NCBI GenBank assembly: GCA_020073565.1 | Contig: JAIQEY010000006.1 | Coordinates: 1-64,000, forward strand | Length of the DNA: 64,000 nucleotides | Reading direction: 5' to 3' | Source: Terriglobia bacterium | GTDB lineage: Bacteria; Acidobacteriota; Terriglobia; Terriglobales; Acidobacteriaceae | Shown: positions 1 to 64,000 of the stretch, in pieces | Position numbering within the stretch: position 1 is the first letter of the stretch | Layout: every line of letters begins with the position of its first letter | Notes under the pieces: model-generated | Databases searched by the model: none | The model's input: only the letters and a program-made list of their open reading frames with translations | What the model was told of the DNA's origin: nothing | Position numbers and translations under genes: made by a program

Positions 1-57
1 ATTCTGCAGCAGCCGCGCGTCGAAATTTCCGATCGGCAGCAGTTCGAGCATCTTCAT
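1..57 (-). CDS. Partial CDS, N-terminus only, possibly archaemetzincin-like
   Basis: Only the first 19 codons lie in the window; the gene runs off the left edge. The ATG at 57 overlaps the TGA of the response regulator as ATGA, which argues for a real, translationally coupled gene. The visible residues begin MKMLELLPIGNFDARLL. This LLPIG-type opening resembles the first strand of archaemetzincin-family zinc proteases, but 19 residues cannot prove it. It would be the last visible gene of the operon that starts with the cytochrome c gene. Confidence 0.4.
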   Translation of the reverse strand, partial: MKMLELLPIGNFDARLLQN

Positions 58-1421
58 CGCGTCTCGACGGGTTTGCTCCAGCCGTATCTCTTCAGCTTGT
101 GGTGCAGGGTGACGCGGTCAATGTCGAGGGTCTCGGCGGCGCGCGTCTGGTTCCAGTTGCACTGTTCGAGCACGCGCAGGATATGGGCTTTCTCCATGTC
201 ATCCAGCGATTTCGGCCCTCCGTTGGGAACGGCCGCGGCTGCGGCTTTGAATGCGAAGTCGCGCTCGCAAATTTCCGGCTCCTGAGCGACCACCATCGCA
301 CGCTCGATGGCGTTCTCGAGTTCGCGGATGTTCCCCATCCACGGTTGCTGCTGAAGCAGGTCCATGGCCTCGGGCGAAATGCGATTGATCTTCTTATTCA
401 TCTGCAGCGAAAACTTGCGGATGAAATGATTTACCAACAGCGGGATGTCGTCGCGGCGTTCGCGCAGCGGTGGAAGTTCGATATGAAAAACGTTGAGGCG
501 ATAGAAAAGATCAGGACGAAACTTGCCTTCCTCAATCAACTGCTCAAGGTTCTTGTTGGTAGCCGCGACGCATCGGAAATCAACTTTAATGGGCTGCGTA
601 CTGCCCACGCGAACGATTTCTCGTTCCTGCAAGACGCGAAGAAGATCGGTCTGGGTCTTGAGGCTGATGTCGCCGACTTCATCGAGAAAAACGGTTCCGC
701 CTTCCGCGATCTCGAACTTGCCCTTCTTGCGATATTGCGCGCCCGTGAAGGCGCCCTTCTCGTGGCCGAACAGTTCGCTTTCAAGAAGCGTTTCGGTCAG
801 CGCGCCGCAATGGATGACGACGAGCGGGTGGAAGCGGCGCGGACTGGCGTGATGAACTGCGCGGGCTACCAACTCCTTCCCAGTGCCACTTTCGCCGGTG
901 ATGAGCACGGTGGCATCGGTCGGCCCAACCGTTTCAATGGCGTGGAAGACCCGCTGCATGGGGACGCTTTGCCCGACGATGTCTTCCGGGCGCGCGACTT
1001 CGGCAACCGTTTCACGCAGGCGAACGTTCTCTTCCTCGGTACGTTTGTGCGCTAGCGCGTTTTTGACGAGGTGCGCGATTTCGTCCGGGTCGAGCGGCTT
1101 GGTCACGTAATCGTAAGCACCGTTTTTTAGTGCGGTCACGGCCGTATCCACAGAAGCGTAGCCGGTCATCATGATGACGATCAGCTTGGGATCGATCTCA
1201 TGCATGCGGCGCTGCAGTTCGATGCCGTCGGTGCCGCGCATCTTGATGTCGACCAGGGCAGCGTCCCAGCTGCTTTCGGCCATGCGCGTGAGGGCGCCGT
1301 TGGCATCCTCCGCCGTGCCTACCTGGTATCCTTCTTCGTGAAACCACTTGGCGAGCGAGTCACGCACGCTCAATTCGTCGTCCACGATCAACAGTCTTCC
1401 TTGTAATGTCACAGGACTCAC
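54..1421 (-). CDS. Sigma-54-dependent response regulator (NtrC family)
   Basis: Three-domain activator. The receiver domain (about 1-125) has the acidic pair DD at 14-15, phospho-acceptor D58 and K108. The AAA+ domain has Walker A GESGTGKE near 176-183, the sigma-54 contact loop GAFTGA at 223-228 and Walker B VFLDE near 244-248. A Fis-type HTH occupies the last 50 residues. At 455 aa it is full length. The GTG at 1421 overlaps the kinase stop (GTGA), but an in-frame GTG at 1412 has a better-spaced AGAGG and may be the true start. It should activate sigma-54 promoters when phosphorylated by the kinase encoded just upstream. I found no -24/-12 element in front of the cytochrome c gene. Confidence 0.95.
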   Translation of the reverse strand: MSPVTLQGRLLIVDDELSVRDSLAKWFHEEGYQVGTAEDANGALTRMAESSWDAALVDIKMRGTDGIELQRRMHEIDPKLIVIMMTGYASVDTAVTALKNGAYDYVTKPLDPDEIAHLVKNALAHKRTEEENVRLRETVAEVARPEDIVGQSVPMQRVFHAIETVGPTDATVLITGESGTGKELVARAVHHASPRRFHPLVVIHCGALTETLLESELFGHEKGAFTGAQYRKKGKFEIAEGGTVFLDEVGDISLKTQTDLLRVLQEREIVRVGSTQPIKVDFRCVAATNKNLEQLIEEGKFRPDLFYRLNVFHIELPPLRERRDDIPLLVNHFIRKFSLQMNKKINRISPEAMDLLQQQPWMGNIRELENAIERAMVVAQEPEICERDFAFKAAAAAVPNGGPKSLDDMEKAHILRVLEQCNWNQTRAAETLDIDRVTLHHKLKRYGWSKPVETR

Positions 1422-3097
1422 CTCTTATTCGTTGCAACTCCGGCCATGACAGACTCGGCCGCAGGGGCCAAACTGGCAGGCAAGGGCAGTGTGATAGTTA
1501 CGGTTGTTCCTTTTCCAAGTTCCGATTGAACAGTAATCTTCCCGCTGTGGCGTTCGATGATGCTGCGGCTTACCGCCAGACCAAGACCCGTTCCGTGGCC
1601 GTGCTCTTTCGTGGTCACGAACGGCTCGAAAATCTTCGGCATAACCTCAGGCGGAATTCCTGAGCCGTCGTCGCGGATGGTGATCGCAACCCGGCGCGTG
1701 TCGTCACACAGGCGTGTTTCGAGCCATAGGTTCCCGCCGTGGGGCATGGCGTCCGCAGCATTGACAATCACGGCAAGCAACACCTGTTCGATTTGCGATG
1801 GGTCGCATTGCAGATGCGGCAAGCCCTCAGCCAAAGTCTCATGGAGCTGAACGGAGCCGATCTCGAGGTTGTGCCGCAACAACATGGTGCACTGCTTCAC
1901 AACCTGATTAAGGTCGGTGGATTGCACGTTCATGGGCGCCTGGCGGGAGAAGTTGAGCAGGTTCTTCACCAGTTCGCCGCAGCGGCGGCTTTCACTGGCG
2001 ATCAGGTTGAGGCACTGTATCGCCTCATCCTGCTTTTCGTTACTCACATCATCGTTCTCGACCCACTTCTTGAGCAGCTTCGAGTAGGTGAGGATCCCGG
2101 AGAGCGGGTTGTTGATTTCGTGTGCCACCACGGCGGCCATCTTGCCGACCGTGGCCATGGTTTCAACGTGCAGCACTTCGTCGTGGGCTTTGCGCAACTC
2201 GCGCGTCTTCTCTTCCACCCGGTCTTCCAGCGTGCGTGCCCATGCCACCATCTGTTCATTGGCGGAGCGCAACTGCAGGCTCATGATATTGAACGATGTG
2301 GCCAGATCCCCGATCTGGTCTTTAGACTTGAGGTCGATCTGGTATCCGAGGTCTCCGTCGCTCAGCTTGTGCGTTCCCGCCTGCAGTTGCTTGAGCGGGC
2401 GATCGATCATGTGGTGGATGAAGAGCCAACTCAGCACACCGATGGCAATCATCGCGAAGACATCGTAGGCAAGCATCCGCCGTGTGCCCTGAGCGAGTTG
2501 CTGGTCCGTGCGGGCAAGCGACAAGTGTGTGTCCAGCACACCCAGGATCTGCTGGCTTGCTGGATGCGCATGGCAGGCGGCGTTGGAGCAATTCGGCTGG
2601 TTCTCGATCGGCGTGATGATGGCCAGCACGCGCTGTCCTTCCGCGCGGTAAACGCGAAAACGATCCGGGCGGTCGAGTTTCGTAAGAGTCTGCTGATGCG
2701 CGTGGCACGCATAGCAGGCCTCTCCATCTTTATCGACGACGCGGTTGATCTCCGAGGGCAGGGTGGAGTAGCTGATGTGTCCCTCGCGATCAAAGACCCG
2801 AACGCGCATCACGCCGGGCTCGTTGGCCATCATCGAAATGGCGTGATGCAAGCCCTCGCGATCGTTGCGCAGCATGTATTCGGTTGTGTTGTTCCGGATG
2901 ACGTCGCTGATGCGTTCCGCGCTGAGCAGCGTGGCGGCTTCCAGGTGTTTGCGGTGCAGTTGCACCGTCAGGTAACTGAGCAGCCCGAAGATGAGCAACA
3001 TCGCCCCCAACAGCAGGCCAGTTAACTTGGTGCCCAGTCCGCGGCTGAAGCGGTCTGCGAGCGCGCTCGTCCATCGTTCTTGCTCAGTCTCCGTCAT
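1418..3097 (-). CDS. Membrane histidine kinase with c-type haem motifs in its sensor domain
   Basis: 559 aa. There is a first membrane segment at about 26-46, a periplasmic domain to about 208, a second membrane segment at about 211-230, a HAMP domain, a coiled coil, HisKA with phospho-acceptor H326 in AHEINNP, and a HATPase_c domain with N and G boxes (DGSGIP, GTGLGL). The periplasmic part carries CYACH at 128-132 and a wider C(x4)CH motif at 170-176, suggesting covalent haem and redox, oxygen or NO sensing; that role is inference. The ATG at 3097 lies 14 bp inside the preceding HybB-like gene and the stop overlaps the response-regulator start. The respiratory genes and the two-component pair therefore form one transcription unit, and the kinase probably senses the state of that electron-transfer chain. 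Confidence 0.92.
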   Translation of the reverse strand: MTETEQERWTSALADRFSRGLGTKLTGLLLGAMLLIFGLLSYLTVQLHRKHLEAATLLSAERISDVIRNNTTEYMLRNDREGLHHAISMMANEPGVMRVRVFDREGHISYSTLPSEINRVVDKDGEACYACHAHQQTLTKLDRPDRFRVYRAEGQRVLAIITPIENQPNCSNAACHAHPASQQILGVLDTHLSLARTDQQLAQGTRRMLAYDVFAMIAIGVLSWLFIHHMIDRPLKQLQAGTHKLSDGDLGYQIDLKSKDQIGDLATSFNIMSLQLRSANEQMVAWARTLEDRVEEKTRELRKAHDEVLHVETMATVGKMAAVVAHEINNPLSGILTYSKLLKKWVENDDVSNEKQDEAIQCLNLIASESRRCGELVKNLLNFSRQAPMNVQSTDLNQVVKQCTMLLRHNLEIGSVQLHETLAEGLPHLQCDPSQIEQVLLAVIVNAADAMPHGGNLWLETRLCDDTRRVAITIRDDGSGIPPEVMPKIFEPFVTTKEHGHGTGLGLAVSRSIIERHSGKITVQSELGKGTTVTITLPLPASLAPAAESVMAGVATNKR

Positions 3098-4256
3098 AGC
3101 TCAAAACCCCGGCGGGTACGGCCGTCTCCGGTTCTTCGAGCGTGGGTCGTTGTGCTAGCGGCGAGAAGATCGGCAGGTACTTCGCCGCTAAGCCAAACAA
3201 GGCGAAGCCGCCCGCGATAATGGCGGCGGTGATTGCCAGCTCGGTCCACTTCGGGATGTAGCGCATACCCGCCGATGACTCCAGTCCCGTGATGCTCACA
3301 TTCAGACGATTCGTAATAAAGCCGAGCACTACCAGCACGGCGATCACGTACAGCCCGCCGGCCGTCGTCCGAATACGTTTCTGCGTCAGCAAGATCAAGG
3401 GAAGGATCAGCGCCAGCCCCAGCTCTACCCAGAACAGATAGGTTTCATAGCTGGGCTGGAACAGCAGTTTCAGCACGCCCCGGTGCAGCAGATCTTCGAA
3501 TCGCAAAATTCCGTAGACCGACAGCACGACCAGCAGCACGCGCCCGAGTTCTTGAATGATCGGCAACTCCAGGTGCTGCCCGAAGTGTTTCGAACTCATC
3601 GACGACTCGAAAATGGTCATCGCCAGGCCCACCGCGATGGCCGACAGAAAGAAGAACACCGGCAGCAGCGGCGTGTACCAGAACGGATGCAGCTTTTCGG
3701 GCATGATCAGGTACAGCGTCCCGAGCGAGGACTGGTGCAGGGTCGAGAGAATGACTCCGCCGATGACCAGCGGAATCAGCACAGCCCGCACCACCTTGAG
3801 CGGTTTGTGCAGGTTGAAGCGCTCCAGGACGATGGGAGAAAACTCCAGGGATAGCACCGCCGTGTACAGCATCACGCAGTAGGCAACCTCAAACATCACC
3901 GAGTGCGGGTTCCGCATGATCAACGGATGCCAGATGTTGTACGGCTTCCCCAGGTCGAACATCAGCGCCACGCACACCAGCAAATAGCCGAGGAACGCGG
4001 TCAGAATCGTCGGCCGCACGATCGGTTGCAGCCGCTTGATATTCAAAATGTGAACTGCCGCCGTGAGCGTGAATCCGCCCGCGGCCAGCATCACTCCGCA
4101 CAGCACGTCAAACCCGATCCAGATTCCCCAGGGGAACTGGTCGCTTAGATTTGTGGACGGCCCCAGCCCCTTGGCGAATCGCACATAGGTCGCGTACACC
4201 GCCGACGCCATAATGAAGAAGAAGACGAGCTTCCAGAAAGTCAGCTTGATCTTCAT
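3084..4256 (-). CDS. HybB/NrfD-type integral membrane quinol-interacting subunit
   Basis: 390 aa with about ten hydrophobic segments. The early FPWGIWIGFDVLCGV stretch is typical of HybB (hydrogenase-2 membrane subunit) within the NrfD/PsrC superfamily. Such proteins exchange electrons between the menaquinone pool and a periplasmic iron-sulfur partner. ATG at 4256 overlaps the HybA-like stop as ATGA. No hydrogenase, reductase or dehydrogenase catalytic subunit is encoded nearby, so its ultimate partner is unknown; the cytochrome c at 5398-5715 is the obvious soluble acceptor or donor. Confidence 0.88.
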   Translation of the reverse strand: MKIKLTFWKLVFFFIMASAVYATYVRFAKGLGPSTNLSDQFPWGIWIGFDVLCGVMLAAGGFTLTAAVHILNIKRLQPIVRPTILTAFLGYLLVCVALMFDLGKPYNIWHPLIMRNPHSVMFEVAYCVMLYTAVLSLEFSPIVLERFNLHKPLKVVRAVLIPLVIGGVILSTLHQSSLGTLYLIMPEKLHPFWYTPLLPVFFFLSAIAVGLAMTIFESSMSSKHFGQHLELPIIQELGRVLLVVLSVYGILRFEDLLHRGVLKLLFQPSYETYLFWVELGLALILPLILLTQKRIRTTAGGLYVIAVLVVLGFITNRLNVSITGLESSAGMRYIPKWTELAITAAIIAGGFALFGLAAKYLPIFSPLAQRPTLEEPETAVPAGVLSYDGD

Positions 4257-5041
4257 TTTGTCCTCCGGTCGTCGTGGCGCGGATAAAAGACGGTCTTCTC
4301 GGCCTCGCCCTCAGCGGCCGCCACTTCTTCACGCCGGTGCGTGATCCACCACACTCCGCCCAGCACCATCCCGCCCAGGGGAATGAAATCGGGAATGCGC
4401 GACAGCACGCGGTAGGTGAACAGGGGCAGCGGATCGCGCGTCAGGTCGGTGCGGTAACCGAACTCCTCAAACGGGACGCTTGAGAGCAGCAGCACTGACG
4501 TCCCACCCACCTCATTCAATCCATAAATGTGGTTGACGTACTTGCCCGGATTGTCGTGCAACCGCTGCTGCGCTTCCGCGATGAGTTCGTCGCGCTCACC
4601 AAACTTGGTTGCGCCCGTCGGGCAAATCGCGGCGCACGCCGTAGGTTCGCCCGCTTCGACTCGGTCCGAGCACATCGTGCACTTCTGCACGCGCGGCGCC
4701 AGCTTGTTCCATTCATATTTGGGAACGCCGAAGGGACACGCCACCATGCAGTACCGGCATCCCATGCAGCGGCTGGCCTCGTAGATCACCGGGCCAGCGG
4801 GCGTCTTGCGCAGCGCGGCTACCGGACAGACCGACGCGCATGCCGGTTCGGCGCAGTTCATGCACAACCGGCGCATGTACTTGTCGCCCTTAGCGAGCAC
4901 AACCGTGAACTTGTGTTCGGATTGCCGGTCTTCGGCCGCTACCGCATCGTCATAGCGGAGCTTGTTCTTCTCGGCGCACGCTGCTTCGCATTGTTTGCAA
5001 TCGATGCAGAGCGTGGCGTCGTACAACAGAGCCTTGCTCAT
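4253..5041 (-). CDS. HybA-like four-cluster ferredoxin subunit with C-terminal membrane anchor
   Basis: 262 aa from the ATG at 5041, which has GGAG upstream; a TTG directly before it at 5044 is an alternative. Four cysteine clusters are visible (CIDCKQCEAAC, CMNCAEPACASVCP, CMGCRYCMVACP, and CTMC followed by CAAICP), the DmsB/HybA pattern of four [4Fe-4S] clusters. A hydrophobic segment near residues 215-235 (FIPLGGMVLGGVWWI) would anchor it, as in HybA. No Tat signal is seen at the N-terminus, so its side of the membrane is not settled by sequence. It should relay electrons to or from the HybB-like subunit encoded next. Confidence 0.9.
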   Translation of the reverse strand: MSKALLYDATLCIDCKQCEAACAEKNKLRYDDAVAAEDRQSEHKFTVVLAKGDKYMRRLCMNCAEPACASVCPVAALRKTPAGPVIYEASRCMGCRYCMVACPFGVPKYEWNKLAPRVQKCTMCSDRVEAGEPTACAAICPTGATKFGERDELIAEAQQRLHDNPGKYVNHIYGLNEVGGTSVLLLSSVPFEEFGYRTDLTRDPLPLFTYRVLSRIPDFIPLGGMVLGGVWWITHRREEVAAAEGEAEKTVFYPRHDDRRTK

Positions 5042-5397
5042 CAATGAGTCTCCAAGCCACTCCGGGACAGGACGTCCGCTTCCGCCGGATCAGAGAGTCG
5101 GCGGATGTGGGGGCTGTGGCGAAGCAGCCATCAGGAGCCGGCACCGGGGATGCGCCCGCTCGTTGCCAAGTAAAGGCCCGCGCTCTGCGTCTGTGGCAAA
5201 ACCCGGGCGGGCTGTTCCGTATGTGGCTGAGGAGGGGGCTCGACGCTCACTTGAACCTGAGGAGCCGCCGGTATGTTTCAGTATGAGTCCAGTTTCACCG
5301 GACGCCGGCATACGAGCAACCTCCTGCGCGCTTCCATCGGGGCCGATACCAGCACGGGCCAGAGCCTGGTGGAAGCCAAAGCAGAACAGCCGATCCG
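5042..5397 (-). other. 356-bp gap in the cytochrome/HybAB unit with one weak ORF
   Basis: No gene family is recognisable here. One ORF of 73 codons (5311 down to 5090) has an excellent AGGAGG eight bases before its ATG, but the product is low-complexity and has no hydrophobic core or known motif. No CxxCH codon pattern for a further cytochrome was found in any minus frame. It may be a long intercistronic spacer, a decayed gene, or a small unknown protein. Confidence 0.3.
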
Positions 5398-5715
5398 TTA
5401 CTTTTTCTGCAGATCGCGAACTGCGCCTACGATGGCTTTCAGCTGATCCTCATTCAGCGCCTTGGCCAGGGCGGCGTGCTTCGGATTCGTCTGAACAGTC
5501 TTAATGAGGTCGGCATCCGCCTTGGCCTTTACTTCAGGAGCGACCAGGCTTGGAATCTTGGCTGCCGGCTTGCCCGCGCCGTCTGGACCATGACACATGG
5601 CGCATTTCGCCTTATAAAGGGCGGCGCCATCTTCGGCCCAGGACAGACTCGGGATCAAGATGAACAGCGTGACCGCCAGGGTCAGGATCAGCATCGCGAT
5701 TTTCGTCATCTTCAT
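5398..5715 (-). CDS. Small periplasmic c-type cytochrome
   Basis: 105 aa. The signal peptide covers about residues 1-27 (hydrophobic TLAVTLFILIPSLSWA). A class I mono-haem fold follows, with CAMCH near 38-42 followed by GPDGAGKP. A downstream Met ligand is not obvious in the short C-terminus; the PSLVAPEV stretch lacks Met. The start is supported by AAGGAAG six bases before the ATG. It is the promoter-proximal gene of the unit leading to the HybA/HybB-like subunits and the haem-motif kinase, and probably shuttles electrons for that module. Confidence 0.9.
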   Translation of the reverse strand: MKMTKIAMLILTLAVTLFILIPSLSWAEDGAALYKAKCAMCHGPDGAGKPAAKIPSLVAPEVKAKADADLIKTVQTNPKHAALAKALNEDQLKAIVGAVRDLQKK

Positions 5716-6101
5716 TATTGCTTCCTTTCAAATAAGTAATTTGGCGCGTCTTGCGAGGCTGCCGGGCGGGAATGGAAAACAAAGCCTGAGAAAGCGGCCT
5801 GTTGCGTTTTTCACCACTGCCAGAACCTCCCGAATCGCAAACTGCTGAATCTGTTTCTAGCGATTCTCTGCATTCTTGCCGCGCTGATGTAAGTTTCAAC
5901 GGTGAGGGAGAACCGTGCCGTGACGCGGGTCACTTCGGAGGGTGACCGCTGTACGTAGCAGGAGAGGCAGAGCACACACCCGAAGAGCGAGGGGTGGTGA
6001 CGCGGGCAAGAGAGCCCGCGCTTCCCTGCTTACTTTCCTCAGATTCTTCTGGTCCTTTGGACTCACCGACTTACGAGGTCAGGAGCCAAGGGCTCATGCT
6101 G
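5716..6101. other. 386-bp intergenic region upstream of the cytochrome c operon
   Basis: No ORF with protein-like composition. It should hold the promoter of the minus-strand cytochrome/HybAB operon. The only clear regulatory candidate is a CRP-type palindrome (5919-5934). I searched by eye for a TGGC(N)TTGC sigma-54 element, expected from the operon's own NtrC-type regulator, and found none with correct spacing. Confidence 0.5.
5919..5934. promoter_or_regulatory. CRP/FNR-type palindrome
   Basis: CGTGACGCGGGTCACT matches TGTGA-N6-TCACA at 8 of 10 informative positions and is itself a perfect GTGAC-N4-GTCAC palindrome. It lies about 200 bp upstream of the cytochrome c start. Similar sites occur at 26800, 26890 and 47682. 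Confidence 0.4.
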
Positions 6102-6641
6102 TTAGTGGATCATCCACGTGGAAGCGGCAAGCACGATACCGACGGCGCCGAAAAGGAGGCCGAGGCGCCAGAAAATCCGGCGGCCGGAGAGCAGCGTGAT
6201 GGACGTGATGACCAGCGCAATCTCGAGGAAGACTTCGCCAAGGTCAAAGCGGTCAGTCTTGCGGTGCGTCAACCCGAACTCCTGCTCAAGTTCCCGGGCC
6301 TTGGCTTCGAGTTCCTTCTGTTCGTCGCGATAGCGTTCGGCTTCTGCGCGAATCTTCTCCTGGAATTTGGCGGCCCCTTCGGCGTCCTTGGTCGCGACCA
6401 CTCCGGCCAGGCTGGCGATTAACTCATCATTGTGGCGGCGGATGTTTTTGGCCTGGTAGTAAGCCCACTGGTCGGTAACCTTGTTTTGCAGGATCACTTC
6501 TTCGGTGCTGGAGCGGTGTCCAAGCAGGGACACGGTGGCGACCAGCACGGCGAGGATTGCCATGGTCAGGCTGACGGGGGCTAGGTCGGGATGCTCTTTG
6601 CCGCGCTCGGCGTGTTCGTGAAGTTCGTGTACTTCTTCCAC
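6102..6641 (-). CDS. DUF4337 membrane protein
   Basis: 179 aa, start GTG. A His/Glu-rich N-terminus is followed by a membrane segment (about 27-45). A central alpha-helical, charged region (about 75-130) is probably a coiled coil facing the cytoplasm or periplasm. Two membrane segments close to the C-terminus follow (about 137-178). Length and layout match DUF4337 proteins, whose function is unknown. It is followed on the same strand by no close partner; the YjbQ gene lies 64 bp upstream. Confidence 0.75.
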   Translation of the reverse strand: MEEVHELHEHAERGKEHPDLAPVSLTMAILAVLVATVSLLGHRSSTEEVILQNKVTDQWAYYQAKNIRRHNDELIASLAGVVATKDAEGAAKFQEKIRAEAERYRDEQKELEAKARELEQEFGLTHRKTDRFDLGEVFLEIALVITSITLLSGRRIFWRLGLLFGAVGIVLAASTWMIH

Positions 6642-6705
6642 TTTGTTCTAGCTCCGGGAACTGGGACGAGTTGAGATCGAATCAGCGACCGCTTCGGCTG
6701 AGTGA

Positions 6706-7119
6706 CTATTCTCCCATGACCTTGACGATCACGCGCTTGTCGCGCTGGCCGTCGAATTCGGCGTAGAAGATTTGCTGCCACGGACCGAAATCCAGTTTGC
6801 CGTTGGTGACCGGTACGATGACTTCGTGATGAATGATGAGCGACTTCAGGTGTGCATCTCCGTTGTCTTCGCCGGTCTGGTGATGCTTGTAATTGCGGTT
6901 GAAGGGAGCCAGCTTTTCGAGCCACTGGTCGATGTCTTCAATCAGACCGCTTTCGTGGTCGTTGACGTAAACGCCAGCCGTGATGTGCATGGCGGAGACC
7001 AGGATCATGCCGTCTTTGATTTCGGATTTCTTCAGGATGGCCTCGACCTGCGGCGTTAGATGGACGTAGGCGCGCTTGGTTTTGGTGTGCAGGGTCAGGT
7101 ATTCGGTGTGGAACTTCAT
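6706..7119 (-). CDS. YjbQ family protein (UPF0047)
   Basis: 137 aa, the normal family length. It carries the conserved [18 protein letters not shown] and NAYK-type core ([21 protein letters not shown]), with His residues that cluster in the trimeric family structure. Some members show weak thiamine-phosphate synthase activity in complementation tests; the physiological role is not settled. Neighbouring genes give no functional clue. Confidence 0.92.
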
Positions 7120-7246
7120 GGTTCAAGATTTACCATATTCATGGCGTTCGTAGATTGGTCACTCACTACCGAGCCGCGGAGAAGACGCTGGCATCGAGCC
7201 GGACATGTTGATGGAGCTGTCCTAAGGTCTTGGCCGGGCTTTGTGC

Positions 7247-7627
7247 TTAACACCCCTTGACTAGTATCAAGTTTGTGGCCTTGCTACCGTCAAAAACTAT
7301 CATCCATGAACTCTGTCCGATGAAAAGCACTTTCCTATCCTTCCAGGGCGAATTCTGATAACAGCCTCTCAGGTATGGGGAGATTTCTGCGGGCAGAAGA
7401 AGCAAACCGAATTTGTCTCGAAGTTGCGCCACCGTTTTGCCCACCACAAGTTTGTCCCGGTCAGGGTCCCCGACCATTGTTCCGGTCGCAATATCGAAAT
7501 CCATCTTGTAGAGACCAGCTTTCCAGAAAACATACTGGATGTTTTTTGGGTCGGGAGATGGATACATCAAGGCCCATCCAGTGACAAAAGCTAATACAAC
7601 GGCAAGGATGACAATCAAAATTCGCAC
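7247..7627 (-). CDS. Small membrane-anchored protein of unknown function
   Basis: 126 aa from a GTG with AGGA six bases upstream. One N-terminal hydrophobic segment (residues 3-21) may be a signal anchor. The rest is soluble and contains VGKTVAQLRDKFG, which loosely recalls the BamE/SmpA GM(S)xxEVxxxLG turn; this is only a resemblance. Two Cys occur late (CYQN, and the C-terminal residue). Codon use is less GC-rich than its neighbours, so it may be a recent acquisition. Confidence 0.6.
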   Translation of the reverse strand: MRILIVILAVVLAFVTGWALMYPSPDPKNIQYVFWKAGLYKMDFDIATGTMVGDPDRDKLVVGKTVAQLRDKFGLLLLPAEISPYLRGCYQNSPWKDRKVLFIGQSSWMIVFDGSKATNLILVKGC

Positions 7628-7673
7628 AGATCGTCCTGTTATTCGTCACTCCAACGCATGATTTGACAACAAC

Positions 7674-10082
7674 CTACCGCATCGATTCTTCGATCTCGGA
7701 AATCCAGTTGGGACGTTTCAGGACTTCGCGTGGTTTGGGGCCGTCAGCGGCTCCGACGATGCCGTCGCGCTCCATCAGATCAATCAGGTGGGCGGCGCGG
7801 CCATAGCCGATGCGCAGTCGGCGCTGGAGGAGGGAAGTGGAGGCCTTGCCGAACTCGACGACCAGGCGGACGGCGTCGTTGAACAGGGGATCGTTGTCGT
7901 CCGCAGAAACCTCGCTGCTGCCTTCTTCGCCGTCCACGCGGGCCTCGCGTTCTTCCTGCGGGGTTTCGAGGAAGTGTTCCTGATACTGCGCTAATGCTTG
8001 CGACTTCCAGAACTCGACGACTGCCGCGATTTCTTTTTCAGTTACGAACGGAGCGTGCAGGCGATGGACACGCGCCGAGCCGGCCGGGAGGTAGAGCAAG
8101 TCGCCGCGTCCCAGGAGCGATTCGGCGCCGTTGGCGTCGAGAATCGTGCGCGAGTCAACCTTGGTAGCCACGCGGAACGACACGCGGGCCGGGAAGTTGG
8201 CCTTGATCAAGCCGGTGATGACGTCAACGGACGGGCGCTGGGTGGCAAGCACCAGGTGAATGCCGACGGCGCGCGCCATCTGGGCAAGGCGGGTGATGGA
8301 CTCTTCCACGTTGTGGCCGTCGAGCATCATCAGGTCCGCAAGTTCGTCAATGATGATGACGATGTAGGGGAGCGGTTCCTCATCCGATTGCTCGTCGAAG
8401 AGGCCCGGCGTGTCATTGAAGAGGCGGTTGTAGCTGTCGATGTTGCGGACGCCTTTCGCGGCGAGCAGCTTCAGACGGCGTTCCATTTCACGTACCGCGT
8501 TGCGCAGGGCGTTGGCGGCGAGCTTGGGCTCGGTGATGATCGGCGTATAGAGGTGCGGGACGCCTTCGTAGTTGCCCAGTTCGAGGCGCTTCGGGTCCAC
8601 GAGCACGAGGCGAACCTGTTCGGGCGTCGACTTGTAGAGAATCGACATGATCATGGCGTTGATGGCCACGCTCTTGCCGGTGCCGGTGGATCCCGCGATG
8701 AGCAGGTGCGGCATGCCGGCCAGGTCGGCGACCGCCAGGCGCCCGTTGATGTCCTTGCCCATGGCGATCGTGAGCTTGGATTTCGAGCCGATGAATTCGG
8801 GCGACTCGATGTTCTCGCGCAGCCAGATGATCTCACGCTCGCGATTGGGGACCTGAATACCGACCGTGCTCTTGCCGGGCATACGCTCGACCAGAATGCT
8901 TTCGGCGCGCAGAGCCAGGCAGAGGTCGTCGGTGAGTCCGGTGATCCGGCTGTACTTGATGCCGGCTTCGGGCTTGTACTCGAAGGTGGTCACGACTGGG
9001 CCGGGATTGATCTGCGTGACTTGGCCGTGGACTTCGAATTCGGCGTAGCGGTCGGTAAGGACCTGGGCCAAAAGCTTGAGTTCGTCTTCGTGCACAGCTT
9101 GCTGCTCATCAGGACGGTGCAGCAGGCTCGAAGGCGGCAGCTTGTAAGTGCCGGCAATCTTGGGGAACGTGGTCTTGGGCTTGCGCTCGGAGTCCGCGCG
9201 CTCGGTGACTTCGATCGGCGCGGATGCGGGTTGTGCTGGCGGCGCGGAAACGAAGGCGGATTGATCTTCCGCGGCCATGCGCTCGATGCCGGTCGGGCGC
9301 GCGGGAGCTGCGGACTGTGCGCCCGGGATCTCCTGCTCTCTGGTGGAGACGTCCTGGCGTGAAGTTTCGGAACGCGGCGGCACGGGACGGGCGGGCACGA
9401 GTTGAGTGGTAACCACGGGCTTTTCGGCGCGGCGTTTTTCCAATTCTTTCTGCTGGCGCCTCCTCGCGCGTTCTTCGCGCCAGTCTCTCCAGCGATCTCG
9501 AAGCGCAATGACGAAGGCGAAGCGGGTGGGTGCCCAGACCTCAATCGCCGAGAAGGAGAAGGCGGTGGTCAGGTAGAGAGCGACCGCGAGGACGGTTGTG
9601 CAGACTATGTATGCGCCGGCCAGGTTAAGGTAGCGGATTAAGGCGTCGCCAATGATCCGGCCGACCAATCCTTCGATCGGAATCGCACCCATCCAGCGGA
9701 AGTGACCGGGAAGGATGGCCAGCAGAGCGGGAACGAACATCAGGAGCCAGATTGCGCCGAGTGTTTTCGCGACCGGGTTCTTGATGGCGCGAGAGCGGAA
9801 CCAGCGCACTCCGAGCGCGCCCAGGAACAGAGAGAACAGGAACGAACCGACGCCCCAGAATTGCAAGACGATGTCCGAGGCGTACGAACCGGCGATGCCG
9901 ATCCAGTTGCGGGCGAAGTGCGACGCGGTCAGGTCAGACTCGCTGTTGAGTGAGGGATCGAGCGGCGAGTACGAAGCCAGCGCCAGGAAGAGAAGGAGGG
10001 CGGAGACGCACAACACGAATCCCACCAGCTCGTTCAGACGCCGGTTCCTGGTGGGCTGAAAAATCTTTGAGAAGACTGTCAT
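7674..10082 (-). CDS. ftsK: DNA translocase FtsK/SpoIIIE
   Basis: 802 aa. Four N-terminal membrane segments lie within about 20-185, followed by a charged, Pro-rich linker (about 200-310). The RecA-like motor has Walker A GSTGTGKS near 463-470 and Walker B IIIDELADL, and a C-terminal winged-helix gamma domain (about 730-795, RRLRIGYGRAAHLIDLME) reads KOPS-like sites. It pumps chromosome ends across the division septum and activates XerCD. It is a single gene, and convergence with neighbours is not seen. Confidence 0.97.
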   Translation of the reverse strand: MTVFSKIFQPTRNRRLNELVGFVLCVSALLLFLALASYSPLDPSLNSESDLTASHFARNWIGIAGSYASDIVLQFWGVGSFLFSLFLGALGVRWFRSRAIKNPVAKTLGAIWLLMFVPALLAILPGHFRWMGAIPIEGLVGRIIGDALIRYLNLAGAYIVCTTVLAVALYLTTAFSFSAIEVWAPTRFAFVIALRDRWRDWREERARRRQQKELEKRRAEKPVVTTQLVPARPVPPRSETSRQDVSTREQEIPGAQSAAPARPTGIERMAAEDQSAFVSAPPAQPASAPIEVTERADSERKPKTTFPKIAGTYKLPPSSLLHRPDEQQAVHEDELKLLAQVLTDRYAEFEVHGQVTQINPGPVVTTFEYKPEAGIKYSRITGLTDDLCLALRAESILVERMPGKSTVGIQVPNREREIIWLRENIESPEFIGSKSKLTIAMGKDINGRLAVADLAGMPHLLIAGSTGTGKSVAINAMIMSILYKSTPEQVRLVLVDPKRLELGNYEGVPHLYTPIITEPKLAANALRNAVREMERRLKLLAAKGVRNIDSYNRLFNDTPGLFDEQSDEEPLPYIVIIIDELADLMMLDGHNVEESITRLAQMARAVGIHLVLATQRPSVDVITGLIKANFPARVSFRVATKVDSRTILDANGAESLLGRGDLLYLPAGSARVHRLHAPFVTEKEIAAVVEFWKSQALAQYQEHFLETPQEEREARVDGEEGSSEVSADDNDPLFNDAVRLVVEFGKASTSLLQRRLRIGYGRAAHLIDLMERDGIVGAADGPKPREVLKRPNWISEIEESMR

Positions 10083-10413
10083 GTGGCTTCGACGGCGGCT
10101 GGGCGATACCCTGCCCGCAGCACCGTATCCGGCCAGAGCTAAATAATTATGACAAGAAGTGATGGTTCCGGCAATGTGGAAAAAGGCCAGGTTGGCAAGT
10201 TGGGTACAGCGCGTAACGAATCCCGTTCTTTCCTGGCGCGGACGAACCGTAAGTCAAACGAACAAAACGCCAAAACTGATCCACGATCCCATGAACAAGC
10301 CAATGAAAGTTGCTGGGTGCGGCGATGCTGCACCGGCCGCGCAATACTGAAGAGCCCTTCCGGAAGATGCTGCCGGAAGGGCATCGGCATCTGCGTTGCG
10401 GTCAGGGAATCAT
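10083..10413. other. 331-bp intergenic region
   Basis: Lies between ftsK and the secreted protein gene, both on the minus strand. It contains a strong hairpin near 10354-10382 that terminates the upstream gene. The remainder should carry the ftsK promoter. No supported ORF was found on either strand. Confidence 0.5.
10354..10382 (-). terminator. Hairpin terminator after the secreted-protein gene
   Basis: Perfect 10-bp stem GCCCTTCCGG / CCGGAAGGGC with a 9-nt loop, 32 bp beyond the stop of the minus-strand gene at 10414. The following T-run is weak. Confidence 0.6.
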
Positions 10414-10878
10414 TTACTGCTTGTCATAAACGGAAGTGCTAGTGACCGTTTTGCCCGCCGCATCGGTTCCTTTCGCGGTGAGGGTGCGGCTCTTGCCGTC
10501 CGCCGAGACAACGATTCGACCGGTCATAGTGACTTTGCCGCCCTTCTTGACGGTCAACTCCAGTGTACGCTCGTCGATCTGCTTAAGCGACCGCGTGTCG
10601 GAATTGGCGTCGCCGGTGACCGGATAGTCATTACCGTCGAACTTGCCCGTCCACTCGTTATGCGTGGGCTTACCTTGACCGTCGACGCCGTCCACAGTGG
10701 CTTTCAGGCTGTCGCCCACGGCTTCATACACAACCGTCGTATTTTTCGGGAGCCCGGGACTTAACTTTGACTTGGCTTCGTTGAGCTTCCAAGTCCCCAT
10801 GTTTGGGTTTTCGGCGAAGCACAGCGTCAGGCCGGCCAAGAGCGTTACGATCGTTAATGCCGCCGTTCTTATTTTCAA
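10414..10878 (-). CDS. Secreted lipocalin-like protein, unknown function
   Basis: 154 aa. Start TTG with GGAGG six bases upstream. Signal peptide of about 22 residues (LLAGLTLCFA). The mature part begins NPNMGTWKLNEAKSKLSPG and alternates short beta strands with Thr/Lys-rich turns, ending in TSTSVYDKQ. The GTWKLN opening followed by repeated strand-turn units is common in small secreted proteins of Acidobacteriota. No catalytic motif is visible. It is monocistronic with its own terminator. Confidence 0.7.
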   Translation of the reverse strand: MKIRTAALTIVTLLAGLTLCFAENPNMGTWKLNEAKSKLSPGLPKNTTVVYEAVGDSLKATVDGVDGQGKPTHNEWTGKFDGNDYPVTGDANSDTRSLKQIDERTLELTVKKGGKVTMTGRIVVSADGKSRTLTAKGTDAAGKTVTSTSVYDKQ

Positions 10879-11022
10879 TGGTTGCCTCCTGGTTCTGGAA
10901 CGGATGACTTAGCTGGTGAGGCTTGGATTCTAGTGTTGCTTGACCCTTTTCGCAACTCCGATCTGCTGCCAGGTGCAAAAACCTGCCCCTCCTTCTTGAT
11001 CGTCAGGAGGCCTTTGTGGGCG

Positions 11023-11919
11023 CTACTTTCCCATCACTCCGGCAGCCCAGGCCAGCACCGCGATTCCGATCACGATGCGGTAGAGGGCAAAAGGGGCGAA
11101 GCCGCGCTTGCGGACCCATCCCATGAACCAGGCGACGGCTCCGTAGGCGACGATGAAAGAGACCACGAAGCCGATGGCCAGGACGACCCACTGGTGAGAC
11201 GTGATCTCGGCGACGCCAATCGGATTTTCCTCGTTGCCGGAGAGCGACTTCAAGAGAGTGTAGAGAGTGGCTACCGTCATGGTGGGCATCGAGAGAAAAA
11301 AAGAGAACTCAAGCGCTGCGGCGCGCGACATTCCTGCGAGTTGTCCGGCGGCAATGGTGGCCATGGAACGTGAAGTTCCGGGGAAGACGGCGGAGAGAAT
11401 CTGGCAGGCGCCGATCCAGATGGCTTGGCCGCCGTAAATGTCGTCCATATTCCAAGTGCGGAGGGGCGAGCCCGCGGCTCCCGGACCGGCCTTTTCCCAT
11501 GGCGCTTTCATCGCATCGACGATCCACATCACAATGCCGCCGACGAGTAGAGACGCGCCCATGACGTAGAGGCTCTCAAGGTTCTTGCCGATCACTTTGG
11601 TCAATAGAAACGACGGGATTGCGGTCACTACAAATGCGATCATGACCAGGCTCAACGGATGGGTCAGATAGTCGCAGTCTCGCTTCTCGCCTTCGGGGAA
11701 GGTCGAGAAGAGCTTGGCTATGTGTTGGCGAAAATAGACGGGGAGCGTCAGGATGGCGCCCAACTGGATGACGATGGAATACATCTTCCAGTAGCCGCTG
11801 GAGAGCGACACCTGCAGCAGGGCTTCGGAGATGCGCAGGTGCGCGGTGGAACTGACAGGCAGAAATTCGGTGAGCCCTTCGATGATGCCGAGCAGCACCG
11901 ATAGCAGGTAGTCGTTCAA
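11023..11919 (-). CDS. uppP: Undecaprenyl-diphosphatase UppP (BacA)
   Basis: 298 aa from a TTG at 11919 with GGAG eight bases upstream; the nine-residue extension to 11946 is not family-like. Motif 1 EGLTEFLPVSSTAHL lies near the N-terminus and motif 2 PGTSRSMATI is central. There are about eight hydrophobic segments. It dephosphorylates undecaprenyl diphosphate to recycle the lipid carrier for peptidoglycan and confers bacitracin tolerance. One residue differs from the usual SSTAHLxL (here HLRI). Confidence 0.95.
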   Translation of the reverse strand: MNDYLLSVLLGIIEGLTEFLPVSSTAHLRISEALLQVSLSSGYWKMYSIVIQLGAILTLPVYFRQHIAKLFSTFPEGEKRDCDYLTHPLSLVMIAFVVTAIPSFLLTKVIGKNLESLYVMGASLLVGGIVMWIVDAMKAPWEKAGPGAAGSPLRTWNMDDIYGGQAIWIGACQILSAVFPGTSRSMATIAAGQLAGMSRAAALEFSFFLSMPTMTVATLYTLLKSLSGNEENPIGVAEITSHQWVVLAIGFVVSFIVAYGAVAWFMGWVRKRGFAPFALYRIVIGIAVLAWAAGVMGK

Positions 11920-12225
11920 GCGGCGTCTCCAAAGAACTTCACTCAACGAAGGTTCTTAGGATAGCAGGAAGCGGTGGGCCACGTTTATCTCACGAACGGG
12001 TTGCGGGTGAAGTGGAAGACTCCCAAACCGCTTTTCAATTCACAGTGGTGCAAATTGGACTTGAGGAAGCGACGTGATTGCCAATGGGGTAACACCCTTC
12101 GCGAGGCTCACATACCTTAGTCACGTTTGAAACGGCTGCGCGTCAGCCGATAACACTATCAGGTTGGTGGAAAACTGCGCTGCCCAACTGACCTGTACTT
12201 CTGGTCTGTGAAACCCGGGGAGGGT

Positions 12226-15200
12226 ATGAGGAAAAAAAAGATGAGCCGGTTCCGGTTAACGAACGCGCTCGTGTTTTGCGCACTGCTTGCTCTCCCGGCA
12301 TGGGGACAAAGCACGGCCGAAGTGCGGGGGAGAGTTACGGACGCCTCCCACCAGCCGGTGGTAAGTGCATTTGTCATTATCACGGCCCCGGATACGTCCT
12401 TCATGCGCGCCGCAACCACCGACGATGCGGGCGAGTTTGAGTTTGCCTCACTGCCGATTGGTACCTATCACCTCCGGGTCAAGGCCGACGGTTTTCTGAC
12501 CTTTGAAGCGAGCCGTGTTCGTGCCAGCATTGGGCAGGTGGTAAATCTCGTTGTCGTCCTTTCCCAGAAACAAGACACTACGGCCTTCCTGCACGCCGTG
12601 AATGCCACCATGATCGAAGCGGGGAACGCTCAACTGGGCGTGGTCATGGGCGATCTCGATGTCACGCAGCTTCCCCTGAAATCTCGCGATACCTTTGACC
12701 TGCTCCAGTTGCAGCCGGGTGTGCAAGGCACACTGGGTGCGGATCTGTTTTTCGGCAACGACCAACCCGGAGTGGTTTCCGTCAACGGCGGGCGCTCTCG
12801 CTCGAACAATTCCAATGTCAATGGCGGGCACGCTGGCGACCAGATGGTGAATTCTCCTTCCATCCAGCCCTCGCCGGATTCCGTCAGCGAGTTTCGCGTC
12901 ATCTCCCACAACTACGAGGCAGCCTTGGGCCGCAACTCCGGGTCCGTGCTGAACGTGATCACCAAGTCGGGAACGACCGCCTTTCACGGCAGCGCATATG
13001 AGTTTCTGCGGAACAACACACTGAACGCAAAAGGCTACTTCGATTCAGCCACGCCGGATTTCAAACAGAACGAATTTGGCGGTACCTTTGGCGGTCCCAT
13101 TCGGCACGATAAGACTGTCTTTTTTTCTTCCTACGAAGGCCGGCGAGTGCGGCGGGGTATCAGCTCCGATCCGGTGATCGTACCCACGTTCGAAGAGCGC
13201 GCGGGAAATTTTTCTGGCGGCCCGGCATTTTCCGGTGTGCTCAACAGTGCCGTTGTGGCCCAGACCCTTGCCAGACGCGCCGCATGCGCGGCCGCCGTAC
13301 AGGCCCATGGCGGAGCGTCGATCGCGGCCGGTGCCTCGTATGCGATCATTTTTCCGGGCAACATAATTCCTTCGGAGTGCTTTGATCCCACGGCTGTCGA
13401 TCTGATGAACCAGTTTGTTCCCAGGGCGAATACGGGAAACGATGCATTCCGCTCTACGCCCAATGCAAAAGTCCGGCAGGACCAGGTGACATTCCGCCTG
13501 GACCACAACCTCACGAGTCAGCAGCAACTCAGTCTCTATTACTACGGCGCAGACGGCTTCGACGGCGAGCCCTTCTCTCGCTTCATGGCGAGCGGGGCGA
13601 ACCTGCCAGGATTTGGCAACGAAACAGGGAATCGCTTTCAGCAGCTCAACCTGTCGCATGTCTGGACTCTGACAGCAAAGACGAGCAACGAGGCCCGGTT
13701 TGTGTATTACCGGGAGGGGCAGGGGAAGTTGCTGTCTCCGGCGCGCACCAACCTGGTCCAGGATTCGTGTGTGGTAGTACCGACCAACGAGTGTTTTGCC
13801 GATCCGGCAAACCCCAGCCTTGGGATTACGCCCGGATACGGTGCCCGCTACGAGGGAGTTCCCTTCGTGTCTCTTGCAGGAGGCTTTGCTTTTGGCAACA
13901 ATCAAGAGGGAAACTTTTCCCAAACGGGAAACGTTTATCAAGGGCTGGATACCTACAGCCGGATCGTGGGCAAACACACGTTGAAGGTCGGAGCCGATAT
14001 CCGCAACCAGCGCCTGGATCAGTTGTACTTTTATGATGTAAGTGGCAGTTTTTCCTTCACTGGGGACGGTGCCAACGACGTCGGTTTCAGCAGTCCGATC
14101 CCCAACTATCTCCTCGGCCTCCCGGACACTTATCAGCAGGGGTCGGCAAACGCGGTGGACGTCCGTACAACGCAGTTGGATCTTTTCGCCCAAGACGCCT
14201 GGAAACTGAGGCCCAGCGTCACACTCAGCTACGGGCTCCGCTGGGAGTGGAACACGCCTCAAGCCGATGCCGGACACCGTATTCAGGCCTTCCGTTCTGA
14301 GCAAGCCACCAGAATTTACCCTTGCGTCTTGAATTCCTCAGACCGGCTGCTAGGATCGGTCGGCAGCAGCGACTGCTCCCCGCAAGGACCCGGCCGCTCC
14401 GTCTTCCCTCTGGGCATGGTTTTCCCGGGAGATCCGGGAGTGCCGGTCGGACTCACGAACAACTACCTGCGGGCCTTTGCCCCGCGGCTGGGCCTGGCTT
14501 GGTCGCCGGACTGGTCAGACGGCTGGCTAGCCAAGGTCTCCGGTGGACCGGGCAAGTCCAGCATCCGTCTGGGATGGGGGATGTTCTACGACAGCAACGA
14601 GGAATTGCTTCTCGGTGAGACGTTCACCGCCCAGCCACCGTTCGGTGGCAGCACTGCTCTCAGCAATGTTTTCCTGAACGCACCATTTCTGGGCCAGGAC
14701 GGTTCCATTGCACCCAATCCATTCCACGGATTCCTGGACCCAAAGCCAGGCTCCCCGGTCGACTTCGCTCTTTTTCGTCCTATTACTCTGTACGGAAATT
14801 TCCCGCCAACCTTGCGCAATCAGTATTCCGACCACTATCACGTGACCGTGCAGCGCGAGCTTGCCCGAGACACGCTCTGGCAGTTTGGATACGTCGGTTC
14901 TCAAGGACACCGAGTCCTGACCACTTTGGACCAGAATTTCGGGAACCCACAAACGTGTCTCGACCTAATTCAAATCCCGGGACTATCCTGTGGTCGATTT
15001 GGAGCTGACCATACCTACTCGATTCCGGCTGGTGCGATTCCTCCGGGTGTCACCCTGCACCTGCCCTATGGTTCGGTGCCGACCGTAACGGGTCCGAATG
15101 CGAATCCGATTACTCTGGTCGGACTTCGCAAGTACTCGTCCCCATTCTGCGAACCCACGACGGGTGCCGGCTGTCCGCCCGACGGGATTCCGGTATTCGG

Positions 15201-15930
15201 AAGCATCTTCGGGGAGATGCCGGTGGCCAACTCTTCCTACAACTCTTTTCAGACTCTGGTGAATCAGCGTTGGTCGCACGGACTGCAGTTTCTGGTCTCC
15301 TACACGTGGAGCCGATCGATGGACAACGCTTCCAGTTTTGAAAACGCCGTGAATCCGATCGACCCGCAAAAGTCGCGTTCCCTTTCCCTGTTTGACGCCC
15401 GCCACCGGATGGTGGTCACTGAGTATTGGCGGACTCCCGACTGGCGAATCTCGAATTGGACACGGCACTTAGCCATTGGATGGGCCCTCAGCTGCATTCT
15501 CACGATTCAGTCGGGCTTTCCGATTCGCCTAACCTCCAGCGACGATGAGGAGCTGATGAGCAGTTTCGGCATCGAAGCACCGGGCGAGCCAGACCAGATC
15601 GCGCTCTTCCGGCGCCTCAATCCACAGAAATCGGGCGGCTACTACTTCGATCCCGCATCGTTCGTCGATGCTCCCCTGGGCCAGATCGGCAATGCGCCGC
15701 GCACCATATGCTGCGGCCCCGGCATAGCTAATCTGGACGTGGGTGTGCACAAAATTGTAGTGCTGCGGGAGGGCTTGAATCTTGAGTTCCGCACCGAGAT
15801 TTTCAACGTGCTCAATCACACACAATTCTTTAATCCCGACGGCAACGTCACGGATGGAACTTCGTTTGGACGAGTAAGCCGTGCGAGAGATCCGAGATTG
15901 ATTCAGCTAGCTGTGAGGCTCACTTTTTAA
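12226..15930 (+). CDS. Oar-like TonB-dependent receptor with carboxypeptidase-type N-terminal domain
   Basis: About 1,234 aa. ATGs at 12226 and 12241 and a GTG at 12208 are all possible; both ATGs keep the signal peptide (LVFCALLALPAWGQ). Residues about 25-110 form a carboxypeptidase-regulatory-like beta sandwich (AEVRGRVTDASHQPV). A plug domain follows with SVNGGRSRSNNSNVNG and SGTTAFHGSAYEFLRNN, then a long outer-membrane barrel ending in Phe (LAVRLTF). This architecture is greatly expanded in Acidobacteriota and is thought to import large substrates, perhaps glycans or peptides; the ligand cannot be read from sequence. It is followed after 30 bp by a TonB C-terminal-domain protein. Confidence 0.9.
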   Translation: MRKKKMSRFRLTNALVFCALLALPAWGQSTAEVRGRVTDASHQPVVSAFVIITAPDTSFMRAATTDDAGEFEFASLPIGTYHLRVKADGFLTFEASRVRASIGQVVNLVVVLSQKQDTTAFLHAVNATMIEAGNAQLGVVMGDLDVTQLPLKSRDTFDLLQLQPGVQGTLGADLFFGNDQPGVVSVNGGRSRSNNSNVNGGHAGDQMVNSPSIQPSPDSVSEFRVISHNYEAALGRNSGSVLNVITKSGTTAFHGSAYEFLRNNTLNAKGYFDSATPDFKQNEFGGTFGGPIRHDKTVFFSSYEGRRVRRGISSDPVIVPTFEERAGNFSGGPAFSGVLNSAVVAQTLARRAACAAAVQAHGGASIAAGASYAIIFPGNIIPSECFDPTAVDLMNQFVPRANTGNDAFRSTPNAKVRQDQVTFRLDHNLTSQQQLSLYYYGADGFDGEPFSRFMASGANLPGFGNETGNRFQQLNLSHVWTLTAKTSNEARFVYYREGQGKLLSPARTNLVQDSCVVVPTNECFADPANPSLGITPGYGARYEGVPFVSLAGGFAFGNNQEGNFSQTGNVYQGLDTYSRIVGKHTLKVGADIRNQRLDQLYFYDVSGSFSFTGDGANDVGFSSPIPNYLLGLPDTYQQGSANAVDVRTTQLDLFAQDAWKLRPSVTLSYGLRWEWNTPQADAGHRIQAFRSEQATRIYPCVLNSSDRLLGSVGSSDCSPQGPGRSVFPLGMVFPGDPGVPVGLTNNYLRAFAPRLGLAWSPDWSDGWLAKVSGGPGKSSIRLGWGMFYDSNEELLLGETFTAQPPFGGSTALSNVFLNAPFLGQDGSIAPNPFHGFLDPKPGSPVDFALFRPITLYGNFPPTLRNQYSDHYHVTVQRELARDTLWQFGYVGSQGHRVLTTLDQNFGNPQTCLDLIQIPGLSCGRFGADHTYSIPAGAIPPGVTLHLPYGSVPTVTGPNANPITLVGLRKYSSPFCEPTTGAGCPPDGIPVFGSIFGEMPVANSSYNSFQTLVNQRWSHGLQFLVSYTWSRSMDNASSFENAVNPIDPQKSRSLSLFDARHRMVVTEYWRTPDWRISNWTRHLAIGWALSCILTIQSGFPIRLTSSDDEELMSSFGIEAPGEPDQIALFRRLNPQKSGGYYFDPASFVDAPLGQIGNAPRTICCGPGIANLDVGVHKIVVLREGLNLEFRTEIFNVLNHTQFFNPDGNVTDGTSFGRVSRARDPRLIQLAVRLTF

Positions 15931-15960
15931 TACGACCCCGAGTGAGAACTGGGATAGCCA

Positions 15961-16263
15961 ATGACGAAACTGAAGTACATTTTGCTTGGCGCAATATTTC
16001 TAGTCGGCAGCGCGAGTGCGGCTGACCAGGAGCGCGAGGTTGTCCGCCGCGAACAGCCCGAATATCCACCCATTGCCGCCCGGATGCACCTTCACGGCAC
16101 CGTCAAGCTGAAGATCTGGATTAACCCCGACGGCACGGTGCGCCGGCTGGATTACATTGGTGGCCATCCGCTGTTGGCAGAGTCTGCGCTGAAAGCAGTC
16201 AAGGGGTGGAAATACGAACCTGCTGCCCGAGAGTCGACGGACACCGTTGCCCTGAAGTTCTGA
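15961..16263 (+). CDS. Mini-protein consisting of a signal peptide and a TonB C-terminal domain
   Basis: 100 aa. The signal peptide covers residues 1-20 (YILLGAIFLVGSASA). The rest is one TonB_C domain (PEYPPIAARMHLHGTVKL, then GTVRRLDYIGGHPLL, then ALKAVKGWKYEPA). There is no Pro-rich spacer and, if the signal is cleaved, no inner-membrane anchor, unlike real energy-transducing TonB. It lies 30 bp after the Oar-like receptor, so the pair is probably co-transcribed. It may bind the receptor plug or act on another TonB partner; that is inference. Confidence 0.8.
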   Translation: MTKLKYILLGAIFLVGSASAADQEREVVRREQPEYPPIAARMHLHGTVKLKIWINPDGTVRRLDYIGGHPLLAESALKAVKGWKYEPAARESTDTVALKF

Positions 16264-16275
16264 AACCGATAAGCA

Positions 16276-16316
16276 CTGAAAGAGAAACGTAGGCCACTCT
16301 TGAGCGACTCTTTCAG
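16276..16316. terminator. Bidirectional terminator between convergent genes
   Basis: Inverted repeat CTGAAAGAG / CTCTTTCAG (9 bp) with a 23-nt loop, between the TonB_C gene (plus) and the methyltransferase gene (minus). No good U-run follows on the plus strand. Confidence 0.45.
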
Positions 16317-16342
16317 GGTATTTAAGGTCCGGCGTTGACGGA

Positions 16343-17137
16343 CTAAGTGACCGGTCCCAACTTAGCCTCGCGATAGGCGCGCAGATAGCTCTTGCAATTG
16401 GCATCGTGGCCCAGCAGCGCTTCGGCTGCGATGACGCTCATCATGAGCTGCGGATCGCACGGATCGACAATCGCAGCATCGAGGCCATGGGCCATAAGCA
16501 GCTGAAGGAAGGTCTCGTTCAGCAGCTTGCGAACCGGCAGGCCAAAGGAAACATTACTCACGCCCGCGCTGATGTGAACTCCCGGATACCTTTCAACAAT
16601 CTGGCGAACCGCGGCGAGCAGATGCTGGCCGCTCGGACCGGTCGCGATCGGCATCACGCACGGGTCTACGTAGATGTCGTCCAGGGCAAAGCCCTCGGCC
16701 GTCAAGCGATCGACCAGACGGCTGGCGGTGGCCACGCGATCATCCACTCCGTTGGGCACTCCCGACTCCGACAGGCACAGGGCGATCACCCGGGGATGGT
16801 GTTCCTTGAGCACGGGCAACAAAGCCCATCGCGCGGGTTCGTCGCTGATCGAATTCACCATCGGACGCTGCTTGCAGCGCGGAAGCGCCTTGGTCATGGC
16901 TTCCGGGTCGGCGCTGTCGAGGCAGAGGGGAATTTCTACGACACCTTGCACCAAGTCCACCAGCCAGCTCAGAAGTTCCACTTCCTGCTCCGGCAGGCCG
17001 GCATTGACGTCCAGCATGTGGGCTCCGGCAGAGGCTTGCTTGCGCGCCAGATCCTGGAAGAACTCCGCATCTCTTTTTTGTGCCGCTTCACCGACCTTCT
17101 TGCGCGTGCAGTTGATCAGTTCACCGATGATCAGCAT
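16343..17137 (-). CDS. Methyltetrahydrofolate:corrinoid methyltransferase-like protein (DHPS superfamily)
   Basis: 264 aa from the ATG at 17137 with AGGA upstream. It overlaps the MetF-MetV stop by 17 bp, so the two are translationally linked. The TIM-barrel opening MLIIGELINCTRKKVGEA and the MLDVNAG and CLDSADPEA stretches match AcsE-type methyltransferases and the pterin-binding domain of MetH. Such enzymes pass the methyl of 5-methyl-THF to a cobamide protein or back. Paired with a MetF-MetV reductase, it suggests a methyl-branch step, either C1 oxidation from methyl donors or methyl supply. No corrinoid protein or CO dehydrogenase gene is in the window. Confidence 0.85.
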   Translation of the reverse strand: MLIIGELINCTRKKVGEAAQKRDAEFFQDLARKQASAGAHMLDVNAGLPEQEVELLSWLVDLVQGVVEIPLCLDSADPEAMTKALPRCKQRPMVNSISDEPARWALLPVLKEHHPRVIALCLSESGVPNGVDDRVATASRLVDRLTAEGFALDDIYVDPCVMPIATGPSGQHLLAAVRQIVERYPGVHISAGVSNVSFGLPVRKLLNETFLQLLMAHGLDAAIVDPCDPQLMMSVIAAEALLGHDANCKSYLRAYREAKLGPVT

Positions 17138-18731
17138 GTTCTTGCGTCCTGCTTTCGTTTGTCTTGATGGAGCGGAGATCCATCCGCTTGCCGAGATTGT
17201 CCAGGCCGGCGAATCGGTTGGCGAGAGCATTAGTGCGGTCGAGACGCCAATCGCGGGGAGGAATAAGAACGTGCGCGAACGTGGCCGGGTCCTTACCCAT
17301 GGCCAAGGTGCCGAAGTAGATCACGTTCCAGATGCAGGGCTGATCGGGACGAGCCTCACAACTTCCGTCCACCCGGGAGCCACCGCACGGGCCGTTGCGC
17401 AATTCCTTGAAGCACCCGTGCATCGCGCACCCCGCATAGTTGAGATGGTCCTGCACGCAATCTCCGCAACCGACGCAGCCGAGCGTTGCCTTGCGGTAGA
17501 GGGCCGCGGGTCCCAGCAGCCTGTACCACAGGCCGTGGCGCCAGGAATTCTCCCGCGCTGACTGGCCAACGGCCTTCAATCGCGAACCAAAAAACCGTGC
17601 TCCGAATGAGCCGTCCTTGATGAAGTGACGGTGCACCGCCGCGGACAGGCGCTGGACCGCCGACGGATGGGGCTGGACCCCGGTGATGTGATATTCGGCA
17701 GTGCCGTCGCTGAGGCCGTCTCCACGCGCCGGAAAGAGATAGAACTCGTTTGGAGAGGGAAAGACGAATTCATCCATGCGGGCGCGCCAGCCGCTCCCAA
17801 TGGCAGCGGAGCGCTCGATGATAGTCGTGAAGTCCGCGTGCGTCAGGCCGAACCCGCCAATGTGGGCGCCGGCAAATCCCAGGTTTTTCGCAGCGGCCAC
17901 CATGAGCGCGGCGCGCTCCAGCCTCTGCGGCTTCTTTTCTCCCTCCAGACGCTTGATGAATTCATTCGTGATCACGCAACCCGCCACCTCGCCCGCCTGC
18001 ATCATTTGGGCAACCTTCGCGGTCGGGACGTAGACATTCGCGAGTACCGGGACATGGCCAAGGCCTTCCCGGACCATGTATTGCTTCATCTCATACAGCT
18101 TGCGCAGGTTGTATCCCAGCTGCGTGATGATGTATTGCGCTCCCGACGCAATCTTTAGTTGCAGCTTGTAAAGCTGCATCCGAAGATCGGGCTCGCGGAC
18201 CTTGAACGGATTCACCACGGCACCGGGGAAGAAATCGAAGGGTGTGGTGCGCGCCGGCTTGGTGCCCAGGTCGTATGCGAGACCACCGCGCAGGGCGAGA
18301 AGCAACCAGAGAATGAGCACCGAATCCAGGTCGTAAACCGGCTTTGACCTACCGGCAAACCCCTCCTTGGGCGCATCGCCGGTCAAGGCAAGTACATTCT
18401 CGACCCCCAGGCGCGCGAGGGCGTGAAGGCGAGCCTCCAGCAAGGAGCGGTTTCCGTCTTTGCCCGACAGATGTGCAATGGGCGTGAGGTTGTGCTCAAG
18501 GACGTAGGCGACAAAAGCGTCCGCCGGCAGCGCAGGATGCCCGCCCGGCAAGTCGGTCAGGCTGATTACCTTGACGCCATCGGGGCAACTTGCCGCTTCC
18601 TTCACGAAATCTTCCGCAGCAACCGCACTGTGGTCGCGGCCGAGCACGAGTTCGGCCGTGTAAACGAACTCACGTTTCTCTAGTGCCGATCGAAAGATGT
18701 TCGGGCTTTGATATCTTCCGGCTGTGCTCAT
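17121..18731 (-). CDS. Methylenetetrahydrofolate reductase fused to a MetV-type zinc/iron-sulfur domain
   Basis: 536 aa. Residues about 1-330 form a MetF barrel (FVYTAELVLGRDHS, NVLALTGDAPK, QYIITQLGYN). Residues about 430-500 form a Cys-rich MetV/MTHFR-C domain (LGCVGCGDCVQDHLNYAGC, HGC, NGPCGG, SCE). In acetogens MetF and MetV are separate subunits; here they are one chain. It reduces methylene-THF to methyl-THF or runs in reverse, probably with ferredoxin or NADH via a partner. Start ATG 18731 follows GAGGA. A second, different MTHFR is encoded at 62378-64000. Confidence 0.9.
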   Translation of the reverse strand: MSTAGRYQSPNIFRSALEKREFVYTAELVLGRDHSAVAAEDFVKEAASCPDGVKVISLTDLPGGHPALPADAFVAYVLEHNLTPIAHLSGKDGNRSLLEARLHALARLGVENVLALTGDAPKEGFAGRSKPVYDLDSVLILWLLLALRGGLAYDLGTKPARTTPFDFFPGAVVNPFKVREPDLRMQLYKLQLKIASGAQYIITQLGYNLRKLYEMKQYMVREGLGHVPVLANVYVPTAKVAQMMQAGEVAGCVITNEFIKRLEGEKKPQRLERAALMVAAAKNLGFAGAHIGGFGLTHADFTTIIERSAAIGSGWRARMDEFVFPSPNEFYLFPARGDGLSDGTAEYHITGVQPHPSAVQRLSAAVHRHFIKDGSFGARFFGSRLKAVGQSARENSWRHGLWYRLLGPAALYRKATLGCVGCGDCVQDHLNYAGCAMHGCFKELRNGPCGGSRVDGSCEARPDQPCIWNVIYFGTLAMGKDPATFAHVLIPPRDWRLDRTNALANRFAGLDNLGKRMDLRSIKTNESRTQEHADHR

Positions 18732-18894
18732 GAAGGATCCTCGCCGGTTTCGCCAACCTGGTACAGGCTCGATGAGCCCTGATCCATTGGAGCAGCGGAG
18801 TGATCCTTAAAGCTGTGATGCCTATCACCGCCGTAAAGTCGGGCAGAGTCAGTGGGTGACTGCTGGCCATGCCAGGGGACGTGAGGAAGCCGCG

Positions 18895-19869
18895 TTACTG
18901 CACCGCATTGCCGTAGGTCGGCACTCCTTGCTGGACCAGGAAGAGCAGGGCCTGTCCTCGAGCGGACCAGTCGCTTTGTGGATACTGCGAGATCAACTGT
19001 TGCGCTAACGCGACCGCGCGATTCTTGGATTCTTCAGATTTCTTCGGCTGTTCCTGAGTCTTGTAGATCTCGATGAGGGCCGCCTGGCGCGACGCAGCGT
19101 TGTAGAGCGCTTCGGGGGAGGACGGCGACTGTGGATGCTCTTTCACATATTTCTCGTAGACCTCCGTTTCCTTTTCGGGGCACTTTGGAGAGCCTTGCCA
19201 GTCTCCGCAAAGTTTGTTGTCGAGCAGGTGGAAGGCGGCCAGGTCAGCCCACTTGGTGCCGGGGAATTTCTTCATGACTCGTTTCATGGACTCCTCGTTA
19301 ATCCCCTCTCGCGTTGGGTTCTGTTGTCCCCGGGCGGAAGGACGGGACATGAAGTCGGATTTCTCGATTTGCCAGCGGATGTCGGCGGCGCGATAGAGGG
19401 CCTCGCCGGCCAAGGGAGCATTCGGCAAGATTTCGTAAACACGTTGATAGAGGCGCAGAGCGTCCTGGGCAGCGCCGCGGCGGCCATGGCGGCGGCTGGC
19501 TTCCTCTTCGGAATCGGCAGCGGCTCCGAACAGGATCCTTTCTCCGTTGGGTGTGGACGCCCAGACTACACCGGCGTCGAGGATCCAGCCGGTAATGGTT
19601 TTGCCTTCGATGTCCTCATCTTCGACGAAGGCAGGATCGGGAGTCCGCGCGTAGCCGAGCAGAGCTTCAACGTGCAGCCAGTTGCGGCTTTTCTCGAGCA
19701 GGACGACTTCGCGGCCGCGTTCGGCGTTCCCGAGCTTGCTGGAACTGGCGTCGGGCGACAGATAGATGATGGCTTCGCGGACCAGGGCGCCGCGATCGGC
19801 GGCAAACAGAAACGAATTCCCGAGCATGATCAGTGCGGCGGCTGCGAATAAGTTAGCGATTGTCTTCAC
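18895..19869 (-). CDS. Secreted SH3-like and TPR protein
   Basis: About 324 aa from a GTG at 19869, chosen because the signal peptide (KTIANLFAAAALIMLGNSFLFA) then begins at once; the frame stays open to 19998. A bacterial SH3-like domain (about 25-110, ALVREAIIYLSPDASSS, then WLHVE, then GWILDAGVV) is followed by TPR-like helices (about 135-320) with YbgF/Tol-Pal-like spacing (FPGTKWADLAAFHL, EHPQSPSSPEALYNAA, QYPQSDWS). It is probably periplasmic and peptidoglycan-associated. It is divergent from the rpiR-like gene. Confidence 0.75.
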   Translation of the reverse strand: MKTIANLFAAAALIMLGNSFLFAADRGALVREAIIYLSPDASSSKLGNAERGREVVLLEKSRNWLHVEALLGYARTPDPAFVEDEDIEGKTITGWILDAGVVWASTPNGERILFGAAADSEEEASRRHGRRGAAQDALRLYQRVYEILPNAPLAGEALYRAADIRWQIEKSDFMSRPSARGQQNPTREGINEESMKRVMKKFPGTKWADLAAFHLLDNKLCGDWQGSPKCPEKETEVYEKYVKEHPQSPSSPEALYNAASRQAALIEIYKTQEQPKKSEESKNRAVALAQQLISQYPQSDWSARGQALLFLVQQGVPTYGNAVQ

Positions 19870-19983
19870 GGCGGTCGAAATCTCCGATTTCGAGAGTAGC
19901 ACGCGAGGATATACCGTGAAATGGGGTCCGTGATACGAACGCGTCCAACTCCTGACGGCCCGACGCAGCAAGTGTTGATTGCC

Positions 19984-20012
19984 GTTGACACAGAGCAAAA
20001 CGTGCTGTACAC
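19984..20012 (+). promoter_or_regulatory. Candidate promoter of the rpiR-like gene
   Basis: TTGACA at 19984 is a perfect -35, but the best -10 (TACACG, 17 bp later) is poor. It lies 43 bp before the chosen start. Low confidence. Confidence 0.25.
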
Positions 20013-20054
20013 GATGGATGCTCTTTTACATTGGATCTGCTTGGGGGCCGAGGA

Positions 20055-20957
20055 ATGGAAAGGAAACAGCAGTGGAATACTCCGCTCGAGCAGCGCATGC
20101 AGCATGCGAACTCCAGGCTCAGCACGCGGCGCAGGCAGTTGCTGGAGTCCATCCTGGAAAACGCGGAAGACACCTACTACCTTTCGTCACGAAAGATGGC
20201 TCGGAAATACGGAGTGGACGCGGCGACGATCGTACGCACGGTTCAAGTGCTGGGGTACCAGCAGTTCGCGGAGTTCGCATCGGATTTGCGTTCGCATTTC
20301 GTGACGCGCATCACCCCGTACCGGACGATGAAGTCGGCGACTCGAGAGGGGCGGAGTGTGGAGGGTCACGTCCAGAATAGTCTGGAGATGGATCGCGCGA
20401 ACTTCGAGGCGCTACGCGAGAATGTGCCGCCCGCGCGGACGGTGGAGTTGGCACGCAAGTTGATCAAAGCCCGGCAAATCGTGGTGGTGGGCGTAGATCT
20501 GGCGTATTCGCCGGCTTGGTTTTTGGCGTATAGCCTCTCGTGGCTGGGACTGCGGGCGGAGGCACCACTGGGAAGTTCGGGGAATCTACATCATCGGGTG
20601 CGAGGGCTGGGCCCGAGAGACCTGGTGATTGCCATCAGTTTTGGGCGGTGTCTGCGCGACACAGTGGAGGCAGCTCGAGTCGCGAGAGAGCGGCGCGCCT
20701 GGACATTCGGGATCACCGACGCCAGCAATTCTCCGATTGCCACGGTTTGTCATGATCACTGGGTGATCTCGGTTACCAATCCTACTTTCAATGGATCGTA
20801 CGTCGCGGTGCTGGCGGCGTTGAATGCGCTGCTGGTGGCGTGCGCGCACGTGCGGTCGCGACGCTCGTTGCGGCGTCTGCGAGAGATTGATCGGGAGGAA
20901 GCGTCGGCCGGGCGTTGGTGCACGCCAGATCTCGCCAAGGAGAAAGAGCGCCCATGA
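20055..20957 (+). CDS. RpiR/MurR-family transcriptional regulator
   Basis: 300 aa from ATG 20055; a TTG at 20031 is an alternative, and ATG 20100 would still keep the DNA-binding domain. N-terminal HTH_6 domain (about 15-80, STRRRQLLESILENAEDTYYLSS, then MARKYGVDAATIVRTVQVLG). A SIS sugar-phosphate-binding domain follows (about 110-260, IVVVGVDLAYSPAWF, then DLVIAISFGRC, then ASNSPIA). Such proteins repress or activate sugar or amino-sugar genes in response to a phosphosugar. The only coupled target in view is the GNAT gene, whose ATG overlaps this stop as ATGA. Confidence 0.85.
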   Translation: MERKQQWNTPLEQRMQHANSRLSTRRRQLLESILENAEDTYYLSSRKMARKYGVDAATIVRTVQVLGYQQFAEFASDLRSHFVTRITPYRTMKSATREGRSVEGHVQNSLEMDRANFEALRENVPPARTVELARKLIKARQIVVVGVDLAYSPAWFLAYSLSWLGLRAEAPLGSSGNLHHRVRGLGPRDLVIAISFGRCLRDTVEAARVARERRAWTFGITDASNSPIATVCHDHWVISVTNPTFNGSYVAVLAALNALLVACAHVRSRRSLRRLREIDREEASAGRWCTPDLAKEKERP

Positions 20958-21829
20958 TGGCCGCGAACGCGGGAGCACAAATCGTCGTCCGCGATCTTAA
21001 GACCTTCGACGAACTTTGCCAACTGAAGGCGGTGGAGAAGGAAGTGTGGGGGATGGCGGATGAGGACAGCATTCCGCTCACACTGGCGATTGCCTGTAAG
21101 GCAGCGGGCAATATTTTTGTGGGGGCATTTGATCAGGAGAAGCTGGTCGGGTTTGCCTTCGGTTTTCTTGGGCGGGAACACGGGCAGACGACGATTCATT
21201 CACACATGCTGGCGGTGCTCGATCGCTACCGGCATCTGGACCTGGGCTCGCGGCTAAAGCAGGCGCAGCGGGAGCGGGCAATGGCGATGGGAGTTCACGA
21301 GATGACGTGGACCTTCGATCCGCTGCAGAGCCGGAATGCGCACTTCAACTTTGCCAAGCTGGGCGTGGTTTCCGACACATACAAAGTGGATTTCTACGGG
21401 CCGGAAACTTCCAGCATGCTGCACCGCAACGGGACGGACCGGCTGTGGGTGCGATGGGTGCTGAACTCGCGCCGGGTCCGGGATCGCATCGCAGGAAAGC
21501 ATGCACTCACGGAGACCATGGATGCGCTCAGGTTGCTTGCTCCCGTGGTGCGCTTTAACGGAGACGGACGTCCGGTGCGGGCCGATCTGGCAGATTCGCT
21601 CAGCCGCCAGCGCGTGAGTATTGAAATTCCCGGTGAGATACTGGAGGTGGAACGCGCGGACATCGGATTGGCCCGGGAATGGCGCGAGACAACGCGCTGG
21701 GCTTTTCGGGAAGCGATGAAGGCAGGATTCTTTGTCGCGGAGTTTTGCCGGTCGATTCGAGGGCAACAGGGGCCGGGAGCCTACTTGCTGCAGAAAGGGA
21801 CCGTGGACGAGTTTGCGAACAATATATGA
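20954..21829 (+). CDS. GNAT-superfamily acetyltransferase-like protein (COG3375 type)
   Basis: 291 aa from ATG 20954, overlapping the RpiR stop (ATGA). The frame extends upstream but the overlap start is more natural. GNAT core at about 10-165 (FDELCQLKAVEKEVWG, then FVGAFDQEKLVGFAFGF, then RYRHLDLGSRLKQAQRERA, then TWTFDPLQSRNAHFNF). The C-terminal half is specific to the COG3375 group. The substrate is unknown. Translational coupling to a SIS-domain regulator hints at a sugar or cell-wall metabolite, but that is inference. Confidence 0.82.
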   Translation: MMAANAGAQIVVRDLKTFDELCQLKAVEKEVWGMADEDSIPLTLAIACKAAGNIFVGAFDQEKLVGFAFGFLGREHGQTTIHSHMLAVLDRYRHLDLGSRLKQAQRERAMAMGVHEMTWTFDPLQSRNAHFNFAKLGVVSDTYKVDFYGPETSSMLHRNGTDRLWVRWVLNSRRVRDRIAGKHALTETMDALRLLAPVVRFNGDGRPVRADLADSLSRQRVSIEIPGEILEVERADIGLAREWRETTRWAFREAMKAGFFVAEFCRSIRGQQGPGAYLLQKGTVDEFANNI

Positions 21830-22029
21830 AGGTTAACCGTCTAGAACGAAAATTATCCCGGCAAGAACAGAGGCTGATTGCCCGAGGAATACTTGTGCCT
21901 CCGTTGAAGAAGCGCCGAAGTCATTCTCCTGGCCGCAGCCGCCAGGGAATGTTTCGGATAAGGTCATGCAGCAAATCTGGCGAGATGAGCGGGAAGGCCG
22001 CTAGTTCTTTGACTGCGGAAGGACGGTAA
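21826..22029 (+). CDS. Small basic ORF coupled to the GNAT gene
   Basis: 67 codons. The ATG overlaps the GNAT stop as ATGA. The product is highly basic. Its first half (RLERKLSRQEQRLIARGILVP) reads like the helical tail of a type II antitoxin, and the second half is low-complexity. No toxin gene is adjacent. It could be a decayed antitoxin or a chance ORF. Confidence 0.3.
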   Translation: MKVNRLERKLSRQEQRLIARGILVPPLKKRRSHSPGRSRQGMFRIRSCSKSGEMSGKAASSLTAEGR

Positions 22030-22044
22030 GCAACCTTCCTCAAC

Positions 22045-23058
22045 CTACCGCGTTGCCATCATCACGTGCTGGATACTCTTCACCGCCCGCATGTATTGCG
22101 CGCGTTCGAAGGCGGAAGGATCGGGGCAGTTCTTTTGGCTCATGCTGCCCTGCATCTGCTGAACCGACTCGTAATCGTGCGACTCCATCCATTGGCGGAC
22201 ACCCTGCTCGATCGAGCGCAAGTGATTGATCCCGTTTCGCAAGAGCGTGGAACAGAGCATGGTCGCGTTCGCGCCGACCATGAGCAACTTGATGACGTCC
22301 TCAGCTCCGTGAATGCCGCTGGTGGCAGCCAGGCTGGCTTGGACGCGTCCGTAGAGGATGCCGACCCAGGTCAGGGGCAGGCGCATGGCTTGCGGCGTGC
22401 TCAATAGAACGCGGGGGTTGAGTTCGAGCGTTTCGAGATCAATGTCGGGCTGGTAAAAGCGATTAAACAGGACCAACCCGTCGGCGCCGGCCGCGTCGAG
22501 ACGCTTCGCCATGTTCGCCATGTTGCTGAAGAAGGGGCTGACCTTGACGGCAACCGGAACGGTTACGGCCGACTTCACAGCCTGTAGGATGTCGAGGTAG
22601 TGCTGTTCGACGTCGGCGGAGGTCATGTCGGGATCGGTGACAATCCAGTAGATGTTGCACTCGAGGGCATCGGCTCCGGCCTCTTGCATCTGGGTCGCGT
22701 ACTGAATCCATCCGCCGACCGAACTGCCATTGAGGCTGGCAATGACCGGAATCTTTACGGCCGCCTTCGCCTTGCGGATGTGTTCGAGGTATTCATCGGG
22801 TCCGAGGCGAAATTCGGAGGGCTCCGGAAAGAATTTGATGCTTTCGGGATGGCTCTCGCTGCCTTCGCTGAGATAGAAATCGAGTTCCAGGCTTTCCTGG
22901 CGCAGTTGTTCCTCGAACAGCGAGTAGAGAACGACGGCGGAGGCTCCGGCATCTTCGAGGCGGCGGAGGTCGGTGATTTCCTGCGAAAGCGGTGAGGCCG
23001 AAGCAACCAGCGGAGTGCGAAGCTGCATTCCTAGATAGCGAGTGGTCAGGTCGGGCAT
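22045..23058 (-). CDS. Dihydroorotate dehydrogenase-like flavoprotein
   Basis: 337 aa. A TIM barrel of the DHOD-like group: TTRYLGMQLRTPLVASASPL at the start, NGSSVGGWIQYATQMQEAGADALECN in the middle, VPVAVKVSPFF and GLVLFNRFY for FMN binding, and GANATMLCSTLLRNG near the end. It lacks the typical class 1 or 2 catalytic loop and is usually annotated only as DHOD-like. It lies 49 bp downstream of the pyruvate:ferredoxin oxidoreductase gene on the same strand, an arrangement seen in other bacteria, so a redox link to ferredoxin is likely rather than pyrimidine synthesis. Confidence 0.88.
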   Translation of the reverse strand: MPDLTTRYLGMQLRTPLVASASPLSQEITDLRRLEDAGASAVVLYSLFEEQLRQESLELDFYLSEGSESHPESIKFFPEPSEFRLGPDEYLEHIRKAKAAVKIPVIASLNGSSVGGWIQYATQMQEAGADALECNIYWIVTDPDMTSADVEQHYLDILQAVKSAVTVPVAVKVSPFFSNMANMAKRLDAAGADGLVLFNRFYQPDIDLETLELNPRVLLSTPQAMRLPLTWVGILYGRVQASLAATSGIHGAEDVIKLLMVGANATMLCSTLLRNGINHLRSIEQGVRQWMESHDYESVQQMQGSMSQKNCPDPSAFERAQYMRAVKSIQHVMMATR

Positions 23059-23107
23059 AAACTTTCTCCTAGTCTTGTAACGCCGGACAGCGGCCGAGAC
23101 GGCGGCG

Positions 23108-26100
23108 CTACTTCTGCAGTACCGGCTCCGCTGGCGGCGCGGACGATTTGCGCGTGGCCAAATACTCGTAGAACTTGTAGCGTACCTCAGCGTCGTGCTG
23201 CGCCTCAGCCCAGAGGCGCTTAGCGTCTTCGGGCTTGCTCTTGGTAAGCATCTTGAAACGCGTCTCCATGAGCATGAAGTCCTGCACCTTGCGGGTAGGT
23301 GAGCGGGAATCGAGCTGAAGCGGATTCTCGTTGACCAGCACGCGCTCCGGGTTATAACGATAGAGGAGCCACTGGCCGGAATCGACCGCGGCTTTCTGGT
23401 CCTGCAAGCCGGTGGTCATGTCGATGCCGTGGGCGATGCAGTGGGCGTAGGCGATGATGATGCTGGGGCCGTCATAGGCCTCGGCTTCGAGGAAAGCTTT
23501 GAGGGTGTGCTCGTCCTTGGCGCCCATGGCGACGCTGGCGACGTAGACGTTGCCATAGGCCATAGCCATCAAGCCGAGGTCTTTCTTCCCGCCCGGCTTG
23601 CCGCCGGCCGCGAATTTAGCGACCGCGGCCCGCGGCGTCGCCTTCGACTGCTGTCCGCCCGTGTTGGAGTAAACCTCGGTATCGAGCACGAGCAGGTTGA
23701 CATTCTTGCCGCTGGCAAGGACGTGATCGAGGCCTCCGTAGCCGATGTCATAGGCCCATCCGTCGCCGCCGACGATCCAGACACTCTTCTTGACCAACAT
23801 GTCGGCTACGGCCAAAAGCTCCTTAGCTTCGGGCGTGTTGACGGCCTGTAGCTTTTCCTTGAGTTGGGCGACCCGCAAGCGCTGCTCGTAAATGTCCGCC
23901 TCGTCCTTTTGCGGAGCGGTGAGCAGAGCGGTGACCAGTTCGCTGCCGATCGCGCCGTCAACCCGCTTCACCAGTTCACGCGCGAACTCAGTTTGCTTGT
24001 CGATCGAGAGACGAAAGCCGAGTCCGAATTCTGCATTGTCTTCAAAAAGAGAATTCGACCAGGCGGGGCCGCGGCCATCCGCATTCTTCGCCCACGGAGT
24101 AGTGGGCAGATTGCCGCCGTAGATCGAAGAGCATCCAGTGGCGTTGGCAACCAGGGCGCGATCGCCGAACAGTTGCGAGAGCAGCTTCAGGTAGGGCGTT
24201 TCGCCGCAGCCCGAGCACGCGCCTGAGAACTCGAACAAGGGTTCCTGCACCTGCTGCTGACGGATGGTTCCGACCTTAATCTTGCGGCGGTCAAGTTCGG
24301 GAATCTTGAGGAAAAAGTCCCAGTTGTCGCGTTCGGGCAGGCGCAACGGGGGCTGCGGCGCCATGTTGAGCGCTTTGAGCCGCGTCTCCTGCTTGTTCTT
24401 GACCGGGCAGACGTCGACGCAGATCGCGCAACCGGTGCAATCTTCCGGCGCAACCTGGATGCTGTACTTCAAGCCAGTCCATTCCTTGTCGCGCGCTTCG
24501 GTGGACTTGAAGGTGGCGGGCGCTCCTTCAAGTTGTGTGGAATCGAACACTTTGATTCGGATCACGGAGTGCGGGCAGACCATCGCGCATTTCCCGCACT
24601 GGATGCAGATCTTCGTGTCCCATACAGGAATTTCTAGCGCGAGGTTGCGCTTCTCCCACTTGGCCGTGCCAGTGGGGAAGGTGCCGTCGACGGGGAAGGC
24701 GCTGACCGGAAGTTCGTCGCCGCGATTCTCGTAAATCGTGCCCAGCACGTTGCGGTCGAAATCGGGCGCGTTAGCGGGGAAGGGAGCCGGAATTTCGAGT
24801 GTGCTGGTGACTTGGGCCGGGACCTTTACTTCGTGCAGGTGCGCCAGCGTTTCGTCCACCGCCTTCATATTCTTCTGGACGATCTCTTCCCCTTTTTTGC
24901 CGTAGGTGTCGCGGATCGACTTGCGAATGGCCTCGACGGCCTCATCGCCGGGCAGCACTTTGGAGATAGCAAAGAAGCAGACCTGCAGAATGGTGTTCAT
25001 GCGGCTGCCCATGCCCGTGTCGCGCGCGACCTGGTAGCCGTCGATGACGAAGAAGCGAGCCTTTTTCGCGATTAATTGCTGTTGCACGAGGCGCGGCAGT
25101 TTGTCCCAGACTTCCTCGGTGCCGAACGGGCTGTTGAGCAGGAACGTGCCGCCATCGACCAGAGCGCTGAGCATGTCGTAGCGTTCGAGGAAGATCCACT
25201 GATGGCAGGCGATGAAGTTAGCCTTCGACACCAGATACGTGGAGCGGATCGGCTTCGGCCCGAAGCGCAGGTGTGAAACCGTGACCGCGCCTGATTTCTT
25301 GGAGTCGTACACGAAGTAGCCTTGCGCGTAGTTATCGGTGTTTTCGCCGATGATCTTGATCGAGTTTTTGTTGGCACCCACGGTGCCATCGGCGCCCAGA
25401 CCGTAGAACATGGCGCGAATGACACTGTCGGGCTCCGTCGAGAACGATGGATCGCAATCGAGACTGGTGTTGCCCACGTCGTCGTGGATGCCGACGGTGA
25501 AGTGGGTCTTGGGGGAAGGCTCATTCAGGTTGTCGTAGGCGGCCTTCACCATCGCCGGCGTGAATTCCTTGGAGGACAGTCCATAGCGGCCACCAACCAC
25601 TTCTGCGGACCGCTTGCCCTCGTGCAGAGCGTTGACCACATCGAGATAGAGAGGTTCTCCGGCCGCTCCGGCTTCTTTGCAGCGGTCGAGAACCGCGATC
25701 TTCTTCACTGAAGCTGGAAGCGCAGCGAGGAAATGCTTAACCGAGAAGGGGCGATACAGGCGGATTTTGAGCACGCCGACTTTTTCGCCGCGCGCGGTGA
25801 GCGCATCGACGGTTTCATGGGCGGCTTCGGCGCCGGAACCCATCATCACAATGACGCGCTCGGCATCGGGGGCACCCACGTAATCAAACAGGCGGTAGGT
25901 GCGGCCGACAACCTGGGCGAACTTGTTCATCACCCCCTGCACCTTCTCTGCGCAAGCGTCGTAGAAGGGGTTGATGGTTTCGCGGATCTGGAAGAACACG
26001 TCCGGGTTCTGCGCGGTGCCGCGCAGCACGGGGTGGTCGGGAGAAAGCGCGCGCTGCCGATGCTCAAACACGCGATCCATGTTGATCATGGCGCGCAGGT

Positions 26101-26668
26101 CGTCATCGTTGAGCATTTCGATCTTATTGACTTCGTGGGAAGTGCGGAATCCATCGAAGAAGTGCAGGAAGGGAATGCGCGTTTCGAGCGCTGCCGCGTG
26201 CGCGATCAGAGCCAGGTCCATCGCCTCCTGCACCGAATTCGAGCACAGCATCGCGAAGCCGGTGGTGCGGCAGAACATCACATCGCTGTGGTCGCCGAAG
26301 ATGGAAAGCGCATGGGTGGCCACGGTGCGCGCCGAAACGTGGAAGGCCGTGGGCGTCAGCTCGCCGGCGATCTTATTCATGTTAGGGATCATCAGCAGCA
26401 GGCCCTGCGACGCAGTAAACGTGGTCGCTAGCGCTCCGGTCTGGAGAGCGCCGTGGACCGCTCCGGAGGCGCCGCCTTCGCTCTGCATTTCCGTGACCTG
26501 TGGGACCGTGCCCCAGATGTTGACCAGACCTTCGGAGGCCCACTGATCCGCCCACTCGCCCATGTTGGAAGAGGGAGTGATGGGGTAAATAGCGATGACT
26601 TCGTTGACGCGATACGCAACGTGCGCGACCGCCTCGTTACCGTCCATAGTCTTGAACTTGCGCTTCAT
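23108..26668 (-). CDS. nifJ: Pyruvate:ferredoxin (flavodoxin) oxidoreductase
   Basis: 1,186 aa from ATG 26668, with AAGGGGAG upstream; the longer frame to 26782 is not family-like. The order is domain I (IAIYPITPSSNMGEWADQW), domain II, a gamma-type domain, two [4Fe-4S] motifs (CIQCGKCAMVCP and CTGCAICVDVCP), the cluster Cys of the CSGCGETPYLKL loop, and the thiamine diphosphate domain (GGDGWAYDIGYGGLDH). All are intact. It decarboxylates pyruvate to acetyl-CoA with ferredoxin reduction, or reverses this. It is followed by the DHOD-like gene and faced by a porin gene across a region with two CRP-type palindromes. Confidence 0.97.
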   Translation of the reverse strand: MKRKFKTMDGNEAVAHVAYRVNEVIAIYPITPSSNMGEWADQWASEGLVNIWGTVPQVTEMQSEGGASGAVHGALQTGALATTFTASQGLLLMIPNMNKIAGELTPTAFHVSARTVATHALSIFGDHSDVMFCRTTGFAMLCSNSVQEAMDLALIAHAAALETRIPFLHFFDGFRTSHEVNKIEMLNDDDLRAMINMDRVFEHRQRALSPDHPVLRGTAQNPDVFFQIRETINPFYDACAEKVQGVMNKFAQVVGRTYRLFDYVGAPDAERVIVMMGSGAEAAHETVDALTARGEKVGVLKIRLYRPFSVKHFLAALPASVKKIAVLDRCKEAGAAGEPLYLDVVNALHEGKRSAEVVGGRYGLSSKEFTPAMVKAAYDNLNEPSPKTHFTVGIHDDVGNTSLDCDPSFSTEPDSVIRAMFYGLGADGTVGANKNSIKIIGENTDNYAQGYFVYDSKKSGAVTVSHLRFGPKPIRSTYLVSKANFIACHQWIFLERYDMLSALVDGGTFLLNSPFGTEEVWDKLPRLVQQQLIAKKARFFVIDGYQVARDTGMGSRMNTILQVCFFAISKVLPGDEAVEAIRKSIRDTYGKKGEEIVQKNMKAVDETLAHLHEVKVPAQVTSTLEIPAPFPANAPDFDRNVLGTIYENRGDELPVSAFPVDGTFPTGTAKWEKRNLALEIPVWDTKICIQCGKCAMVCPHSVIRIKVFDSTQLEGAPATFKSTEARDKEWTGLKYSIQVAPEDCTGCAICVDVCPVKNKQETRLKALNMAPQPPLRLPERDNWDFFLKIPELDRRKIKVGTIRQQQVQEPLFEFSGACSGCGETPYLKLLSQLFGDRALVANATGCSSIYGGNLPTTPWAKNADGRGPAWSNSLFEDNAEFGLGFRLSIDKQTEFARELVKRVDGAIGSELVTALLTAPQKDEADIYEQRLRVAQLKEKLQAVNTPEAKELLAVADMLVKKSVWIVGGDGWAYDIGYGGLDHVLASGKNVNLLVLDTEVYSNTGGQQSKATPRAAVAKFAAGGKPGGKKDLGLMAMAYGNVYVASVAMGAKDEHTLKAFLEAEAYDGPSIIIAYAHCIAHGIDMTTGLQDQKAAVDSGQWLLYRYNPERVLVNENPLQLDSRSPTRKVQDFMLMETRFKMLTKSKPEDAKRLWAEAQHDAEVRYKFYEYLATRKSSAPPAEPVLQK

Positions 26669-26799
26669 GTGCTCCCCTTGTGACGTGGCGGGCTGCGGCT
26701 GAGACAAGAAATCCACCCCGGAAAGGCCGACCGAACCACCGTCGATCTTCAATATGACGGAGGGAAGAGGGCGCGTCGGCAACCTGGATCACTCCAGAC

Positions 26800-26815
26800 T
26801 GTGACCACAATCACA
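26800..26815. promoter_or_regulatory. CRP/FNR-type operator, perfect TGTGA-N6-TCACA
   Basis: TGTGACCACAATCACA matches the CRP consensus at all ten informative positions. It lies 132 bp upstream of the nifJ ATG and 202 bp upstream of the porin ATG. Confidence 0.55.
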
Positions 26816-26889
26816 ACGAATTTCTCCTGGTTTCCAGTCGGGTTTTCACCGGAGGTCAGGTCCGCCACCGAGAATTTATCACCCAGTAA

Positions 26890-26905
26890 TGTGATCGCGA
26901 TCACT
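26890..26905. promoter_or_regulatory. CRP/FNR-type operator, second copy
   Basis: TGTGATCGCGATCACT has a perfect 14-bp palindromic core and matches TGTGA-N6-TCACA at nine of ten positions. It lies 112 bp before the porin ATG. Confidence 0.55.
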
Positions 26906-27016
26906 GAATGGCTGTGCTATCCGATACACAATCTCGGCCCATCTCCCGGTGAAGGTCGGAGCCCCGATGTTTCCAGCCCGGGAAGCCGCAAGTGGTGCGG
27001 CGAAACAGGAGGCAAG

Positions 27017-28981
27017 ATGCGAGCAAGCTACGCGATGCTGTTTGGTCTGGCTGTCTTTTGTCTTGTGGTCGCAATCGCAACTCAGGGCGAAGACGCCTCT
27101 CCGGCCGCTCCGGCGGCAAATGGTTCCACCGCAACGGCGCCGGATCCGCTGTTACAACTGTTGGTCAGCAAGGGAGTGCTGAACGCGGAAGAAGCGAAAT
27201 CCCTCAGCGGCACGCCCACGCAGCAGAGATCGCAATTGCTCGACCTGCTGCGGCAGAAGGGGATTCTCAGCGCGTCGGACTACGAAGCACTGACCACTCC
27301 GCCGGCCTCCGCGCAGGTGGCTGGGAACCTGGTGGCGTCGACCGCGCCGATTCTGCCGGCGGCGGTGACCAATCCGGCGCCGGAGCCACAGCCCGCGAAA
27401 CCGGCTCCTCCCAAGGTGATCCCTGCGGTGGCGCCCTTGCGCGTCCTGCAACTCGAGCCCTCCAAACCAGACGGGCTGGTTCCAGATCTGAAGTTAGGAA
27501 GCGGCGCCCGGCTCAAACTTTACGGCATGGTCAAGACCAGCGTCATCTATGACTCTTCGTCGCCATACGGGACTGACATGCCTTTGCCGGGGTTCCTGAC
27601 CGCCTCGGGTACAACCTTCGATCCCGGACCGACCAGAAGTCCCGAGTTTCACGCCAAAGCGCGCTTTGCCCGCGTGGGTACGAACTTCGAGTGGCCCGAC
27701 ATCGCCGGCAGCAATACCGCCATCACCGGCAAGCTGGAGTTCGACTTTGAAGGTAACTTCACCCGCGCTCTGAACCGCAACATTTCCACTGTCCGGTCGA
27801 GCATGGCTTCGATCCGCCTGGCCTATGGACGCGTGGACCACAAGTTCAACGACCAGACCAGCATGTTCGCTCTGTTTGGGCAGGACTGGACTCCGTTTGG
27901 ATCTTCCACGCTGCCCAACATCTTTGAGACCACCGGCCTCGGCCTGGGCTTTGGCACGCTCTATGAGCGTGCGCCGCAGTTCCGGTTTGGTGTGGGCCAC
28001 AAGATGGGCGGTTCGCGGAACGTCTTCTTCCAACCCGAATTTGCAATCGTCATGCCGGCCTACGGGAACGATCCGTCGAACGTGGCCGACCAGCTCGGAT
28101 ACGGCGAAAAGCAAGGCGCCGATTCGGGGAGGCCGGAAGTGCAGGCCCGGCTGGTCCTGCAGTGGCAACTGGACAAGGCGGCGGGCGTTGCTCCGGCGCA
28201 GCTGATCTTCAGCGGCGTCCAGGGCGAGAGGAAGGTGATGGTGCGGGCTTCGGACGTCCCGCTTTGTAGCAACCCCGACGTAGCCGTTTGTTTCAATCCT
28301 TCCACCCCCGGCGTTCTTGATCCCAAGGTATTCCAGGAAGCTTTTCCGCACGGTACGCAGACCACCACCAACCGGGCAGGCTGGACCGGGGAAGTCCAGC
28401 TTCCGACGCGCTACCTCACGGTCATCGCCAAGTATTGGAGCGGATCGGACCTGCGCTTTTATTTCGTAGGCAGTTTGGATTCCAACTTCACTGACACGGC
28501 AGGCATCGCCAAACTCTGCGGAACCGATGCGGCCCCTGCGTTCTGCACGGCATCGTCCAATGACGGCGGGTCCGCGAGTATGATCTTCGGCGCCAGCGGC
28601 GGTACTGCGGTGATGGCTCCTCAACGTCCAGTGCGTAGCCAGGGAGGCTTTATCAACATCGGGTTCCCGCTTGGCCGCATTTTCGGTGCGGATCCAGCCG
28701 GGCGTAACGCCGGGTGGCAGCTTTATTTCCACTATGCATTCGACCAGGCCAAGACCAGGGATGTCCTGCGTCTTGGCAACCAGCGGTCGAAGAACGACTT
28801 AGCCGCTGCGACCCTTTCCTGGAAGATGAACAACCTGGTGTCGTTCGTCCTGGAAGAGTCCATGTATCGGACGCGGATTGCCGATCCCAATAACCTGGCG
28901 ACGGCCCCGAAGTATGAGGGCGTTGGGGCGCGCCAGTGGCATGACATCCGTTCCGAGTTTGGACCGATCTTCACGTTCTGA
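27017..28981 (+). CDS. Outer-membrane porin-like protein
   Basis: 654 aa from ATG 27017 with AGGAGG upstream, so the 72 in-frame codons before it are not coding. Signal peptide of about 22 residues. Two short SHOCT-like helix pairs (about 35-85, LLQLLVSKGVLNAEEAKSL and LLDLLRQKGILSASDYEAL), an Ala/Pro-rich linker, then a beta-barrel (about 165-654) rich in alternating aromatic strands and ending in FGPIFTF. The terminal Phe is typical of BAM-assembled barrels. The divergent PFOR and downstream organic-acid genes suggest solute uptake for central carbon metabolism; the substrate is unknown. Confidence 0.8.
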   Translation: MRASYAMLFGLAVFCLVVAIATQGEDASPAAPAANGSTATAPDPLLQLLVSKGVLNAEEAKSLSGTPTQQRSQLLDLLRQKGILSASDYEALTTPPASAQVAGNLVASTAPILPAAVTNPAPEPQPAKPAPPKVIPAVAPLRVLQLEPSKPDGLVPDLKLGSGARLKLYGMVKTSVIYDSSSPYGTDMPLPGFLTASGTTFDPGPTRSPEFHAKARFARVGTNFEWPDIAGSNTAITGKLEFDFEGNFTRALNRNISTVRSSMASIRLAYGRVDHKFNDQTSMFALFGQDWTPFGSSTLPNIFETTGLGLGFGTLYERAPQFRFGVGHKMGGSRNVFFQPEFAIVMPAYGNDPSNVADQLGYGEKQGADSGRPEVQARLVLQWQLDKAAGVAPAQLIFSGVQGERKVMVRASDVPLCSNPDVAVCFNPSTPGVLDPKVFQEAFPHGTQTTTNRAGWTGEVQLPTRYLTVIAKYWSGSDLRFYFVGSLDSNFTDTAGIAKLCGTDAAPAFCTASSNDGGSASMIFGASGGTAVMAPQRPVRSQGGFINIGFPLGRIFGADPAGRNAGWQLYFHYAFDQAKTRDVLRLGNQRSKNDLAAATLSWKMNNLVSFVLEESMYRTRIADPNNLATAPKYEGVGARQWHDIRSEFGPIFTF

Positions 28982-29280
28982 GAAAAATCGGCGATCCCCG
29001 CCGATCTTGCTCGGAATGCGGGTCCGGGAGTGGTAGGATTCCCGGCGCAAGCCGGAGCAACGTTGTCCAGCAGTGATAGCTGAGGAGGCGCGGTCCATGC
29101 GCCTCCGAAGGTTCAAGAAGCCGTTGTAGTGGGAAAGAAGATTTGTGTTCTGTGCGAGGGTCCAGCTCGAATCGCAGTTCTTTCTTGCGGGCGAGCGTGC
29201 CTATGGCGGATCGGGGCGGCGGATTTCAGAAGCGAGACCGAACCCCGTTCACACTTCACTTTCTGCAAAGGAGAAAAACT
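28982..29280 (+). other. Long structured leader before the OFA transporter gene
   Basis: About 300 bp without a supported gene. It contains a hairpin at 28987-29005 just after the porin stop, a CCGGC/GCCGG hairpin near 29041-29056 and a perfect 8-bp stem GGAGGCGC / GCGCCTCC at 29082-29104. I could not match it to a known riboswitch class. Confidence 0.35.
28987..29005 (+). terminator. Possible terminator of the porin gene
   Basis: ATCGGCG / CGCCGAT stem, 5-nt loop, preceded by an A-run and followed by CTTG; the U-tract is weak. Confidence 0.4.
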
Positions 29281-30552
29281 GTGGCTAACGCAAATGTTGA
29301 ATCCGGCGCTCCTGGCATCAGTCGTTGGTGGCGCGTAGTGGGCGGGATGTCCATGAACCTGGCCCTGGGTACGTTGTATGCCTGGAGCATATTCGTTGCC
29401 CCCTTAGAGAAAGAGTTCGGCTGGAAGCGGGCAGATACCTCAACCGTGTTCGGCATCGCGGTGGTCGTGTTCGCACTCTCGTTTATCGTGGCCGGAAGGC
29501 TTCAAGACAAGTTCGGGCCGTTTAAGATCTCGCTCATTGGCGGGATTCTGGTCAGCCTCGGTTTCTTCCTGTGCTCGTACACGCATAGCTTGACCTACCT
29601 GTATGTCTGCTTCGGTGTGATTGGCGGGCTGGGCAATGGCTTTGGGTACTCCACGCCTATACCGGTCATGGCCAAATGGTTTCCGGACAAGCGCGGCCTA
29701 GCGGTAGGACTCGCCGTGGCCGGATACGGCGGAGGATCGGCAATCTTTGGACCGTTGGCCAACTTGAAGCTTATTCCCGCTTACGGCGTGCACACCACGT
29801 TCCAGATCCTGGGTGGGATCTTCCTGGTCATGACCGTTTTCGGCGCCTTCTTGCTGAAGAATCCGCCGGCGGGATACAAGCCTGCGGGTTGGGCGCCGGC
29901 GCCAGCTTCTAAGTCAGCAGCGACCACGTACGAATTCAGCCCGGGCGAAGTGCTACGGACACCGACGTTCTACTTTATGTGGGTGGCATACGCGCTCGGC
30001 TCGTTGGCGGGCTTGATGGTCATCAGCCAGCTCGTGCCCTTCGCCAAGAGCATGAAGATACCCGGCGAGGCCCTGCAAACCCTGACCATCTTCGTAGGCG
30101 CAGTCGGCAACGCTTCCGGCCGCATTTTGTCGGGCTGGATGTCGGATGCCATCGGGCGGCTGAACGTATTGCGGCTGATGATCGCTGTCTCGATGATTGC
30201 CATGCCGGTGCTTTACCTGGTCGGCGGCAACGTCACTGCGCTGTACGTGGTGGTGTTTGTTGTGTACTGGTGTTACGGCACGCAACTGTCGGTGAATGCT
30301 GCGACGGCCTCGGATTTCTGGGGGACCAAGAACGCCGGCATCAACTACGGGATGTTGTTCACCGCTTGGGGATTTGCAGGCTACTTTGGGGCCAAGATCG
30401 GCGGATCAATGTACGACAAATACCACAACTACCAGATGGCTTTCTACACGGCGGGGGTGCTGGCGGCAGTTGCTCTGTTGTGCGAGTTGGCAGCCAAACG
30501 CCCGGCGGTGCCAGAAGGGCTGGCCGTAAAGAAAGTGCCGGCGGCAGCCTAG
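29281..30552 (+). CDS. OFA-family MFS transporter (oxalate/formate antiporter type)
   Basis: 423 aa from a GTG at 29281 with AAGGAG seven bases upstream; the ORF is open further but the extension is not membrane-like. Twelve hydrophobic segments. The OFA signature GTLYAWSIFVAPLEKEFGW occurs in TM1, with ADTSTVFGIAVVVFALSFIVAGRLQDKFGP in pieces after it and GNGFGYSTPIPVMAKWFPDKRG in the A-like loop. OFA members move oxalate, formate, lactate or related monocarboxylates. The next gene is an acetate:CoA ligase and PFOR lies upstream, so a small organic acid is a fair guess. Confidence 0.88.
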   Translation: MANANVESGAPGISRWWRVVGGMSMNLALGTLYAWSIFVAPLEKEFGWKRADTSTVFGIAVVVFALSFIVAGRLQDKFGPFKISLIGGILVSLGFFLCSYTHSLTYLYVCFGVIGGLGNGFGYSTPIPVMAKWFPDKRGLAVGLAVAGYGGGSAIFGPLANLKLIPAYGVHTTFQILGGIFLVMTVFGAFLLKNPPAGYKPAGWAPAPASKSAATTYEFSPGEVLRTPTFYFMWVAYALGSLAGLMVISQLVPFAKSMKIPGEALQTLTIFVGAVGNASGRILSGWMSDAIGRLNVLRLMIAVSMIAMPVLYLVGGNVTALYVVVFVVYWCYGTQLSVNAATASDFWGTKNAGINYGMLFTAWGFAGYFGAKIGGSMYDKYHNYQMAFYTAGVLAAVALLCELAAKRPAVPEGLAVKKVPAAA

Positions 30553-30828
30553 TTTCGGGGAGAAGTTGGAGGGAGGAGCGGGATGATCCATCCAATGCAA
30601 CTTGAACGGAGGGCGAGGGCGCTTTCACCCACGAGCGCTCACGCGCCGCCCACACGCGAGGATTGAGTTCTTCGACTTCGCCCACGGGCGCCGCGTAAGT
30701 ACTTGGGGCACAGTATCTGAGGGTTTTTATACGAGACGGTGTACGACCCTGACTAACTTCGCCAACTCAGAAGGCTGGCGGAGAACTGCGGGTGCATTAC
30801 AAATTCAGAAATCGAAGGGGTAACCGAT

Positions 30829-32940
30829 ATGGCAGATGTGATTCGTCAGAAACCGACCGTGGTGATGGAGACCACCGAGGCTCAGATCGCAGTTCACTGG
30901 CGGGAGGAAGAATACTACTATCCTTCCGCGAAATTTGTCGGTCAGGCCAATCTGACCGATCCCAACGTCATTGAACGCTTCAGTGAGAAAAATTACCCAG
31001 AGTGCTTCCGGGAATACGCCGATCTACTGACGTGGGACAAGTACTGGGACACAACCCTCGACACCAGTGATCCGCCGTTCTGGAAGTGGTTCGTGGGCGG
31101 CAAGATCAACGCCTCCTATAACTGCGTGGACCGCCACCTTGCGAAGTACAAGAACAAAGCGGCGCTGATCTTTGTTCCGGAACCGGAAGGCGAAGCGCCC
31201 GTATCCGTCACCTACCGCGAACTCTATGTGCGAGTGAATGAATTCGCGGCGCTGCTGCGCGATTTCTGCCATCTCAAGGCCGGAGATCGCGTCACCATTC
31301 ATATGCCGATGGTCCCCGAATTGCCTATTACCATGCTGGCCTGCGCGCGCCTGGGGATCATTCACTCGGTGGTGTTTGGGGGCTTCAGCGGCGAGGCTTG
31401 CGGGATGCGCGTGGCCGATTCGGCCAGCCACGTCCTGATCACGATGGATGGGTACTATCGCAATGGCAAGCTGCTCGACCACAAGGCGGCCGCTGACATT
31501 GCGCTGGAGATTTCCAAGAAGGAAGGCCATGCGGTGGACAAGGTCCTGGTCTGGAGGCGGCACGCCGGACAGAATGCGTCCGCTTCGCCCTTTGTGAAGG
31601 GCCGTGACTTCTTCATTGACGAAGTGCTCCCGAATTTCTCGGGTGAAATCGTGCCTCCCGTTCCCATGGAGTCGGAAGCCCCGCTGTTTCTGATGTACAC
31701 CAGCGGCAGCACTGGCAAGCCCAAAGGCTGCCAACACCGCACCGGCGGCTACCTGGCCTACGTGACCGGCACCTCCAAGTACATCCAGGACATTCATCCC
31801 GAGGATGTTTACTGGTGCATGGCCGACATCGGCTGGATCACGGGTCATTCCTACATTGTTTACGGTCCGCTCGCCTTGGCTGCGACCAGTGTTATCTACG
31901 AAGGCGTGCCCACTTATCCCGACGCGGGCAGGGTATGGAGAATCGCCGAGCGTTTGGATGTCAACATCTTCCACACCTCGCCCACGGCCATTCGCATGTT
32001 GCGCAAGGCCGGCCACGATGAACCTCCCAAGTACAACTACCATTTCAAGCACATGACCACGGTGGGAGAACCCATCGAACCCGAGGTCTGGCGCTGGTAC
32101 TACGAAACCGTCGGCAAGCGCGAGGCGGTCATTGTCGATACCTGGTGGCAGACCGAGAACGGCGGCTTCCTGTGCAGCACGAAACCCGCACTCGATCCCA
32201 TGAAGCCGGGCAGCGCCGGCCCAGGCATGCCAGGCATCTACCCCATCGTCCTCGACGAAATGGGAGAAGAAGTGCACGCCGGTTCGGGGAAGGCGGGCAA
32301 CATCTGCATCCGCAATCCCTGGCCCGGGATCATGCAAACCATTTGGGGTGATCGCGAGCGCTTCGTCTATCAGTACTACAAGAAATACTGCAAGGATCCC
32401 AAGAGCAAGGACTGGCGCGACTGGCCGTATTTTGCGGCGGACGGAGCCGTGCAGGCCGTGGATGGTTACTTCCGCATTCTCGGACGCGTGGATGACGTCA
32501 TCAACGTCGCCGGACACCGCCTGGGCACAAAGGAAATTGAGTCGGCGTGCCTGACGATTCCGGAGGTGGCAGAAGCAGCCGTGGTGCCGGTGGTGGACGA
32601 GATCAAGGGCCGCGTGCCCGAAGTCTATATCGCCCTGCAGCCCGGTCTCGTGTCCACTCCGGAGATTATCGACAAGGTCAACAAGGTAATCGAGACCATG
32701 ATTGGCAAGATTGCCCGACCGAAACGGATCCACGTGGTTCCGGATATGCCCAAGACTCGTTCGGGCAAACTCATGCGTCGTGTTCTTGCCGCCGTCTCCA
32801 ACAACATGAACACGGGAGATATCACAACCTTGGCCAATCCTGACGTGGTGGAAAAGGTTCGGGAAATGGTCCAGGGCAAAGAGCCGGTGGCATTGACAGA
32901 CGGACCGGAAGACTTGAAGAAATTCGGGACTGTCGATTAA
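30829..32940 (+). CDS. acs: Acetyl-CoA synthetase (AMP-forming)
   Basis: 703 aa. Adenylate-forming enzyme: N-terminal ACAS_N (about 35-100), the ATP loop YTSGSTGKPKG (about 289-299), DTWWQTENGG, then GRVDDVINVAGHRLGT and the catalytic C-terminal Lys in PKTRSGKLMRR, which is the usual acetylation-control site. It is slightly longer than E. coli Acs (652 aa), with an insertion in the region around 525-545 (YKKYCKDPKSKDWRDW). It activates acetate to acetyl-CoA and lies 276 bp after the OFA transporter, with a terminator downstream. Confidence 0.95.
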   Translation: MADVIRQKPTVVMETTEAQIAVHWREEEYYYPSAKFVGQANLTDPNVIERFSEKNYPECFREYADLLTWDKYWDTTLDTSDPPFWKWFVGGKINASYNCVDRHLAKYKNKAALIFVPEPEGEAPVSVTYRELYVRVNEFAALLRDFCHLKAGDRVTIHMPMVPELPITMLACARLGIIHSVVFGGFSGEACGMRVADSASHVLITMDGYYRNGKLLDHKAAADIALEISKKEGHAVDKVLVWRRHAGQNASASPFVKGRDFFIDEVLPNFSGEIVPPVPMESEAPLFLMYTSGSTGKPKGCQHRTGGYLAYVTGTSKYIQDIHPEDVYWCMADIGWITGHSYIVYGPLALAATSVIYEGVPTYPDAGRVWRIAERLDVNIFHTSPTAIRMLRKAGHDEPPKYNYHFKHMTTVGEPIEPEVWRWYYETVGKREAVIVDTWWQTENGGFLCSTKPALDPMKPGSAGPGMPGIYPIVLDEMGEEVHAGSGKAGNICIRNPWPGIMQTIWGDRERFVYQYYKKYCKDPKSKDWRDWPYFAADGAVQAVDGYFRILGRVDDVINVAGHRLGTKEIESACLTIPEVAEAAVVPVVDEIKGRVPEVYIALQPGLVSTPEIIDKVNKVIETMIGKIARPKRIHVVPDMPKTRSGKLMRRVLAAVSNNMNTGDITTLANPDVVEKVREMVQGKEPVALTDGPEDLKKFGTVD

Positions 32941-32951
32941 GAGTTCACCAC

Positions 32952-32994
32952 AGGAGCAGACCTCGAGAAGATCCGCAGGTTTGCTCCTTTCTTT
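32952..32994 (+). terminator. Terminator of the acs gene
   Basis: AGGAGCA / TGCTCCT stem with a 23-nt loop followed by TTCTTTG, 11 bp past the stop. Confidence 0.55.
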
Positions 32995-33017
32995 GTCTGC
33001 TCGCGCAGCGACAGCCG

Positions 33018-33039
33018 CCCTCGGCTGTCCAGCCGAGGG
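33018..33039. repeat. Perfect 22-bp palindromic hairpin
   Basis: CCCTCGGCTG TC CAGCCGAGGG, 10-bp stem and 2-nt loop. It is REP-like in style and sits between acs and the selenoprotein candidate, so it could also stop minus-strand transcription. Confidence 0.5.
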
Positions 33040-33082
33040 ACGCTCGGCAGACGCCTGTAACCACAGGTACTCTGGATGTGTT

Positions 33083-33235
33083 CTAGTTCTTTGCGGAACC
33101 GTCTTTTTTCTTTGCGGGGTCGCCGACCTCGCACGCCCCGCTGCGTCAGGTGGGAACGCCCAGCTTCGGAAGAACCCATTGGGTCAGCACGAGCCAGGCG
33201 ACGATAAACAGCGCGAGTCCAAGCCACTGATTCAT
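33083..33235 (-). CDS. Candidate small membrane selenoprotein with an in-frame TGA
   Basis: ATG at 33235 opens a 29-codon frame with one membrane helix (LGLALFIVAWLVLTQWVLP) ending ...KLGVPT and then TGA at 33146-33148. The same frame then continues for 20 codons, RSGACEVGDPAKKKDGSAKN, to a TAG at 33083. Read through, the product is 50 aa: one N-out or N-in helix, PT-U-RSGAC (Sec30 and Cys35), and a Lys-rich tail. The continuation has protein-like composition, and a SECIS-type hairpin with a GGU loop starts 5 nt after the TGA. Sec30 and Cys35 could form a selenenylsulfide redox pair next to the membrane. The Shine-Dalgarno is weak. It lies 50 bp below the PilZ gene. No selA, selB, selC or selD lies in the window. 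If the TGA is a true stop, it is a 29-aa single-helix peptide. Confidence 0.62.
33114..33141 (-). promoter_or_regulatory. Putative bacterial SECIS element
   Basis: Counting from the base after TGA, nucleotides 5-32 fold as a six-pair GC stem (GCGGGG / CCCCGC), a bulged A, three pairs, a bulged G, two pairs and an AGGU apical loop. The loop GGU lies 18-20 nt after the TGA. From memory, in E. coli fdhF the essential apical GGU sits about 19-21 nt after UGA, so position and loop agree well. Confidence 0.6.
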
Positions 33236-33285
33236 AAGCGTTCGTAGTGTAAGCACCCGGCCCGTGAAGGTCTAGCGGAATCTTT

Positions 33286-34401
33286 TCAATGCGATTCCAG
33301 AGCCTGGCGCTGCTGCTCCATGTGCTGAAGGAAAATCTCGACCGGAACTTGAGATTTGTCCCGGAACAGACCGACCAGGGCATCGTCGGCGGTAGATGCC
33401 GACTCCGCTGCTTCCGTGTCGGCGGTTGACGTGTCCAGACCTTCAGGGGCGACCTGAAGCTCGGGTGCCCGCTCCTGGTTAGAGCGCAAGTACTCGACCA
33501 TCTGATGGACCTGGTCCCGCTGCTCTGGGGTGGCTTGAATGAATTCCACTCCCATCCCGAATTCCGGATGCGTAACCCGCACGATGCCTCCGGCGCGAAT
33601 CTCAAAATCGTTGGTCGTCATGGAAAGGACAACGCGGGTTCTCATCGGGAAGGGCGAGCTTGTTTTTAGGTAGCAGCCGCCTAGACTGAGATCGGTGAGG
33701 CTACAGCTTACTGGCGGGTCATCCTGTTCCGGTTCGGGAAGTTGGTTGTTCAGCCACTGGCGGAGGGTGTTGCGCTGCTCTTCGGTGACGTCCTTGAAGC
33801 GCACGCCCGCCTGATTGCCGCTGCCTCCCCACGCCATCTCGCCACAGATTTCAAGTCTCCGGTCCAAGCCCGGCAATTCGAGAGAAAACCGGAGTGTGTT
33901 TTCTTTGACAATACGCCCCGAAAACTGAATGGCCATGCCGCCTTCGCAAAGGTCGAGCGTCTTGGCCCGGTATTGGTTGGAGCCATTGCATTCCACTGGA
34001 ACTTGCACGGCAACCCGCAATTGGAGTCTCCGCTCGCGCTTCATGAGGGCCCGGACGGCACGGAAACTGCCTTTTGTGCGTTCCCCGGAGAGCGGCTTGT
34101 GGAGGACAAAATGGGCTCCCATTTCAAATCCGCCACGCAGTCCAACCGAGGACTCCACCAACGCGATCGACAGTGCTCGCTGGTTAACCGGAGAGGCTTT
34201 TGCGCTCCGCAACACGCTGCTGGCTTCCTCTGCGTTCGAACAATCGACGATAATGGCTTCGAAGCGCTGGCGAGTAATTTTGCGGATGGCTGCGTCGGCC
34301 TCGGAGCAGTGTTCGACCCCGATTTCAAGGTCGCTGAGGACGCGGCGAAGAACCCGTACAGTCTTATCGTCGGAACTCAATAATAGCGACTTCAGACTCA
34401 T
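33286..34401 (-). CDS. Receiver-like plus tandem PilZ domain protein
   Basis: 371 aa from ATG 34401; an upstream in-frame start at 34422 exists. Residues 1-115 have a receiver-like fold (SLLLSSDDKTVRVLRRVL, then AIIVDCSN, then VLHKPLSG with the Lys-Pro pair). Two PilZ domains follow. The first (about 120-220) has RRLQLR and DLCEGG, a match to RxxxR and (D/N)xSxxG with Ser changed to Cys. The second (about 230-320) has DLSLGGCYLK but no clear RxxxR. It probably senses c-di-GMP through the first domain. The C-terminus (about 320-371) is acidic and helical. There is no nearby diguanylate cyclase. Confidence 0.82.
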   Translation of the reverse strand: MSLKSLLLSSDDKTVRVLRRVLSDLEIGVEHCSEADAAIRKITRQRFEAIIVDCSNAEEASSVLRSAKASPVNQRALSIALVESSVGLRGGFEMGAHFVLHKPLSGERTKGSFRAVRALMKRERRLQLRVAVQVPVECNGSNQYRAKTLDLCEGGMAIQFSGRIVKENTLRFSLELPGLDRRLEICGEMAWGGSGNQAGVRFKDVTEEQRNTLRQWLNNQLPEPEQDDPPVSCSLTDLSLGGCYLKTSSPFPMRTRVVLSMTTNDFEIRAGGIVRVTHPEFGMGVEFIQATPEQRDQVHQMVEYLRSNQERAPELQVAPEGLDTSTADTEAAESASTADDALVGLFRDKSQVPVEIFLQHMEQQRQALESH

Positions 34402-34882
34402 GCTTCGCCAACGCCGATCCAACTCGATTTGCCGAGCGCCGCTTCCGGCTTCGAAAGCGGATTATCGTGATTACCCTCTGCCATTTCACTCTAAGTGTAT
34501 GAGATTCCGGGATCAATGCCATGGCCTGATCTTCCGGTTACTCTGGTCACCCGCCTCTAGTGAACCACTCTCAGATCCCATCGGCTGGAGGGCTCCTCCC
34601 TTGAATCGAGGGTTGTGGGCCGCGTCCCCCGCCAGAGGACTGCTCTGCAAGTGGCTGGATGGAAAGGGGATATGCGGGGGGGACTGACTAAAACGATTTT
34701 TCTATTGACAAATGGAGGGAAACCTATTATTATCAATAGCTTCCAAGATAGCTGGCGGGCTAGAGGTGAGATCTCGCTTTCCTTTCTTTGGGCGTGAATC
34801 CCTGCAGCGAATTTTGGAATCAAACAGGTAAGAGACTGAACGCGTAGTCCTCATTCCAATTCAACAAGAGGGTATATTTTTC
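34402..34882. other. 481-bp intergenic region
   Basis: Divergent promoter region between the PilZ gene (minus) and the small protein gene (plus). No supported ORF. A near-consensus promoter for the plus gene lies at 34705-34733, giving that gene a leader of about 140 nt. Local AT content rises sharply after 34690. Confidence 0.5.
34705..34733 (+). promoter_or_regulatory. Near-consensus sigma-70 promoter
   Basis: TTGACA (-35, perfect), 17-bp spacer, TATTAT (-10, five of six). The best promoter match I saw in the window; transcription would begin near 34740. Confidence 0.7.
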
Positions 34883-35110
34883 ATGGCCAAGCGACGCGGA
34901 AATCCCAACTGGGGCAAGCCCGAGCCTATCGGGCCGATTACTCCCACAATCACTGAGTTCGAACAGGTTGTGCACGAGTATAAGCTCTCCCCCGACCAGT
35001 ACTTGCGGTCGACGCGACTGCGGGAATGGGCCCGCCGGAACAAGAACTCCAAGTACATCCCCGAGCCCTTGCTCGAGGCATGGGGTTTTGAGATCGAATC
35101 CACCCTGTAA
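34883..35110 (+). CDS. Small basic soluble protein, monocistronic, unknown function
   Basis: 75 aa. It begins MAKRRGNPNWGKPEPIGP and contains ITEFEQVVHEYKLSPDQYLRS and REWARRNKNSKYIPEPLLEAWG. It is hydrophilic, with no signal or membrane segment. The helical middle and the basic, Pro-rich start would suit a nucleic-acid or ribosome-associated protein, but no family is recognised. The gene has its own strong promoter and a strong terminator 25 bp after the stop, so it is likely highly expressed. Confidence 0.8.
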   Translation: MAKRRGNPNWGKPEPIGPITPTITEFEQVVHEYKLSPDQYLRSTRLREWARRNKNSKYIPEPLLEAWGFEIESTL

Positions 35111-35134
35111 GTTGGAGGATTCTGGGTTTTGCTG

Positions 35135-35166
35135 AAAGGGTCGCCCTTGGCGACCCTTTCCTGTTT
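35135..35166 (+). terminator. Strong rho-independent terminator
   Basis: AAAGGGTCGCC / GGCGACCCTTT stem (11 bp), short loop, then CCTGTTTT. Confidence 0.85.
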
Positions 35167-35199
35167 TATGCTGTAGGAGCCGGAGAGGGCGGAACCTAC

Positions 35200-35835
35200 A
35201 TGCTCGCAGGCATGAAATTTGGGGGCGCGGAACTGGTTGGCTTGATCGTTGCGGTCAGCTTTGCGGCTGGACTCAACGTTTACGCCACGGTAGCCACCTT
35301 GGGGTTGCTCGCCCATGCTGGTGTGCTCGACCTGCCTTCCGGTCTCCGTCTACTTTCGAGTTGGTGGGTGATTGGGGCCTCGGGTGCGCTGTTTGCCGTT
35401 GAGTTCTTTGCTGACAAGATCCCGGCCTTTGATCTTTTCTGGAATGCCCTCCATACATTTGTGCGAGTCCCCGCAGCCGCCCTGATCGCTTTCGGTGCGA
35501 CCTCGCAACTCTCGCCCGAGAGACAGTTGCTGGCAGCGCTGGCGGGCGGTGCGATCGCCTTGGCCGCCCATGGAGGGAAGACTGCGGCCCGGGTGGCGGT
35601 GACGCCCTCACCCGAGCCGGCCTCGAACATTGCACTTAGCTTCGGAGAAGATGTACTCGCCATCTTTTTGACGTGGTTCGCGACCCAGCACCCCATGATC
35701 GCGGCTGCGATTGTGGCGGTGTTCCTGCTCGTCATTGCAGTCGTGATTCGCTGGGTCATACGGGCCATGAAGGGACTGTTTCGCGGCGCCGAGGACGAAT
35801 TGACAGCGAGTTCAAAGAAGCTGAGCGCTGTTTGA
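35200..35835 (+). CDS. DUF4126 membrane protein
   Basis: 211 aa; ATG 35200 or ATG 35212. Five to six hydrophobic segments. The AAGLNVYATVATLGLLA stretch, AVEFFADKIPAFDLFWNALHT, GGKTAARVAVTPSPEPASN and the Ser-rich LSFGEDVLAIFLTWFA match DUF4126. The family's function is unknown; the DKIP/TR-type charged loops are conserved within it. A short basic tail (MKGLFRGAEDELT) is cytoplasmic. It lies 27 bp before ribBA on the same strand. Confidence 0.85.
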   Translation: MLAGMKFGGAELVGLIVAVSFAAGLNVYATVATLGLLAHAGVLDLPSGLRLLSSWWVIGASGALFAVEFFADKIPAFDLFWNALHTFVRVPAAALIAFGATSQLSPERQLLAALAGGAIALAAHGGKTAARVAVTPSPEPASNIALSFGEDVLAIFLTWFATQHPMIAAAIVAVFLLVIAVVIRWVIRAMKGLFRGAEDELTASSKKLSAV

Positions 35836-35862
35836 GAGTTCCAGGACTAGAATTGCTCTCTT

Positions 35863-37023
35863 ATGACGCCTAAACCTCCGTTTACCGACGTCACTACCGC
35901 CATTGAACAGATTCGCGCGGGCCGCATGATCGTCGTCGTCGATGACGAAGATCGCGAAAACGAAGGCGACCTCACGCTGGCGGCCGAAAAAGTTACGCCG
36001 GAAGCGATCAACTTCATGGCGAAATACGGTCGCGGCCTTGTCTGCCTGGCCATGACTGAAGAGCGCCTCGATCACCTGCGCATCGGGAACATGACCGCCG
36101 AGAATACGTCACAGTACGGCACAGCCTTCTGTGAGGCGATTGACGCCCGCGAAGGCGTGACCACCGGAATCTCCGCCTATGATCGATCACACACCATCAC
36201 GGTGGCGATTGATCCCGCGACCCGGCCGGCGGATCTGGCCCGCCCCGGACACGTATTTCCGCTCCGTGCGCGCAAGGGCGGAGTGCTGGTGCGTGCCGGG
36301 CAAACGGAAGCTTCGGTCGATCTGGCGAGGCTTGCGGGCATGGTTCCGGCTGGCATCATCTGCGAAATCATGAAAGATGACGGCACCATGGCGCGCGTGC
36401 CTGACCTGATCGAATTCTGCCGCACCCACGAGATGAAGATGCTCACGGTGGCCGAGTTGATCCGCTACCGCATGCAGCACGAGCGTTATGTGCACCGCGT
36501 GGGCGAGGCCATGGTCGAGACCAGGCACGGCGAGTTCCGCCTGATCGCCTACGAAAGCGAAGTGGACGGGGGCGAATCGCACCTGGCGCTCGTCCGCGGC
36601 GACATCGGCGACTCGTCCACGCCGGTCCTGGTCCGCATGCACGCCCACTGCCTGCTGGGAGATGTCTTTGGCGCCACCGGATGCGATTGCCATGCCACCC
36701 TAGAAGGCTCGCTGCAGGCGATTGCCGAGGAGGGACGAGGTGCGCTGATCTACCTGCACCAGACTTCCAAGGGATTCTCCGCGGAAAGGATTGGCGATCA
36801 GGCGTTTCTTACCTTCCACCGTGAGCGCCGTTTGCCAACCCTGCCGGAAAGCGAGCGCAAGATCCACCGCGAGATCGGACTGGGCGCGCAGATCCTTTCC
36901 GATTTGAATCTCAAGCGGATCCGTCTGCTGACCAATCACCCGCGAAGGGTAGCGGCGCTGGAAGGATTTGAGGTCGAGATTGTCGAGCAGATTCCGGTGA
37001 AATTGTCAGTTCCGCAAAGGTAA
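35863..37023 (+). CDS. ribBA: RibBA-type protein: DHBP synthase with a divergent GTP cyclohydrolase II domain
   Basis: 386 aa. The DHBP synthase half (1-205) has [12 protein letters not shown] and [25 protein letters not shown] in two blocks. The usual GHTE is GQTE (Q147), replacing a His that in E. coli RibB binds metal; whether Gln is tolerated is uncertain. The cyclohydrolase half keeps the zinc cysteines ([15 protein letters not shown]), but the substrate loop RQEGRxIG reads HQTSKGFS, the Gln after CDC is Thr, and the D-E-R catalytic triplet reads I-H-R. The GCH II half may therefore be inactive or altered, and the riboflavin pathway would then need another GTP cyclohydrolase. Confidence 0.88.
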
Positions 37024-37147
37024 ATCTAACAAACTCGTTTTGCTCGACGTACCGGGCTGGCCCAAGGCAATAAGTGATGGGGAGCGCGTAGGAGAGCATG
37101 GCCTGCGTTCCAGCGCTTCGACCGGTTCCACACTGAACGGGTGACAC

Positions 37148-38170
37148 ATGGACGAACTAGAATTGCTGCGGCAAAAAGCCCTCGCCGTTCTGAGAGATTC
37201 TGCTCAGAGTCTTGACGATATGAAGAAGGGATCGGATTTGCTGAACAGCGTTGAAGAAATAGAGAACCGCAGACTCAACACCCGGAAACTACGAAGAGAG
37301 CTTTCTGAAAGCCGTGTCGTCGAGCTCATTAACCTGTTAGCCCCCTATGCTACGGTCCTGGTTCTCGCGGCGACTCTCTGGTTTCAATTTTGGCAGCAAG
37401 GCCAAGTGGCAAGAGATAAGGCGCAAGATCGCGATGACGCTCTCTGGGGAGACGCTCTGAAATCCGTGTCGGAGGGTAAAGCGCTGCCGGCCATCATTCA
37501 GCTCAAGTACTTTGAAACGTCCCCACGCGGCCACAAGCAGGACGGATTTCAGCTGATGATCAGCCTCTTTCGCCACAGCAAGGACATAGAACAATTCAAA
37601 GAGTTGTTCGAGAATGAATTCACACCTGTCAGCGCAGAGAATCTAGACGCCATACTCGATCTGAACCGCGCACTTCATAGCCAGTGGGTCGATCTTAATC
37701 GTCGAGGTGACAACCCGCAGCTGCAGTACCAAGTCATACTAGAGCTGAGTTACATCGGTACCCGGATCGCTCCCATTTTGCAGAAGCGTCCTCCAGACAA
37801 GGCGTTCGATCTTCATGATGTGGCAGTATTCGACTGCGACTTCTCATGGGTTGATCTAACGAACGCCAATCTGGATGGTTTCGTTACGGGCCGGGTGAAT
37901 CTGTCCAATGCCAACCTGAGTGGAGTCAAGAACTTCAATGCCAATCCCAGCGGAGCCAAAGACTTTAGAGATAAGGCGTGGACCGATACAGTCTGGTGGC
38001 AAGCCCGCGCGATCAGCCCCGAATTTCTTGCATATCTGCAGCAGGCTGCGGCGTTCACGCCGGATCCCCCGAATGCGCATCCGGGCCACTATGGCCCGAA
38101 CGCCCATCCCACCCAGGTCCAGTATGATCAGGAGATACGAAGGCTATCCGCGTTGAACTCCAACCCGTAG
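37148..38170 (+). CDS. Membrane-anchored protein with short pentapeptide repeats, unknown function
   Basis: 340 aa. Cytoplasmic helical N-terminus (1-55), one membrane segment (about 60-79, LLAPYATVLVLAATLWFQFW), a helical domain (80-220), then a few pentapeptide-type units (about 226-275, DLTNANLDG, NLSNANLSG and degenerate copies) and a Pro/His-rich tail (NAHPGHYGPNAHP). The repeat array is too short for a full quadrilateral helix. No enzyme motif. It is plus strand, 124 bp after ribBA, probably independent. Confidence 0.65.
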   Translation: MDELELLRQKALAVLRDSAQSLDDMKKGSDLLNSVEEIENRRLNTRKLRRELSESRVVELINLLAPYATVLVLAATLWFQFWQQGQVARDKAQDRDDALWGDALKSVSEGKALPAIIQLKYFETSPRGHKQDGFQLMISLFRHSKDIEQFKELFENEFTPVSAENLDAILDLNRALHSQWVDLNRRGDNPQLQYQVILELSYIGTRIAPILQKRPPDKAFDLHDVAVFDCDFSWVDLTNANLDGFVTGRVNLSNANLSGVKNFNANPSGAKDFRDKAWTDTVWWQARAISPEFLAYLQQAAAFTPDPPNAHPGHYGPNAHPTQVQYDQEIRRLSALNSNP

Positions 38171-38252
38171 CAACAAGTTACGCCCCCGCCGGGTAAGCCA
38201 CGCCCAGTAAGCGGCGGACTATGGCTGTTTTATGAGTTCCGTGAATTTACGT

Positions 38253-38519
38253 CTAGAACGGCTTCCTCGGCGAAATCTCTTCGTCGCGAATAAAGAACTG
38301 GGCTGAGCAGTGCGCCGAGCCGCAGATGACCGGGAGCAGTCCCGCCATCTGCTTGCGGGTAATCAGCCCCAAGGTGCCGCACGAAGGGCAGGAGAGCACC
38401 GCCCAGAAGGGGTCTTCCTTCTCTCCCACCTCGCCCGCATTCTCCAATACAAACACGGACCCGGGTTCCATCTGTTCGGGAATCCATTGGTTCAGAATGC
38501 TCAATTCACCGATCATCAT
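38253..38519 (-). CDS. Zinc-ribbon protein downstream of a MerR regulator
   Basis: 88 aa from ATG 38519, preceded by GGGGAGG with good spacing; an upstream frame to 38636 overlaps the MerR gene and is not used. CPSCG (about 48-52) and a second pair CGSAHC (about 67-72) make a likely zinc ribbon. It is followed by a short basic tail. With the MerR gene 19 bp upstream on the same strand it forms a two-gene unit. Function unknown. Confidence 0.65.
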   Translation of the reverse strand: MMIGELSILNQWIPEQMEPGSVFVLENAGEVGEKEDPFWAVLSCPSCGTLGLITRKQMAGLLPVICGSAHCSAQFFIRDEEISPRKPF

Positions 38520-38538
38520 GATGCCTCCCCCGTTCCGT

Positions 38539-39009
38539 TTAAGCTCTCCGAGTCCGGCGTAGCGGCTGGATGCGCTCTGATACCACACCTTTCTTGCGAG
38601 CTTGAATCTCTGCACGAACCCGGCGGACTTCATCACTCAGGCATATATCCAACATCGGCTGCCGGGCATTCTTAAGCAGATCTACGACCTGTCGTGCCGA
38701 GGTCCTCAGATATAAATGAGTGCCATCGGTGAGAAGGTGGTACTCCGAGGCCGCCCTTACGGTGGCCGCCAAACTGGTTCCGAATTCTTGCTGCAGGAAG
38801 CGAATCACTTTGCGCACGCGCTGCAGGGAAAAGCCCCGGCGGCGGAGCTGGCAAATCACGGCCACTGTGACCAGTTCGTCCCATCCGTAAACGCGGCGGT
38901 GTCCCCGGCGATCGGGGATGACAAGGTTGCGCTCATCCCACCATTGCAACTGGCGGGCGGTGATGCCGGTCAGCGCCATCAGTTCGTTCGATGTGAAGCC
39001 GCGTTGCAT
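38539..39009 (-). CDS. MerR-family transcriptional regulator
   Basis: 156 aa from ATG 39009 (TTG 39030 is the alternative). The N-terminal MerR helix-turn-helix (FTSNELMALTGITARQLQWWDE, then RRGHRRVYGWDELVTVAVICQLRRRGFSLQRVRKVIRFL) is clear. The C-terminal effector part (about 75-156) is small, with no Cys pair for metal and no recognised ligand domain. Two palindromes just upstream (39023-39033 and 39046-39060) may be its operators. Confidence 0.85.
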   Translation of the reverse strand: MQRGFTSNELMALTGITARQLQWWDERNLVIPDRRGHRRVYGWDELVTVAVICQLRRRGFSLQRVRKVIRFLQQEFGTSLAATVRAASEYHLLTDGTHLYLRTSARQVVDLLKNARQPMLDICLSDEVRRVRAEIQARKKGVVSERIQPLRRTRRA

Positions 39010-39022
39010 TCTCCTCACTTCT

Positions 39023-39060
39023 TGTTTCAAACAAATACCAATAGAAATGTTTTAGACATT
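39023..39060. promoter_or_regulatory. Two palindromes upstream of the MerR gene
   Basis: TGTTTCAAACA (39023-39033, perfect 5+1+5) and AATGTTTTAGACATT (39046-39060, AATGT-N5-ACATT). Both lie in the AT-rich leader of the regulator and are candidate operators. Confidence 0.4.
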
Positions 39061-39165
39061 CTAGGGGGTTGCGGGTGGAAGTCAACGCCACTTTCGCGCC
39101 TGGGGATGTTGACTACGTGGGTTCGCGGAGGGATGGAGAAAGAAAATCAATGAAGAGAGGGAACA

Positions 39166-42100
39166 ATGGATTGCTCGTTTTGTAGTCGCGGCATTACCAT
39201 AGCCGTCGGAACAATTTCCCCGGGGACAAAAAACGCCATGATCGCAAGAGGCTTGATGCGGGTGGTGACGCCTGCGCTGCTGGTTCTCCTGTGTGCCAAC
39301 CTGATGTTCTCCCAACAAAACGAGCGGAACCGCAAGCCGGATGCCGCGCCGAAGGCTACCTCTGCCGCGCCCTCGCCCGCGGCCCAGGATGCTAAAGACG
39401 ACAAAAAAGAAGGCGACCCATTATTCAAAGGAATGAAGTATCGCTCGATCGGTCCTTTCCGTGGTGGCCGCTCCCTGACGGCCGCGGGAATTCCGGGCGA
39501 CCCCACGACCTACTACTTCGGAGCAACCGGGGGCGGCGTGTGGAAGTCCACCGACGGCGCGAACACGTGGTCTCCGGTCTTTGACAAGGACGGGGCTCCG
39601 TCGATCGGCAGCATCGCCGTGTCCGTGTCCGATCCGAACGTCGTCTATGTGGGGACGGGCGAGGCTTGCATCCGCGGCAACATTTCGCACGGAGATGGCG
39701 TGTGGAAGTCGGTCGATGCCGGAAAATCGTGGAAGAACGTCGGGCTGAAAGATTCGCGCGCGATTGGGAAGGTCATCGTCCATCCGCGGAATTCCGAGGT
39801 CGTTTTTGTCGCTGCCCTCGGCCATCCGTTCGGGCCAAATACGGAGCGCGGCGTTTTCCGTACACTCGACGGCGGCAAGAACTGGGAAAAGGTCCTGTAT
39901 AAAGACGAGAACACGGGCGCGATCGATATTGCCTTTGATCCGCAGAACCCCAACATCCTGTATGCAGCTCTGTGGGAAGCGCGGCGGACGCCTTGGAGCC
40001 TGGCGAGTGGCGGGCCGGGGAGCGGATTGTATCGCTCGACCGATGGGGGCACGACCTGGAAACAGCTCTCGGAAGGCTTGCCCAAGGGACCGTATGGACG
40101 CATCGGCGTGGCCGTGGCCGCAAATTCCGAACGCGTGTACGCGATCATCGAAGCCAAGGAAGGTGGCCTCTATCGCACTGACGACGGCGGCGATAAGTGG
40201 CAACTGGTGAACGGCGGTCATTCGCTGTACCAGCGGCCGTGGTACTACATGCACGTCATCGCTGACCCGCAGGATTCCAACACGGTCTACCTCTTGGATG
40301 TGGAGTTCTTCAAGTCCACCGACGGCGGCCGCACTTTCAACAAAATCAAGGTTCCACACGGCGACAATCACGGGTTGTGGATCGATCCCAAGAATTCCAA
40401 GCGGATGATCGCGAGCGACGATGGCGGCGTCACGGTGACCTTGGATGGCGGCAAGTCATGGACGCGGGAAGATAATCAGCCGACCGCGCAGTTCTATCAC
40501 GTCATCACCGACGACCGCACCCCTTACTACGTGTACGGTTCCCAGCAGGACAACTCCAGTGTAGCCATCGCCAGCCGCAGCGATGACGGAATGATTGGCC
40601 GCGATGACTGGTACCCGGTCGGGGGCGGGGAAGCGGGCTATATCGCGCCCTATCCGCCGGATCCCAATATTGTTTACGCGGGCGAGTACGAAGGAAACAT
40701 CACTCGCTTTGACCGGCGTACGCACCAGGTCAGGAACATCGCAGTGTCGGTGGAACTTTCCGATGCCCGTGGAGCGGCCCCGCTAGCGCATCGCTTTCAG
40801 TGGACCGCACCGATTGTGCTCTCGCCGCAGGATCCGAACACGCTCTATTACGGAGGCGAGCGGGTTTTCAAGACCACGGATGGCGGAACGCACTGGGAAG
40901 CCATTAGTCCGGACCTGACTCGCAACGATAAGTCGAAGCAGCAGCCCTCGGGCGGATCGATCACGATTGACGATACCGGCACCGAATACTACGACACTGT
41001 TTTCTCGATCGCGCCTTCGCCCGTTGCAAAAGGTCTGATCTGGGCAGGCACCGACGACGGCTTGATTCAGTTGACTCGCGACGAAGGGAAGGCCTGGACG
41101 AACGTCACGCCGAAAGACATTCCGGAATGGAGCCGCGTCAGTCTGATCGAAGCCTCGCCGCATGACGCGGGCTCTGCCTACGTCGCGTTTGACCGGCACC
41201 AGAACGACGACCTTGCCCCGTACATCTACAAAACCAGCGACTACGGCAAGACCTGGAGCAAGATTACGACCGGTATTCCCGACGGCATGTTCGTGCGTGC
41301 CGTGCGGGAGGATCCGAAGAAGAAGGGCTTGCTTTACGCTGGAACCGAGCGCGGTGTCTTTGTATCGTTTGATGACGGCGCACACTGGCACTCGCTGCAA
41401 CTCAACCTGCCGATCGTGCCCGTCCATGACCTGGTTGTTAAGAATGACGATCTTGTGCTGGCGACCCACGGGCGGGCGTTCTGGATCCTGGACGACGTCT
41501 CACCACTGCGGCAGTTTGCCGATTCGGTGGCAGGTGAAGATGTGCATCTCTATCAGCCAGCCACAGCGTATCGGGTGCATACCGGCAACGCTCCGGCGCG
41601 CGCTGTGTTCGCGGGCACGAATCCGCCCAACGGTGCAGTGATTTATTACTACTTCAAGAAAGCGCCCAAACAAGAGGAAGTCAACATCGACATTCTCGAT
41701 GCTGCGGGTACCGTCATCCGCAGTTACTCGAGCAATAAGTACGATCCGCTTGAGGAACCGCCCGATCCCGATGACAAGAAGCCCGAGAAGCAGATCAAAG
41801 TGGTCGACGGTCTGAATCATTTCGTTTGGGATCTGCACTACGAGTGGGCAAACCGCGTTCCGGGCTACTACCTTTGGGACTACAACGACGGTGCGCGCGG
41901 ACCGCTGGCGCTGCCTGGTAACTACCAGGTGCGCTTGACGGTTGCCGGCAAGAGCCAGACTGCGGCGTTCGAGGTGAAGCTGGATCCGCGAGTCAACACT
42001 TCGCAGAGCGACCTCGAAAAACAATTCAAACTGCAGATGGATGTACACGAGCAGTTGAATCGCGTTTATGAAGCTGTAAACCAGATCCAGGACGTGCGCG

Positions 42101-42510
42101 AGCAACTGAATGGGCTCAAGAAGCGGGTGGTCGGACCTACTTCAAAAACCCTGCTCGACGCCGCCAGCGGGCTCGACAGCAAGCTGGTTGCGGTGCGCGA
42201 TCCACTGATTAACTTGACCATCAGCGCTAGTGAGGACTCGCTGGCCTACGTTCCCGGCATCGACGCCAGGCTGGCGTTTCTTTCCATGGCGGTGGCTGGA
42301 TTCTCCGATTCAGCGCCCACCGAATCGCAGTACCAGGAACTCGACAAGTTGACCAAGCAGACCAACGAGCTCTTGGCGAACTGGGACCAGGTGCGATCTG
42401 CCGACATCGCCGCCTTCCAGAAATTGGCGGCCGAGCAGAACGTCCACTCGATCTACGTGCCGGATCCAAAAAGTGAACGGGTGGCGGGGGGCGGGGAAGA
42501 AGAGCGGTAG
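39166..42510 (+). CDS. Secreted sortilin-type BNR/Asp-box repeat protein
   Basis: 1,114 aa from ATG 39166 (GAGGG upstream); ATG 39238 is an alternative that begins directly at the signal peptide (LLVLLCANLMFSQ). Repeated S/T-DGGxTW Asp-box motifs (KSTDGANTW, RTLDGGKNW, RSTDGGTTW, LDGGKSW) give a multi-bladed beta propeller over about 70-750, as in VPS10/sortilin-N proteins and glycosidase-like BNR proteins. A beta-sandwich (about 800-930) and a helical C-terminus (about 930-1100) follow. It is common in Acidobacteriota. Enzyme activity is not shown by any catalytic motif I can see. Confidence 0.85.
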   Translation: MDCSFCSRGITIAVGTISPGTKNAMIARGLMRVVTPALLVLLCANLMFSQQNERNRKPDAAPKATSAAPSPAAQDAKDDKKEGDPLFKGMKYRSIGPFRGGRSLTAAGIPGDPTTYYFGATGGGVWKSTDGANTWSPVFDKDGAPSIGSIAVSVSDPNVVYVGTGEACIRGNISHGDGVWKSVDAGKSWKNVGLKDSRAIGKVIVHPRNSEVVFVAALGHPFGPNTERGVFRTLDGGKNWEKVLYKDENTGAIDIAFDPQNPNILYAALWEARRTPWSLASGGPGSGLYRSTDGGTTWKQLSEGLPKGPYGRIGVAVAANSERVYAIIEAKEGGLYRTDDGGDKWQLVNGGHSLYQRPWYYMHVIADPQDSNTVYLLDVEFFKSTDGGRTFNKIKVPHGDNHGLWIDPKNSKRMIASDDGGVTVTLDGGKSWTREDNQPTAQFYHVITDDRTPYYVYGSQQDNSSVAIASRSDDGMIGRDDWYPVGGGEAGYIAPYPPDPNIVYAGEYEGNITRFDRRTHQVRNIAVSVELSDARGAAPLAHRFQWTAPIVLSPQDPNTLYYGGERVFKTTDGGTHWEAISPDLTRNDKSKQQPSGGSITIDDTGTEYYDTVFSIAPSPVAKGLIWAGTDDGLIQLTRDEGKAWTNVTPKDIPEWSRVSLIEASPHDAGSAYVAFDRHQNDDLAPYIYKTSDYGKTWSKITTGIPDGMFVRAVREDPKKKGLLYAGTERGVFVSFDDGAHWHSLQLNLPIVPVHDLVVKNDDLVLATHGRAFWILDDVSPLRQFADSVAGEDVHLYQPATAYRVHTGNAPARAVFAGTNPPNGAVIYYYFKKAPKQEEVNIDILDAAGTVIRSYSSNKYDPLEEPPDPDDKKPEKQIKVVDGLNHFVWDLHYEWANRVPGYYLWDYNDGARGPLALPGNYQVRLTVAGKSQTAAFEVKLDPRVNTSQSDLEKQFKLQMDVHEQLNRVYEAVNQIQDVREQLNGLKKRVVGPTSKTLLDAASGLDSKLVAVRDPLINLTISASEDSLAYVPGIDARLAFLSMAVAGFSDSAPTESQYQELDKLTKQTNELLANWDQVRSADIAAFQKLAAEQNVHSIYVPDPKSERVAGGGEEER

Positions 42511-42548
42511 TGCGGGCAGGATAACGGAGGATTGTGGCCCGAGGCAAC

Positions 42549-42572
42549 GTGGCGCGCGGTGCAGCGCGCCAC
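42549..42572. terminator. Bidirectional terminator between convergent genes
   Basis: GTGGCGCGC / GCGCGCCAC, perfect 9-bp stem with 6-nt loop, between the BNR protein and the coiled-coil membrane protein genes. Confidence 0.55.
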
Positions 42573-42577
42573 CCTAT

Positions 42578-43090
42578 TCAGATGAACATCTCGTCTTGTG
42601 GTACGCCCATGCCGTTCTTTGGCTGGCGCCGCTTAGGTCCGAAGAAGACTTCTACTCCGGTGGTGATGGCGGTCATGAAGCCGTTGACCTGACGGAGAGG
42701 GGAAACTACGGTTTTGTGAACGACTTCACTGGTCTCCTCGACTCGGTCCATGGTGCGGTTCAGGAGTTCGTCGGCGCGAATGACTTGCAACCGGGTGCGG
42801 TCGAGAACGTCAGTCATGATTGCGTCCAGGCGGTTGATCTGGTTGCGCACCACCGTGCTCGTTTCCGAGACGTTGGTGGTGATTGCCTCAATCTTCGGAC
42901 GGAGCTCGACCAGCATGTTCTGCGCGGTTTCCATCGTGGGTAGCGCTTTGGTCTTGAATTCGGTGGCCAGGGCTTCCATCTTTGCCGTGCTTTTGCGCAC
43001 CGCGAGGTAGAGGCCTACCATAATCATGGCCTGCAGCACGACGGCGAACGTCGTCGCCGCGATAAAAATTCTGAGGAGATTGTCATCCAT
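42578..43090 (-). CDS. Membrane-anchored coiled-coil protein
   Basis: 170 aa. One N-terminal membrane segment (about 8-30, IFIAATTFAVVLQAMIMVGLYL), then a long amphipathic helix (about 35-150) with heptad-like spacing, as in DUF948-type general stress proteins. It lies 34 bp downstream of the YtxH gene on the same strand; the pair is probably a stress or envelope unit. No catalytic motif. Confidence 0.7.
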   Translation of the reverse strand: MDDNLLRIFIAATTFAVVLQAMIMVGLYLAVRKSTAKMEALATEFKTKALPTMETAQNMLVELRPKIEAITTNVSETSTVVRNQINRLDAIMTDVLDRTRLQVIRADELLNRTMDRVEETSEVVHKTVVSPLRQVNGFMTAITTGVEVFFGPKRRQPKNGMGVPQDEMFI

Positions 43091-43124
43091 AGACCCTCCT
43101 GCCGATTCTGCTCCTGATTAGAAA

Positions 43125-43436
43125 TTACTTGGGTGGTTCGGTCCCGGTCGTGGTCGTTTCCTGATACGCCTGGCGGCCCGCCTCGTAGGCGGAGCGGAAC
43201 CGCTCCTTCTGCTGGCTGAGCACATCGCCGCCGCGATCGACCCAATCATTGGCCTGTTCGCGTGCGCGGCGAGCTTGTTGACGCACCCGCTCGCTGCCTT
43301 CCTGCGCCTTGGAGCGCAGCACTTCGCGCGTTTCATCGCCCGAGCGCGGTGCATACAACACACCAACCACGGCTCCGACGCCGAGACCCGCCAAAAACCA
43401 CAAGAAGCTGCTGCCGTCACGATCCGCCATAACCAA
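43125..43436 (-). CDS. YtxH-domain protein
   Basis: 103 aa. Membrane segment at about 10-26 with the GLGVGAVVGVLYAPRSGDETR motif in two pieces, typical of YtxH/gas-vesicle-like general stress proteins, then a charged helix rich in Arg, Glu and Gln. It is the first gene of a two-gene unit with the coiled-coil protein downstream. Function in the family is poorly defined. Confidence 0.82.
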   Translation of the reverse strand: MVMADRDGSSFLWFLAGLGVGAVVGVLYAPRSGDETREVLRSKAQEGSERVRQQARRAREQANDWVDRGGDVLSQQKERFRSAYEAGRQAYQETTTTGTEPPK

Positions 43437-43578
43437 CCTCCTTGAAACCTGCTTCTATCGGATGGTAGCACCCAGCGTGTGGGAAACACAATTCAGCTAC
43501 CTGTCCTGCTCGTTCAAGAAGGCCTTGTACGAAACGGGCCTAAAGGCGGACAATGAGGCGGGTTCGAGGAGGGGTGGT

Positions 43579-44004
43579 TTGTCCGACCGCAAATATCGCC
43601 AGCGCGGATACCAGGATTCCGGCAGCGAGCCGCAGAAGAAGTTGGAAAAACCCGCGCCCAAAAAAGACAATACCTTCGGACCGCGTCCCATCAACATGCC
43701 GGGAACAAGGACGGTGTCGCGTTGCGCGGAGTGTGGGACCTTGTTACAGAATCTGGCTGAGCCTCTCGGCCAGTGTCCGAAGTGCGGATTCGATCTGCAC
43801 TCCTGCAAGCAGTGCGAGCACTTCGATCCGGCCAGCCGCTTCGAATGCAACCAGCCCATCCCGGACCGGATTTCACCCAAGGACAAGCGCAACGACTGCT
43901 CGTTTTATTCCATGCGCGTCCGTTTCGAGAAAGAAACGTCCAGCAAGCCGGCGCAGCGGCCCAATGACGCGCGCCAGGCGTTTGAGAATCTGTTCAAGAA
44001 GTGA
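43579..44004 (+). CDS. Soluble zinc-ribbon protein
   Basis: 141 aa from a TTG at 43579 preceded by GAGGAGGGG; the frame is open to 43309 but overlaps the divergent YtxH gene and is not protein-like there. A basic N-terminal tail (1-55) is followed by CAECG and CPKCG, then CKQCEHFDP and later C residues (FECNQPI, NDCSFY). This gives two CxxC zinc sites. Function unknown; the family seems conserved in Acidobacteriota, but that is memory, not a search. Confidence 0.7.
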   Translation: MSDRKYRQRGYQDSGSEPQKKLEKPAPKKDNTFGPRPINMPGTRTVSRCAECGTLLQNLAEPLGQCPKCGFDLHSCKQCEHFDPASRFECNQPIPDRISPKDKRNDCSFYSMRVRFEKETSSKPAQRPNDARQAFENLFKK

Positions 44005-44522
44005 CGGGGAGATCTTTCCTAGAATTCGCCTCAGACCTTATCTCTGTCTTCTTCGACCTATTTACCAGTTGGTACTGGGGGTACCCCCCTCCCCCCGGTC
44101 TTTTGGAATCATGGAGTTAGGTGGTGAAAACACTCCAAAATCTAGAGCGCAAAGGACTTATATGGAAAATATTCCGGAATAAGGACTTAGATGGTAAGAT
44201 CCGCCCTGGATGGGGGTGGCGGCATCGGGAATCTTGCGTTCCCGGCCACATTTTGATTTCAAAGAGCGCTTTTTCGCGACGGGCGTCGATGGCGGTGATC
44301 CCGTTCGCTACTGAGCTATATGCTCAGTTGCAATGATTAGCCACATGATGTTGGCTGTCAAGGACGTACGTCACAGGTGTGACGGATCAGCGCGATTAGA
44401 GTATCTTACCGAGCGTACGCCATTAGCGTATATAGGGAAACAGGTGCAGCCCGGCAGAGCGTCAGGCTTCGCAGGTTACGGGGGACACGACAAGGGCCAA
44501 GAGGAACATTTTTGGCGAACTG
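44005..44522. other. 518-bp intergenic region with repeats and a palindrome
   Basis: No supported ORF. It contains a G/C tract (GGGGGTACCCCCCTCCCCCC, 44078-44097), a short direct repeat (AGGACTTATATGG at 44154 and AGGACTTAGATGG at 44184), and the perfect 16-bp palindrome at 44369-44384. The usual toxin partner of the downstream HTH gene is not visible here. Confidence 0.45.
44369..44384. promoter_or_regulatory. Perfect 16-bp palindrome, possible operator
   Basis: CGTCACA GG TGTGACG, about 140 bp before the HTH gene; it may be an operator. The bases just before it (GTCAAGGACGTA) recur at about 52319, so it may instead be part of a dispersed repeat. Confidence 0.3.
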
Positions 44523-44816
44523 ATGGAAGCTGTGGCCGCGCTAAAGAACCACCGGGAAGGTAAGCTCACCTTGCGGAGCTACAAGGTCGAGGTGGCGCCA
44601 CTCCCCAAGGTGGATTCAAAGTTCCTGCGGGAGACTCGAAAGAAGCTGCGCTGCTCGCGAGCGGTGTTCGCCCGCAAACTGCGGATCAACGAAAGAACGC
44701 TGGAAAAATGGGAACAGGGCCGTGCGAAACCGAATTTTCAGGCGGCCGCTCTCGTCCTTCTCGTCCGCAAGTACCCGGACACGCTGGCGCGTCTGGACGC
44801 ATTGGCCGCGCGCTAG
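44523..44816 (+). CDS. XRE-type HTH protein resembling a HigA/MqsA antitoxin, no toxin partner
   Basis: 97 aa. The C-terminal XRE HTH (about 30-80, RETRKKLRCSRAVFARKLRI, then NERTLEKWEQGRAKPN) matches antitoxins of the COG2944 group. Antitoxins of this group usually begin with a few residues such as RNIFxELM before the region where this ATG starts. In-frame codons for RNIFGEL do precede the ATG, but there is no ATG, GTG or TTG there. The true start may be non-canonical or the 5' end is damaged. Confidence 0.7.
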   Translation: MEAVAALKNHREGKLTLRSYKVEVAPLPKVDSKFLRETRKKLRCSRAVFARKLRINERTLEKWEQGRAKPNFQAAALVLLVRKYPDTLARLDALAAR

Positions 44817-44880
44817 CTCGGGCCATCCGCCATCGGGATCTGAAATCGAATCCGGGACGCATCCTCTGCCGTAGGTGCCT

Positions 44881-46056
44881 CTAGGGCTCGGAAATGTTGA
44901 ACTTCACATGCCGTAATGTCCAGTAGGACGCCATCAGGGTCGCGCGCGACGCGGCCCGCGACGCCGCCGTCTTCACCATCACGCTGAGCGTCTGGTTGTC
45001 GCCGACGGAGACCTTTGGGAGCACGCCCAGGCCGAACGAAAACCCTCCCCACGTGTTCGCTACCAGTCCTCCCACCGCCGCTGCTTGGCTGCTCGCGCCA
45101 TTCGCCAGGTCGCGCAACACCCACGCGTTCTGCGTCGTGATTCCGCACGCATTCGGCGCTCCCGGCGGAATCTTCACGTACCGTGCGAGTCCGAACTTGT
45201 AAGCAGTAGGTTCTGCTGTTGAACCGCCGGGGTAGAAGTTCGTGCTCCCGTTGATCGCCCCTTCATCGGCATCCCCCATCACTGGGGTAGGATCGAACGT
45301 GTCGATCAGAAATTCCAGCAGTACCGTTTCCGCCGCGGCGATCTCGGAATCGGGCACGGTCGTCGAAATTTGCGGCTTCTCCGTCGTCGTGCTCATGCGA
45401 TCAACAAATGTACCGTGGTAGTACGCTTCGAAATATTTGATGAACGTTTGGTCGAGCGGAGAGTGCGCATTGAGGATCTGAACCTGGCGGGGACTGAGTC
45501 CCGACGTGTCCGCCGGGTATCCGCTCAACGCCGCGGCGCCTGGCTTGAGTTGCAGGTCGAAGAGTTTGTCGGCGAAATCTTTCATTTCCCGGTGAGAAAG
45601 TTTGCTGGGACCCCGATGTTTCAAAATCGATTCTCGCTCCACGCCGACGGCCCGATCATTTGCCAGCACCGTGTGGTCGGTGATTTGTGCATCCAGTTGT
45701 GCCTCTCCGATGGCCGTCGTCAGAAAGTCGAAGAACGCAGCCGTGACCTTATGATCCTTCAGTCCCGGCGGCAACTTCGCTTGGACCAGACTTTTCGTCG
45801 TACTGTAGTAGCTCTCGAATGACGTTGTGGTCGGTGTTGGCGCGGAACTCGGAAGCACATAGTGCAGTTGCGAGCGCACTTCCAACCGTTCGCTGGTAAG
45901 GAAGCTGAATTGCTCCTTCGCGTCGCAAGGCGAGTTGGGCGGAGCCACGACCGGCTCAAACCGGCTCAGCGGCATGAGCGTGCAGCCACAGAGTATGGCA
46001 AGGGCGCTGATCATCAGTGTGCCGGCTAGGACGCAACCCCGAATGTCCCGGGCCAT
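44881..46056 (-). CDS. Large lipoprotein of unknown function
   Basis: 391 aa from ATG 46056 with GGAG upstream. The signal ends in a lipobox (SALAILCGC). The mature part is mixed alpha/beta, with no enzyme motif I recognise. The C-terminal third (about 300-391) is Gly/Ala-rich and beta-like. It stands alone on the minus strand just below the REP cluster. Confidence 0.65.
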   Translation of the reverse strand: MARDIRGCVLAGTLMISALAILCGCTLMPLSRFEPVVAPPNSPCDAKEQFSFLTSERLEVRSQLHYVLPSSAPTPTTTSFESYYSTTKSLVQAKLPPGLKDHKVTAAFFDFLTTAIGEAQLDAQITDHTVLANDRAVGVERESILKHRGPSKLSHREMKDFADKLFDLQLKPGAAALSGYPADTSGLSPRQVQILNAHSPLDQTFIKYFEAYYHGTFVDRMSTTTEKPQISTTVPDSEIAAAETVLLEFLIDTFDPTPVMGDADEGAINGSTNFYPGGSTAEPTAYKFGLARYVKIPPGAPNACGITTQNAWVLRDLANGASSQAAAVGGLVANTWGGFSFGLGVLPKVSVGDNQTLSVMVKTAASRAASRATLMASYWTLRHVKFNISEP

Positions 46057-46223
46057 GGGAACACTCCTGATCGCCGCGCTTCGGTTCTGGGATTGTCGAT
46101 TCCGGGATTGTTGCATTGGGCGCCTCCTCAGATTGGAACTGCCCTGGGTCCCTTGGAAAGTTGCCCCAACACTAGACCGGGTTCGGAAAAGCCGTCAAGC
46201 CGGCAACACCCGGTGGGAAACTC

Positions 46224-46281
46224 GGGGACAGACGGGACGTTTCCTTAAATAAAAGCGATAGACAACGTCCCGTCTGTCCCC
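46224..46281. repeat. 18-bp perfect inverted repeat with 22-nt spacer
   Basis: Arms GGGGACAGACGGGACGTT and its exact complement AACGTCCCGTCTGTCCCC. It is the first of the palindromic elements that fill the next 380 bp. Confidence 0.75.
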
Positions 46282-46311
46282 GGTTTGTCGTCCCCGGTTT
46301 GTCTCCCTCAG

Positions 46312-46603
46312 GGGCTGAAGCCCGCATGTTATTGACCTTGGGCGGCACGGCTGAAGCCGTGCCCTTCCACAAATCGCGGGAATTCCCTGACGCGTCCTTG
46401 CTGCGGAGACGAACGCAGGGGTCGCCATCGAACCACGTCGTGAGTTTTGTGTCGTCCCTCCGGGACTTTGCCTCTTCTCCTACATCTTTCCCACCGCTGA
46501 AGCGGTGGGCTAAGTTCGGTCGTCCCTCCGGGACTTGGACTTGATCTTGTGCTTACCCAGGGCTTACGCCCTGGGCTGAGTTATTTCGCCGCTCCGCGGC
46601 TGG
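46312..46603. repeat. Cluster of short REP-like palindromes
   Basis: Successive imperfect or perfect palindromes: GGGCTGAAGCCC (46312), GGCACGGCTGAAGCCGTGCC (46344), GTCCCTCCGGGAC twice (46454, 46522), CCCACCGCTGAAGCGGTGGG (46490), CCCAGGGCTTACGCCCTGGG (46556), and a CGCCG/CGGCG hairpin (46588). They abut the RAYT remnant. The whole stretch from 46057 to 46600 has no gene. Confidence 0.75.
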
Positions 46604-46902
46604 CGCCGGTGTGATTTCAACGTGTGGAGCGCGCGCAAGCAGATCGAGAAGCTGCGCTATGTGCACCGCAACCCGGGGCCCCGGGCAAGCCCGGTTTTGG
46701 CCTGCTGGGGTGGAAGCCGGTGAAGCGGGGATTGGTGGCGCGACCCGAGCAGTGGCCGTGGAGCAGTTTCCGGGCCTACTTCTACGGGGAGACGGGAGCG
46801 GTGCGTGTGACGTCCCAGGAGTGGGCGCTGGAAATCAAGCGTCGTCGGGTGGAGAGTTATGGCGAAGTCGAGAACCCACTCATTCGCAAAGTGCGCGAAT
46901 GA
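46601..46902 (+). pseudogene. Remnant of a REP-associated tyrosine transposase (RAYT, TnpA_REP)
   Basis: The reading frame from 46601 encodes WRRCDFNVWSARKQIEKL and RYVHRNP, and after a frame change VKRGLVARPEQWPWSSFRAY: the C-terminal part of the Y1 transposase. The N-terminal half with the HUH motif is missing. A 44-nt insertion at about 46676-46719, itself containing CCGGGCAAGCCCGG, sits between RNP and VKR and causes a frameshift. The end of the ORF (NPLIRKVRE) runs into the REP hairpin at 46875. Confidence 0.85.
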
Positions 46903-46907
46903 GTGGG
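46875..46907. repeat. REP-like hairpin, copy 1
   Basis: CCCACTCATTCGC / GCGAATGAGTGGG stem with a 7-nt loop. An almost identical hairpin occurs at 48514-48544. Confidence 0.8.
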
Positions 46908-46916
46908 GCACCCACA

Positions 46917-47627
46917 TCAAGCCCGCACGAGCTGAACCGCGTGCCAAACTTCCACCACGCTGGTGTTCGCGTACGCTGGGGCCCAGGCGCAGGCTGGGAC
47001 TGGCAGAGGCGGGTTATACCTTTCAATGCCAGGAGGACTCGGCAAGGTTGGGCTGGCGGCGCGATGGCCTGCCAACTTCGTATAGTCCATTACAAAGCGC
47101 CGCTGAATCGTGTAACTGAAGTTGTAAAGCACGGCTCGAAAGTTTTGCCCGACCGCCGCCGTATCACGGACCGCCAGCCAGGTGCGGAAGCTCAACTCAT
47201 ACTTCACTTCAATCAGGCGCGCATCACCGTGCCCGCACCCGCAATGCAGTATGGGGAAGCTATCCCTCGGCTGATCCATCATGTAAGGACGAGCAAGGAC
47301 CATACCTGGGTTCATCCCCACGACCGTAGGAGAATGGGCCGGATGGTCCCAGTACCACGGAGCAGCGGCCTGCACGCGGTCGCCGACCGGGGTGCGGCAG
47401 TTGACCTGTTTCTCGCAGCGGTGGTCTACGTGATTGTCGTAGATGCCCTTGACCTCGTTCCTCTGCAGGACCTGTATCCAACCGACGCGGAAGGTTCCCG
47501 GTTCATTTGTGATTTCGACCGTTGCCTGCGAGTCCCACTTCGCGAGACTGATCCGCAATTCGTGGTTGGTTTCGACTGGAGGCGACAGCGTCAAGGAAGG
47601 CCTGAATGGACGTAGTGTGAAAGCCAT
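46917..47627 (-). CDS. Protein of unknown function beside the REP zone
   Basis: 236 aa from ATG 47627 with GGGAG six bases upstream. Soluble, rich in aromatic residues and Arg (RISLAKWDSQATVEITN, then WIQVLQRNEVKGIYDNHVD, then YELSFRTWLAVRDTA, then AVLYNFSYTIQRRFVMDY). It looks like a real folded protein, but I recognise no family. The last about 35 residues are Pro/Ala-rich and may be a run-on created when a REP unit replaced the original 3' end. A CRP-like site lies 55 bp upstream. Confidence 0.6.
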   Translation of the reverse strand: MAFTLRPFRPSLTLSPPVETNHELRISLAKWDSQATVEITNEPGTFRVGWIQVLQRNEVKGIYDNHVDHRCEKQVNCRTPVGDRVQAAAPWYWDHPAHSPTVVGMNPGMVLARPYMMDQPRDSFPILHCGCGHGDARLIEVKYELSFRTWLAVRDTAAVGQNFRAVLYNFSYTIQRRFVMDYTKLAGHRAASPTLPSPPGIERYNPPLPVPACAWAPAYANTSVVEVWHAVQLVRA

Positions 47628-47681
47628 AGGAGGCTCCCTTCCAATGCCTGATCAGTTATAGCCACAAAAGCCAAGTTTGGA

Positions 47682-47697
47682 TGTGATGAAGGTCACT
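47682..47697. promoter_or_regulatory. CRP/FNR-type palindrome
   Basis: TGTGATGAAGGTCACT matches TGTGA-N6-TCACA at nine of ten positions, 55 bp upstream of the 47627 start. Confidence 0.4.
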
Positions 47698-47764
47698 CGG
47701 AGAAAGTCAGAAGTCAGATTGCAGAAGTGAACCCACCGCATCATGATCCCGGAAAAAACGGGCG

Positions 47765-48496
47765 CTACGGTTTCTGCGTCGGGCGCAACACTATCTCACT
47801 GGCGAACGACTGCGGCGCCTGGGTCACGATCATGGCGACCGCATGCGCGACATCGGATGGCTGTAGCATTCTCTCCGTGTTCATCCCAGCGTGCGGACTG
47901 AACTCTGTATGGGTGGATCCGGGGCAGATCACCGACACGCGAATGTTGCTGCCCCGCAGTTCCTCCGCTACCGAATAGCTCAACCCGTTCAGCCCCCACT
48001 TCGAGGCCGCATACGCCGCTCCGTTCGGCAGGGGATTCTTGCCGACGATCGACGAGATGTTGATGATGTGACCACCCTGACTGCGCATCATCAACGGGAC
48101 AAGACTGCGCATGCAGTAGTACACGCCGCGCAGGTTGGTATTGAGAACCTGGTCCCAGACGTCGGGTGCAAGCATGTGGAGCGGGCCACCAGCGCCGCCA
48201 ATGCCGGCGTTGTTGACCAGGATGTGGACCTTGGAAAACGTGCGGTCTACGCGATCGGCTAGGGCTTCGACGGAGTGCAAATTGGTCACGTCACATTCGA
48301 TCACCGAACTCTGGCCGCCCCGCTTCTGGATGGTTTCGGCGGTGGCTTCTAGACTTGGGCGCGAGCGTCCACACAACACCACGCGGGCGCCGAGGTTGGC
48401 CAGACTGGCTGCAATGGCGGCGCCGATGCCGCGTCCGGATCCGGTGACTACGGCAACCTGCCCCGTCAGGGCTGCGTTTGATGCAGTTTGGGTCAA
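47765..48496 (-). CDS. Short-chain dehydrogenase/reductase
   Basis: 243 aa from a TTG at 48496 with GGGAG seven bases upstream. A GTG at 48517 lies inside the REP hairpin and is less likely. Classical SDR: TGSGRGIG (NAD(P) glycine motif), NNAG, the catalytic Ser in NISSIVG, and YAASK with Tyr and Lys. R after the second strand (CGRSR) suggests NADP. The C-terminal TEFSPHAGM loop covers the substrate site. Substrate unknown. Confidence 0.92.
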   Translation of the reverse strand: MTQTASNAALTGQVAVVTGSGRGIGAAIAASLANLGARVVLCGRSRPSLEATAETIQKRGGQSSVIECDVTNLHSVEALADRVDRTFSKVHILVNNAGIGGAGGPLHMLAPDVWDQVLNTNLRGVYYCMRSLVPLMMRSQGGHIINISSIVGKNPLPNGAAYAASKWGLNGLSYSVAEELRGSNIRVSVICPGSTHTEFSPHAGMNTERMLQPSDVAHAVAMIVTQAPQSFASEIVLRPTQKP

Positions 48497-48513
48497 AACC
48501 AGTCTCCCGCCGT

Positions 48514-48544
48514 CCACTCATTCGCACAGAACGCGAATGAGTGG
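48514..48544. repeat. REP-like hairpin, copy 2
   Basis: CCACTCATTCGC / GCGAATGAGTGG stem, 7-nt loop, followed by GGGCCCC, like the copy at 46875. It lies just upstream of the SDR gene's coding start. Confidence 0.8.
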
Positions 48545-48644
48545 GGCCCCGTCGTTCTATTGTGCATCACTCTGGCCGGAAATCCACCCTGGTTCGGTCC
48601 CTCCCGCATCTGAACAGTCAGGAGGGGAAAAGCAAGCAACTGGC

Positions 48645-48673
48645 TTGCCTTAGGGAGACTACATCCTTATAAT
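48645..48673 (+). promoter_or_regulatory. Promoter of the secreted TPR protein gene
   Basis: TTGCCT (-35, four of six), 17-bp spacer, TATAAT (-10, perfect), giving a leader of about 165 nt. The 48545-48845 interval holds no gene. Confidence 0.55.
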
Positions 48674-48845
48674 CCGCTCACCGGAATAATCTTAAGCCGC
48701 CGATCCTCTCCCAGGCGGCCCAGGAAATTGCGGGTCCGTTCCCATGGACGGATTGGTTCATGGTGCAAGCCCGGCACGAGGCTTGGGTGTGATCCGGGCA
48801 GGATGTCGATTTCCAGTTTCCCTGAAGACTTAAGGAGCCACAGGA

Positions 48846-50168
48846 ATGAAGAAGATTCTTCTTGCGATGTTGCTGGTCGCGGCCGCTACCGCCATCGCCC
48901 AAACCGCTTCTGCTCCGGCCCAGCCGCAGCAGCCTGCCGCGCCGGGGCAAGCCCCAGCTGCCCCGCAGAAAAAAGAGATCAAGGATCCCGCCGAATACAA
49001 CGCCTATATGGGTGCGCAAGGGCAGCAGGATCCGGCCGCCATGATCAGCGGTTTCGAAGCCTTCCTTACCCAGTACCCCAACAGCGTGATGAAAGAAGAT
49101 GCGCTCGACCAATTGTTGAGCGCCTACACCAAGACCAACAATCAGGTGAAGGTGTTGGAGACCGCGCAGCGCCTGCTGCAAGCGAACGCGTGCAATGTGC
49201 GAGCCCTGGCCGTGATTGCCTTCACCAAGCGAGCGCAGGCAGAGGCAGGCCAGAATGCGGCGCAGAACTTGACCGAAGCCGGGCAGGCGGGCGAGAAGGG
49301 TCTGCAGTGTCTTCAGACTGCACCTCCGCCCGACGGTATGAAGCCTGAGGACTACGCCAAGCTCAAGACGCAGACCTCCGTCATCTTCAACGGCGCGGCC
49401 GGCATCAACGCTCTTCAGAGTAAGGACTATGCCAAGGCGCAGCAGTTCCTGCGCGCGTCGGTCGAAGGCGACCCGGCCAATCTGCGGGATGTCTACCCCC
49501 TGGCACTGGCGTACCTGACGCCCGGGCCAACTGAAAAAGACGTGGACGGTCTGTTCTTCGGTGCTCGTGCCGCCAACCTGGCACAGGGTCCCGGCAAGGA
49601 CCAGATCTCGAAGTTCGTTAAGAGCAAGTACACCAAGTACCACGGCAGCGACGAAGGCTTTAGCGACCTGCTGACCCAGACCGCGACCGCCACCCTTCCG
49701 CCGGCTGGTTTCACCATCAAGCAATATGTACCGCCAACTCCTGCCGAGCAGGCTGCGGATCTCGTGAAGACCAAGAAGATTCAGGAAATGAGCTTCGCGG
49801 AATGGCAACTGATCCTCTCCGAAGGTACGCCTGAGGACGTTGACAAGGTGTGGAGCACGCTGAAGGGAAAGCCTCTGCAGATGGTGGCGCACATCATCAG
49901 CATCGAATCTTCGAGCCACCTGATGCTGGCGGGCAGCTCCGATGACATCGATGCCAAGCGGGCGGACATTGACCTCACCATGAGCGCCGCTATTCCAGCC
50001 CGGCAGATGCCGAAAGCCGATACCGACTTTCAATTTGAGGGGTCGCCCGTCTCGTACGTGCCCAAGCCGTTCGTCATGACGATGAACGACGGCGGCATGA
50101 TAGTGAAGTCGGCGCCGAAGGCGCCCGCGAAGAAGCCCGCGGCCCGCAAGAAGCCGGCGGCGCACTGA
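48846..50168 (+). CDS. Secreted TPR-like protein with Lys/Ala-rich tail
   Basis: 440 aa. Signal peptide of about 18 residues, an Ala/Pro/Gln-rich linker (20-42), then helical repeat units (about 45-260; AMISGFEAFLTQYPNSVMKEDALDQLL is split over two helices) as in TPR proteins. A beta-like domain (about 330-415) is followed by a tail AKKPAARKKPAAH resembling histone H1-type basic tails. It is monocistronic with promoter and terminator. Function unknown; the tail could bind anionic polymers. Confidence 0.75.
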   Translation: MKKILLAMLLVAAATAIAQTASAPAQPQQPAAPGQAPAAPQKKEIKDPAEYNAYMGAQGQQDPAAMISGFEAFLTQYPNSVMKEDALDQLLSAYTKTNNQVKVLETAQRLLQANACNVRALAVIAFTKRAQAEAGQNAAQNLTEAGQAGEKGLQCLQTAPPPDGMKPEDYAKLKTQTSVIFNGAAGINALQSKDYAKAQQFLRASVEGDPANLRDVYPLALAYLTPGPTEKDVDGLFFGARAANLAQGPGKDQISKFVKSKYTKYHGSDEGFSDLLTQTATATLPPAGFTIKQYVPPTPAEQAADLVKTKKIQEMSFAEWQLILSEGTPEDVDKVWSTLKGKPLQMVAHIISIESSSHLMLAGSSDDIDAKRADIDLTMSAAIPARQMPKADTDFQFEGSPVSYVPKPFVMTMNDGGMIVKSAPKAPAKKPAARKKPAAH

Positions 50169-50202
50169 GCAGGCTGGTCGTTCCTCTCCCGAGGCAGGAA
50201 TA

Positions 50203-50232
50203 AAAAGGCGGTCCCAAACGGGACCGCCTTTT
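50203..50232. terminator. Strong bidirectional terminator
   Basis: AAAAGGCGGTCCC / GGGACCGCCTTTT (13-bp stem, AAAC loop) between the TPR gene (plus) and the Fis-type gene (minus); T-runs on both strands. Confidence 0.85.
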
Positions 50233-50256
50233 CTTTGCTAACCAGTTTGCTCCGGT

Positions 50257-50535
50257 CTAACGGGCCTGTTTCCGCTCCATCGCGACCGGATGTGCGCTAC
50301 GCGGCGGACGCTTGGTGCCGGCGCGCATTGGCCGCACGTCGATCTTGAGTTCCTGCATAGTGCGGCTGAGCGTGTTGCGGTGCATGCCCAATTCACGCGC
50401 GGCCTTGCACTGGTTGCCCCGGTTTTCCTCGAGTACCGTGAGGATGAACCGCTTCTTGAATTCTCGGACCGCTTCAGAGTAGAGAATATTGCTTTTGTAC
50501 ATCTGCAGAATTAGTGCTTCCAGCTGATCTCTCAC
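50257..50535 (-). CDS. Fis-type small DNA-binding protein
   Basis: 92 aa from a GTG at 50535 with GAGG seven bases upstream; a TTG at 50565 is possible. The Fis HTH_8 core (AVREFKKRFILTVLEENRGN, then QCKAARELGMHRNTLSR, then MQELKI) is complete, and the tail is basic. Such stand-alone Fis-like proteins act as nucleoid or global regulators. It precedes cvpA and purC in the opposite transcription order (all minus, spaced 20-50 bp), so a shared operon running purC, cvpA, fis is possible. Confidence 0.88.
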   Translation of the reverse strand: MRDQLEALILQMYKSNILYSEAVREFKKRFILTVLEENRGNQCKAARELGMHRNTLSRTMQELKIDVRPMRAGTKRPPRSAHPVAMERKQAR

Positions 50536-50585
50536 CGTGTCGCCTCGATCTCGCACCTGAGTCAATCATGAACCTACAAATAAAT

Positions 50586-51134
50586 CTATTTGGACGGCCG
50601 GGCGGGCTGCGGCTCCGCGGCCGCATGTACCTTCCGCAGGTAGTCCAATCCCTGGTAGAAACGGTTGCGCAGTTCTGACGGTGCGAGCCAGACGGCAGCT
50701 CTTCCGCCTACCAGGAAATACGGAGCCAACTCGGATCCCGCCAGCCATTTAGAGGCGGGCGCAAAGGCCGCCATGGCGGTCAGCACTACTGCCACCACCA
50801 GGACGCCTCTCAGCATGCCGAGGACTCCGCCCAGAATCCGGTCGATCGTCGTGAGGCCGGCTTCCTTCATCATCCAGCGCGCGATCCGGCCCGCCACACT
50901 GGCCAAAATCAGAACCGCGAAAAAGATGACAAGAAAACCGGCGATCTCGCCAATCCATACTGACTTCAAATGGGGCGCGAACCACTCCGCCAAGCGGTGA
51001 TACTGCCAGGCGGCCAACAGATATCCCACCACCAAACCAGCCAGCTTGAAGGCTTCCCGAAAGAAGCCTTGGAAGGCAGCCGCGGTGGTCGAGAATATCA
51101 GGAAGGCAAGGATGATCCAGTCCGCTACGCCCAT
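50586..51134 (-). CDS. cvpA: CvpA family membrane protein
   Basis: 182 aa. Four hydrophobic segments (about 4-30, 30-46, 60-82 and 98-120). It begins WIILAFLIFSTTAAAFQGFFREAFKLAGLV in two helices, and GLTTIDRILGGVLGMLRGVLVV is the CvpA-typical GxxDRxxGxxxG stretch. The C-terminus is cytoplasmic and ends PARPSK. In proteobacteria cvpA lies near purF; here it lies 25 bp after purC. Confidence 0.88.
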   Translation of the reverse strand: MGVADWIILAFLIFSTTAAAFQGFFREAFKLAGLVVGYLLAAWQYHRLAEWFAPHLKSVWIGEIAGFLVIFFAVLILASVAGRIARWMMKEAGLTTIDRILGGVLGMLRGVLVVAVVLTAMAAFAPASKWLAGSELAPYFLVGGRAAVWLAPSELRNRFYQGLDYLRKVHAAAEPQPARPSK

Positions 51135-51159
51135 GACTCCATCACCAAGCGCACGATGG

Positions 51160-52071
51160 CTAGATCTCCAACTCGCGTCCCGTTAACTGCCGATACGCCT
51201 CGAGATACTTTTCACTGGTCCGCGACGCCACCTCTGGGGGAAGGGCAGGCGCTGGGGGTTGCTTGTTCCAGCGGATTTCTTCGAGGTAGTCCCTTACATA
51301 CTGCTTGTCGTACGAGTGCTGCGCTTTGCCCGGTTGATAGGTGTCGGCCGGCCAAAAGCGCGACGAATCTGGGGTTAAGACTTCATCGGCCAAGGTAATG
51401 CCCTGGGCGGTTTGTCCAAATTCAAACTTGGTGTCAGCGATGATAATGCCGCGTTGCCGCGCGTAGTCAGCGGCTTTCTTATAGATACGCAAAGTCAGGT
51501 CACGAAGCTGGCGACTCAAGGCCGGATCGACCAGTTTGCACATCTCCTCGAACGAAATGTTGATGTCGTGCCCGGTGGTGGCCTTCGTGGCCGGAGTGAA
51601 GATGGGCTCGGGCAGTTGGTCCGATTCCTTCAGCCCCGCCGGCAACTGGATGCCGCAGACCGTCCCCTTTGCCTTGTACTCCTTCCATCCCGAACCGGAG
51701 AGATAGCCGCGCGCGACGCATTCCACCGGGAACATTTCGGCCCGCTTCACCAGCATGGAGCGGCCGCGAAGTTCGTCGGCGTATTTGCGGATCGCGGCTG
51801 GATACAGGTCGACATCGGCCGTCACCAGGTGGTTCGGAACAATGTCTTTCAAAAAGTCGAACCAGAAGAGCGAGATCTGGGTCAGAACGCGTCCTTTGTG
51901 CGGAATGCCGGTAGCCAGAACATAATCGAACGCGGAAATGCGGTCGGTGGCCACGAACAGCAGGTGGTCACTGTCAAGAGCGTAGACGTCCCGGACCTTG
52001 CCACTGGTGTGTAGATCTAAATCGGAATAGTCGGTGCGCAGCAGAACGGGATCGAGTGCTTGGGGGCTCAT
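51160..52071 (-). CDS. purC: Phosphoribosylaminoimidazole-succinocarboxamide synthase
   Basis: 303 aa from ATG 52071. Long-form SAICAR synthase: LHTSGKVRDVYALD at the ATP site, ISAFDYVLATGIPHKG, VECVARGYLSGSGWKEY, and GIIIADTKFEFG with ADEVLTPDSSRFWPAD. It joins CAIR and Asp in purine synthesis. A near-consensus promoter (52104-52131) precedes it. It heads the minus-strand run purC-cvpA-fis. Confidence 0.97.
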   Translation of the reverse strand: MSPQALDPVLLRTDYSDLDLHTSGKVRDVYALDSDHLLFVATDRISAFDYVLATGIPHKGRVLTQISLFWFDFLKDIVPNHLVTADVDLYPAAIRKYADELRGRSMLVKRAEMFPVECVARGYLSGSGWKEYKAKGTVCGIQLPAGLKESDQLPEPIFTPATKATTGHDINISFEEMCKLVDPALSRQLRDLTLRIYKKAADYARQRGIIIADTKFEFGQTAQGITLADEVLTPDSSRFWPADTYQPGKAQHSYDKQYVRDYLEEIRWNKQPPAPALPPEVASRTSEKYLEAYRQLTGRELEI

Positions 52072-52103
52072 GGTTGAAATTCTACCGGTTAAAAACTCCG
52101 CGT

Positions 52104-52131
52104 ATTCTAGCTGGCGCCAAAAATTTGTCAA
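52104..52131 (-). promoter_or_regulatory. purC promoter
   Basis: On the minus strand TTGACA (-35, perfect) at 52131-52126, 16-bp spacer, TAGAAT (-10, five of six) at 52109-52104, ending 32 bp before the purC ATG. Confidence 0.6.
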
Positions 52132-52369
52132 CGCTTTCGTTAGGCGCATCCATTTACTTCACGTGGAGTAACACGGAAAAGAGTTGACACTTTGCGCATC
52201 AACAAAATGCCTTGTCTGGCGCGGCTTTTCGCGAGTCGTGAATGTGGAAAAACTGAGGAAGGCTTTGGAAAAAAGGACTGCGGTTTTTTGCGGATCAAAA
52301 GCAAAAGATGTTCCGTCCGTCAAGGACGTAGCTCACACAGGTATGAATCGATGCCGAACCTCGCCGCGC

Positions 52370-55300
52370 TTACGCCGCCCCGAAACGGACCGACACCAGC
52401 TTCGAGACGCCAGGCTCCTGCATGGTGACGCCGTAGAGCACCGGGGCGATGCTCATCGTCTTCTTGCTGTGCGTGATCAGGATGAACTGGGTCTGCACGC
52501 TCATCTCGCGCACCATCTCGGTGAAACGGCCGATGTTGGCCTCATCGAGCGGCGCATCGACTTCGTCCAGGATGCAGAACGGGCTGGGCGTGTACTGGAA
52601 GATGCCGACCAGCAGCGACAGAGCTGTCAACGCCTTTTCGCCGCCGGAAAGTAACAGCACATTCTGCAGTTTCTTTCCGGGAGGCTGTGCCACCACGTCA
52701 ATGCCGCTCTCGGCACTGTTTTCCAGGTCGGTGAGCCGCATGAACCCATGTCCGCCACCAAACAGCTTACGGAATGTGGCCTGGAAGTTCTCGTTGATCC
52801 GGTTAAACGCCTCTTCAAACTTTTGCCGCGAAACCTGATCGATCTCGCGGATGGTTGCGATCGTGTTTTCGATGGCGCTGAGCAGGTCTTTCCTCTGCGT
52901 GTCGAGAAACGCGTGCCGCTCAAAGGTTTCCTTGTACTCTTCCAGCGCCATCATGTTGACCGGCCCCATCGCATCCAGACGCGTGCGCATCTCGCGATGG
53001 GCTTGATCTTCGGCTGCCAACTCTTCACCCCTGAGCAGAGGAATGGTTGTGTCTGCCATCAGCACGGGACGCTCCACGCCCAGTTCGTTGAGGCAAGTGT
53101 CCGCCATGTGCTGCAGGTCGGATTGCAGCTTGGCGGCGACGGCCGAGAGTTCGCCCCGCCGGTCGCGCGCCTGATCGAGCGTCTGCCGTGTGGCCCGCAG
53201 AAGATCTTCAATCTCCGTCAGCCGTGCCCGCACCTGCTCCGACTCGAACTGCAACAGGCCTTCCCGGGTTTCGCCGGCGTTCCTCTCCGCCTCGAACTGT
53301 ACGAGTTGATCGGCCAGTTGCACGTTTTCATTTTGCCGCTGGCTGATCTCGGCGCCCGCGGATTCCATCTGCGCCTGCAAGGCTGCGGCCCGTCCCTCCA
53401 TTTCGGAAACCAGCGTCTGGATTCGCTCCAGCAGGGTTGCGGCTGCCCGGTGGCGTTCTTCCAGGGCTGCAACCCGCGCTGCGCGCTGGGAAGTGTTCTC
53501 GCCAGCGACATCCCGCTGACCGCGCAACACCGCCAACCGTTCCTGTCCAGCCGCAATCTGCAACTCAACCTGGGTGCGTTTCTTTTCCATCGCAGCCAGT
53601 TCCGTTTGCCGGGATGCAATCAGGCCTTCCTGCTCCTGACGTTCGCCGGCCAGCCTGCGTAGTTCGCGTTCGCTAACCTCGATCCGCTCCCGCACGCGCG
53701 ACATTTCTCCGTCCAGTTGTTGCAGCAGATGTCCGGACGTCATCGCCTGTTTTTCCGCCTCGCGCTTTTCGCCTTCCAGGTGCTCCAGCAGGGAAGTGTG
53801 CTCTTTGATCTCGCGCCCCAGCGTGAGCACCAGAATCTCTTTCTCACGCAACGCGCGCTCCAGTTCCTCCAGCAGACGCAACACATCGCGCAGTTCGCGC
53901 TTCATCGACAGCGGACCTTCACTACGCTGCTTGCCGCCGGTGACGGTCACATTGTGGAAGCACTCACCGGATTGCGACAGGAAGAATGCATCCGGATTCG
54001 AAAGTGCCAGATCGCGCGCCACGGCCGGATCCGGCACGATGTAGCCATTCCCCAGTTTCGGCAGAATCACTTCCAGTGATTTGCCGAATCCATTCAGCAC
54101 GCGAATCGACTTCTTCAGCGGAAGTACCGAATCGTTTGTCGGCGCGTAGTGCGCGCTCTCATCCGCCGCAAACGAGAACTTCGCCTGCGAATCCTCCGGA
54201 TGCACGAGGAAGGTCGCGCGCCCGTCCACATTCGAACTCAGCAGACGCAGACCTTCGTCCGCGGCATCCCACGACTTCACCACGACGTAGTTCAGTTCAT
54301 CGCGCAGGAACTCTTCGACCACCCGCTCGTATCGTGGCTCCACTTCCAGAAAGTCCGCCAGCACTCCCGCCGGTGCGTGCCCGCCCTGCAGCGCGCCCGA
54401 CTGGAACAACCGCCGCACCGATTCGGTCGAGTAACCGTGCTCGGCGATCACGGCCTCCAGCGATCCCTTCTTGCCCAGCGCCGAAGCGTATTCCGAGCGC
54501 AGCGAGTCCAGTTGCACCTTCGCTTCACTCTCCTGATGTCGCTTTGCTTCGAGCGCTTGGCGTAACTGCGCGATCTCGTTGGCGAGGCCGCTCACCCGTT
54601 GCGAACCTGTCTCAAACTCGAGCGCCAGCTGACCGCGTTGCCCGCCAAATGTTTCGGACTGCCCGGTGGCGGTTGCAATCTCGGCCCGCAGGCGCTGTTC
54701 CTCGCGGGCCATCCCAGCCAGCCGCTCCTGCGCCTGGGTAAGCTGATTGCGGAGGTTGGAAGCCGAACCCACCGCCTCCAAAACCGCCGCCCGTCCGGAT
54801 TCCTGCTCGCGCTCGAGGGCCGCGAGGTTCGCAGCTGCGACAGCCGTTTCTTGCTGGCTGAGCGCAAGTTCCTGCTGAGCTTCTGCCAAGTCCGCAGCGG
54901 CCGAATCCAGTACCTGCTGGTGACCGTCCCGTTCTGCTTCCAACGCGGCCAGCCGGCTTTGCGCCTGCGCCAGTTCGGCTTCGGAAGAAGCAGTCCGCAC
55001 GATCAGCTCCGCGCAACGCTCTTCGTTGGTCTTGCTGCGCGCCTGCGCGCGATCCACTTCGATGGCGATCTGGTTCAGCCGTTCGCGATTCTGCCGCGTC
55101 TCGGTTTCGATCGCATACCCACGCTGCGTGCGCTCCGAGTGCTCCGTCTCAAGCTGCTGCACGCTGTCAGTCTGGTGGCGGATCTCTTCGCCCAGCTGAT
55201 TGATCTGCGCATCCAGCGCTACGCTCTCCTGATCCATCTGGCTGAACTTGCTGGCCAGCACGACGCGCAGCTTGGCGCGCATCTCGTCGCGCAGCCTGGC

Positions 55301-56200
55301 GTAGCGCTCCGCCTTACTCGCCTGCCGTTTGAGCGAATTCATCTGCCGCGTCACTTCTTCGAAAATGTCGTTGACCCGGTTCAGGTTCTGCTTGGCGTCT
55401 TCCAGGCGCGCTTCCGCCAGCCGCTTCTTGGTCTTGAATTTCGTGATCCCGGCGGCTTCTTCAATGATGGCGCGGCGGTCGGTCGGACGGCTGCTCAGAA
55501 TCTGGCCAATGCGACCCTGTTCGATCAGCGCGTAGGACTCCGGGCCCAGGCCCGTCCCCATAAACAGTTCCTGAATGTCGCGCAGCCGGCAGAGCTTTCC
55601 GTTGAGCAGGTATTCGCTGTCGCCACTGCGGAACAAACGCCGCGTGACCGAAATCTCTCCCGCATGAGACTGCTGCTGGTTAAATTTCCTCCGCCGGATT
55701 TTCAGCACTACCTGAGGGTCCGTTGCTACCGCAACGCCATCGCTCGACTCAGTTGGTCCTGCGCCTTCCACTTCTTCAGACTTTCCGGGCTGCGCTTCCT
55801 CCACTGCCCGTTCCGTTTCAACCGATGCCTTGGCCCTGACTTCCGCCTCGTCCCAGTCTTCGGCTCCGGAAGGCAGGTCTTCCTGGATCTCGATTTCGGT
55901 GGGAGCGTTCGCATCCGGCCCGCCGTAGATGTCCGGATCAATCAATGTCAAGGAAACTTCCGCCATGCCGGTAGGATTCCGATCGCGCGTTCCAGAGAAG
56001 ATCACGTCTTCCATGCGTGACCCGCGCAGCGACTTCGCCGACTGCTCGCCCAGCACCCATGAGATCGCGTCCGCAATATTCGACTTGCCGCAGCCGTTGG
56101 GCCCGATAATCGCGGCGATCCCCTCACCGTGGAACTTCAATTCGGTGCGATCGCAGAACGACTTGAATCCCAGAATTTGCAGTTTCTTGAGTTTGAGCAA
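52370..56200 (-). CDS. smc: Chromosome segregation ATPase SMC
   Basis: 1,276 aa from a TTG at 56200 preceded by AAGGAG; the longer frame to 56356 is not family-like. N-terminal head with Walker A GPNGCGKSN, long coiled coils, a hinge (about 525-680) and a C-terminal head with LLSGGEKALTALSLL and ILDEVDAPLDEANI. The head contains an extra acidic stretch of about 80 residues (about 88-168) between the SLTLID strand and the TRRLFRSGDSEYLLNG strand, absent from standard SMC. It forms the bacterial condensin with ScpA and ScpB, which are not in this window. Confidence 0.97.
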   Translation of the reverse strand: MLKLKKLQILGFKSFCDRTELKFHGEGIAAIIGPNGCGKSNIADAISWVLGEQSAKSLRGSRMEDVIFSGTRDRNPTGMAEVSLTLIDPDIYGGPDANAPTEIEIQEDLPSGAEDWDEAEVRAKASVETERAVEEAQPGKSEEVEGAGPTESSDGVAVATDPQVVLKIRRRKFNQQQSHAGEISVTRRLFRSGDSEYLLNGKLCRLRDIQELFMGTGLGPESYALIEQGRIGQILSSRPTDRRAIIEEAAGITKFKTKKRLAEARLEDAKQNLNRVNDIFEEVTRQMNSLKRQASKAERYARLRDEMRAKLRVVLASKFSQMDQESVALDAQINQLGEEIRHQTDSVQQLETEHSERTQRGYAIETETRQNRERLNQIAIEVDRAQARSKTNEERCAELIVRTASSEAELAQAQSRLAALEAERDGHQQVLDSAAADLAEAQQELALSQQETAVAAANLAALEREQESGRAAVLEAVGSASNLRNQLTQAQERLAGMAREEQRLRAEIATATGQSETFGGQRGQLALEFETGSQRVSGLANEIAQLRQALEAKRHQESEAKVQLDSLRSEYASALGKKGSLEAVIAEHGYSTESVRRLFQSGALQGGHAPAGVLADFLEVEPRYERVVEEFLRDELNYVVVKSWDAADEGLRLLSSNVDGRATFLVHPEDSQAKFSFAADESAHYAPTNDSVLPLKKSIRVLNGFGKSLEVILPKLGNGYIVPDPAVARDLALSNPDAFFLSQSGECFHNVTVTGGKQRSEGPLSMKRELRDVLRLLEELERALREKEILVLTLGREIKEHTSLLEHLEGEKREAEKQAMTSGHLLQQLDGEMSRVRERIEVSERELRRLAGERQEQEGLIASRQTELAAMEKKRTQVELQIAAGQERLAVLRGQRDVAGENTSQRAARVAALEERHRAAATLLERIQTLVSEMEGRAAALQAQMESAGAEISQRQNENVQLADQLVQFEAERNAGETREGLLQFESEQVRARLTEIEDLLRATRQTLDQARDRRGELSAVAAKLQSDLQHMADTCLNELGVERPVLMADTTIPLLRGEELAAEDQAHREMRTRLDAMGPVNMMALEEYKETFERHAFLDTQRKDLLSAIENTIATIREIDQVSRQKFEEAFNRINENFQATFRKLFGGGHGFMRLTDLENSAESGIDVVAQPPGKKLQNVLLLSGGEKALTALSLLVGIFQYTPSPFCILDEVDAPLDEANIGRFTEMVREMSVQTQFILITHSKKTMSIAPVLYGVTMQEPGVSKLVSVRFGAA

Positions 56201-56622
56201 AGTCACTCCTTCACGTGTGGCGCGAACATTTCTGCCCGCGTACGCCCTGGCTGGATGCACTGCAAGTCTGCTGGGCGGACCCTTCGGGGGTAACTGATAA
56301 GGTTCCTCCAAGGCCGCACAGTAGGATGCCGCCCCCGCGAACGAGGTGGACACCACTGCTTTTAACCAACTTTAACGGCGAAGGGCGAGATGGGTCAAGC
56401 ATTAAAACACCATATGTGGGGGTCTCCATCCAGCCACCGCCTTTAGTTGCACAGCCATTGCAGCTATATGCACAAATTGCGGGTGAGGAACGAAGGGCGG
56501 GAAAAGCGCGAGAGCGGTTTCACTTTACTCCTGCTCGGAATCGGGGGCAAGGAGGACCTTTCCTCTGGTAGTGCAGGATGGCGGTGGGGGCCGCGAAGAA
56601 TCGCTTGCGAGAGAGCAGACCG
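56201..56622. other. 422-bp intergenic region upstream of smc
   Basis: No supported gene; frames here are upstream extensions or shadows. It should contain the smc promoter and the 3' end of the secreted hydrolase transcript. No clear terminator was seen. Confidence 0.4.
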
Positions 56623-58638
56623 TTATGGAAGCGAGAACTCCTTGGGGTCGGAGAGATCCAGTTTCGGGTCGGCCACGTTTGACTGGGCCGGGCCGGTGCA
56701 TGTATCCACTACTGGGCCTTCATAAACTCGTTTGCCGTTCCACACAATCTGCACGGGGCCGGGCTGGGAGAACATCTCGGGCCGCAGATGGAGCCGGAGT
56801 TTCCTTACTTCCCGAGAGCGGATTTCCAGGCGGTTCGGCTGCTTGATCTCGGCGTTGACCTCGGCCGCTCCGGACTTCTTCTCCAGAACCTCGACCCAAT
56901 ATTGGCGCGGGTAAGTCAGATCGGCCAGACGAAGGGAAACGCGCTTGGGAAAGGAATCCCGTGCTTTGTCGTTCAGGAAAGCGAGGGTCAGTCCGCCATC
57001 GGACTGCAGGGTGATTTCGTGCTCACGGCCGGGAAGCAGGTGCAACTGGGGCGCAACTCGAGGATGCATTCCCGCGAGTGAGTCGGAGGTGGCTTTCGAG
57101 CAGGACGAAGCAATGAGCGCGTCTTTTTCGCCGTGCACGAACAGCAGGGGGAGATTCAGCAGATTGGGTAGTCCCTTTTGAACTTCCTCATTACACTGGC
57201 CGGCTCCCATCAGCGACACCACGGCAGCAAACCGTTGTGGCCAGAGGGCAGCCAGGTACAGAGCTCCGGTGCCTCCGTTACTGAACCCTGCCAGGTAGAC
57301 CCGGTCGCGATCCACGTTGAACTCGGTCATGGTGTCGCGCAGCGCCGTATCTACGCGCGTGGCTGCCTCTGGCGTCCACCAGTAAGCACCCGCCTGCGGA
57401 TAGAGCACCAGGTAGTCTGTGTTCGAAATGTCGTCGTTCGCGGTGTTCACGCCATCGAGGGCTAGTCCCGCTCCGCCGCTCAGATACACCAGGAGCGGGG
57501 CGGGGTGGTCTGCCCGGTAGGTGGCAGGGACACGCAGAAAATATGCGACGCCTGTTCCTGACTCTTCGGGCTTCGCAACCCGAAACAAAGTGCCGAACTT
57601 GGGCGGCGATTTGCGCGGCACGGCCGAAGAGCCACATGTCTCAGGCGAGGACTTTGGCACGGCGGCGCCCACCATCTCGGCGGCAATCAGCTTCACTGCC
57701 AGGTTCACATTGTCTTTGAGCTTGTTCAAGGCAGCGGTTGAAAGGGGCAGACTGCGCCGCTGCGCGACGGCAAGTGCAAGGAGTTGGGCATCCGCATCGC
57801 CATGTTCCGCGACGGCGGAGAGTTGATCGGCCGTGACCGCCAAATCTTCTGACAGAAGAAGCGACTGCAGCGCGGCCAAGCGAGTCTCCGGCTTCGCGAG
57901 CCAGCCGGTCAGAGCCTCATTTCTGGAGCGCGATACCAGATCCATCCGTGCCTGTTCGTGAGTGGTTCCGCCGGGCACGCCGTAACGGCCGTCCAGTTCG
58001 ACGCGCTCAAGCACTCCACTCTCAGGAGACCACCAATAGGAAAGCGTGACCGAGCCGTCGCTAGTCGAACCTCGAACGTGATAGCAGTTCTTCCCATGTA
58101 GCGCCTCCGAGCCGACCAACTCGAACTCAATGCCCAGCAGGTTCATGCCCGGCCAGCATTGTCCTGCATGGACTGGCCCGGGCGGCAGGATCTCAATTTC
58201 ATGCAACACGGGCAAAAGATGGCTATAGCCTTCGCGCGCAATTTCCCAGGAATATTGCGGCTCTCCCGAAGCTGTAAGCTCCATGGCCTCCGAGAATTGG
58301 GTTGGCCGGCGCTGCATGCGTTGCTCGAAGTCAGGCCGTTGCTGCGCCAGCTTGTCTTTTCCTTTTATGCGATAGACGAGCAGATCGGTGGATTCCCGGT
58401 TTCTCTGGAACCCGGCGCTCAGGATGCCTTCACGTTCACCGGCGATCACGACCTGAGTATGGAATCGAGCTTCGGTTTCACTCTCGGCGTCATCGGACCG
58501 GGTCTGCCGGTGAATGGTGTAGGAGTAGACCAGGCGATCCCCGGGGCGAAGGTCGTAGCGCCAGTTCGACGGCGTTTGTGCTGTCGTGAGATGACAAAGC
58601 GCGAGAGTTGCGGCTAGAACAAATCCGGGTCGTAGCAA
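56623..58638 (-). CDS. Secreted alpha/beta-hydrolase
   Basis: 671 aa. Signal peptide of about 20 residues, an N-terminal beta-rich region (about 22-240), a helical middle (about 240-350), then an alpha/beta-hydrolase domain (about 360-560) with the nucleophile elbow GFSNGG, the HGEKD acid loop and a late His (GREHEI). A C-terminal beta region carries DLTYPRQYWVEVLEKK. It resembles PHB-depolymerase/feruloyl-esterase-like hydrolases. Substrate unknown. Confidence 0.8.
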   Translation of the reverse strand: MLRPGFVLAATLALCHLTTAQTPSNWRYDLRPGDRLVYSYTIHRQTRSDDAESETEARFHTQVVIAGEREGILSAGFQRNRESTDLLVYRIKGKDKLAQQRPDFEQRMQRRPTQFSEAMELTASGEPQYSWEIAREGYSHLLPVLHEIEILPPGPVHAGQCWPGMNLLGIEFELVGSEALHGKNCYHVRGSTSDGSVTLSYWWSPESGVLERVELDGRYGVPGGTTHEQARMDLVSRSRNEALTGWLAKPETRLAALQSLLLSEDLAVTADQLSAVAEHGDADAQLLALAVAQRRSLPLSTAALNKLKDNVNLAVKLIAAEMVGAAVPKSSPETCGSSAVPRKSPPKFGTLFRVAKPEESGTGVAYFLRVPATYRADHPAPLLVYLSGGAGLALDGVNTANDDISNTDYLVLYPQAGAYWWTPEAATRVDTALRDTMTEFNVDRDRVYLAGFSNGGTGALYLAALWPQRFAAVVSLMGAGQCNEEVQKGLPNLLNLPLLFVHGEKDALIASSCSKATSDSLAGMHPRVAPQLHLLPGREHEITLQSDGGLTLAFLNDKARDSFPKRVSLRLADLTYPRQYWVEVLEKKSGAAEVNAEIKQPNRLEIRSREVRKLRLHLRPEMFSQPGPVQIVWNGKRVYEGPVVDTCTGPAQSNVADPKLDLSDPKEFSLP

Positions 58639-58840
58639 GGTGTGCCTCGAGTGTCGAGAAGAAGCCGAGCAATATCCTTCAGAGTAGACGCAGCCAACCC
58701 AAATTCGTCAAGTCTTGTTCCAGCAGGTGGAAGCGGCGTCCGCCAGCCGGAGAGCGCGCAGGACTCACTGCGGTCTTTTTCCAACAGGACTACAATGGCT
58801 TCGCATCGAGCCGATGGGCTCGAGAGTGGAGGATCTACCG

Positions 58841-59488
58841 ATGAAAGCGAATCGAGTGACGGGCGCCGCCGCTGTTCTTTTGAGTGGCGTGATTGTGGTC
58901 GCGTGCAGTTCCTCACCCACACCCAGCGCTACGCCGTCCCCAACGCCCTCTCCAGTGGTGGAGAAAAAGGAGCCGGTGCTGTACACCGGCAAGAATTGCT
59001 TGTCGCAGATGGCCAACGCCGCCGCGCGCTGGCAACCGGACGCGATGCCGGTCCACATGGAATCGAATCTCAATGCCGAAAGCACCGGCCACGATGGGAA
59101 ATCCAGCGTCTGGCGTGCCATGTTCGCCTCCGCCTCCCGCGGTACCAACCGGACGTTCACCTGCTCCGGCAGCCGCCTCAAGGAGGAGGCGCCCATCGGC
59201 GTCACGGTCAGCTCTGAGCTCGCGTCTTCCCCAGACATGAACCGGTCGATGTTTCAGTCGATGCTCCTGATCGTCGATTCTGACAAGGCCTATGCCACGG
59301 CCCAGGAGAACGGCGGCGCAAACCTTCTGAAGAAGGATCCGCAGCAGCCGGTCATCTATTCGCTCGATTGGGACGGCAAGAGAAAGGAACTGGTTTGGGG
59401 AATCATGTACGGAAGTTCTCGGAGTGATTCCAAGGGCGTGGGCGTAGTCGATGCCACCACGGGGAAGTTCCTGCGCGCCGGCAAATGA
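58841..59488 (+). CDS. Lipoprotein of unknown function
   Basis: 215 aa from ATG 58841 with GGAGGA seven bases upstream; the longer frame to 58715 is not used. Lipobox VIVVACSS, then a Thr/Pro/Ser linker (SPTPSATPSPTPSP), then a globular domain (about 45-215) with RGTNRTFTCSG, and a repeated beta hairpin ending GVVDATTGKFLRAGK, which looks PepSY-like. Divergent from the hydrolase gene. Confidence 0.75.
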   Translation: MKANRVTGAAAVLLSGVIVVACSSSPTPSATPSPTPSPVVEKKEPVLYTGKNCLSQMANAAARWQPDAMPVHMESNLNAESTGHDGKSSVWRAMFASASRGTNRTFTCSGSRLKEEAPIGVTVSSELASSPDMNRSMFQSMLLIVDSDKAYATAQENGGANLLKKDPQQPVIYSLDWDGKRKELVWGIMYGSSRSDSKGVGVVDATTGKFLRAGK

Positions 59489-59859
59489 AAAAGGGGTGGA
59501 GCTGAGTGATTGGGTTCTAGACCTTAGATTCGCTCAGACGTCGGAGAACCTAATTCTACCTCACCGGCAGCGCGGGTCGGTCGCCAGTTGTCGCGTACCG
59601 ATCAACTCTGGGGGCCCGAGTACTCAACTTCCGGATAGCAGACAATCCACGAACTGCCTTTGGTTTGCGAACACCAGGGGGTCCTCGGCGGTGGGATATG
59701 GCTGGCCGTATCTCCGCCCATGGGGGAAGAGCTTCGCCCCTGCCCCATACGCCAAGCAGTTCGGCATCGAGGCCCCGATCTGGCCGCGTGATGTCTCAGC
59801 AGTACAATGTGCGCCGATGAACCAGCTGCGAACCAAAACAGTTTTGGGAGAGGAGAAAG
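59489..59859. other. 371-bp intergenic region
   Basis: No supported ORF, repeat or strong promoter seen. It must contain the cupin gene promoter. Confidence 0.4.
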
Positions 59860-60324
59860 ATGATGAAGAGAGTCCTTTCTGCAGCCGCTACCGTGGTCAC
59901 AATCGTTACGGCAGTTGCATGGGCAACAAGCTTGGCCGAACGCAGCAAGAAGGAGATTGTCGGGTTAACTGCGGGCGAAGTACGGTGGTTTACGCCGCCT
60001 TACTACAACGACGGCAGACAGCGAGCGCGCCTGTTCGGCGACTCCAGCCAGGGCGGTACCTGGATCGATCGAGTGAAAATACCTGGCGGTGCGCGTGTCC
60101 GCGCGCATACGCACCCGCAAGACGAACTAGTTACGGTGATCGAAGGCACTTGGTATCTGGGCGAGGGAGCGAAATTCGACTCAGCGAAGCTAAAAGGCTA
60201 CCCGGCGGGTAGCTTCATCGTCATTCCGGCCGGCATCCCTCATTTTGTCGCAGCAAAGGAAGGCACTGTCGTCGTTCAGCTAAGCGGCATCGGAAAATTT
60301 CAAACTAACTACCGGGAGAAATAA
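59860..60324 (+). CDS. Secreted cupin-domain protein
   Basis: 154 aa with an ideal GAGGAG before ATG 59860. Signal peptide of about 23 residues (AAATVVTIVTAVAWA). Cupin motif 1 carries HTHPQDELVTVIEGTWYLG with two His and a Glu, and motif 2 carries PAGIPHFVAAKEGT. A metal-binding small beta-barrel; some relatives are periplasmic quercetinase- or auxin-binding-like. Substrate unknown. Confidence 0.85.
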   Translation: MMKRVLSAAATVVTIVTAVAWATSLAERSKKEIVGLTAGEVRWFTPPYYNDGRQRARLFGDSSQGGTWIDRVKIPGGARVRAHTHPQDELVTVIEGTWYLGEGAKFDSAKLKGYPAGSFIVIPAGIPHFVAAKEGTVVVQLSGIGKFQTNYREK

Positions 60325-60580
60325 ACCCTCAACTTGTCGCGCGAGCAATCAAGGAGATCGTCGAAGCCGTCACGAATCATACCAAGCTCCCCCTAAGTAA
60401 TCTTGACCAACGATGCCTTCTAAGGGGGATGGAAAAGACAGATCGTGAGCAGTGGCGAGTGCGTTGAGTGCTCCTGTCGAATAACGGGCTATCTCGAGGC
60501 TATGAACTTGGCGCAGCAGGTCTGACAAGCCTGACCCAATTCGCCGGCAAGGCGCGCCAAGTCGCATTGGGTCTCCCCGC

Positions 60581-61477
60581 TCAACTCTTCCGTTCCACCA
60601 GAAACCGCGCCAGCCCCTTCAACGTCTCCGCCCGTTCCCCAAACTTGTCCAACTGGGCGCACCCACGATCCACCAGTGCGTCCGCCCGGTGGATGGATTC
60701 TTCCACCCCGAAGAGCGCGGGGTAGGTCGTCTTTTCAGCAGCTGTGTCTTTGCCGGCGGTTTTGCCGAGTTGCTCAGAGCTCTGCGTCACGTCCAGCACA
60801 TCATCGACAATCTGGAACGCCAGCCCAATTGACTGCCCGTATGTCCGCAGGCGCCCCACATCCTCGGCACTTGCTCCCGCATACATCCCACCACTCACCA
60901 CGCTCGCGGTAATCAGCGCGGCCGTCTTGGAACTGTGAATATATTCCAGCGTCGCAAGGTCCGGCTTCTTGTGTTCCGCTTCCAGGTCCACCACTTGTCC
61001 ACCAATCATGCCGTCGATGGTGCCGGTGGCGTGTGCGATTTCTCGAATGATTGCAACCCGCGCCTCGGCCGGACACTGAATCTGCGCCAGTACTTCGTAA
61101 GCCTGCGTCTGCAACGCATCCCCGGCAAGAATTGCGGTGGCCTCTCCAAAGGCTTTGTGGCAGGTGGGCCGCCCGCGTCGCAGGTCATCGTTGTCAAGCG
61201 CCGGCAGATCATCGTGGATCAGCGAGTAGGTGTGCAGCATTTCGAGCGCGGCGCCCACGTCTTCAATGCCAGCGGGTAGCGCTGCGGCGCCCGCATGTGC
61301 GCCGATCAGGCGGCCCGCTTCCATGCACAGGATCGGCCGCAGCCGCTTGCCCCCGGCAAACACGCTGTGCCGCATGGCCTGATGGATGGAAGTGGGATGT
61401 TGAGTGGCAGGCGGCAGAAGTCGTTCGAGAGCTGCGTCCGCGACTTCGCGCCCCTGCTCCAGGACTTGTTTCAGCAT
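60581..61477 (-). CDS. ispA: Farnesyl/geranylgeranyl diphosphate synthase
   Basis: 298 aa from ATG 61477. Trans-prenyl synthase: GGKRLRP, first Asp-rich motif DDLPALDNDD with LRRGRPTCHK, second motif DDVLDVT with QIVDD. The residue before the first motif (SLIHDD) is Ile-His, typical of the short-chain IspA group. It makes C15-C20 isoprenoid diphosphates for quinones and undecaprenyl phosphate. No clear Shine-Dalgarno; TATACT lies only about 11 bp upstream, so the transcript could be nearly leaderless. Confidence 0.93.
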   Translation of the reverse strand: MLKQVLEQGREVADAALERLLPPATQHPTSIHQAMRHSVFAGGKRLRPILCMEAGRLIGAHAGAAALPAGIEDVGAALEMLHTYSLIHDDLPALDNDDLRRGRPTCHKAFGEATAILAGDALQTQAYEVLAQIQCPAEARVAIIREIAHATGTIDGMIGGQVVDLEAEHKKPDLATLEYIHSSKTAALITASVVSGGMYAGASAEDVGRLRTYGQSIGLAFQIVDDVLDVTQSSEQLGKTAGKDTAAEKTTYPALFGVEESIHRADALVDRGCAQLDKFGERAETLKGLARFLVERKS

Positions 61478-61515
61478 CGCATCGCAGTATAACAAGGCAC
61501 ATTCCGCAGCAATGA

Positions 61516-61541
61516 AAAAGGACGCTCGCAAGCGTCCTTTT
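61516..61541 (-). terminator. Terminator after the receiver-like gene
   Basis: AAAAGGACGCT / AGCGTCCTTTT (11-bp stem, 4-nt loop), with A and T runs, just below the 61560 stop. Confidence 0.85.
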
Positions 61542-61559
61542 CAACACACACACGCGTGG

Positions 61560-61922
61560 TCAGGCGGCTGCTCGATTCGCCCGCTCACGGATCACGGACC
61601 GCACTACTTCATCTTGCCGCGGTTCACATACGTCGAATGCGCCTTGGTTGAGCGCCTCAGTCCAGAGTTCTTCATCCGCCAGCCGGTGCGTGCAAACGAT
61701 CGACAAGCTTGGGAACTCGTGATGCAAGCGCTCTACCTCACCCCAGTACGATTTCTCCATATCCAGCACCAACACTTCGGCCCGATTCCGGGCGATGGTT
61801 GGACCCAGTTCCTCGTGGCTACGGGCAAGATGAACGGATTCAAAGTGCTGGGCGAGACTGCTCGCCAGAAGCTGAGCAGTTCGGGCGTCATTCTGATAGA
61901 GGACAATACTGACTGGCTCCAT
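61560..61922 (-). CDS. Degenerate receiver-domain protein
   Basis: 120 aa from ATG 61922 with GGGGG upstream; the frame extends to 61997. The fold reads as a CheY-like receiver (VSIVLYQNDARTAQLLASSL, then VLVLDMEKSYW with a possible phospho-Asp, then SIVCTHR and FDVCEPRQ). The N-terminal acidic pair is reduced to ND and the usual Lys of the KP switch is replaced (CEP). It may be a pseudo-receiver. It lies 92 bp downstream of xseB on the same strand. Confidence 0.7.
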   Translation of the reverse strand: MEPVSIVLYQNDARTAQLLASSLAQHFESVHLARSHEELGPTIARNRAEVLVLDMEKSYWGEVERLHHEFPSLSIVCTHRLADEELWTEALNQGAFDVCEPRQDEVVRSVIRERANRAAA

Positions 61923-62014
61923 ACATCCCCCTATTTTCACCGGTTGCGCGGTGGGCCTTGGCTGCGACAGCAAACTGCTACCACAGGCGTTGATCACTCC
62001 GAGCGTGAACAGCG

Positions 62015-62251
62015 TTACTTGCGCAACGCCTTCTCGGCCGGGGGCTCGAACGGTTCGGTTTGGAGCTTTCCGTTCTGTTTTAACAGAATCTCTACTTTTC
62101 CCTCCGCTTCCTCCAGTTGCTTCCTGCAGGTCGAGGAAAGTTGCATGCCTTCTTCAAACAGCGTCAGGGATTTCTCCAGGGGGACCTCCCCTTTTTCCAG
62201 TTCCTGGACGATCTTCTCCAGACGCTCGAGGCCATCTTCAAACTTCACCAA
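62015..62251 (-). CDS. xseB: Exodeoxyribonuclease VII small subunit
   Basis: 78 aa from TTG 62251 (GTG 62248 possible) with AGGAG eight bases upstream. The XseB core FEDGLERLEKIVQELEKGEV and LEKSLTLFEEGMQL is complete. It binds XseA to form the single-strand exonuclease; xseA is not in the window, so the pair is split or lies elsewhere. Confidence 0.95.
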   Translation of the reverse strand: MVKFEDGLERLEKIVQELEKGEVPLEKSLTLFEEGMQLSSTCRKQLEEAEGKVEILLKQNGKLQTEPFEPPAEKALRK

Positions 62252-62377
62252 TCCAATTGCTCCTACTCTATATTCTAATGCCGTTTTCTAGTGCAAATGT
62301 CCAGATAAATCGTTCGAATCCTGTAAATCTTTTGCGCAGCACCTTCTCGTTTGTGATGAAAAAGGGAACGGAAGCGT

Positions 62378-64000
62378 TTACGTCGATCCGAGAGCTTCCA
62401 AAACATCTACCGCCGAGGCGTAACGTCCCATCGGAGCGCTGATCTGCGCGCCCTGCACCCGGTCACGAACCGCCGTCAGCATCTCACGCGCAATCGCCAC
62501 CCCTTCCTCGCGAGCCGCTTCCGGGGTCGCAGCCTTCGTCATCCGGTTGAGAATTTCATCCGGTACGGACACCCGCAGCTCGTTCTTCATGAACTCCGCG
62601 TTCCGCACGCTTACCAGCGGCCAGATTCCGGCTACTACCGGAATGCGGCAGTGCTCGATCCGTTTCAGGAAGTTCTCAAGCAGGCTGAGGTCGAAAACCG
62701 GCTGGGTGACCGCGTATTCCGCGCCCGCCTGTACCTTGTATTCGAAACGCCGGATCTCTTCGTCCAGATTGGGCAACCCCGGATTGGCGCCCACGCCAAT
62801 CACAAAACTTGTCCCAGTGCCGATCGGGTTGCCGCCTAAATCCAGTCCCCGGTTCAGGTTGTGGACGATGTTGACCAGACCGATGGAGTCCACGTCGAAC
62901 ACCGCCGTGGCGTCCGGATAATTCCCCATCTTCGGTGGATCCCCAGTAATGCAGATCAAATTGCGAATCCCGGTCGCCGCGGCGCCCAGCAAGTCTGACT
63001 GGATGCCGAGCACATTACGGTCGCGGCATGTGTAATGGAGAATCGCTTCGATCCCTACCATCTGCTGCATCAGCAACGACAGCGCCTGGTTGCTCATACG
63101 GGCCGATGCGCGCGGGCTGTCCGGAATGTTGATGGCATCCACCCCAACGGATTTGACGAACTTGGCCCCCTCCACTTCCTTTCGAATGTCGATTCCCTTG
63201 GGCGGCACGATTTCGACCATCGTCACGAACTGCCCAGCCGCAATCTTTGCCCCCAGTCGCGAGCGCTCAGCCATGGGAATCGCGGCCAAAGCCGGAGTTG
63301 CGGCGTGGGAATGGACTGCCTCTGCGATCGCCGTCTTGGCGCGCGCATCTCCGGCCCGCAGCGCCGATTTCATGGCGCGAATGTGTTCGGGCGTAGTTCC
63401 GCAGCATCCGCCAATGAGCCGGACCCCGGCCGCCACAAACTTTCGCGCATAGCTCGCCATGTATTCCGGCGAACACAGGTAGATATTCCGACCTTCGACC
63501 GACCGGGGCATGCCGGCGTTCGGTTGTGCGGCCAGGGGCAGGGAAGTGACGGCACGAACGCGCTCAATCGCCTCCAGCATCGCCACCGGTCCCACGCTGC
63601 AGTTGATCCCGAGTACATCCACATTCCATTCCGAAAGGCGCGCCGCGAAGGCCTCAGAATCGGAGCCGTCGAGGCAGTTGCCGTCTTCGTCAATCGTGAC
63701 CTGCGCAACGACTGGAATGTTCGGATTCACCTCGCGGCAGGCGAGCACTGCCTGATGTAACTCTTCAACATAGCCGAAGGTTTCCAGCATCAGCAGGTCT
63801 ACGCCGCCTTCGACCAGCGCGGCGACTTGTTCGCGGAACGACGCGCGGGCTTCTTCAAACGAAATCTTGCCCAGGGGCTCGATGCGAATTCCCAATGGAC
63901 CAACCGACCCGGCCACCCAGACATCGAAGCTCTTGGCGGCATCGCGCGCCACATGAGCGCCCGCCAGATTGATGTCGCGCACACGGTCGGCCAGGCTGTG
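62378..64000 (-). CDS. Bifunctional homocysteine S-methyltransferase/MTHFR, partial at the window end
   Basis: At least 540 codons; the true start lies beyond 64000. The N-terminal homocysteine methyltransferase part has LETFGYVEE, GINCSVGP and GGCCGTTPEHI, giving the three zinc Cys. The C-terminal half is a MetF barrel (VEIVPPKG, then LICITGDPPKMG, then EYAVTQPVFD). This fusion makes methionine from homocysteine and methylene-THF chemistry in one chain. It coexists with the MetF-MetV protein at 17121-18731. Confidence 0.93.
   Translation of the reverse strand, partial: HSLADRVRDINLAGAHVARDAAKSFDVWVAGSVGPLGIRIEPLGKISFEEARASFREQVAALVEGGVDLLMLETFGYVEELHQAVLACREVNPNIPVVAQVTIDEDGNCLDGSDSEAFAARLSEWNVDVLGINCSVGPVAMLEAIERVRAVTSLPLAAQPNAGMPRSVEGRNIYLCSPEYMASYARKFVAAGVRLIGGCCGTTPEHIRAMKSALRAGDARAKTAIAEAVHSHAATPALAAIPMAERSRLGAKIAAGQFVTMVEIVPPKGIDIRKEVEGAKFVKSVGVDAINIPDSPRASARMSNQALSLLMQQMVGIEAILHYTCRDRNVLGIQSDLLGAAATGIRNLICITGDPPKMGNYPDATAVFDVDSIGLVNIVHNLNRGLDLGGNPIGTGTSFVIGVGANPGLPNLDEEIRRFEYKVQAGAEYAVTQPVFDLSLLENFLKRIEHCRIPVVAGIWPLVSVRNAEFMKNELRVSVPDEILNRMTKAATPEAAREEGVAIAREMLTAVRDRVQGAQISAPMGRYASAVDVLEALGST

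Follow-up and report, generated by a model that had tools for sequence, protein, structure and literature searches.

The locus raises one question: does the TGA that follows the first 29 codons of a small minus-strand frame, within the 64,000-nucleotide stretch analysed here (the window), end translation, or is it read as selenocysteine (Sec)? From the ATG at 33235 the minus strand reads MNQWLGLALFIVAWLVLTQWVLPKLGVPT, the TGA at 33146-33148, RSGACEVGDPAKKKDGSAKN, and finally the TAG at 33083-33085, i.e., a frame of 50 codons (33083..33235, minus strand) with the TGA at codon 30. The initial annotation had described the continuation of this frame past the TGA, a Cys five residues after the presumed Sec, and a product that gene callers would truncate. 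All three points were borne out: the frame stays open to the TAG, the two residues are Sec30 and Cys35 (33131..33133, minus strand), and calling with translation table 11 ends the product at residue 29. The upstream neighbour is a PilZ-domain gene on the same strand (33286..34422), which ends 50 bp before the ATG; the window and the homologous loci L010 and L011 are the only ones with a PilZ-domain protein next to the gene on its strand. A convergent long frame opposite the gene (30829-32940) resembles, by eye, acetyl-CoA synthetase.

Hydropathy predicts a single transmembrane helix at residues ~4-22 (33170..33226, minus strand). The best 19-residue hydropathy value is 2.05 in the window protein, and it is at least 1.6 in 135 of 142 members of the family described below. 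The helix runs into the core motif L-P-K-L-G-V-P-T-Sec (33146..33172, minus strand), and the motif is followed by a soluble, Lys-rich tail comprising residues 31-50 (33086..33145, minus strand).

A first search covered 61 genomes (the window's own and 60 relatives) and gave some match at E<=1 in 46 of them, the weak ones being mostly chance. At E<=0.03, 25 family-like loci were found including the window, 24 with a single in-frame TGA and one (L018) with Cys. By profile search, the family is present in at least 94 of the 396 genomes searched from the window's phylum (Acidobacteriota) and in at least 25 of 282 from the phylum to which G449 belongs (a MAG titled Deltaproteobacteria); the genome counts are lower bounds, since a limited number of candidates was scored per genome. 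In the phylum of G450 (titled Chloroflexi) it was seen in 2/386 genomes, once as a Cys form and once as a weak match with TAG, and no relative was found in the viral contigs searched. Eight loci came from named genomes: five (L047-L051) were retained, L052 runs off the end of its stored stretch and was left uncounted, and L053 and L054, which match over ~20 residues only (L053 inside a 906-aa frame), were set apart. Genome G702 carries two family copies on one contig (L190), and G087 two divergent copies (L122, L123). Many loci are from related genomes, so the locus counts given below are not independent events.

At the Sec position, the codon is TGA in 135 of the 145 loci, Cys (TGC or TGT) in nine, and unclear in one. 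Automatic parsing covered 142 of them (133 TGA, 5 TGC, and 4 TGT), with neither TAA nor TAG at this position in any parsed locus. The parser missed L121, L174, and L194, which were inspected one by one. L174 and L194 have TGA at the Sec position, with the T of the motif replaced, and L121 (genome G349) shows a matching frame without a TGA. Homologues with Cys exactly at the TGA thus exist, and those that carry a name are Bryobacteraceae, Bryobacterales, or Acidobacteriia MAGs.

The constant core of the family is [LF]P-x-x-G-x-x-T-U/C. P, G, T, and Sec/Cys occur in 142/142 parsed members (P was a requirement of the parsing expression, which allowed three letters each at the G and T places), with T directly before Sec/Cys in every one. 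A start codon lies 29 codons ahead of Sec in 102 of the 142, at 28, 30, or 31 codons in 31, and at none of these distances in nine. The Cys at +5 is frequent, not universal (94/142): 42 members have no Cys at +2 to +7, and one branch reads T-U-A-V-P-x-P-R-R, without the +5 Cys. A fixed U-xxxx-C pair is therefore not an essential motif, and the redox-type motif PT-U-RSGAC proposed for this site stands for the window, as Sec30/Cys35, but not as a rule of the family.

Homologues that conserve the extension after the TGA were found, and the tail is conserved across the codon. Between the window and L010 (72% identical), pS is 0.60 and pN 0.17 downstream of the TGA, with 0.65 and 0.11, respectively, upstream of it. 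In eight pairs compared downstream of the TGA, pN is lower than pS in six and equal to it in two (L108-L019 and L012-L014). The constraint is weaker downstream of the TGA than upstream.

The bacterial SECIS model presented with a 2026 inventory of prokaryotic selenoproteins places the loop 16-37 nt from the UGA, with a G among the first two loop bases and a minimum free energy (MFE) of <= -7.5 (PMC13188914). In the 45 nt from the TGA of the window, the hairpin with an AGGU loop that had been noticed right after the TGA (33114-33141, minus strand) is indeed the minimum-energy fold, and its values (16 nt from UGA to loop, -17.7 kcal/mol) lie within this model. Compared with shuffled sequences the fold has a z of -1.82 (10/200 shuffles are as good). 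The window's best fold departs from the register of the family; an alternative hairpin with a GGC loop (33113-33133) is nearer to the register of the homologues, and the two folds together delimit the SECIS within the coding region at 33113..33141.

Across the family, stem length proved a stronger test than folding energy. As controls, 200 random re-codings of each post-TGA peptide were made, using the codon usage of sequence outside the hairpin. The best rule-fitting stem of the 133 Sec forms has on average 7.2 bp vs 4.4 bp in the re-coded controls (z 19), and stems of at least 6 pairs are found in 110/133 where 32.9 are expected. For the nine Cys forms the values are 3.9 vs 3.3 bp (z 1.1), which is not significant, with few sequences and low power. 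The commonest closed loops (A-GUC-U, C-GGUC-G, C-GGC-G, and A-GGA-U) fit the early-G loop as the published model describes it (PMC13188914). Covariation was counted in 43 hand-picked Sec loci of 127 distinct Sec stretches, chosen after a set of folds had been seen, mostly of the commonest spacing and with few off register (the window among these); the counted structure comes from the same sequences. A stem table of 48 loci, chosen for their pairing, is left out of the evidence. All six stem pairs in this set show changes on both sides, with 37 double-change cells vs 12.4 in shuffles (0/500 shuffles as high), and pairing is 80.3% in register vs 28-48% with the partner slid. Further pair types in the 43 loci are not above the shuffles (13 vs 12.0; 166/500 as high). 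The folding energy, tested against the re-coded controls, does not separate Sec and Cys forms (p 0.36): the mean z is -0.87 for Sec forms (109/133 below 0) and -0.56 for Cys forms (7/9 below 0). Among single sequences, L107 (z -3.74) and L089 (z -1.21) have negative values, and the folds of L010, L011, and L025 are on a par with dinucleotide shuffles (z -0.12, -0.07, and 0.10, respectively). An Rfam scan of 501 bases around the gene returned one match only, far below the cut-off. In a Bryobacterales Cys form with TGC (L049:5088-5130) a SECIS-like hairpin is kept by eye, with one mismatch, apparently as a relic of a Sec-to-Cys change.

The genome of the window holds selA, selB, selC, and selD, all over their cut-offs: the tRNA-Sec (selC) scores 71 bits (cut-off 47), SelB 368.8 (242.25), SelA 545.9 (267.9), and SelD 361.2 (125). 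The SelD gene itself (G000:C2:17091-18107; L087, L088) has an in-frame TGA inside, so the SelD of this genome is likely also a selenoprotein. A second tRNA-Sec match in the same genome, at 47.4 bits just above the cut-off, is probably another tRNA. With presence defined as E<=1e-60, SelB occurs in 256/396 genomes of the phylum and in 89/94 genomes with the family. When G054, which has a Cys form and lacks SelB, and G349, which has no TGA, are removed, 92 Sec-form genomes remain of the 94; 88 of these 92 have SelB, vs 168 of the 304 others (Fisher p 6e-15). Three of the Sec-form genomes without SelB (G113, G175, and G184) have a tRNA-Sec above the cut-off; the fourth, G427, has no SelB at E<=1e-60 and a tRNA-Sec score of 46.7, below the cut-off of 47. 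G054, which is 99% complete, has neither SelB nor tRNA-Sec over the cut-off. This co-occurrence of the Sec form with SelB is the pattern expected of a selenoprotein family.

Against this background, the reading of the TGA as some other residue, e.g., under an altered genetic code or through a suppressor tRNA, which the open frame alone would also fit, is next to impossible, because all nine non-TGA parsed loci have Cys, TGA ends other genes such as the upstream PilZ gene, and the full Sec machinery and a SECIS are present. It is also extremely improbable that the TGA is an ordinary stop closing a 29-residue peptide, with the downstream frame open by chance. The hydrophobic part alone would be plausible as a tiny membrane peptide, the tail is short, and a weak match in another phylum (L203) has TAG at the Sec position. 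The distribution of TGA and Cys over the 145 loci, with TAA and TAG missing from the parsed ones, speaks against a stop, as do the conservation of the tail across the codon, the excess and covariation of the SECIS stem, and the link to SelB. Both readings are rejected. The window frame almost certainly encodes a selenoprotein, in which the UGA at codon 30 would be read as Sec by SelB and tRNA-Sec, directed by the coding-region hairpin just after it.

Decoding follows a known mechanism, and what is new is the family with its genomic neighbours. The window protein matches no model of NCBIfam 20.0 or Pfam at E<=1. For 18 members, NCBIfam 20.0 gave only one unrelated model, in one member (E 0.31), and no selenoprotein model, and the Pfam matches were to five unrelated families, none of them in more than two members (best E 0.0084). 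The 2026 inventory counts 119 families and subfamilies, and no Sec motif in its Table 1 matches P-x-L-G-V-P-T-U with an optional U-xxxx-C (PMC13188914); this comparison is weak, as the table lists motifs only as short strings and leaves some families with a dash, and the NCBIfam scan is the test at the level of sequence. No earlier description was found in the literature searched, the scope of which excluded preprints and most subscription papers. The family is apparently undescribed and broadly distributed. It resembles the families of the inventory, as they are presented there, in its in-frame UGA, bacterial SECIS, Cys homologues, and presumed redox role (PMC13188914).

A recurrent neighbour is DUF302 (PF03625; PDB 1j3m, 1q9u), a separate soluble domain of obscure function, which is found near or fused to the gene in 34/142 loci, always within 819 bp and in 33 cases on the same strand. 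Its proximity has a p of 2e-18, where 30% of the flank bases lie within 1 kb; the profile was built from six neighbours and many loci have a flank of only 1.5-3 kb, so that a DUF302 farther away may have gone unseen, and the p is rough. Pfam confirms the domain in six sampled neighbours. Two Cys-form loci fuse the microprotein to DUF302 (L189:2596-3114 and L200:2645-3229, on the minus strand of each), and these fusions point directly to the two as a working pair. The DUF302 neighbours have two conserved cysteines, in LGAC (33/34) and LPCN (34/34), both of which recur in PDB 1j3m. An obligate partnership with DUF302 is excluded, since the domain is absent from 13 of 24 genomes in which no DUF302 lies near the family gene, and the copy of the window genome is on another contig. 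One report places DUF302 in sox clusters and speculates on a role in trithionate oxidation (PMC5037610).

Rhodanese matches occur in 21/142 loci, within 1 kb in 18. Four rhodanese neighbours were confirmed by Pfam: two are short proteins with lipoprotein-like starts, one lies behind a pyridine-nucleotide-disulfide reductase, and one behind a metallo-beta-lactamase domain. From domain make-up and general knowledge, we take genes near family members to be persulfide-dioxygenase-like and CoA-disulfide-reductase-like. ArsR matches are found in 24/142 loci, 13 of them within 200 bp and on the same strand, and an ArsR-type HTH was confirmed by Pfam in two neighbours. DsbD and thioredoxin (Pfam) stand beside the Cys form L047, and OsmC was confirmed by Pfam in two neighbours. 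In L107, L108, L127, and L128, from the genus and family of the window, the gene is preceded at 224-251 bp by a large gene whose size fits an RND pump, and more pump-like genes lie past that one (both by eye).

The family protein is very probably a true selenoprotein of the anatomy described above, a judgement that does not extend to its chemistry. The frame, the Cys replacements, the SECIS, the machinery, the co-occurrence with SelB, the adjacencies, and the fusions are computational results; topology and chemistry are inferred. Basic residues average 0.15 before the helix and 3.85 after it, and the C side exceeds the N side in 142/142 members. By the positive-inside rule, these basic residues behind the helix would place the C-terminus inside, and this topology, predicted from charge, is likely. 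It agrees with the DUF302 neighbours, which by eye start without an evident signal peptide, and with the fusions, which put DUF302 on the C side. The product would thus be a single-pass membrane microprotein with its N-terminus outside and its C-terminus inside. At the cytoplasmic face, ~seven residues beyond the helix, the turn P-x-L-G-V-P-T-U would hold the Sec, ahead of a basic flexible tail.

Three kinds of chemistry were weighed for such a selenol. A role as a membrane-bound peroxide or lipid-peroxide reductase is improbable. Sec is well suited to peroxide chemistry, L096 and L118 have OsmC-like genes immediately upstream, and L102 has a universal stress protein upstream; on the other side, OsmC matches only 4/142 loci (with a profile from two neighbours), and 50 residues would leave no space for a known peroxidase domain. 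The main rival to sulfur or thiol chemistry is efflux-linked metal binding, in which the selenoprotein would assist the export of metals or metalloids (by RND pumps, under ArsR control) and bind the metal via Sec/Cys. An RND-pump-size protein is seen by eye in 12 loci at 224 to ~5400 bp, just upstream in L107, L108, L127, and L128; a membrane-fusion protein in L114 is HlyD by Pfam, and the ArsR-type regulators would suit such a role. Pump genes adjoin the gene in fewer loci than those with DUF302 and rhodanese close by, DUF302 is even fused to the microprotein, and the +5 Cys, which could complete a metal site, is often absent; a metal-binding role is rather unlikely, less so than that of a peroxide reductase.

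Sulfane-sulfur or thiol-disulfide chemistry is favoured by the rhodanese, persulfide-dioxygenase-like, and CoA-disulfide-reductase-like genes nearby. The window's own neighbour counts against a sulfur function: it is PilZ, which is outside the set of recurrent sulfur-linked neighbours, and no sulfur gene. We consider thiol or persulfide chemistry a moderate inference, with about an even chance of being correct, and a direct partnership with DUF302, where the two genes are adjacent, somewhat more probable than that. In sulfur or thiol chemistry of this kind, the membrane-anchored selenol might handle sulfane sulfur or thiol disulfides and exchange sulfur or electrons with a cytoplasmic partner, which in some lineages may be DUF302 with its two conserved cysteines and/or a rhodanese, and this partnership could be under ArsR-type control. 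A more specific scheme, a selenol relay, is put forward tentatively: the Sec at the inner face would accept sulfane sulfur (or electrons), which would then be handed on to rhodanese and to the cysteine pair of DUF302.

SELENOK and SELENOS are eukaryotic single-pass membrane proteins whose Sec lies in a charged, disordered tail in the cytosol. The architecture proposed here is like theirs by analogy only: they belong to another domain of life and differ in SECIS type, in size, and in sequence, and no SELENOK or SELENOS Pfam model is among the matches of the 18 members at E<=1. The U-xxxx-C of the window has the spacing of the C-xxxx-C disulfide of the thioredoxin reductase type; the pair is missing from many family members.

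The family adds a very small bacterial selenoprotein to those known, with the Sec placed in a single-helix membrane microprotein, and it occurs in about a quarter (at least 94/396) of the sampled Acidobacteriota genomes while having no model in the libraries searched. Through the DUF302 neighbourhood and the fusions, it also offers a way into the role of a widespread uncharacterised domain and into the use of selenium by these bacteria. If the selenol relay is true, it would be a selenium-dependent persulfide-handling module common to Acidobacteriota and a second phylum, a lead to the function of DUF302, and a bacterial architectural counterpart of SELENOK and SELENOS.
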